Below are positions 1 through 33,417 of a stretch of 33,417 nucleotides of DNA, in pieces (the first letter of the stretch is position 1; each line of letters begins with the position of its first letter). The notes under the pieces were generated by a model, which saw only the letters and a list, made by a program, of their open reading frames with translations, did no database searches and was not told where the DNA came from. Source of the stretch: Bacteroidales bacterium (GTDB lineage: Bacteria > Bacteroidota > Bacteroidia > Bacteroidales > UBA932); assembly GCA_030695305.1 (NCBI GenBank), contig JAUYTB010000341.1:1-33417 (forward strand). The letters run 5' to 3'. Position numbers and translations under genes: made by a program.

Positions 1-1428
1 CACGATCTTGAAATAATTCCGGTATTAAATAAGATAGATATGGAGTCGGCTATGATTGACTCTGTAAAGGATCAGATTATAGATCTTCTTGGTTGTAAGG
101 ACGAGGATATCTTGCTTGCAAGCGCCAAGACAGGATTGGGAGTACCGGAGATTCTTGAATCTATTGTCGAGAAGGTTCCCGCACCCAAAGGAAAGGAGGA
201 GGCACCGCTTCAGGCACTTATTTTTGACTCTGTATTCAACTCATTTCGTGGAATCATTGCCTATTTTAAGGTAGAAAATGGTATCATAAGAAAAGGGGAT
301 AAAGTAAAGTTTATACATACCGGCAAGGAGTATGAGGCAGATGAGGTTGGTAAGCTTCGCCTTAAGATGATTCCAACCGGAGAGGTCGGAACCGGAGATG
401 TAGGGTACATTATTTCCGGGATTAAAACGGCTAGCGAAGTTAAAGTGGGAGATACCATCACCCATCGAGAGAGACCATGTACAGAATCTATCGCAGGTTT
501 CGAAGAGGTAAAACCAATGGTATTTGCCGGTCTCTATCCTGTTGAGGCAGACGAGTATGAAGATTTGCGAAGTTCGCTGGAAAAGCTTCAACTGAACGAC
601 GCCTCTCTGGTATTTGAACCGGAGTCATCTCTTGCCCTTGGTTTTGGATTCCGTTGCGGCTTTCTGGGGCTGTTACATATGGAGATAGTACAAGAGCGAC
701 TCTACAGGGAGTTTGATATGGACGTTATCACCACTGTTCCCAACGTATCTTATAAAGTTTACACAACCCAGGCAGATGTTCTGGATGTGCACAACCCATC
801 TGGTCTGCCGGCACCAACACTTATAGACTATATTGAGGAGCCCTATATTCGTGCTCAGGTAATATCTAGAGCAGACTTCTTTGGTGTAATTATGAAGCTT
901 TGTATGGATAAGCGAGGTACACTTATCAGTCAAAACTTTCTAACAAGCGAGAGGGTTGAGCTAAATTTCGATATGCCACTTGCCGAAATTGTATTTGACT
1001 TCTACGACAAATTGAAATCGGTCTCCAGAGGTTACGCCTCATTTGACTATCATGTTATTGGATACAAAGAGGCAAGTCTGGTTAAGTTAGATATACTGCT
1101 CAATTCAGAACCCGTAGATGCTCTCTCTTGCCTTATTCACCGCGACCACGCCTACGACTTTGGCCGCAAAATGTGTGAAAAGCTCAAAGAGCTCATCCCC
1201 CGCCAGCAATTCGATATCGCCATTCAAGCGGCAATAGGCGCCAAGATAATTGCCCGTGAAACCGTAAAAGCCGTACGTAAAGACGTGACTGCCAAATGTT
1301 ACGGAGGAGACATCTCCCGGAAAAGAAAGCTTCTCGAGAAGCAGAAAAAAGGGAAAAAGCGAATGCGCCAGGTAGGCAACGTAGAGGTGCCACAGAGTGC
1401 CTTTATGGCCGTCCTTAAGCTGGACTAG
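1..1428 (+). CDS. lepA: Elongation factor 4 (LepA), C-terminal portion; 5' end lies outside the window
   Basis: Frame is open from base 1 ([17 protein letters not shown]...); contains [40 protein letters not shown] and the C-terminal [44 protein letters not shown], typical of LepA. Confidence 0.97.
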
Positions 1429-1472
1429 CTTTGCCATTGTTTGAGGTAACTCAATAATATACAAATACTTAC

Positions 1473-1506
1473 AAACGCAGTTTTCCAAATTTGGAAAACT
1501 GCGTTT
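1473..1506 (+). terminator. Perfect 34-bp palindrome downstream of lepA, probable terminator
   Basis: AAACGCAGTTTTCCAAA / TTTGGAAAACTGCGTTT, directly read, followed by TTATAT; 44 bp after the lepA stop. Confidence 0.6.
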
Positions 1507-1569
1507 TATATCTATCTAATTAACTAACAGATACATCAAACTCTGCCAAAGACCCTTCTTCATTCATTA

Positions 1570-1771
1570 CCTTAGCATATCTCACAGCAGGAACGCCAAT
1601 CTCCCCACGGGCTGTAAATAAACCCTTAGCACAAGTAGGGCAAACTCAGCCGCAAGTAGCGAACTTGTGAGCGGATGAGGATGGACGTTGCCCGTTGTGC
1701 TAAGGGGTTTATAAGCCCGTAACGTTTAGGAAAAGCGTTCCTGCTGTGAGAATCCACAATTGCATGCAAGG
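1570..1771. repeat. Long imperfect inverted repeat (~200 bp), candidate non-autonomous mobile element or structured RNA
   Basis: Outer arms CTCACAGCAGGAACGC (1581-1596) / GCGTTCCTGCTGTGAG (1735-1750) are exact complements. Inner arms are ACGGGCT/AGCCCGT, ATAAACCCTTAGCACAA/TTGTGCTAAGGGGTTTAT (one bulge) and GGGCAA/TTGCCC. Apical stem is CTCAgCCGCAAGT/ACTTGtgaGCGGaTGAG. Confidence 0.75.
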
Positions 1772-1799
1772 TCCACAACCCTTGCCAAGGTCCCCCCCC

Positions 1800-1833
1800 A
1801 AAAAAAAAGCTGCCCTATGGGCAGCCTTTTTTT
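1800..1833 (-). terminator. Bidirectional intrinsic terminator serving the minus-strand TPR lipoprotein gene
   Basis: A9-GCTGCCC-TAT-GGGCAGC-C-T7; ends 18 bp from the stop of the gene at 1851. Confidence 0.88.
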
Positions 1834-1850
1834 AAGTTATGAAAGAGTGG

Positions 1851-3503
1851 TTACTCTCTGAATTTTGCAAACTCGATATCGTTTTGCGCACGAGCTTTAA
1901 GCTCTTCGTTTTTGTAAACGATCTCCAGTTGTTTTGCAACTTCGCTCATATTACCTTGACGGGCAGCGATAATCGCTCTCATATAAGCAGCGTGAGGGCA
2001 TTTGCAAGTAATTGCTGCAGATGCTTTGTCAAGCTGATTTACAAGAATGTAAGCAAGGCCTTCGTTCTCACTCTTAGATCCTGCAAGCTTATTTACAGCA
2101 TCTACATATTTGCCATTAAGGATATCAATAATTGCAAGGTTATATTTCGCCTCTTTAACACTTGATTTGTTAAACATATCAACTGCAGTTTTGTAGTCTT
2201 TTTCGCGAAGAGCCACAATACCTGCGTTGTTATAGTAGTAAGGTGAAGTTTTGTTGGTTACCTTAGATAGAGCAGTTTTTGCTTCTGCCAATTTATTGTT
2301 GTTAAGAGCAGTAGCTGCAAGGTTGTTATATCCGCGGTCACATTTGAACTTATCACCTGCTTTCTTATATAGGGCTACTTTTGTGTCATAATCCTTAACA
2401 AGTGTAGCAGCATAAAGAAGCGCCTCTGCATCCATAATCTCGATATTGGTAGTAGCTAGCTCTTTTAACTCCTCATCGGTGAAGTTTGTGTAATCTACAT
2501 TAGCAATCATTCTGGCTCTTCTGAGTTCCGGAAGAATTTTGTCTGCAAGAGTTTTGAAAACTACAGACATATTTTTGATCTCTCTCTCACGAACCATAGG
2601 GTCGCTGTACATAGAGAGAACGCGAAGGATAAGCTCTTTGTCCTGTATTGTAGAGGCAGCAACCAGCGCCTGGAAACCTTCCCAGTCTTCTGCTATTGTT
2701 GTTACGTTAACAGGTGCTGTAACAGGAACATTTTTGGTGATTTTGTCAAATGCTGTCTTTGCAGTCTCACCGCGCTTGTCAGAAAGTTTTGTATTGAGGG
2801 TGATAGGACCATCCGGAGAAGCGTACGCAACGATATCCGTACTCTTTACCTCTCTGCGCTCATCTTTCTCAATATTTGCCAGGAATTTTTCAAACTCTAT
2901 AATCTCTGCTTTTGTAAGCTCTTTAGGGCGTACAACCGGGCTGTTGATAGTATAGAGAATCTGAGTCTCTTTCTTCTCGCGGATTATTTTCTGATAATCG
3001 TTTGGAGCAATAGCTGTTTCGCCGTCTGTATGTACAAGTTTGTAAGTAATATTGGCACCGTCTGCAAGTTTGTAAGGAGCAGGGAAGTCATACTTCTTAA
3101 GTTTGTTCCAAACAGCAACTCTAAGCTCAAGGTGAGATTTCTCCATACCCGGTTTGTATGCAAACTTAATTGTGTTGCTTGCCTTTCCACCTGTTTTGTA
3201 GATTGTCTGAAAGTTATCAGTAACTTTCTCTCCCTGAAGTTTAAATGCAGGAGCAGCAACTTCACCACCCTTATAAACCAAAACCGGAATTACCTCAAGA
3301 ATAGCTCTTGGATGGAAATATTTTTCTGGAAAGTTCATAGTGTATGTTGCAGTTATCTCGTCAGCAACAACTTCCAGAATTTTCGGATTACACTCAACAC
3401 TTATCAGTTGAGAATTTTTTGCCATCTTTGCCGGGTTACTGCAGGATGCAACTGTAATTCCCAGGAAGGCAACCGCCAAAAGTTTAAAAAGATTTTTTTT
3501 CAT
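1851..3503 (-). CDS. TPR-containing lipoprotein with possible OmpA-like segment
   Basis: 550 aa; lipobox-like signal MKKNLFKLLAVAFLGITVASCS; TPR-like C-terminal half (DMFNKSSVKEAKYNLAIIDILNGKYVDAVNKL); SPDGPITLNTKLSDKRGETAKTAF resembles OmpA-type SxxRAxxV regions. Confidence 0.8.
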   Translation of the reverse strand: MKKNLFKLLAVAFLGITVASCSNPAKMAKNSQLISVECNPKILEVVADEITATYTMNFPEKYFHPRAILEVIPVLVYKGGEVAAPAFKLQGEKVTDNFQTIYKTGGKASNTIKFAYKPGMEKSHLELRVAVWNKLKKYDFPAPYKLADGANITYKLVHTDGETAIAPNDYQKIIREKKETQILYTINSPVVRPKELTKAEIIEFEKFLANIEKDERREVKSTDIVAYASPDGPITLNTKLSDKRGETAKTAFDKITKNVPVTAPVNVTTIAEDWEGFQALVAASTIQDKELILRVLSMYSDPMVREREIKNMSVVFKTLADKILPELRRARMIANVDYTNFTDEELKELATTNIEIMDAEALLYAATLVKDYDTKVALYKKAGDKFKCDRGYNNLAATALNNNKLAEAKTALSKVTNKTSPYYYNNAGIVALREKDYKTAVDMFNKSSVKEAKYNLAIIDILNGKYVDAVNKLAGSKSENEGLAYILVNQLDKASAAITCKCPHAAYMRAIIAARQGNMSEVAKQLEIVYKNEELKARAQNDIEFAKFRE

Positions 3504-3560
3504 TCTAAGGTATATTTAGTTATTTAATCAGTTCCAAATTGTAAATCAGTTAATTTTTAT

Positions 3561-3592
3561 CAAAACTATTGATTTTTTGGTCAGTAATCAAA
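3561..3592 (-). promoter_or_regulatory. Bacteroidetes-type promoter for the TPR lipoprotein gene
   Basis: On the minus strand: TTTG (3592-3589), 20 bp spacer, TAGTTTTG (3568-3561), matching TTTG-N19-21-TAnnTTTG. Confidence 0.65.
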
Positions 3593-3688
3593 GATTTGAA
3601 TTCTAATTATTTGCTTGTGACCGAATTTTAATTACACTTAAACGCGGACACGTAAATGCAAATATATAAAAAAACTTGCAAATCTTAA

Positions 3689-4438
3689 CTAAATAACGCC
3701 TTTAGATTTTAAAAGTTCAATATCAAAAGGGGTGTCTATAGAGTGAGAGGTGAAACCGGTCTCTGCTACAGTAATTTTTATACCATTCTCCAGCCACCTC
3801 AGCTGTTCCAGATTCTCTGCCATCTCAAGCGTGGTAGGCTTAAGAGAAACTACTTTAATTAGAATATCTCTCTTATAACCATAAAGACCAACATGACCAA
3901 AAAAAGGTGTGCGTGAGACCCACTCCTCTCTCTCGCTATCTCTCACATAAGGTATAGGAGAACGGCTAAAGTAGAGGGCTGTGCCATCTCTGCCCATCAC
4001 CACCTTAGGCGTGTTGGGGCAGAAGATATCCTCTCCGTGAGCAAATCTCTTGGCAAGGGTGGCTATCTGAGTCTTTTCCGATTCAAAGCATGCGATTAGC
4101 TCCTTTAACTGTTGCGGTTCAATAAATGGTTCATCTCCCTGAATATTGATAACAATCTCTGCCTTTTTCCCTTTAATCTCCTCAATTTTGTACATCGCCT
4201 CAAGAGCTCTGCTGGTTCCGTTTTTGTGGTCGGGAGATGTCATAATAACCTTACCGCCGAAGCCCTCTACAGCAGAGGATATACGGTTGTCATCCGTAGC
4301 CACATATACATGGTCAAAAACCGTGCGACTCCTCTCATAAACCCTTTGAATCATCGTTTTGCCACCAATATCTGCCAGCGGTTTACCGGGAAATCTCACC
4401 GACGCGTATCTTGCAGGTATAATCGCGAGAAATTTCAT
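3689..4438 (-). CDS. kdsB: 3-deoxy-manno-octulosonate cytidylyltransferase
   Basis: MKFLAIIPARYASVRFPGKPLADIGGKTMIQRVYERS..., NIQGDEPFI, FGHVGLYGYKRD; typical KdsB. Confidence 0.96.
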   Translation of the reverse strand: MKFLAIIPARYASVRFPGKPLADIGGKTMIQRVYERSRTVFDHVYVATDDNRISSAVEGFGGKVIMTSPDHKNGTSRALEAMYKIEEIKGKKAEIVINIQGDEPFIEPQQLKELIACFESEKTQIATLAKRFAHGEDIFCPNTPKVVMGRDGTALYFSRSPIPYVRDSEREEWVSRTPFFGHVGLYGYKRDILIKVVSLKPTTLEMAENLEQLRWLENGIKITVAETGFTSHSIDTPFDIELLKSKGVI

Positions 4439-4453
4439 TTTACCCTTTTTAAA

Positions 4454-4485
4454 TTTCCCAAAGGTATAAATTTTATCTATTTTTG
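4454..4485 (+). promoter_or_regulatory. Candidate promoter for the sigma-54 activator gene, very close to the ATG
   Basis: TTTC (4454-4457), 20 bp spacer, TATTTTTG (4478-4485); likely ATG at 4492. Confidence 0.5.
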
Positions 4486-4491
4486 TGTGCT

Positions 4492-5712
4492 ATGGATTTA
4501 AGAGCAATTAAACTAAGATTTGATATTGTAGGCGACAATCACGCTCTCAACAGAGCGCTGGAGATTGCTGTGCAGGTTGCCGGTACAGATCTTTCCGTTT
4601 TGGTAACGGGTGAGAGCGGCGTGGGTAAAGAGGTTGTGCCGCAGATAATACACATAAACAGCCCCAGAAAGCATAATCAGTATATTGCAGTCAATTGCGG
4701 AGCGATACCCGAGGGAACTATAGACTCAGAGCTTTTCGGTCACGAAAAGGGCTCATTCACAGGAGCTTTTGAGACAAGAAAGGGCTATTTTGAGGTTGCC
4801 GACGGAGGTACCCTCTTTTTGGACGAGGTGGCAGAGTTGCCGCTCTCCACACAAGTGAGGCTTCTTAGAGTAATTCAGTCCGGAGAGTTTATAAAAGTTG
4901 GCTCATCAAAGGTTCAGAAGACCGATGTAAGGGTCATTGCAGCAACAAACGTCAATCTGCCAAGAGCCATCGGACTGGGAAAGTTTCGGGAAGATCTCTA
5001 CTACCGTTTGAATACTGTGCCTATTACGGTGCCATCATTGAAAGAGAGGCGGGAAGATATACATCTTCTTTTTAAGAAGTTTGCTCTCGATTTTGCAGAT
5101 AAATACAAAATGCCGGCAATACGGCTAACTCCGGATGCTGTACAGATGCTGGAGAGTTATCGCTGGCCGGGCAATGTGAGACAACTAAAAAGTCTGGCAG
5201 AGCAGATATCAGTTATTGAGCACAACAGATTAATAGGTATAGATCTTCTTAAGAAATATCTGCCACAGGACTCCCCCAGCCACCTTCCAATGCGCACAGA
5301 GGGACACGGAAGCGACTATCTTACCGACAGGGATATAATTTTTAAGATTCTTTATCAACTCCGGCAAGAGGTTGAGGAGCTTAAGGGGCGTCTGGCCAAG
5401 GAGAGTGCACCTTCTTCTCCGAGAATCTCCTCCAATAAAGAGATCTCCGACACAATTGAAGAGACGGCGGTTGTTGATTACGACGAGGATATCTTTGACA
5501 GTGCAGAGGGTGATGAGAGAGATGGTATGGGAAAAGCAGATGGTTCGTCCACGTTGGGTAAGGACTCGCTATCAATTCATGAAGTGAGTGCAGATCTTAT
5601 TAAAAGAGCGCTCGAGCGAAATAACGGAAAACGAAAGAATGCCGCTGCAGAGCTGGGAATATCTGAGAGAACTTTGTACAGAAAAATAAAAGAGCTAAAT
5701 TTAGACCTATGA
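4492..5712 (+). CDS. Sigma-54-interacting transcriptional regulator (AAA+ domain plus Fis-type HTH, no receiver domain)
   Basis: GESGVGKE Walker A, ELFGHEKGSFTGAFE (GAFTGA-type loop), DGGTLFLDEVAELP, RWPGNVRQL, C-terminal RNNGKRKNAAAELGISERTLYRKIKEL. ORF-track start at 4483 is a TTG; ATG at 4492 is preferred. Confidence 0.93.
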   Translation: MDLRAIKLRFDIVGDNHALNRALEIAVQVAGTDLSVLVTGESGVGKEVVPQIIHINSPRKHNQYIAVNCGAIPEGTIDSELFGHEKGSFTGAFETRKGYFEVADGGTLFLDEVAELPLSTQVRLLRVIQSGEFIKVGSSKVQKTDVRVIAATNVNLPRAIGLGKFREDLYYRLNTVPITVPSLKERREDIHLLFKKFALDFADKYKMPAIRLTPDAVQMLESYRWPGNVRQLKSLAEQISVIEHNRLIGIDLLKKYLPQDSPSHLPMRTEGHGSDYLTDRDIIFKILYQLRQEVEELKGRLAKESAPSSPRISSNKEISDTIEETAVVDYDEDIFDSAEGDERDGMGKADGSSTLGKDSLSIHEVSADLIKRALERNNGKRKNAAAELGISERTLYRKIKELNLDL

Positions 5713-6206
5713 GGAGATTGATTTTATTGTTATTTGTTTCTATAATTCTCACATCTTGCGGGATTTACTCTTTTTCGGGCACCTCAATTGCCCCGGATGT
5801 GACCACTATTACAGTTTATAATGTAGAGAACCGTGCTATGAGGATTAACCCTGCTCTTAGCAATGCACTTACAGAAGCACTAAAAGATAAGTACAGAAAA
5901 CTAACCAAACTGAGACTGGTCAATGATGGGGGAGACCTTATAATAGATGCTCAGATAACTAGCTATGAGACAGCATCTATCGCTGTAACTGCCCAGGAGG
6001 TAGCGGCTCAGAACAGACTTACTGTAACTCTTAAACTCACCTTTACAAACGTGAAGTATCCAAAAGAGAGCTTTGAACGTAATTTCGCTGAGTTTGAAGA
6101 TTACCCCTCTACAAGTTCGCTCGATGCTGTTGAGTCCCGGCTTGTAGATAGTATTATTGAAAAACTTACAGATAAGATATTTAACGAAACTGTCGCAAAC
6201 TGGTAG
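5709..6206 (+). CDS. lptE: LptE-family LPS-assembly lipoprotein
   Basis: Signal peptide with lipobox (LLLFVSIILTSCGIYSFSGTSIAPDVTTITV); overlaps the upstream stop by ATGA; Bacteroidetes LptE-like pattern and neighbourhood. Confidence 0.8.
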   Translation: MRRLILLLFVSIILTSCGIYSFSGTSIAPDVTTITVYNVENRAMRINPALSNALTEALKDKYRKLTKLRLVNDGGDLIIDAQITSYETASIAVTAQEVAAQNRLTVTLKLTFTNVKYPKESFERNFAEFEDYPSTSSLDAVESRLVDSIIEKLTDKIFNETVANW

Positions 6207-6209
6207 GAG

Positions 6210-7181
6210 ATGCTGAATATAAAAATATCAACTCTGGAAAAGTATATTGGCAGATACCCATGGTTCTCCGCAGGTTACCAAGAGGTCTACGATAAGATAT
6301 GCAGCATAGAGGGAGATGACGGCGGGGCATATCTCTCAAAGGCAGCATCTCATGTATGGTCCAGAGCAAATCTATACAGAATACAAAAAGTACGTCAGGA
6401 GGCATCCAGATTAAGATTAGCTGCAAGTAAACCCGCTGACGTAACAACTACACCAACTCTTCAATCTCCCGTGTCCCAGTTGCCGGAGAGTCAGGAAGTA
6501 GTCCGGCCGTCGGATTCGCAGCCGATAGTTGCACAGCCGTCAGATTTGCAACCGGCAGTTGCTGAACAATCAGATTCGCAACAGCAAGAGGTGCAAGTTG
6601 CGGCACAATTGACACATAGTCAGGATGTAGTCCAGCCGTCAGATTTGCTGCCATCAGATTCGCAGCCGATAGTTGCACAGCCATCAGATTCGCAGCCGAT
6701 AGTTGCACAGCCGTCAGATTTGCTGCCATCGGAGTCGCATATTACAATCTCCTCTTCTTTAGGTGATGATATACTGGATCTTGAAGACGACGATGAGATT
6801 ATGTTTGATGAGATCTCAGATATGGTTCCGGATCAGATGCCAAAGTTTGTTCTTGCCGGAGGAGATTACTTCTCAAGAAGAGACTTTGAAAAGATTGAGT
6901 TAGACAGATCTCAGCCACTTGACAACTTTATTGCAGAGAAGCCAACACTTTTGAGAGCAGCTATCAGTGGCAGAGCCATTAATCCCCAGCCTCAAGGTGA
7001 GCTGGAGGCAGCAGAGAGCTTTGAAGATGCATCATTCTATACCGAGACCCTTGCATCAATATATATAGAGCAGGGATTTTACAAAAGGGCTCTGGATGTC
7101 TATGCAAAACTTATTTTGCTATATCCGGAAAAAAGTGCTTACTTTGCGACCCTTGTAAAAGATATAAAGAATAAAATATAA
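6210..7181 (+). CDS. TPR-like conserved hypothetical protein with repetitive PSD-rich linker
   Basis: 323 aa; C-terminal TPR-like ETLASIYIEQGFYKRALDVYAKLILLYPEKSAYFATLVKDI; central QPSDSQPIVA repeats; sits between lptE and secG. Confidence 0.8.
   Translation: MLNIKISTLEKYIGRYPWFSAGYQEVYDKICSIEGDDGGAYLSKAASHVWSRANLYRIQKVRQEASRLRLAASKPADVTTTPTLQSPVSQLPESQEVVRPSDSQPIVAQPSDLQPAVAEQSDSQQQEVQVAAQLTHSQDVVQPSDLLPSDSQPIVAQPSDSQPIVAQPSDLLPSESHITISSSLGDDILDLEDDDEIMFDEISDMVPDQMPKFVLAGGDYFSRRDFEKIELDRSQPLDNFIAEKPTLLRAAISGRAINPQPQGELEAAESFEDASFYTETLASIYIEQGFYKRALDVYAKLILLYPEKSAYFATLVKDIKNKI
6651..6710 (+). repeat. Exact tandem duplication of a 30-bp unit (QPSDSQPIVA coding)
   Basis: ccatcagattcgcagccgatagttgcacag at 6651-6680 is repeated identically at 6681-6710; degenerate copies lie around 6505-6735. 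Confidence 0.95.
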
Positions 7182-7192
7182 ATATAAACATC

Positions 7193-7534
7193 ATGTATAC
7201 AGTAATCGCTATTATTATTGTCATTGCCAGCATATTGCTTACAATAGTTGTATTGGTTCAGAATTCGAAAGGCGGCGGACTTGCTGCTAACTTTGCATCA
7301 GGAAACCAGACATTCGGCGTACGCCAGACAGCAGACTTCCTTGAAAAAGCCACATGGACTTTAGCTGTTTCGATAATTGTTCTATGCGTTCTTGCAACTG
7401 CATTTGTATCTACAGGAAACACTCAAAAGAGAAATACCATACAGGAGAGGATAGAAAACTCTGCCCCAATACAGGGCCAACCGGAGTTTCCAACCATCCC
7501 TGCACCGGAAACGCCAGCCGGAACACAAGAATAG
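7193..7534 (+). CDS. secG: Preprotein translocase subunit SecG
   Basis: MYTVIAIIIVIASILLTIVVLVQNSKGGGLAANFASGNQTFGVRQTADFLEKATW...; classic SecG pattern. Confidence 0.95.
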   Translation: MYTVIAIIIVIASILLTIVVLVQNSKGGGLAANFASGNQTFGVRQTADFLEKATWTLAVSIIVLCVLATAFVSTGNTQKRNTIQERIENSAPIQGQPEFPTIPAPETPAGTQE

Positions 7535-7558
7535 CAAAAATTATTCTATCAGTATATC

Positions 7559-7589
7559 AGCTCGTTATGAAAATAACGGGCTTTTTTTA
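7559..7589 (+). terminator. Intrinsic terminator after secG
   Basis: AGCTCGTTAT-GAAA-ATAACGGGCT followed by a T-run; one G:U pair. Confidence 0.85.
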
Positions 7590-7680
7590 TGAAAAAATTA
7601 GTACTATGTGATACAAGGTAATGAAATTTGTATATATATTTGCAGTACCAAATTCTATACAAATTTAAATAGGTTAAAAG

Positions 7681-8244
7681 ATGAAAAAAGTAGTTACAGT
7701 AGGACTAGGCGGAAGAACCTTCGTTATTGACGAGGATGCATATCAGAAATTGAGTCTCTATCTTTCGAGATTCAGAGAGAGAACCCGGATGGGTCTTCAG
7801 TCCGGAGATGTTATGGAAGATCTTGAGCAGAGAATAGCAGAGCTCTTTGAGGAGTCTCTCGGTTCTCGTCTTGAGGTTGTAAACATCAATATGGTAAATA
7901 GTATTATCAGTCAGCTTGGAATGCCGGACGGCGAGCCGGTGGAGAGTGATTTTACCGCACCAGCCGATTCAACACCACATGGCACAAACCGTAAACTCTT
8001 CAGAGATCCGGACAATAAGCAGCTGGGCGGTGTATGTAGTGGATTGGCACACTACCTTAATGTTGATGTTGTTTTAATGAGAGTTATTTTTGTAATAGCT
8101 CTATTCATGGGCGGAACAGGTTTTTGGGCATACATTATCTTTTGGATAGTAGCTCCGATGGCCTACACTGCTGCTCAAAAGTGCGAAATGAGAGGTCTGC
8201 CTGTGACAGCAGAGAATCTCAGAAAATTTTCTAATTATAAATAG
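7681..8244 (+). CDS. PspC domain-containing protein
   Basis: KLFRDPDNKQLGGVCSGLAHYLNVDVVLMRVIFVIALFMGGTGFWAYIIFWIVAP matches the PspC domain; extra N-terminal ~90 aa domain shared with the protein at 8599. Confidence 0.92.
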   Translation: MKKVVTVGLGGRTFVIDEDAYQKLSLYLSRFRERTRMGLQSGDVMEDLEQRIAELFEESLGSRLEVVNINMVNSIISQLGMPDGEPVESDFTAPADSTPHGTNRKLFRDPDNKQLGGVCSGLAHYLNVDVVLMRVIFVIALFMGGTGFWAYIIFWIVAPMAYTAAQKCEMRGLPVTAENLRKFSNYK

Positions 8245-8254
8245 TGGAGGGGTT

Positions 8255-8593
8255 ATGAACGAGATTAATACAGATAACATTAAATCGCAAATGCGTAAAG
8301 GTGTTCTGGAGTACTGCATACTCAGCATACTCAGCAACAATGACGCATACGCCTCATCTCTCATTGCAGAGCTCAAGGAGGCGAAGATGATAGTCGTGGA
8401 GGGGACTCTTTATCCTCTATTGACACGACAGAAAAATCAGGGACTGTTAAGCTACAGATGGGAAGAGTCTCAGCAGGGACCTCCCAGAAAATATTATGCA
8501 ATTACAGATAAGGGAAAAGAGCTGCTTGCAGAGATGGATGCAGCATGGAAAGAGATGGTAGAGACACTGGCAGTATTAAGAAATAAAAAATAG
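8255..8593 (+). CDS. PadR family transcriptional regulator
   Basis: QMRKGVLEYCILSILSNNDAYASSLIAELKEAKMIVVEGTLYPLLTRQKNQGLLSYRWEESQQGPPRKYYAITDKGKELL; PadR winged helix. Confidence 0.94.
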   Translation: MNEINTDNIKSQMRKGVLEYCILSILSNNDAYASSLIAELKEAKMIVVEGTLYPLLTRQKNQGLLSYRWEESQQGPPRKYYAITDKGKELLAEMDAAWKEMVETLAVLRNKK

Positions 8594-8598
8594 AAAAC

Positions 8599-10167
8599 AT
8601 GAAAAAAGTTGTAAAAGTCAGCATCGGTAATCTTGCCTTCACAGTTGAGGAGGAGGGCTTTCTTCTCATAAAGGGCTACCTTGACGAACTTCACGATTAT
8701 TATGATTCAAATGTAAACGGAGATGAGATAATTGAGGGGATAGAGGAGAGGATGGCAGAGCTCTTTACAGAGAAAAGCGGCTTTGGTTCTGTTGTTACAA
8801 CTGATGTAATCAGAGACGTTATAACAATACTGGGACGTCCGGATGTAATAGTTGAGGAGCAGTCGGAGTACAGGAGTGACTCTTCAGGAGGCACAAGAAG
8901 ATCAGTTCCTAAGAGACTATACAGAAATCCGGAAAATAAGGTACTTGGTGGAGTTTGCAGTGGACTTGCTGCATACACATCTATGGATGTGTCTCTTATA
9001 AGAATCCTGTGTGTTATTCTATTTGTAGGATTCTCTTTCTTGGGTTTTCTTCATGTTGGCAGCGGCTCATTTATGTTTATTGCATACATAATACTCTGGA
9101 TTGTAATTCCGGAGGCAAAAACAGTTGAGCAGAGATGCGCTATGTATGGAGAGCCAATGGATCTCTCAAACATTGAGAGAGACCTGGAGAGAGGTGCAAG
9201 AAAAATTGGCAAAGGAATAAGAAGAGCATCCAGAGAGGGAGCCGAGGTTATGGGCGGTTTTGCACGTGTACTCTCAAAGGCAGTATCAATATTTTTGATT
9301 GCCATATCCCTTATTGCTATCACATCTCTATCATTCCTGTTTCTTGGAATAGAGGTGTTCAAGGGGATTATTCCTATTGATCTTATGGATTATGTAGCTC
9401 TTGGTATAGAGAACACATTGTATCTTAAGCTGGCATTCCTGGGAGTTATATTTCTACCTCTGTTTGGTATGCTTTACGGAGGCGTACAGCTACTTTTTGG
9501 CTTTCGCCCACCACGTATCAGACCAGGTTTGATAATATTTCTGCTTTGGTTACTCTCACTTCTCTCATTTGGGTTCCTTGCAGTAAAATCTTCCAGACCT
9601 TTCTGGGATGAGGAGTCTGCATCAGCAGAGAAAGCTCTGACAACCAACTCCGACACAATTTATGTTAAGTTTGCTTCAGCCACACCGCCCCCGATTTCCA
9701 GAATAATGCTAGAAGCAGGATACTCAAATTACACACTCTTTTGGATGGATCAAGATGAGCAGGGGGGTAACATTGTTGTGTTTCCGGAGCTCAAGATTGT
9801 TAGACAGAGCGCTTCTGAGATTTCAAGAATCAGATACAGAACACGTGCGTTTGGTCACGACTATACCGAATCTATGCTCAAGGCCAGAAATACACTTCCG
9901 GGATTTGAGATTCAGGATTCGTTAATAACAATAGGCTCTGCTGTTTACAGTAAAGATAATAAGTGGGATGGAACGACGCAAAACATAACTCTTTATATAC
10001 CGGAAGGTGTGCAAGTTATAGTGAAAGAGCCATTTGAGCACGATTTTAAGACAAGAACCAGAAAGGAGTGGTTTTTTAACAACAAAGATTTTATGCGCAG
10101 AGATTGGGAGAGAAGTGTATACAGGAGCAGGGACTGGAGAAGATGGGATAAATACAATAACAGATAG
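8599..10167 (+). CDS. PspC domain-containing multi-pass membrane protein with C-terminal extracytoplasmic region
   Basis: RLYRNPENKVLGGVCSGLAAYTSMDVSLIRILCVILF...IVIPEA PspC domain; several hydrophobic segments; N-terminal domain paralogous to 7681-8244. Confidence 0.9.
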   Translation: MKKVVKVSIGNLAFTVEEEGFLLIKGYLDELHDYYDSNVNGDEIIEGIEERMAELFTEKSGFGSVVTTDVIRDVITILGRPDVIVEEQSEYRSDSSGGTRRSVPKRLYRNPENKVLGGVCSGLAAYTSMDVSLIRILCVILFVGFSFLGFLHVGSGSFMFIAYIILWIVIPEAKTVEQRCAMYGEPMDLSNIERDLERGARKIGKGIRRASREGAEVMGGFARVLSKAVSIFLIAISLIAITSLSFLFLGIEVFKGIIPIDLMDYVALGIENTLYLKLAFLGVIFLPLFGMLYGGVQLLFGFRPPRIRPGLIIFLLWLLSLLSFGFLAVKSSRPFWDEESASAEKALTTNSDTIYVKFASATPPPISRIMLEAGYSNYTLFWMDQDEQGGNIVVFPELKIVRQSASEISRIRYRTRAFGHDYTESMLKARNTLPGFEIQDSLITIGSAVYSKDNKWDGTTQNITLYIPEGVQVIVKEPFEHDFKTRTRKEWFFNNKDFMRRDWERSVYRSRDWRRWDKYNNR

Positions 10168-10176
10168 ATGAAAAGA

Positions 10177-10210
10177 GCTCTCTGTTCCACCGAAACAGAG
10201 AGCCCTTTTT
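10177..10210. terminator. Bidirectional terminator between convergent pspC-like and kbl genes
   Basis: GCTCTCTGTT (10177-10186) / AACAGAGAGC (10194-10203) with flanking A- and T-runs. Confidence 0.85.
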
Positions 10211-10227
10211 ATATTGACAATATCTCG

Positions 10228-11418
10228 TTATTTAATTACACCCAGCTCTTTACCAACTTTTGTAAAGGCAGCAACACATTTATCCAGGTGCTCTGTCTCG
10301 TGACCGGCACTTATCTGAACGCGGATCCTTGCCTGATCTTTTGGAACCACAGGAAAATAGAATCCAATAACATAAATTCCCTCTTCCAGCATTTTTGCTG
10401 CAACATTTTGAGAGAGTTTTGCGTCATATAGCATTACAGCACAAATTGCAGACTGGGTTGGCTTAATATCAAACCCGGCAGCAACCATCTTCTCAACAAA
10501 ATATTTTGTGTTTTTGTGGAGTTTGTCCTGAAGATCGTTGTTCTTTGACATCATATCAAACATTGCGCTGCCTGCGGCGGCTACCATTGGAGGAATAGAG
10601 TTGGAGAAGAGGTATGGTCTGGAACGCTGACGCAGCATCTCAATAATCTCTTTTTTTCCTGTGGTAAATCCACCTATTGCTCCTCCGAATGCCTTTCCAA
10701 GAGTTCCGGTGATAATCTCAATCTTTCCCTTAAGATCAAAGAGTTCGGTTGTTCCGCGACCGCTCTCACCCACAACTCCGGCAGAGTGTGATTCATCAAC
10801 CATAACCATTGCATTGTATTTACCTGCAAGCTCATAGATTTTGTCTAGCGGGGCGACGTTTCCATCCATAGAGAAGACGCCATCTGTTACTATTAGGCGA
10901 AACCTCTGTGCTTGTGCAACTTTAAGGCAGTTCTCAAGCTCCTCCATGTTTGCATTGGCATAGCGGTATCTCTGTGCTTTGCAGAGTCTTACGCCGTCTA
11001 TGATAGATGCGTGATTGAGTGAATCAGATATAATAGCATCCTCTTCTCCCAACAGTGGCTCAAAAACGCCTCCGTTGGCATCAAAACAGGCGGCATAGAG
11101 TATAGTATCCTCGGTTCCAAAAAACTCTGCAATTCTCTTCTCAAGCTCCAGATGCAGATCCTGAGTTCCGCAAATAAAGCGAACACTGGACATTCCGAAT
11201 CCGTGACTCTTTAGAGCAGCAGCAGCAGCATCTGCAAGAACAGGACTGTTTGACAGCCCCAGATAGTTGTTTGCACAAAAGTTGAGAACCTCCTGTCCGG
11301 AGTCTATCTTAATCTTTGCCTGTTGAGGAGTAACAATCACTCTCTCTTTCTTATAGAGACCGGCCTCTACAATATTATTAATCTCATTTTGCAGGTACTC
11401 TTTAAAATTCTTATACAT
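10228..11418 (-). CDS. kbl: Glycine C-acetyltransferase / 2-amino-3-ketobutyrate CoA ligase
   Basis: NFCANNYLGLSNSP, SVRFICGTQDLHLELE, DSLNHASIIDGVRLCKA, VDESHSAGVVGESGRGT, ITGTLGKAFGGAIGGF (PLP lysine); typical Kbl. Confidence 0.95.
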   Translation of the reverse strand: MYKNFKEYLQNEINNIVEAGLYKKERVIVTPQQAKIKIDSGQEVLNFCANNYLGLSNSPVLADAAAAALKSHGFGMSSVRFICGTQDLHLELEKRIAEFFGTEDTILYAACFDANGGVFEPLLGEEDAIISDSLNHASIIDGVRLCKAQRYRYANANMEELENCLKVAQAQRFRLIVTDGVFSMDGNVAPLDKIYELAGKYNAMVMVDESHSAGVVGESGRGTTELFDLKGKIEIITGTLGKAFGGAIGGFTTGKKEIIEMLRQRSRPYLFSNSIPPMVAAAGSAMFDMMSKNNDLQDKLHKNTKYFVEKMVAAGFDIKPTQSAICAVMLYDAKLSQNVAAKMLEEGIYVIGFYFPVVPKDQARIRVQISAGHETEHLDKCVAAFTKVGKELGVIK

Positions 11419-11490
11419 ATTTATAAGGTTTAATATTTTTTTAACAAGTTATTACAAATTTAGCAAGTAAATAATATTTATGGCATAAAA

Positions 11491-11515
11491 TTTGAAAACT
11501 ATTTACGTTTTCAAA
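11491..11515. promoter_or_regulatory. Candidate TetR operator (perfect inverted repeat)
   Basis: TTTGAAAAC-TATTTAC-GTTTTCAAA, 9-bp perfect arms and 7-bp spacer, 46 bp upstream of the tetR ATG. Confidence 0.55.
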
Positions 11516-11561
11516 GTTTCCGGCGTTTTAAATTGTACCGGATTCAGCAAATTCTACAAGT

Positions 11562-12170
11562 ATGGATATAAAGACAATGATATTGGAGAACTCTATGGAG
11601 TTGTTTCTTCACAGAGGTTGCAAAGCGGTGACAATGGATGATATAGCAAAAGAGAACGGCATCTCAAAAAAGACACTTTACGAGCTTTTTAAAGATAAGT
11701 CCGATCTTTTAGAGCAGTGTATTGACTTTTTGCATTGTCAAATGATTAAATATTCCAATGATATGGAGGAGGAGTCAGATAATGTGATGTCACTCCTCTT
11801 TAAAATTCACCAGACACAGTCCGATGTGATAATTAATCTTAAAAGAAATTTTTTTACCGAACTAAAAAGGTACTACTATACAATATATAAGCAGACTGTT
11901 GAGAAGTTTATGAAGTACCATATGGAGAGGACTCGGGTGTATCTCGCCAAAGGACAGAGAGAGGGGCTGATTATAGAGAACATAGATACAGAGCTTGTAT
12001 CAAAGATTATTATTGAGATCTCAAATTTACTTGAAGAGTCGGAGCTCTTCTCATTTAAGATGCACTCCAGAAAAGAGCTCTTTGCAGAGGTTGTAATCCT
12101 CTATTTTAGAGGGATAGCAACAGAAAAGGGGAGAGAGATAATTGATGAATATATTACTAAAACAAATTAA
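11562..12170 (+). CDS. TetR/AcrR family transcriptional regulator
   Basis: N-terminal HTH MILENSMELFLHRGCKAVTMDDIAKENGISKKTLYELFKDKSDLL; upstream of RND efflux genes. Confidence 0.94.
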   Translation: MDIKTMILENSMELFLHRGCKAVTMDDIAKENGISKKTLYELFKDKSDLLEQCIDFLHCQMIKYSNDMEEESDNVMSLLFKIHQTQSDVIINLKRNFFTELKRYYYTIYKQTVEKFMKYHMERTRVYLAKGQREGLIIENIDTELVSKIIIEISNLLEESELFSFKMHSRKELFAEVVILYFRGIATEKGREIIDEYITKTN

Positions 12171-12181
12171 TAAAGAAGTTT

Positions 12182-13528
12182 ATGAAATTCCGTACAAAAG
12201 TCAAAGTGGTTGTTACGCTTTTTGCAGTTATACTGGCTATTGGAACAGCCAAAGCTCAACAGCCGGTTATGGAAAATCTGCATCTTACCTTGGAGAGGGC
12301 ATTAGAGATAGCTCTAGACCAAAATCTGAGTGTTAAGATAGCAGATGAAGAGATTAAAAGGGTAGATTGGATTAAACAGGAGAACTGGTATACACTGTTC
12401 CCTTCACTATCTGCCAATGCTCAGTACACTAACAACATCCTGAAGCCGGTCTTCTTCTCCGACTTCTTCCCCGGAGGAAAGATGGAGATAGGATCTACAA
12501 ACAGCTATGCAGTAACAGGAACTATGCAGCTGCCAATCTTCTCATTGGCGATATTCAAGAATATCCAGATGTCCGAGATTGAGATGAAGTCTGCACTTGA
12601 ATCTCTAAGGAGCACTAAAATTGACCTTATAGCACAAGTAAAGAACTCTTTTTATGGGGTCTTAATGCTGGAGAAGTCACTAAAGGTACTTGAGGATAGC
12701 TATAAAAATGCAAGAGAGACTGCAGATAATATTAAGAAAACGTATGAGAACGGTTTGGCATCAGAATATGATATGATAAGATCGGATGTCTCCGTAAGAA
12801 ATATTCTGCCCTCTATCACTCAGGCGAAGAGTGGTCTTGAACTCTCAAAGATGCAGCTTAAAGTTCTCCTCTCCATTGACCTCAACACACCTGTAGTATT
12901 AGAAGGGTCTATATCTCAGATGGAGAGTCAGATAGGAACACCCCCTTCTGCGACAGAACTTTCACTTGAGAACAATAGCAGCATAAGGAGTATGGATATC
13001 CAGATGGAGAGAGTAGATAAAAGCATAGAGCTTATTCGTTCTCAGAGATTGCCTTCATTAGCGGGGTTTGCCAACTACCAGCTACAGATGCAGAGCGAAG
13101 ATTTTACCTTTGGAAACAGATGGACAAACTCTGTAGCTGTAGGGCTTGCTATTCAGATACCTATCTTTAATAAGATGTCTTACACACTAAAGGAGAGACA
13201 GACACAGGTGGTTGCAAGACAGCTTCAGATGCAGAGAGAGCAGCTGGAGAACAATCTGAGTATTGCCCTTGTCAACTCTATTAATGAGATGAATCGTGCA
13301 CAAGTGCAGCTGATATCAGATAAAGAGGCGGTTCGTCAGGCGCAAAAGGGTTATGAGATCTCAAAGGTTAGATACAATACCGGTGCCGGGACACTCCTTG
13401 AGCTAAACGATTCAGAGGTTGCCCTAACAAGAAGCAGACTAAATTTTTACCAGACCATCTATGACTATATTAAGGCAAAGAACGATTTTGAGAAGGTGTC
13501 AGGGGATGACAAATTGATAAACAAATAA
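12182..13528 (+). CDS. TolC family outer membrane efflux protein
   Basis: Signal peptide; LTLERALEIALDQNLSVKIADEEI, SLSANAQYTNN, ISKVRYNTGAGTLLELNDSEVALTRSRLNFYQTIYDYIKAK. Confidence 0.94.
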   Translation: MKFRTKVKVVVTLFAVILAIGTAKAQQPVMENLHLTLERALEIALDQNLSVKIADEEIKRVDWIKQENWYTLFPSLSANAQYTNNILKPVFFSDFFPGGKMEIGSTNSYAVTGTMQLPIFSLAIFKNIQMSEIEMKSALESLRSTKIDLIAQVKNSFYGVLMLEKSLKVLEDSYKNARETADNIKKTYENGLASEYDMIRSDVSVRNILPSITQAKSGLELSKMQLKVLLSIDLNTPVVLEGSISQMESQIGTPPSATELSLENNSSIRSMDIQMERVDKSIELIRSQRLPSLAGFANYQLQMQSEDFTFGNRWTNSVAVGLAIQIPIFNKMSYTLKERQTQVVARQLQMQREQLENNLSIALVNSINEMNRAQVQLISDKEAVRQAQKGYEISKVRYNTGAGTLLELNDSEVALTRSRLNFYQTIYDYIKAKNDFEKVSGDDKLINK

Positions 13529-13571
13529 TAAGAAAATTGAAATATTAAACTGAAATAATTTTAACTCAAAA

Positions 13572-14594
13572 ATGAAAAAGATAACATTAATGCTTCTGTT
13601 AGTTACTCTTTTGGTTGCTGCATGTACCGGTGACGAGTCGGGAGAGACAGCCCAAAAAGAGTATCAGGTTAAAGTTGCCACAATAGAGAGGGCAATTGTA
13701 AGACAAGACTTTGAATTCACCGGAAACATCGAGCCGATGTATAAGAATAATATATCCAGCTCTGCAGCTCAAAGAATAGAGAAGGTATATGCCGAGGTTG
13801 GTACAAGGGTAAAGAGGGGCCAGCTCCTTGTAGAGATGGAGAACATCAACTACGCCTCAGCCAGGATTCAGTTAGAGAACCTAAAGCTGGATCTCTCCAG
13901 AATTGAGGCCCTATACAGAGCCGGAGGAGTGGCAGAGCAACAGTACGATCAGATTAAAACACAGGTAAAAATCTCAGAAGAGAGTCTGGCAAATTTGGCT
14001 AAGAACACAAGGCTGCTATCACCAATAGACGGTATTGTGGTTCAGAAGAATTTTGACAGTGGCGATCTTGCCACAGGGATGCCAATTCTTGTGGTTATGC
14101 AGATGCAGCCGGTAAAAATTCTTATCAACATCTCAGAGGAGTATTTTCCTCAGGTCAAGAGTGGTACACCTGTAGAGGTCTCACTTGATATATACCCTGA
14201 GAAGAGATTTAAAGGAAGTGTGATGCTTGTTCACCCGGTAGTGGATCCAAATACAAGAACATTTGTGGCAGAGGTGAGGATCAACAATCCGGCACTGGAG
14301 ATTCGTCCGGGTATGTTTGCAAGGGCAAGGGTAGATTTTGGCACAAAGGAGAGAGTTGTGGTTCCGGACAGAGCTGTAGTTAAGCAGTCGGGAACGAATG
14401 ACAAGTATGTATATGTGCTGGATGGCGATGTTGTTCACTTTACAAAAGTGGAACTTGGAAGAAGGATTGGACCTATATATGAGGTTTTTAGCGGTATTGA
14501 GGCAGGAGACAAGGTGGTTATTGCCGGGAACAGCTCACTCAAAGACAAGGCAACCGTTAAGGTTGTTGAATCTGCTCTCGATTTAACTCTATAA
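13572..14594 (+). CDS. Efflux RND transporter periplasmic adaptor subunit (lipoprotein)
   Basis: Lipobox (LLVTLLVAACTG), GTRVKRGQLLVEME, LLSPIDGIVVQKNFDSGDLATGMP, NPALEIRPGMFARARV. Confidence 0.94.
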   Translation: MKKITLMLLLVTLLVAACTGDESGETAQKEYQVKVATIERAIVRQDFEFTGNIEPMYKNNISSSAAQRIEKVYAEVGTRVKRGQLLVEMENINYASARIQLENLKLDLSRIEALYRAGGVAEQQYDQIKTQVKISEESLANLAKNTRLLSPIDGIVVQKNFDSGDLATGMPILVVMQMQPVKILINISEEYFPQVKSGTPVEVSLDIYPEKRFKGSVMLVHPVVDPNTRTFVAEVRINNPALEIRPGMFARARVDFGTKERVVVPDRAVVKQSGTNDKYVYVLDGDVVHFTKVELGRRIGPIYEVFSGIEAGDKVVIAGNSSLKDKATVKVVESALDLTL

Positions 14595-14610
14595 AAACGG
14601 AGACTCAATT

Positions 14611-17600
14611 ATGAAAATATACGAAACCGCGGTCAGGAAGCCGGTAACAACCGCCCTGATATTTATAGGGGTAGTAGTCTTTGGACTCTTTTCGTTCACA
14701 AGACTCTCAGTTGACCTTTACCCCGAGATTGAGCTAAATGCGGTAACAATCATGACAACATACTCGGGTGCAAGCGCAACCGATATAGAGCAGAATGTTA
14801 CCAAAAGACTTGAGATGTCGTTGAGTACGGTATCTGATCTCAAAAGAATCACCTCTACATCTAAGGATAATATATCCCTTATAACCATAGAGTTTGAGTA
14901 TGGGACAGATATGGATGAGGCGGTGAATGATATCCGGACGGTGATAGATATGCAGAGAAACTTCCTTCCGGACGATACAGAGAATCCTGTGATTCTTAAG
15001 TTTAACTCATCCATGATGCCGGTGGCATTTATATCTGCAAGAACATCTCAAAACCCTCAGGGACTCTATAAGATTCTCGAAGAGAGAGTTGCAAATCCCA
15101 TCAATAGAATAAACGGAGTTGCATCTGTCTCTATCTCCGGAGCACCTCAGAGAGAGATTCAGGTTCTTGTAGATCCTAAGAAGATGGAGGCCTACAAGCT
15201 GACTGTTGAGCAGATATCCGGACTGCTTGCAATGGAGAATAGAAATATTCCCGGTGGTAACATAGATATTGGATCTGAGACATTCTCGGTAAGGGTAGAC
15301 GGAGAGTTCAAATCGAGTGATGAGATAAGTGAGATTATCGTCGGAAGTTTTATGGGTAAAAACATCTATCTAAAGGATGTAGCTGTTGTAAAGGATACCC
15401 TTAAAGAGAGATCTACAGAGGTATACACCAACGGCGAGCGATCTGCTATGATAGTGATACAGAAGCAGTCCGGATCTAATGTAGTAGAGATAGCAGATAA
15501 AATCAATAAAGAGCTTCCAAAGATCAAAGCATCTCTTCCGCCTGATGTTCAACTGGAGATGGTGCTTGACACATCTGACTTTATAAAGAGCAGCATTAAC
15601 TCGCTCACAGAGACTGTTCTGCTGGCAGGTATCTTTGTAATGATTGTAGTTCTCTTCTTCCTGGGAAGATGGAGGGCAACATTTATAATTATTCTCACAA
15701 TTCCGGTATCCCTGATTGCTGCATTTATCTATCTGATGATAACCGGCAACACTCTTAATATAATATCGCTCAGCTCACTCTCCATAGCAATAGGGATGGT
15801 GGTGGATGACGCTATAGTGGTTCTTGAGAATATCACCTCCCATATAGAGAAGGGGAGTAAACCCAAAGATGCCGCTATCTATGCCACAAACGAGGTGGCA
15901 GTAGCTGTTGTGGCATCTACACTCACTATTGTAGCAGTATTTTTCCCTCTTACTATGGTTACAGGACTTGCAGGTATTATGTTCAAACAGCTTGGATGGA
16001 TAGTAACAATAATCATTACCGTCTCTACAATAGCGGCACTTACTCTAACACCGATGCTAAGCTCAAGGATTCTCAAAAAGAATCCAAAAAGGAGTAAGGC
16101 CTTTATGTTCTTCTATTCGCCAATTGAGAGAGGGCTCAACAACCTTGATTCATGGTATGCAAGGATGCTGGGATGGGCTCTAAAGCACAGATTCCTTGTG
16201 TTTGCCGGCTCCTTTGCCCTTTTTGTCTCCAGTATATTGCTCCTCACAAAGGTAGGAACAGACTTCTTCCCTGCATCCGATAACTCCCAAATCTCAATTA
16301 AGGTAGAGCTGCCTGTTGGGACCAGAGTTGAGCAGTCCAGAAAGCTGAATGAGTATATATACGGAAAGTGGAAAGATAAATATCCAGAGATAGAGGTACT
16401 TCAGGCATCCATGGGGCAGTCGGACGGATCAAATATATTTATGTCTCTTGGAAGTTCCGGAACTCATCTTATAACCCTAACAGCCAGATTATCTGACTCA
16501 AGAAGCCGTAAACGGGATATTTTTGAGATTTCCGACCTTATGAGAGAAGATCTTATGGCAATACCGGAGCTCTATCGCTTTGAGGTGATTCCGGGAGGGT
16601 CAAACGAGGGTATGGGCTCAGGTGGATCCAACCTGGAGCTGAATGTGTTGGGATACAACATGGATGACGCTGCAGTTGTGGCAGAGAAGGTGGCAGAGAT
16701 CATGCGCAATACACAAGGTTTACGCGATGTAAAGCTTAGCAGAGAGGATTATATGCCTCAGCTTAGAGTTCAGTTCGATCGTAAGAAGCTTGCCATGAAC
16801 GGAATCACACTAACAAGTGCGGCAACAGTGGTAAGAAACCGAATTAATGGAGTAATCACCACAAGGTATCGTGAAGATGGAGAGGAGTACGATATAGTTG
16901 TAAGGAATAGTCTTGACCACAGGTCAGATATCGAGGATATCAAATCTATACAGCTCTATAACTCCCAGGGCAGAATGATACGTCTTAGCGAGGTTGGAGA
17001 GGTACTGGAAGATTTTGCTCCGCCTTCAATTGAGCACCTGGACAGAGAGAGGGTTATAAAGGTAACCGGCTCTATCTATAACAGAGCTCTTGGAGATATA
17101 GCAAAGGAGGTTACAGCGCAGACAGATATTCTGCCACTTCCTCAAAATATAGTTATAAAGATGTCGGGATCTTACGAAGAGCAGCAGGAGTCCTTTGCAG
17201 ATATGTTAACACTTCTGTTACTTGTTGTGATGCTCACATATATAGTAATGGCTGCTCAGTTTGAGTCGTTTAGAGATCCGTTTATAATCATGTTTTCTCT
17301 CCCGTTTGCCTTTACAGGAGTTTTTGCAGCACTTTGGCTTACAGATACTTCTCTTAGTCTAATTGCACTCATTGGAGCTGTCATGCTTGTGGGTATTGTG
17401 GTGAAAAACGGAATTGTTCTGATAGACTATATTAACCTCAATAAAGAGAGGGGAATGAGTGTAATGCGCTCTGTAGTCTCCGGAGGGCGTTCGCGTCTGC
17501 GTCCGGTACTGATGACAACACTCACCACTATTCTTGGTATGCTCCCTATGGCCATAGGTATAGGGGAGGGCTCCGAGATATGGCAGCCGATGGGTATCTC

Positions 17601-17733
17601 TATTATTGGTGGGCTTACTGTCTCTACAATTCTAACTCTGGTAGTTATCCCAACGGTATATTGTTCATTCCATGCAGGAGATATTAAGAGAAAGAGGAGA
17701 GCAAATGCCAGACTTAACAAGAGTTCTAATTAA
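14611..17733 (+). CDS. Efflux RND transporter permease subunit
   Basis: 1040 aa; AcrB/MdtC-like motifs VTIMTTYSGASATDIEQNVTKRLE, LSIAIGMVVDDAIVVLENI, GRSRLRPVLMTTLTTILGMLPMAIGIGEGSEIWQPMGISIIGGL. Confidence 0.97.
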   Translation: MKIYETAVRKPVTTALIFIGVVVFGLFSFTRLSVDLYPEIELNAVTIMTTYSGASATDIEQNVTKRLEMSLSTVSDLKRITSTSKDNISLITIEFEYGTDMDEAVNDIRTVIDMQRNFLPDDTENPVILKFNSSMMPVAFISARTSQNPQGLYKILEERVANPINRINGVASVSISGAPQREIQVLVDPKKMEAYKLTVEQISGLLAMENRNIPGGNIDIGSETFSVRVDGEFKSSDEISEIIVGSFMGKNIYLKDVAVVKDTLKERSTEVYTNGERSAMIVIQKQSGSNVVEIADKINKELPKIKASLPPDVQLEMVLDTSDFIKSSINSLTETVLLAGIFVMIVVLFFLGRWRATFIIILTIPVSLIAAFIYLMITGNTLNIISLSSLSIAIGMVVDDAIVVLENITSHIEKGSKPKDAAIYATNEVAVAVVASTLTIVAVFFPLTMVTGLAGIMFKQLGWIVTIIITVSTIAALTLTPMLSSRILKKNPKRSKAFMFFYSPIERGLNNLDSWYARMLGWALKHRFLVFAGSFALFVSSILLLTKVGTDFFPASDNSQISIKVELPVGTRVEQSRKLNEYIYGKWKDKYPEIEVLQASMGQSDGSNIFMSLGSSGTHLITLTARLSDSRSRKRDIFEISDLMREDLMAIPELYRFEVIPGGSNEGMGSGGSNLELNVLGYNMDDAAVVAEKVAEIMRNTQGLRDVKLSREDYMPQLRVQFDRKKLAMNGITLTSAATVVRNRINGVITTRYREDGEEYDIVVRNSLDHRSDIEDIKSIQLYNSQGRMIRLSEVGEVLEDFAPPSIEHLDRERVIKVTGSIYNRALGDIAKEVTAQTDILPLPQNIVIKMSGSYEEQQESFADMLTLLLLVVMLTYIVMAAQFESFRDPFIIMFSLPFAFTGVFAALWLTDTSLSLIALIGAVMLVGIVVKNGIVLIDYINLNKERGMSVMRSVVSGGRSRLRPVLMTTLTTILGMLPMAIGIGEGSEIWQPMGISIIGGLTVSTILTLVVIPTVYCSFHAGDIKRKRRANARLNKSSN

Positions 17734-17753
17734 CTTATAAAAACAGAAAAGCG

Positions 17754-18047
17754 ATGAAAGCAATTATGATAATATATAATCAGGCGCACTCCGCTGTTGT
17801 TATGGATATTCTCAATGGATGCAATGTGAGAGGTTTTACAAAATGGACAGATGTTCAGGGGAGGGGTTCGGTCAAGGGCGAACCCCACTACGGGACTCAT
17901 GCATGGCCCTCAAAAAACATGGCAACCATGGCTGTTGTAGAGGAGGAGATGGTTCACACTCTTACAGCAGAACTAAAGAGGTTGAATGCAGAATCGGAAG
18001 ATCAGGGACTCAGGGCTTTTGTCTGGGATGCAGACTCCGTTGTTTAG
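17754..18047 (+). CDS. Small PII-like (nitrogen-regulatory P-II fold) protein
   Basis: 97 aa; MKAIMIIYNQAHSAVVMDILNGCNVRGFTKWTDVQGRGSVKGEPHYGTHAWPSKNMATMAVVEEEMVHTLTAELKRL resembles a PII/CutA-like ferredoxin fold with a T-loop-like central segment; 21 bp after the RND gene. Confidence 0.7.
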   Translation: MKAIMIIYNQAHSAVVMDILNGCNVRGFTKWTDVQGRGSVKGEPHYGTHAWPSKNMATMAVVEEEMVHTLTAELKRLNAESEDQGLRAFVWDADSVV

Positions 18048-18067
18048 TGGTGTTTAGGGAAAGGTAT

Positions 18068-18087
18068 AAAAACCGAGTAGGTTTTTT
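18068..18087 (+). terminator. Weak candidate terminator after the RND/PII-like operon
   Basis: AAAAACC-GAGTA-GGTTTTTT; short 7-bp AT-rich stem. Confidence 0.4.
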
Positions 18088-18153
18088 AAAAAAAACATAG
18101 TAAATTAGCAGTCGTAATAAAAATCTAAGTACAAATCATTAAAATATTCTAAA

Positions 18154-18471
18154 ATGGCAATAGCAGTAAATGACTCAAATTTTAACGAAATAGTTATTAA
18201 GTCCGACAAACCTGTAGTTATTGATTTCTGGGCAACATGGTGCGGACCATGCCGTATGATATCTCCAATTATTGATGAACTGGCTGCAGAGTATGAGGGC
18301 AAAGCGGTTATAGCCAAGTGTGATGTTGACTCAAGTGAAGAGGTACCGGTAAAGTATGGAATCCGCAATATACCTACCATCCTCTTCTTTAAAAACGGTG
18401 AGTTAAAGGATAAGATCGTAGGCTCTACAACAAAATCTGCCATCGTATCCAAGATCAATGAGCTAATGTAG
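18154..18471 (+). CDS. trxA: Thioredoxin
   Basis: PVVIDFWATWCGPCRMISPIIDELAAEYEGK, NIPTILFFKNGE; WCGPC active site. Confidence 0.96.
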   Translation: MAIAVNDSNFNEIVIKSDKPVVIDFWATWCGPCRMISPIIDELAAEYEGKAVIAKCDVDSSEEVPVKYGIRNIPTILFFKNGELKDKIVGSTTKSAIVSKINELM

Positions 18472-18498
18472 AAAAACAGCGATTTAATTCAATTTATT

Positions 18499-19095
18499 AT
18501 GAAAAGATTTACACTCATCACGATCCTGATGCTTTTTGTCTCTGTCAGTGGCTTTTCGCAGGCAAAGATAGGCATCAAAGGGGGGTTGAATTTCAACTCC
18601 TATAAGGATGTGACAGAAAATGTAGACAACACCTGGAATAATAGGACCGGATACCATTTCGGGATGACTTTCCAGACAAAAGTTCCGTTTATCGGTTTAG
18701 GACTACAGCCCGAAATTCTCTTTGTTAGAAAAGGGGTTGAAAACATTGATAATCCTGTCAATAATTTTTATTTAGATTATCTGACACTTCCTTTAAATGT
18801 ACAACTCGGTATAGATCTGCTCCTTTTTAGACCCTTTGTTATGGTAAGTCCTTATATTTCATACGCTATCGGTAAAGGAGATATGTTTTCGAATGCTGCC
18901 TGGGACGATATTAACCGATTTGACTACGGCTATGGATTGGGTGTGGGTCTTGACATATGGAAGCTGCAGATTACCGGTAAATATAACTGGGGACTTGGTA
19001 AGTTACAGGGCGCAAAAGCCAGCGATATTAACGGGCAGAATCTAAAAAATGCCAAGTTAGAGGGATTTCAGTTGTCGGTTGCACTAATGTTCTAG
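18499..19095 (+). CDS. Outer membrane beta-barrel protein (porin family)
   Basis: Signal peptide MKRFTLITILMLFVSVSGFSQA; KIGIKGGLNFNSY..., alternating beta strands, terminal LSVALMF. Confidence 0.85.
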   Translation: MKRFTLITILMLFVSVSGFSQAKIGIKGGLNFNSYKDVTENVDNTWNNRTGYHFGMTFQTKVPFIGLGLQPEILFVRKGVENIDNPVNNFYLDYLTLPLNVQLGIDLLLFRPFVMVSPYISYAIGKGDMFSNAAWDDINRFDYGYGLGVGLDIWKLQITGKYNWGLGKLQGAKASDINGQNLKNAKLEGFQLSVALMF

Positions 19096-19102
19096 ACGGG
19101 AG

Positions 19103-19675
19103 ATGACAAAGAGAGTCTGTGTCTACTGCTCCTCAAGCAACATTTTAGAGGATAAATACATTGAGGCCGCCAGAGTTTTTGCAGAGGCGGCCTCTCTGTT
19201 AGGTTATTGTATAGTATGCGGTGGAAGCAGTATGGGACTTATGGGCGTCATAATAGATACAATGCTTAAAAATAAGGCAAGAGTTGAGGGGGCAATACCG
19301 GAGTTTATGGGAGATATGGAGATTCAGCATCCGGAGATCAAAAACCTCACCATTGTGGATACAATGAGTAAAAGAAAAGATTTTCTTCGTGAGAACACAG
19401 ACGCTGTTATTGCATTTCCCGGAGGATTGGGTACCCTGGAAGAGCTGCTGGAGACATATACACTAAAGAGGTTGGGAAAATATGATGGTGCTGTCATAAT
19501 CTTTAATCAGGATGGATACTACAATAAGCTTTTAGAACTTCTGGAGCACTTTGTAGAGAAGCGGTTTCTTAAACCGAACTATAGGGAGAGCCTTATTGTT
19601 GTAAATAGTGTAGAAGAGCTGATGAACACCATAAAGATATCAGGAAGAGAGATTCTAAGGCCGGAACACTATTAG
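19103..19675 (+). CDS. LOG family protein (TIGR00730-type Rossmann fold)
   Basis: VCVYCSSSN, YCIVCGGSSMGLMGVI, MSKRKDFLRENTDAVIAFPGGLGTLEELLETYT (PGGxGTxxE). Confidence 0.94.
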   Translation: MTKRVCVYCSSSNILEDKYIEAARVFAEAASLLGYCIVCGGSSMGLMGVIIDTMLKNKARVEGAIPEFMGDMEIQHPEIKNLTIVDTMSKRKDFLRENTDAVIAFPGGLGTLEELLETYTLKRLGKYDGAVIIFNQDGYYNKLLELLEHFVEKRFLKPNYRESLIVVNSVEELMNTIKISGREILRPEHY

Positions 19676-19691
19676 TTGTTAAAAAAAAAGT

Positions 19692-20666
19692 ATGGAGTTG
19701 AAAATAATCGAGGAGTCTGTTAAGGATGATATAGAGAGAGTTAATGCTCTTATAATAGAGACACTCTCCAGTAAGGTAGAGTTTCTTAATTCAATTAATA
19801 GCTATCTGCTATCCAATAAAGGCAAGCAGCTAAGACCTGTTTTGAGTCTTGTTGCAGCGAGAGCTTGTGGAGAGGTAAGTAAGAAAACGATCTGCTGTGC
19901 AGCTGTCTCCGAGATGATCCATACAGCAACCCTTCTTCATGACGACGTTGCAGACGACTCCTCTGTAAGGAGAGGAGCACCAACAGTACAGACAATGTTC
20001 TCCCCTGCCGCCTCAGTTCTGAGCGGAGACTATTGGCTATCTAAGGCACTATCTCTGCTCACCAGAGAGAACGACCCCAATATTCTCGCTTTTTTTACAA
20101 AAGCGGTAGAAGAACTATCCGAGGGAGAGCTCTTTCAGATGCAAAAGGCCTCATCCCTGGACACAACAGAGAGTGACTACCTCAATATTATCACAAGGAA
20201 AACATCGAGTCTCTTTGTTGCCTCTGTAGCAAGTGCAGTTTACTCTTCCGGTACGTCGGAGAAGATCATCGAGGCCATGGCAGGATATGCATATAATCTG
20301 GGAATAGCGTTTCAGATAAGGGATGATATTTTTGACTATATGCCGGAGCTGAACACCGGAAAGGAGTCCGGAGCAGACATCTGCGAAAAGAAAATTACAC
20401 TACCGCTAATTCTTGCGTTAAGAGGAGCACCGGAGAGTGAAAAATTGGAGATGATTAAAGATATAAAAGAGTCCGACTATAATGACAAGTCAATGGCTGC
20501 CAGGACTATAGAATTTGTTAAGAGATTTTCGGGAACAGATTTGGCACAAAATACCCTAACGGAGTATTGCGATTTTGCAGTAAACTCGCTGGAGATAATA
20601 AAGGAGTCACAATATAAGAGAGATCTTGCCCAAATTGCCAACTATGTTGGAACAAGGGTCTTATAG
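19692..20666 (+). CDS. Polyprenyl synthetase family protein
   Basis: GKQLRPVLSLVAARA, LLHDDVADDSSVRRGAPTV, LGIAFQIRDDIFDYM; two Asp-rich motifs of trans-prenyltransferases. Confidence 0.94.
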   Translation: MELKIIEESVKDDIERVNALIIETLSSKVEFLNSINSYLLSNKGKQLRPVLSLVAARACGEVSKKTICCAAVSEMIHTATLLHDDVADDSSVRRGAPTVQTMFSPAASVLSGDYWLSKALSLLTRENDPNILAFFTKAVEELSEGELFQMQKASSLDTTESDYLNIITRKTSSLFVASVASAVYSSGTSEKIIEAMAGYAYNLGIAFQIRDDIFDYMPELNTGKESGADICEKKITLPLILALRGAPESEKLEMIKDIKESDYNDKSMAARTIEFVKRFSGTDLAQNTLTEYCDFAVNSLEIIKESQYKRDLAQIANYVGTRVL

Positions 20667-20670
20667 TGGG

Positions 20671-21255
20671 CTAAAAGTTTTGAGCTGCACAAATAGAGAG
20701 CTTCTCGTAGAACTCCTCTCCAAAAGCATGAATCAAAGGATTTTTTAGAAAACGGTAAACAGGGATTCCATCTCTTCTCCCTTTGGCGTATGCATCAATA
20801 CAAACATGCCACTCATGAAGATTGAGAGCAACCATACCATTTGACAAGGTTGAGACCCTAATAGGGTAGAGCCAGCATGATATGGGCTTTCTCAAAGTGC
20901 TCTCTCCCTCGTTATGAGCAAACTCAATAGCACAAAAGCAGTTATCATCCTTATCGAAGAGAGTGTATGCGCACTCCTCTCCACCAATCAGCGGGGTAAC
21001 AAGATCGTCGTCAAGATCACGCACAGAGATCCCCTGCTCCTCTATTGTCCGGATACCCTCCGGCCTTAGATACTTTGAGATTTTTGAGTACTCCTTCTCT
21101 ATGAGCGTTCGCTCACCATCTTCCAGGGGAGCTCCGCTGTCGCCAATAATACAACAGGCACCACGGCATCTAGGGATATCACAGAAGAACTTCTCGGTGA
21201 ATATAGAAGATGAGATTAAAAAGTTATCAATCTCAATTATAGTTGGGTTTACCAT
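20671..21255 (-). CDS. DUF3109 family protein
   Basis: Conserved Cys pattern CDIPRCRGACCIIGDSGAPLEDGE, ECAYTLFDKDDNCFCAIE, SCWLYPIR; typical DUF3109. Confidence 0.88.
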   Translation of the reverse strand: MVNPTIIEIDNFLISSSIFTEKFFCDIPRCRGACCIIGDSGAPLEDGERTLIEKEYSKISKYLRPEGIRTIEEQGISVRDLDDDLVTPLIGGEECAYTLFDKDDNCFCAIEFAHNEGESTLRKPISCWLYPIRVSTLSNGMVALNLHEWHVCIDAYAKGRRDGIPVYRFLKNPLIHAFGEEFYEKLSICAAQNF

Positions 21256-21291
21256 ATCTTAAACAACTCTTTAACGGTACTTTTTTAATAA

Positions 21292-21337
21292 TACCGGCAG
21301 TTACTGTGAGTTTAGATATCTGCAGTAACTACCGGTA
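21292..21337. repeat. Inverted repeat with 15-bp arms (one mismatch), no T-run
   Basis: TACCGGCAGTTACTG (21292-21306) / CAGTAACTACCGGTA (21323-21337), in the gap between the M16 stop and the DUF3109 start. Confidence 0.8.
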
Positions 21338-21381
21338 AATTTGATCCAAATTAAAACTGATTGATTAATTCAATTCAGCTG

Positions 21382-24198
21382 TTATTTACTCTCCTGAGCA
21401 ATCCCTTTCATGAACACCTCAAGCTGGTTGTTTTGACTGAAAACACTCTTGATAAAGCTATTAAGTTTTGCAGGAGTTATTGAGTTAAGTGCCGCCTCAT
21501 AGGTAGTGTGCAGATCTTTACCCATCAGATATCTGTTTGTGATAACGCTTAACCAGTAGCCGTTCTCTCTCAGATTTTGGGCATAGTTCTTTGTCATATA
21601 CTCCATAATCTTATTAAAATCGTCTTGCATAACGCCGTTTTCAATTACAATTCCAATCTCTTTATGTGCCCTTGCAAGCAGTCTCTCTTTAAGTGCCACA
21701 TCTGTATCGAAGCCAAATAGGAATGTGAAGCTCTCAAAAGGGTAGTTTGAGATGCTCATGTTAACTCCAACTCCGTATGTACCTTGCTCCTCTTCGCGAA
21801 TTGTTCTTGTAAATACCTGATCAAAAACTTGTTTGGTCATACTTGCCATAATCTGATTCTCTACATTATAAGGAATGTTTCCTGTAAAGATGGTATATAC
21901 AGTTGCTTTAGGTGTCTGCATCTCCCTCTCGAAATGTCTCTTAATGCTACCTTTAACAGGGACAAGACCTACGTTTTTCCAATCCTCTTTTCTCCCTTTG
22001 TTACCCGGAAGTGATGCGATATAGGTCTCAACAAGTGGCTTGAGTGTAGCAGCATCAACATTACCAACAAACGTGAATGTGAAATCTGCTGCATTTGAGA
22101 AACGCTCTTTTGCAAGAGTCATGGCTCTGTCGTAGTCAACCTTCTCAAGCATCTCCATGTTTAGTCTGGCTGCATAAGGGTTGTTATTGTATAGGGCAGA
22201 CTGAAGCGTATCCGAGAATGCAGACATAGGCTCTGCGCTCATATTCTTAAGTTGTGCCTTCATCCTTCCAACCCATGCCTCATATGCATCACTATCTTTT
22301 CTTAGCGACGTAAAGTTAAGATAAACAAGTTGCATAAAGGTCTCAATATCCTTAGGAGCACTGCTGCCGGAGAGCGACTCGCCGGATATGGAAATGGCCG
22401 GACGGATAGATACATTTTTCCCTGCCAAAACCTTTCTAAGGTCTGTTGTGCTAAAGTTTCCAACACCACCTACAGAGGCGAGATCAGAAACAACCTTAGT
22501 GCTTATAATGTCCTTAATATCAAATAGAGAGAACCCTCCGCGGCTTGATGCATTAAAAAGAATCTGATCCTCTTTGAAATCGGTCTTTTTAATAACAACT
22601 GTTGCACCGTTTGAGAGGTTCCACACAACTCCCCCGCTCATTGGTTCGTTTACCTCTGATACAATTTTACCAGGAGCCGGAGCTTTTGAGATAAGGGGCT
22701 CATTGGACACAGTCTCTGCATATGCCTCAACTTCGGAAGCACGGGCATTTTGGAATACATCAAGAACATGCTCTTTAGTTGGGATATCAAGTCCCTCTTT
22801 CTTAGGCATCATAATGGCAACTGCCACATTGTTCTCTGTAGGAAGTGACATTGCAAAAATATTGATCTGCTCAAGCGGAATTGCAGGAACTATCTGCTGC
22901 ATCATCACATACTCCATCTCTATGCCGGGCATAGCGTTTCCTGTAAGGAAGTGATTAAGAATCTGCTGTACAAAATAGTTACTGCTCAGTTTCTCTCTCT
23001 CTTTATATGTCTGCTCCAGGCGGCTGTTGTAATTTGCTTTAGCTCTCTCATACTCAGATGCGGTAAACCCGAATCTTTTTACCCTCTCGGCCTCTTGTAC
23101 AATTGCCTTAAGAGCAGAGTCAAGTTCTCCCTCCCTGGCACCTGCAGATACACCAAAAGCACTCTTGGTGTTAGATACTATAAAATCGCCGTAAGAGGAT
23201 GACGCGCTGGTATATGGTGAATTAGACTTTTGTGCTATCTCAGACAGCCTTGAATTTAGCATACTTGTAACCATAGTGGTCATATAGTCGTAAACAAGAG
23301 AGGCAGCTGTGGGGCGAAGCTCTTTAGGAACAACATCGTGCTTGTAAAAAACCATAACACTGGAAGAGGTAGCTTCCGGGTCGCTTGCCACAGAGATTAG
23401 CGGCTCTTTTGTGTCGGGAACAGGGAACTCCTCACGAGGTGCAGGGTTTTTTGGTTTTGGAATAGCACCAAAAAGTTTGATAATCTGCTTCTCAATGGCC
23501 TCCGGGTCAATATCACCAACTACAATAATCCCTTGCAGATCTGGGCGATACCATTTGTGATAGTAATCTTTTAGCTCCTGATATGTGAAGTTGTCAACAA
23601 CCTCTACAAGACCCCCGGGAAGGCGGTGAGCATATTTGCTCTCCGGCATAATCTCCGGGAGTAATATCTCTATCATTCTCATTTGGGCATTGCTTCTGGT
23701 ACGAAGCTCTTCGCGTATTACTCCCCTCTCTTTGTCTATATCGTCGTGTTCAAGAGAGATGGCAGACGCCCAGTCATGCAGAATAAGCAGACATGAGTCA
23801 ATTATACCCTGCCTCCGTACAGGAACGGCAGAGATATTATAGACTGTTTGATCTACAGCTGTGTAGGCATTAAGGTTTGCACCAAATTTTACACCGATAG
23901 TCTCAAGATAAGATATCACTTTGTTGTCCGGGAAGTTTTTGGTCCCGTTGAATGCCATATGCTCCAAAAAGTGAGCTAACCCCCTCTGGTTCTCCTCCTC
24001 CAGAATTGAGCCTACTTTTTGTGCGATAAAGAACTCTGCCTGACCCTTAGGTTCGCTGTTTTTCATTACAAAATAGGTGAGTCCGTTCTCGAGTTTCCCG
24101 CTTCTTACCTTTGGGTCGAGCGGCATTGGTTGCGGCATCTGCGCTATTGCTCCCAATGAGAGTATAAACGAGGCCGCAATAAGGAATAGTCGTTTCAT
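21382..24198 (-). CDS. M16 family metallopeptidase (insulinase-like), two-domain
   Basis: 938 aa; signal peptide; HFLEHMAFNGTKNFP zinc motif; ERGVIREELRTRSNAQMR; typical Bacteroidetes M16. Confidence 0.95.
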   Translation of the reverse strand: MKRLFLIAASFILSLGAIAQMPQPMPLDPKVRSGKLENGLTYFVMKNSEPKGQAEFFIAQKVGSILEEENQRGLAHFLEHMAFNGTKNFPDNKVISYLETIGVKFGANLNAYTAVDQTVYNISAVPVRRQGIIDSCLLILHDWASAISLEHDDIDKERGVIREELRTRSNAQMRMIEILLPEIMPESKYAHRLPGGLVEVVDNFTYQELKDYYHKWYRPDLQGIIVVGDIDPEAIEKQIIKLFGAIPKPKNPAPREEFPVPDTKEPLISVASDPEATSSSVMVFYKHDVVPKELRPTAASLVYDYMTTMVTSMLNSRLSEIAQKSNSPYTSASSSYGDFIVSNTKSAFGVSAGAREGELDSALKAIVQEAERVKRFGFTASEYERAKANYNSRLEQTYKEREKLSSNYFVQQILNHFLTGNAMPGIEMEYVMMQQIVPAIPLEQINIFAMSLPTENNVAVAIMMPKKEGLDIPTKEHVLDVFQNARASEVEAYAETVSNEPLISKAPAPGKIVSEVNEPMSGGVVWNLSNGATVVIKKTDFKEDQILFNASSRGGFSLFDIKDIISTKVVSDLASVGGVGNFSTTDLRKVLAGKNVSIRPAISISGESLSGSSAPKDIETFMQLVYLNFTSLRKDSDAYEAWVGRMKAQLKNMSAEPMSAFSDTLQSALYNNNPYAARLNMEMLEKVDYDRAMTLAKERFSNAADFTFTFVGNVDAATLKPLVETYIASLPGNKGRKEDWKNVGLVPVKGSIKRHFEREMQTPKATVYTIFTGNIPYNVENQIMASMTKQVFDQVFTRTIREEEQGTYGVGVNMSISNYPFESFTFLFGFDTDVALKERLLARAHKEIGIVIENGVMQDDFNKIMEYMTKNYAQNLRENGYWLSVITNRYLMGKDLHTTYEAALNSITPAKLNSFIKSVFSQNNQLEVFMKGIAQESK

Positions 24199-24247
24199 AA
24201 AATATTACTTGATTTGATTTTTAAGATAGTACAAATATAATTATAAT

Positions 24248-24279
24248 TTTGCATGGTAACTTAGTTTTTTTTATTTTTG
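24248..24279 (+). promoter_or_regulatory. Bacteroidetes-type promoter for the TPR gene at 24336
   Basis: TTTG (24248-24251), 20 bp spacer, TATTTTTG (24272-24279). Confidence 0.65.
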
Positions 24280-24335
24280 CAGATAACCCTAAATCGTAAC
24301 TATAATTTTTTGTTCATTTTTTTAAAATTAGTCAG

Positions 24336-25301
24336 ATGAAAAGAGTCAAGACATTTTTTGCCGTATGTATTATCACAGCATTAACATTTGTTACTGCATA
24401 CGGTCAGGACATGGAAGCAGCCACAGAGTTGTACAATGCCGGAGGCAAAGCCCTAAGCGAAAGCAACTATGTTGCGGCCATAGATTCATTTAACAAAGCG
24501 CTAAAAATGCTTGAAACACTCACCGCAGAAGATCGTGGTGACGATGGAGATGCTTTGATAGTGGAGTGCAAAAACATCATTCCTCAAATACATCTCCGTT
24601 ACGGGAAAGAGCTGGCAACCTCGGGAGAGATAGACAATGCCATTGTTCAGCTTAAAAAAGCAGGCGAAACGGCAAAAAGCTACTCAATGCCGGAGGTGGC
24701 AGATGAGGCAGAAGGTCTCATACCTCAGCTTCTTATGGTTAATGCCACAAATCTTCTAAACGGAGGGAAACTTCCGGAAGCGATAGCCGGATTCAAAAAG
24801 GTTATAGTTGCAGACCCTTCAAACGCTAATGCATATCTCTATATTGGGTTGGCAGAGAGCCGCCTGAATAATGAGGATGCTGCTATTGTTGCTTTTGAAA
24901 AGGCGATAGAGCTTGGCGAAATCACAAACTCTCCAAGACAGATATCAACAATCTATCTAAAGAGATCTGTCGCAGCAACAAGAGATAAGAAGTGGGCAGA
25001 TGTCTTCTCTAACGCTAAAAAAGCCAATGAGTACTCAGAATCTGCAAACGGATTCAAACTTATAGGTCTTGCAGGTGTTCAGCTTAAGAGATATGACGAA
25101 GCTATTGACGCTCTTGAGAGCTATCTTGCAGCAGACCCGGATGCAAAGGATAAAAGCAGTACAATATACAACCTTGCCGTTTCCTATGAGGCAAAGAACA
25201 ATAATGCAAAAGCTTGCGGCTATTACAAGCAGCTGCTTAACGATGCAACATACAAGCAGGTTGCGGAGTTCAAGGTGAAAACAACACTAAAGTGCAACTA
25301 A
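24336..25301 (+). CDS. Tetratricopeptide repeat protein (secreted/periplasmic)
   Basis: Signal peptide MKRVKTFFAVCIITALTFVTAYG; TPR units NAYLYIGLAESRLNNEDAAIVAFEKAIEL and FKLIGLAGVQLKRYDEAIDALESYLAADP. Confidence 0.9.
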   Translation: MKRVKTFFAVCIITALTFVTAYGQDMEAATELYNAGGKALSESNYVAAIDSFNKALKMLETLTAEDRGDDGDALIVECKNIIPQIHLRYGKELATSGEIDNAIVQLKKAGETAKSYSMPEVADEAEGLIPQLLMVNATNLLNGGKLPEAIAGFKKVIVADPSNANAYLYIGLAESRLNNEDAAIVAFEKAIELGEITNSPRQISTIYLKRSVAATRDKKWADVFSNAKKANEYSESANGFKLIGLAGVQLKRYDEAIDALESYLAADPDAKDKSSTIYNLAVSYEAKNNNAKACGYYKQLLNDATYKQVAEFKVKTTLKCN

Positions 25302-27220
25302 GGGAGACAGAGATTTTAGCACCAGCAAAAAACATAGACATCGGCATTGCAGCAATTAACTGTGGTGCCGATGCTCTCTATATTGCAGGACCATCATTCG
25401 GAGCCAGAGAGGCAGCCGGCAACTCAATCGCCGATGTAGAGAGAGTTGCATCTTATGCTCACAAATTTGGAGCGGGAGTCTATATGGTGCTCAATACCAT
25501 TCTATTCGACAATGAGATTGAGAGTGCCGTAAAGATTGCTCATCAGGCGTATGAGGCGGGGTGTGATGCCCTGATAATTCAGGATCTGGGATTGCTTAAA
25601 GCCGGATTACCTCCAATTCCACTCTTTGCATCTACCCAGACAAATGTTCGTACACCGCAGAGGGCAAGGATGCTTGAGTCTCTCGGGTTTAAAAGGGCCA
25701 TTCTTGCAAGGGAGCTCTCTCTTACACAGATTGAGGAGATTGGCAAGAGTACATCAATGGAGCTGGAGACATTTATTCATGGAGCTCTTTGTGTTTCATA
25801 CAGTGGTCAGTGCTACTTAAGCAGCAGGGTCACAGGACGCAGCGGCAACCGGGGGGAGTGTGCTCAGCTGTGTCGCTCAAACTACAATCTTGTAGATGGA
25901 AAGGGGGAGGTGATTGCTGCAAACAGGCCTATACTCTCTCTAAAAGATCTGAACCTTGCCCACTACATTCCACAACTTATGTCAGCAGGCGTTACATCTT
26001 TTAAGATTGAGGGGCGTCTCAAAGGAGAGCCATATATCAAGAATGTGGTTCGTTATTACAGGAGTGTCATGGACAGGATCTTAGAGGGGCAAGATATTAT
26101 GGCAAAGAGGAGTTCATACGGAAAACTATACGGTGGATTTACCCCAAGACCGGAGAGTACCTTTAACAGGGGTTACACAAATCTTTTTATTGAGGGAGAG
26201 CGGGGAGAGTGGAGCAGCGGGGAGAGTGCAGGATTCAAAGGGGAGTATATCGGCGAGATTTTGTCGGTAGGCAAGGATAGGAGAGGGAGTGTAAATTTTA
26301 GATACAAACCGGCAGTGGCTCTCTCTAACGGAGACGGACTCTTTATTATAGCTCCGGATGGCACTCAGACAGGCATACGTGCAAGTGTAGCAGAGGGAGA
26401 TGTTGTCTATACCAACGACAATGTAAAGATCTCTGCCAAGTCTAAAATCTACAGAAACTACAACCACCTTTTTGAGAAGGAGTTGGAGAGCAATATGCCG
26501 GAGAGGATTATAGATGTTGCAGTTACGTTTTGCTGTGAAGAGGGAGTGACTAATCTTACCGCTGTGAGTGAAGATGGCAGAGAGGTAAAGATTGAGTATC
26601 CAAACATATATGAGAATGCCAAAGACCCCGCCCTTGCAAAAGAGGGCATTCTGCGGCAGCTTGAGAAGAGGTCCGGGATATACCGGTTTACTGTAAAAGA
26701 GATTGCTCTTTATCAATCTCTCTTCTACCCTGCCTCTGTGCTTAACGGTATGAGGAGGGAGATCGCCTCACAATTAGACTCACTGCCTGTTGCCAAAAGA
26801 GCAGAGAGAGAAGCCGCGGCAAGAGGTGAGGCACCACGAGGAGAGAGAGTAGCCGCAGATGTGGCAGCGGAGAGAGGCGATGCAGCATCACAAAAATCAG
26901 TAGATGGGCAATCTGCTGATAGGGGGCAGCGGCCTCTTGAGGGTATGGTGGCAGACTACCGGGAGAATATCTCCAACTCACTATCTGCTAAACTCTACAC
27001 CCAATTGGGAGCCTTGAAAATAGAGAAGGCATTTGAGCTTGCTCCACCAGCAGAGGCAGAGTTGATGAGATGCCGCTACTGCATCCGCAAAGAGCTTGAT
27101 ATGTGCCACAAAGAGGGAAGGGGGGGCAGATACAGCGATCCGCTATGGCTTGAGAACGGAGGCAGGAGATTCCGGGTTGAGTTCGATTGTAATAGTTGCG
27201 AAATGGTTATATTTGGGTAA
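25292..27220 (+). CDS. U32 family peptidase, GTG start overlapping the upstream stop
   Basis: LAPAKNIDIGIAAINCGADALYIAG, IHGALCVSYSGQCYLSSRVTGRSGNRGECAQLCR, SFKIEGRLKGEPYIKNVVRYYR; Cys-rich C-terminus. Confidence 0.94.
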   Translation: MQLRETEILAPAKNIDIGIAAINCGADALYIAGPSFGAREAAGNSIADVERVASYAHKFGAGVYMVLNTILFDNEIESAVKIAHQAYEAGCDALIIQDLGLLKAGLPPIPLFASTQTNVRTPQRARMLESLGFKRAILARELSLTQIEEIGKSTSMELETFIHGALCVSYSGQCYLSSRVTGRSGNRGECAQLCRSNYNLVDGKGEVIAANRPILSLKDLNLAHYIPQLMSAGVTSFKIEGRLKGEPYIKNVVRYYRSVMDRILEGQDIMAKRSSYGKLYGGFTPRPESTFNRGYTNLFIEGERGEWSSGESAGFKGEYIGEILSVGKDRRGSVNFRYKPAVALSNGDGLFIIAPDGTQTGIRASVAEGDVVYTNDNVKISAKSKIYRNYNHLFEKELESNMPERIIDVAVTFCCEEGVTNLTAVSEDGREVKIEYPNIYENAKDPALAKEGILRQLEKRSGIYRFTVKEIALYQSLFYPASVLNGMRREIASQLDSLPVAKRAEREAAARGEAPRGERVAADVAAERGDAASQKSVDGQSADRGQRPLEGMVADYRENISNSLSAKLYTQLGALKIEKAFELAPPAEAELMRCRYCIRKELDMCHKEGRGGRYSDPLWLENGGRRFRVEFDCNSCEMVIFG

Positions 27221-27231
27221 ATTTTTGAGTT

Positions 27232-28353
27232 ATGCAATTTGCAGAGATAGTAGGACAAAAGAGAATTAAAGAGCAACTGACATCAATGGAGGGGCGGGTG
27301 AGTCATGCAATACTCTTTAGTGAAGAGTCCGGATATGGGGCTCTAGCTATGGCCATTGCGTTTGCTCAGTACCTCTCATGCCCATCATCCTCTGCGGGAG
27401 ACTCCTGCGGGGTCTGCTCTGTTTGCAACAGATTCTCAAAACTTATCCATCCCGACCTGCACTTTGCAATGCCTGTAAACACGACAAAAACGGTTACGGC
27501 AGATAAAAAACCGGTTAGTGACCACTTTATAGCCCAATGGAGAGAGTCGGTATTATCCGATCCATATATCACAGAGCAGCAGTGGTATGATAAGATAGAG
27601 GTCGAAAACAAATCGGGTATGATTGGAGTAAATGAGGCCACCCTTATAGTGAGAAAGTTAAGTCTCAGAGCTTTTGAGGGAGGGCGTAAGTTTATGATTA
27701 TCTGGTTACCCGAGAGGATGAATCAGGAAGCTGCCAACAGACTGCTTAAACTTATTGAGGAGCCGCCTCAGGAGACATTTATATTTTTGGTAAGTGAATC
27801 TCCGGAGAGGATAATCACAACCATCCTCTCCAGGTGTCAGATCTTCTCTCTTCCTCCGGTAGATAAAGATGACCTTGGACGCGAACTTATGCAGGAGTTT
27901 GATATTGACCAAACTGAGGCGCACTTCTGGGCAAGAATATCAGGAGGAAGCATCAGCAGGGCCAGACAACTGATACGGGACTCCGAAATGTCAACTAATT
28001 ATGACAAATCCCTTACTAGCCTTCTTGAGGCATGCGCCTCTAAGGATCTCAAGGGGGTGATTACGTTTTGGGAGGAGATATCTCTCATTGGAAGAGAGAA
28101 CCAGAAGCGTTTTTGTGAATATACACTGGAGTTTCTGCGAAGAGCTCTTATCACAAAAATGGGAGCCTGCGAAATCTCCAATACACCCATCTCCCATCAG
28201 AAGCAGACAGATTACTGGAGTGGGCGTATAAACCCCTCTTTTTACCCCAAGGCGTATGAGCTACTAAACAATGCACTACATGATATTAACCGGAACGTAA
28301 ACCCCCGGTATATATTTGCCGATCTTGGTAACCGCTTTTTTCTATCTTTGTAA
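27232..28353 (+). CDS. holB: DNA polymerase III subunit delta'
   Basis: FAEIVGQKRIKEQL, CGVCSVCNRFSKLIHPDLHF, RMNQEAANRLLKLIEEPPQETFIFLVSESPERIITTILSRCQIFSLPP. Confidence 0.88.
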   Translation: MQFAEIVGQKRIKEQLTSMEGRVSHAILFSEESGYGALAMAIAFAQYLSCPSSSAGDSCGVCSVCNRFSKLIHPDLHFAMPVNTTKTVTADKKPVSDHFIAQWRESVLSDPYITEQQWYDKIEVENKSGMIGVNEATLIVRKLSLRAFEGGRKFMIIWLPERMNQEAANRLLKLIEEPPQETFIFLVSESPERIITTILSRCQIFSLPPVDKDDLGRELMQEFDIDQTEAHFWARISGGSISRARQLIRDSEMSTNYDKSLTSLLEACASKDLKGVITFWEEISLIGRENQKRFCEYTLEFLRRALITKMGACEISNTPISHQKQTDYWSGRINPSFYPKAYELLNNALHDINRNVNPRYIFADLGNRFFLSL

Positions 28354-28363
28354 TTTATAAAAT

Positions 28364-29539
28364 ATGGATACACAAAATATAAAATATGATTGTAACAGGG
28401 GGAGCATCAATTACAGAACAGATGAGGGAGAGTTAAAGTGCGATTTTAACCCCGGTTGCTGTAAATTGAGTGTTCATGACTGGCTGGGCAATATCCCCAA
28501 CGAGATGACCCGCGACCTTTTTGAAGTGAGGTTTAAGAATACCAGAAAGTTATATTTCAGAAACATCTCCGGAGTTCAGTTACAGGTGGGAGATATTGTT
28601 GTTGTGGAGGCAGTTAACGGTCATGATGTTGGAATCGTTACACTCTCCGGCCCTGTAATTCTATCACAACTAAGAAGAAACAATATAGATATTAAGAGCT
28701 ATGAGTTTCGCAAGGTATTCCGCAAAGCCAAACCACTGGATATAGAGCGCTGGCAGGAGTCCATCGCAAGAGAGCACAAGACAATGATAAGAGCGAGACA
28801 GATATCTGCCTCACTAAACCTGAATATGAAGATTGGAGATGTGGAGTTTCAGGGAGACGGCACTAAGGCGATTTTCTACTATATTGCAGACGAGAGGGTT
28901 GACTTTAGGCAGTTAATAAGGGTTTTTGCAGATGAGTTCCGGATAAGGATTGAGATGAAGCAGATTGGAGCGAGACAGGAGGCGGGTTTGATTGGAGGTA
29001 TAGGTGTGTGCGGTCAGGAGTTGTGTTGCTCAAGATATATGTCCGATTTTCAGTCTATTACCACTCAGGCAGCACGTACTCAGGATCTCTCATTAAACCC
29101 ACAGAAGCTTGCAGGTCAGTGCAGTAAACTTAAATGTTGCATCAACTACGAGGCGGCTACATATATTGATGCACACATTAATATTCCAAATGTGAGATCT
29201 CCGTTGGAAACCGAAGATGGCCTTGTATATCTGGTTAAGACAGACACTCTTAAGGGAATTATGTGGTTCTCGTTTGAGCAGAATAGTATGACAAATATGT
29301 TTCCTCTGGATGCAGAGAGGGTAAAAGAGATTCTTAGGCTCAACAGACGTGGTGTAAAGGCCACTAATGTAAATCCGAGGAAAGAGAATAAGATGCCGGA
29401 GTTTATGAGTGCTGTTGGCGAGGATAGTATCTCCCGCTTCGACGATAAGGGCGGAGAAAAGGGAAGAAACAACAACAATAATAATAAGAGAGCCAAGAGT
29501 TTTAGAAACAACAAAAGAAAGGGTGGCCATGAATCCTGA
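28364..29539 (+). CDS. ricT: PSP1 domain regulatory iron-sulfur protein (RicT/YaaT family)
   Basis: FEVRFKNTRKLYFRN, AFYYIADERVDFRQLIRVFADEFRIRIEMKQIGARQEAGLIGGIGVCGQELCCSRYM, GQCSKLKCCINYE-type Cys clusters. Confidence 0.9.
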   Translation: MDTQNIKYDCNRGSINYRTDEGELKCDFNPGCCKLSVHDWLGNIPNEMTRDLFEVRFKNTRKLYFRNISGVQLQVGDIVVVEAVNGHDVGIVTLSGPVILSQLRRNNIDIKSYEFRKVFRKAKPLDIERWQESIAREHKTMIRARQISASLNLNMKIGDVEFQGDGTKAIFYYIADERVDFRQLIRVFADEFRIRIEMKQIGARQEAGLIGGIGVCGQELCCSRYMSDFQSITTQAARTQDLSLNPQKLAGQCSKLKCCINYEAATYIDAHINIPNVRSPLETEDGLVYLVKTDTLKGIMWFSFEQNSMTNMFPLDAERVKEILRLNRRGVKATNVNPRKENKMPEFMSAVGEDSISRFDDKGGEKGRNNNNNNKRAKSFRNNKRKGGHES

Positions 29540-29972
29540 TGGAAAGGGGATTAAATATTTACTTCTACTTCTTATATCTGTACTGATTATCTCCTGTAAA
29601 GGGTGGGGTGAGTACTATCCCGGATATAGACACCTCACAACATTCGACTCACAAGATACAGCATCTCAATACAAAATTGAGATCTTTGCAAGAATCCCTG
29701 ACTCTTTTGATGAGGAGAATCTCCCGCTTATACTCACCATAGAGAGACCGGGCGGATCTCTCTATAATGACACAATTACACTGCCTGTGAGGATGGATAT
29801 GATACCCTATACTGGGGTTAAAACAGGGAGATGGAGAGATATGAAGTGGGGATACAGAACAGGGGTGGTGTTGGCAGAGAGGGGCAAATGGAAATTCTAT
29901 ATAAACAACAATCTCTCTGTCACCAAAAAGGGGTGTTCCGGGGCTATGGGTGTTATAATAAGTAAGCTTTAA
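29529..29972 (+). CDS. gldH: Gliding-motility-type lipoprotein, GldH-like
   Basis: ATG at 29529, in frame with ORF 29409; lipobox LLLLISVLIISCKG; position directly after ricT as in many Bacteroidetes; overlaps the ricT end by 11 bp. Confidence 0.6.
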   Translation: MNPDGKGIKYLLLLLISVLIISCKGWGEYYPGYRHLTTFDSQDTASQYKIEIFARIPDSFDEENLPLILTIERPGGSLYNDTITLPVRMDMIPYTGVKTGRWRDMKWGYRTGVVLAERGKWKFYINNNLSVTKKGCSGAMGVIISKL

Positions 29973-29974
29973 CA

Positions 29975-30640
29975 ATGGGTAAGGATAAGTTAAAAAGATT
30001 TGAGGAGAACAAGAGTTTCCGTTGTCTGTACCAGCCGGAATTCGAAGAGGTGTTTCGTAAAGATCACTTCATGAAAGGTAAGTGGAACAGTGACCACTTC
30101 AAAAACAGCAACCCTATAGTTCTTGAACTAGGTTGCGGAAGGGGTGAATATACTGTTGCTCTGGCCCGGCGGGAACCTCTAAAAAACTTTATAGGAGTTG
30201 ATATAAAGGGAGCCAGGATGTGGAGGGGAGCCAAGACTGCAACCGAAGAGGGGTTGCTAAATGCTGCATTTCTACGCTGCAGAATCGAATTCATCGAGTG
30301 GGCATTCGCCCCCGGAGAGGTCTCGGAGATATGGATTACCTTTCCCGATCCTCAAATTAAAAGCGAAAACAAGCGACTTACATCGCCTGCATTCATAGAG
30401 AGGTATAAAAAATTTCTTCTACCCGGAGGTGTTATTCGACTAAAGACCGACAGCTCATTTCTTTATGAGTACACTCTAGACCTTGTAAACTCCAGGGACG
30501 ATCTCCTGCTCCTGGAAGCCAACGACGATATTTACGGAAGCGGCCGTGCCGACGAGATTCTCTCGGTAAAGACCCGTTACGAATCCCAATTTCTGGCTCA
30601 GGGGTACAAAATACATCTGCTTGAATTTGCACAAGGATAA
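29975..30640 (+). CDS. trmB: tRNA (guanine-N7-)-methyltransferase
   Basis: ELGCGRGEYTVALARREPLKNFIGVDIKGARMWRGAKTA..., WITFPDPQIKSENKRLTSPAFIERY, GGVIRLKTDSSFLYEYTL. Confidence 0.94.
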   Translation: MGKDKLKRFEENKSFRCLYQPEFEEVFRKDHFMKGKWNSDHFKNSNPIVLELGCGRGEYTVALARREPLKNFIGVDIKGARMWRGAKTATEEGLLNAAFLRCRIEFIEWAFAPGEVSEIWITFPDPQIKSENKRLTSPAFIERYKKFLLPGGVIRLKTDSSFLYEYTLDLVNSRDDLLLLEANDDIYGSGRADEILSVKTRYESQFLAQGYKIHLLEFAQG

Positions 30641-30659
30641 CCTTGCCAAACCGTTAAGA

Positions 30660-31148
30660 TTAACCGTCGTTTCTGTCGTCCCTTACCGCATACTCAATCA
30701 TACGCGCTATACGGTAAACCTCTTTTCGCTGACCCTCCAGTACAATTGGGTTATCGGCAAAGTCCACGATGATTCTATCTTCGTACATACGAAAAGCTTT
30801 AACCAGCGGTGATTTGTGGCGGAAAGTGGTAGTTGTGACACCTTCGAACTCGAGAACAAATTTGTTCTGTTCAAATACAGATTGAATCTTCTGTTTATCT
30901 TCCTGATAGCTCTTATTGAGATAGACCCTTTTGGACGAATAACCGAAAATAGGATAGATAAGAGACATAACAAGAAGAAATACAGCTATCTGAATCTCGG
31001 TCCCTTCGCGGAAGAGATTTGAGAAGTTGAAACCCTGGCTTGATGTCAGAGAGAAGATCGCAATGACAAGAAAGAAGATTACTACAAGATATACCAGATA
31101 CTTAACAGCTCTGGATGCATATCTGTTGAAATTGAATTTAGTATTCAT
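30660..31148 (-). CDS. Hypothetical membrane protein with two predicted TM segments
   Basis: Likely ATG at 31148 (MNTKFNFNRYASRAVKYLVYLVVIFFLVIAIF...); second hydrophobic segment IQIAVFLLVMSLIYPIFGY. Confidence 0.75.
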   Translation of the reverse strand: MNTKFNFNRYASRAVKYLVYLVVIFFLVIAIFSLTSSQGFNFSNLFREGTEIQIAVFLLVMSLIYPIFGYSSKRVYLNKSYQEDKQKIQSVFEQNKFVLEFEGVTTTTFRHKSPLVKAFRMYEDRIIVDFADNPIVLEGQRKEVYRIARMIEYAVRDDRNDG

Positions 31149-31173
31149 AATGCTATATTTATGTTCTTTAAGT

Positions 31174-32142
31174 TTATTTGTTGAGCTCTTTCCAGGCGAG
31201 GGCAGATGAGCCAAGGATAGCAGCATTATCTTCGTCAAGATTAGATAGTTGAAGCTTTACCTTGCCCTTCCAGAGAGAGAGCAGGTTGGCCTCCATAGAT
31301 TCACGAGTGGGGTCTAAGATAAGGTTGCCCGATTTTGCAAGACCTCCAAAGAGGAATATGGCCTCCGGAGTTGTTATGGCAACCAGGTCCGCAAGGGCCT
31401 CTCCAAGGATTTTACCTGTCATTTCAAATGCCATCTTTGCAATTTTATCCCCATTTTGGGCAGCAATTGCTACATCTTTTGATGTCATCTGGGAGAACGT
31501 AAACTCTCTTAGTGATGATTGTGTGTTTTCGTTAATTAGTAGTTCAAATGTATTTCGCTTGAGTCCGGGGGCAGATACAAATGTCTCAAGACAACCCCTT
31601 CTGCCGCATCCGCACTGGCGACTATCTCTCTTATATGAAATATGTCCAAACTCTCCGGCAAAGCCGTCATGACCGTAAAGAACCTCTCCGTTAACTACGA
31701 ATCCGCTCCCTAAACCGGTTCCCAGGGTTATAACCACAAAGTTCTTCATACCCTTTGCAGAGCCGTATATCATCTCACCTATGGCTGCTGCATTGGCATC
31801 ATTGGTTAAAACTACCGGAATACCGCCAAAGAGCACCTTAAGCTTCTCTGCCATAGGAAGACTCCCTTTCCATATAAGGTTTGCTGCAGAGTCTATACAA
31901 CCGGTATAGTAGTTCCCGTTGGGCGCTCCGATACCTATCCCCATGATTTTGTGTTCTCTCTCAATTTTGGAGGAGAGGTCAAGAATGCCATCTCTCAATG
32001 CAACTATGTACTGGTCAAAATTCTGATACAGGTTAGTTGGAAAGGTTCCGCTTCCGTATATTGTTCCTACTTCGTCTACCAGGGCATAAACAGTGTTGGT
32101 GCCGCCCATATCAATTCCTGCAACAAGCTTTTTCAACTGCAT
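31174..32142 (-). CDS. ROK family protein (glucokinase-like)
   Basis: VAGIDMGGTNTVYALVD, VVLTNDANAAAIGE, VVITLGTGLGSGFV, GHISYKRDSRQCGCGRRGCLETFVS (ROK zinc motif). Confidence 0.94.
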   Translation of the reverse strand: MQLKKLVAGIDMGGTNTVYALVDEVGTIYGSGTFPTNLYQNFDQYIVALRDGILDLSSKIEREHKIMGIGIGAPNGNYYTGCIDSAANLIWKGSLPMAEKLKVLFGGIPVVLTNDANAAAIGEMIYGSAKGMKNFVVITLGTGLGSGFVVNGEVLYGHDGFAGEFGHISYKRDSRQCGCGRRGCLETFVSAPGLKRNTFELLINENTQSSLREFTFSQMTSKDVAIAAQNGDKIAKMAFEMTGKILGEALADLVAITTPEAIFLFGGLAKSGNLILDPTRESMEANLLSLWKGKVKLQLSNLDEDNAAILGSSALAWKELNK

Positions 32143-32265
32143 AAGATAGCTTTTTTAAGATTTTTAATTGAAATATCAGACAAAGCTAACAAAAATAATC
32201 TACAGTATATGGGATAAAATTTCTATTTTTGTAGGGTATGAGTTGTTATAAATAATAGAACAGAT

Positions 32266-33132
32266 ATGGGAAACGAGAAGAATTTAAAGAGACTGGTTAT
32301 TGGAATGGCAGTTGTTGCAGTGATACTTGCTGTTGTTCTGGCGTGGATATGGGTAGACAGGAGCGGAATGATAAAGGAGTTGAATGTAGAGAAGGAGCAG
32401 CTTACCACATCTATGTACGAGCTTCGCGAAGATTATGGTGTTTTAACAACCAATAATGATAGTTTGAATGCAGAGCTTAACAGAGAGAGAGAGAAGGTTG
32501 AGCAACTTATAGAGAGAGTTCAGAAGACTGAGGCCACAAACAGAGCCAGGATACGTGAATATGAGAAGGAGCTGGGGACCCTGCGCTCAATTATGAGAAG
32601 CTATATTCAGCAAATTGACTCTCTTAACACTCTCAATATCACTCTTAGAAAAGATGCGGTTTTAGCCCGTGACGAGGCAAAACAGACTATGCGCAAGTTT
32701 CAGGATCTACAATCTACAACCGACGAGTATGCTCGTAAGGTAGAGGTGGGCTCTGTGCTTAAGGGCAGAGGTTTTATAATGACAGCTATAAACTCATCGG
32801 ACAGGGACACAGACAGAAGCAGCAGAACTGCCAAACTCAAAACCTGTATGAATCTTATTGAGAACTCTATTGCTGTTAAAGGGCCAAGAAGAATCTATAT
32901 TCGAGTAAAGGGGCCGGATGGAATCTTAATGACAAATTCTCAGCAGCAGATCTTTACATCTGCAGGTGAGCAGATGATCTACTCTGCTGTAAGAGAGGTA
33001 GATTATCAGGGCTCAGAACTTGAAGTGTGTATCTTCTTTGCCAGCAACCAACCCTATGTTAAGGGTGTCTATAATGTAGATATCTATACAGAGGAGAGTA
33101 AGCTGGGCAGCACAGACTTGCTGTTAAGATAG
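32266..33132 (+). CDS. Conserved hypothetical membrane-anchored coiled-coil protein
   Basis: N-terminal TM (LVIGMAVVAVILAVVLAWIW) followed by a long Glu/Arg/Leu coiled coil and a C-terminal beta-rich segment. Confidence 0.8.
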   Translation: MGNEKNLKRLVIGMAVVAVILAVVLAWIWVDRSGMIKELNVEKEQLTTSMYELREDYGVLTTNNDSLNAELNREREKVEQLIERVQKTEATNRARIREYEKELGTLRSIMRSYIQQIDSLNTLNITLRKDAVLARDEAKQTMRKFQDLQSTTDEYARKVEVGSVLKGRGFIMTAINSSDRDTDRSSRTAKLKTCMNLIENSIAVKGPRRIYIRVKGPDGILMTNSQQQIFTSAGEQMIYSAVREVDYQGSELEVCIFFASNQPYVKGVYNVDIYTEESKLGSTDLLLR

Positions 33133-33154
33133 TTACTTTGTATTAATCTATAAA

Positions 33155-33417
33155 TTGGCAGGGATCTATATTCACATCCCGTTCTGTTCACAATTCTGTA
33201 TCTATTGTGACTTCTATTCAACAAAGATGTTGAGTAAGAGGGATAGCTTTGTGGATGCGCTCATTCATGAGATCTCCTCTGCTGCGGACTCTTTTGGGGA
33301 GGGGGAGATTGTTGAGACTATCTACCTGGGAGGCGGCACCCCTTCGCTTATGTCGTTATCTTCTCTCTCCCGAATAGTTGGGGAGATTGAGAGGTGTTAC
33401 CCTGTAAGGGGTCGCAG
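33155..33417 (+). CDS. hemW: HemW-like radical SAM protein (coproporphyrinogen III oxidase-like), 5' part only
   Basis: From TTG 33155: LAGIYIHIPFCSQFCIYCDFYSTKMLSKRDSFVDALIHEISSAA...IVETIYLGGGTPSLMS; CxxxCxxC and GGGTPS motifs; no ATG available in frame. Confidence 0.88.
   Translation, partial: MAGIYIHIPFCSQFCIYCDFYSTKMLSKRDSFVDALIHEISSAADSFGEGEIVETIYLGGGTPSLMSLSSLSRIVGEIERCYPVRGR

Follow-up and report, generated by a model that had tools for sequence, protein, structure and literature searches.

The window analyzed here is a stretch of 33,417 nucleotides, contig C358 of a 2.72-Mb Bacteroidales draft genome (G000; 367 contigs, 88.6% complete), in which the gap between lepA and a convergent gene for a TPR lipoprotein holds a long palindrome together with further repeats (Table 1). 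The lepA stop codon occupies positions 1426 to 1428, and a second palindromic element, element B, begins at the very next base, 1429. All stems named in an earlier note on this DNA, which placed the palindrome at 1570 to 1771, are present, and a repeat search recovers perfect 17-bp arms (1580 to 1596 and 1735 to 1751) and a second arm pair (1620 to 1634 and 1695 to 1709; 15 bp, 93%). The RNA fold of 1540 to 1800 reaches -100.4 kcal/mol (z, -6.4), which none of 200 shuffles equals, and the DNA fold of 1575 to 1757 gives a z of -9.8, so that the palindrome itself is real. Its proposed end at 1771 needs revision, as the sequence continues into a 22-bp repeat, REP-A. The two flanking hairpins had both been described as separate from the palindrome; this holds for the one on the right, an ordinary terminator, while the one at 1473 to 1506 is the center of element B and not an independent terminator.

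Table 1. Features of the lepA-TPR lipoprotein gap, in window positions.
Feature	Positions	Strand	Remarks
Element B, second repeated palindromic element (CTTTGCCATTGTTTGAGG ... CATCAAACTCTGCCAAAG)	1429..1551	.	Central hairpin 1473-1506; ends matched at 1429 (-) and 1534 (+)
Left arm, type La half-unit	1552..1637	+	Strict pairing from 1580; repeats 1580-1596 and 1620-1634; left half-units occur separately in arrays
Conserved tip, GGGCA..CTCAGCC-[apical hairpin]-GATGAG-GATGGACG-TTGCCC	1638..1693	+	Covariance model R1, 81.6 bits; kept across genus
Right arm, type Ra half-unit	1694..1751	+	Repeats 1695-1709 and 1735-1751; right half-units occur separately in arrays
REP-A (ACCTTGGCAAGGGTTGTGGACC on - strand), right end of the putative mobile unit	1770..1791	-	Exact match 1771-1790
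Ordinary terminator hairpin of the lepA/convergent TPR-lipoprotein gene gap, outside the element	1800..1834	.	Similar hairpin in relatives' gaps

Written in symbols (A, REP-A; B, element B; L and R, left and right half-units of type a, b, or c; T, tip), the window copy reads [B B] La T Ra <A], a simple hairpin with REP-A on its right, no REP-A on its left, and B on the lepA side. The exact REP-A match is the only one in the window, with no left partner, and because the hairpin carries the right REP-A alone it is an incomplete derivative and not a complete REPIN. Copies with B on the left, REP-A on the right, and no left REP-A are also seen on contigs C54, C63, C226, and C308 of G000, besides that starting at 1429 of the window; either the left REP-A has repeatedly been lost, or B-hairpin-A chimeras can move as a unit.

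BLASTN of 1540 to 1800 against G000 detects copies on dozens of further contigs, with 80 to 97% identity for the fuller ones, as well as separate left and right hairpin halves. A 35-nt core occurs 39 times at up to three mismatches, and its reversed control gives no match in the same search; a relaxed search of the retrieved loci yields 40 hairpin cores. REP-A adjoins the right side of 30 of these at set distances (90 to 94 nt from the core in simple copies, larger with a second right half), which indicates that hairpin and REP-A have spread together in this genome. Five of the 10 cores without a right REP-A lie near contig ends. By rough open reading frame (ORF) calls, the copies with usable flanks are intergenic, and the neighboring genes in the classified cases are convergent (8), co-directed (8), or divergent (2). 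The earlier note regarded this as the least explained DNA in the window and offered, as one option, a MITE- or REP-like non-autonomous element, which would gain support from numerous copies dispersed between genes and sharing conserved ends. This option is borne out by the roughly 40 cores, 30 of them with the same right-hand repeat and mostly in convergent or co-directed gene gaps, and the palindrome is no lone oddity. Plasmid and phage collections gave no match to the element, and viral contigs contained no exact 28-base stretch of it.

REP-A has 190 matches in G000, and its reversed control has none. Among the first 100 matches listed, close opposed pairs face inward in 14 cases and outward in none, and 19 further close pairs are in tandem. 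The shortest doublets measure 63 to 83 bp and lack the long hairpin. One minimal doublet (C181:5938-6015) is located some 110 bp upstream of an ORF that starts at C181:6128 and runs for 195 aa to the contig end, which cuts the gene and leaves flanking REP-A visible on the upstream side only. This ORF is the sole match to Y1_Tnp (Pfam; E, 1.2e-11) found in G000 and matches the NCBIfam REP-associated tyrosine transposase (RAYT) below its cut-off. Across 25 genomes of the genus, at up to two mismatches, REP-A occurs 190 times in G000, three times each in G015 and G016, and in none of the other 22; the closest relatives of the C181 RAYT are likewise found in G015 and G016 (66% identity; next best, 59 to 60%). 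The strongest indication that the C181 protein may serve REP-A is this co-occurrence. The repeat carries GTGG (…GGGTTGTGGACC, with TTGCATGCAA beyond in some copies), a candidate for the 5′ GT[AG]G tag that adjoins the short hairpin of a REP, and no GTAG. By eye we see no target-site duplication, as expected of a classical MITE derived from a DDE transposon, around the minimal doublets on C108, C162, C181, and C244. The bases AAATGAG precede several REP-A copies (L114, on G000 contig C244; L116, on C233), possibly as a target preference or an unrecognized part of the element. In addition, BIME-like arrays of REP-A in one orientation, with units often 58 to 74 bp apart, are present on G000 contigs C27, C150, C208, C229, and C233.

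In six relatives, the lepA-TPR gap measures 61 to 98 bp and contains just a terminator hairpin, without the element. Two others, G008 and G016, have a related hairpin in the gap, in opposite orientation and with different flanks, and for that reason their insertion appears to be separate from the one in G000.

Related copies of the hairpin are found in G008, G015, and G016. A tip of about 56 nt is conserved across the genus, the arm sequences differ by species and have been swapped wholesale between species, and despite these differences the two arms of almost every copy are complementary. When four arm types are aligned, double changes affect 14 of 45 pairs. Double-change cells number 39 versus 12.0 in shuffles (none of 500 as high), and 97% of cells pair versus 33 to 46% in slid controls, a comparison biased in favor of the structure over its slid versions, as this alignment was also the source of the structure. 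Searched with a covariance model of just the tip, G000 yields 37 matches, the single-contig genome G009 yields 22, G010 yields 10, and other genomes yield fewer. With stricter filters, a tip search across the order (393 genomes) gave matches in the element's own genus only; two other genera of the family hold 9 and 13 weaker matches, and those inspected in G169 carry complementary arms. Matches from a pattern scan of public genomes in unrelated phyla were rejected, having no matching stem and a number near chance expectation. On contig C1 of G009, 21 of the 22 tip matches fall within 1.97 to 2.40 Mb or 0.08 to 0.49 Mb, and one falls in the remaining half, so that the matches are strongly clustered. 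Orthologous tip hairpins occupy the same site in G014 (C29:35.9-36.1k) and G001 (C16:184.0k; L096, L099), and by eye these show compensatory arm changes, e.g., AAACG/TGTTT versus AACCG/CGGTT.

Several loci in G000 contain mirrored halves (La Lb T Rb Ra), with one hairpin sitting inside another. The full orders are [A> La Lb T Rb Ra <A] on C349, [A> [B B] La Lb T Rb Ra <A] on C109, and La Lb La Lb T Rb Ra on C90. The nested joints fall at the tip-loop position, between CTCAGCC and GAGGATGG; right-half repeats with the same joint occur in G008, G009, G014, G016, and G017, and tandem tip units occur in G010. We infer that the tip is a preferred site of insertion or recombination. The numbers of left and right half-units often differ, suggesting that some were later deleted.

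Element B has solo and linked copies elsewhere in G000. In G015, a RAYT gene has a B-type copy upstream of it, and B-related ends of greater divergence lie beside RAYT genes in G008, G009, and G016; judging from this adjacency, B is probably the repeat of another RAYT or TIRYT. Another RAYT of G015 is flanked by a third family, D (CTCAGAGCTGTAGTGCCAAA), which also occurs next to tip hairpins in three genomes, G008, G015, and G016 (L122, G015:C1:1991777; L091, G008:C165). Two RAYTs of G009 adjoin repeats of their own, TTAGAAAAATCAGTGCCACTAA and TACCTCAAACTGCGCCAAAGTG (L246, G009:C1:1714k; L247, G009:C1:426k), and some of the tip hairpins of that genome adjoin these same repeats. For most tip hairpins of G008, G009, G015, and G016, no RAYT repeat is recognized within 330 bp. 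No tip adjoins a RAYT gene, the nearest being about 2.2 kb away, on C181.

We consider it probable that the hairpin family is a compound, REPIN-like or REPIN-derived non-autonomous mobile palindrome, associated with a RAYT, in an uncultured Bacteroidales genus. Several of the traits by which REPINs are recognized are found here: a high extragenic copy number (the 190 REP-A matches), overrepresented inward-facing doublets (14:0 among the first 100 listed), a RAYT gene flanked by the same REP (at C181, on its upstream side), and a hairpin spacer with compensatory changes (14 of 45 pairs; 39 cells versus 12.0 when shuffled). The complete unit would be a long hairpin, its tip conserved, between two opposed REP-A repeats, of which the window keeps the right one only, with a second RAYT-type hairpin (B) in place of the left end. 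The HUH/Y1 transposase encoded on C181, beside the minimal REP-A pair, would probably recognize the REP-A ends and may copy or move the entire hairpin, as a single DNA strand, into intergenic sites. Copying from arm to arm at the DNA level, rather than selection on an RNA, would keep the palindrome symmetrical, and the exposed tip would be a preferred place for further insertion or recombination, giving rise to Russian-doll arrays. This reading is supported by the 39 to 40 cores, the REP-A junction in 30 of 40, the inward pairs, the C181 doublet, the co-occurrence of REP-A with RAYTs at 66% identity, and the empty sites, as well as by the covariation, the nested order, the few copies between divergent genes, and the equal frequencies of G:U and A:C considered below. 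Against it count the window copy, which lacks a left REP-A, the truncation of the RAYT gene by the contig end, the lack of tips adjoining RAYT genes apart from the one about 2.2 kb away on C181, and the majority of tips in G008, G009, G015, and G016, which have no recognized RAYT repeat within 330 bp and show that the hairpin can evidently exist and multiply without REP-A.

The main rival to the RAYT/REPIN reading holds that the tip hairpin is mobile by itself, moved by some tip-recognizing enzyme, and that REP-A and B are mere neighbors that it inserted into or that inserted into it. The constancy of the tip within the genus while arms and flanking repeats vary, the nested joints at the tip in several species, and the tips outside G000, most of which lack a recognized RAYT repeat nearby, all speak for such a mover. 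We nevertheless judge it unlikely, given that 30 of the 40 G000 copies share the REP-A junction, so that there the hairpin moves with REP-A, and that no associated enzyme was found. A related idea, which seems to us rather doubtful, takes the approximately 56-nt tip to be the core of a self-nesting element distinct from REPs: an enzyme would read the tip in extruded single-stranded DNA and place new copies into existing tip loops, the arms would be replaceable, and the element would ride on the RAYT/REP system of each species.

Far less probable is that the hairpins are structured noncoding RNAs, or transcribed 3′ hairpins that stabilize or terminate mRNAs, under selection as RNA. The strong fold with its compensatory changes, the conserved tip with conserved unpaired bases, the location 3′ of genes, and the few orthologous copies with changed but still paired arms (G001 and G014) would all suit this explanation. 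However, a selected RNA should tolerate G:U more than A:C, and the distinct events number 7 versus 9 in G000 and 19 versus 21 in G009, small samples of related copies that make an argument and not a proof. Paired positions in G009 are nearly as variable as unpaired ones (0.186 versus 0.208), with 25 distinct compensatory changes, and this, together with the similar G:U and A:C counts, fits DNA-level copying of one arm from the other. A search of Rfam gave no match at the gathering threshold and only chance-level matches at E values up to 10. The copies are mostly dispersed and not syntenic, with the same site occupied or empty among genomes, and the wholesale arm swaps between species likewise argue against an RNA. 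The structured-RNA option of the earlier note is thus disfavored; the covariation that was to support it is present but not specific to RNA, since DNA processes that keep the symmetry of palindromes explain it equally well. Compensatory changes are also known in the REPIN spacers of Pseudomonas (PMC3116915). Finally, a chance palindrome or an assembly artifact can practically be dismissed: many copies do lie at contig ends, as repeats in draft assemblies do, but none of the 200 shuffles folds as well, relatives are present in the single-contig genomes G009 and G010, and matching sites in the independent MAGs G008, G015, and G016 refute it.

As a mobile palindrome associated with a RAYT, the family resembles REPINs (PMC3116915, PMC6006769) in being high-copy and extragenic, with inward REP doublets around a hairpin spacer that shows compensatory changes, a single REP type for each transposase, a doublet adjoining the transposase gene, and ordered clusters. 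It differs in size, known REPIN spacing being of the order of 71 to 110 bp and many copies here having an insert of approximately 200 to 580 bp, in an insert with a genus-conserved tip, exchangeable arms, and mirrored nested copies, and in a REP-A without an obvious GTAG tag. In the TIRYT/TIRtron families (PMC3733652), RAYT-like genes lie between long terminal inverted repeats that also have dispersed copies. Their Y1 transposase genes of about 270 to 300 aa, flanking hairpin-forming repeats, and dispersed copies are like what we observe, and, judged by gene size and flanking repeats, the pattern fits elements B and D as well as the RAYTs of G008, G009, and G015; nested tip hairpins are not described for these families (PMC3733652). 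The BrickBuilt MITE of Porphyromonas gingivalis (PMC4596501) is likewise an intergenic Bacteroidales element with small inverted-repeat ends, about 20 copies, and internal repeated units, but, compared by description only, these are 23-nt direct tandem repeats and not mirrored half-hairpins around one tip. We found no description of this hairpin family in the open-access literature on Bacteroidales REPs, nested palindromes, and REPINs. What is new is the nesting and the conserved tip with exchangeable arms, which are absent from the REPIN descriptions found.

RAYTs and REPINs have so far been studied mainly in Proteobacteria, and for a Bacteroidetes RAYT subclass, flanking "atypical secondary structures" have been noted (PMC6006769). 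Here, a single Bacteroidales genus offers species-specific REP families together with candidate cognate RAYTs, and also a natural series of hairpins in which one tip is conserved, arms have been exchanged, and copies are nested. Should the proposed reading be true, RAYT recognition outside the GTAG type would become testable, as would the spread and lasting symmetry of long palindromes in bacterial genomes.
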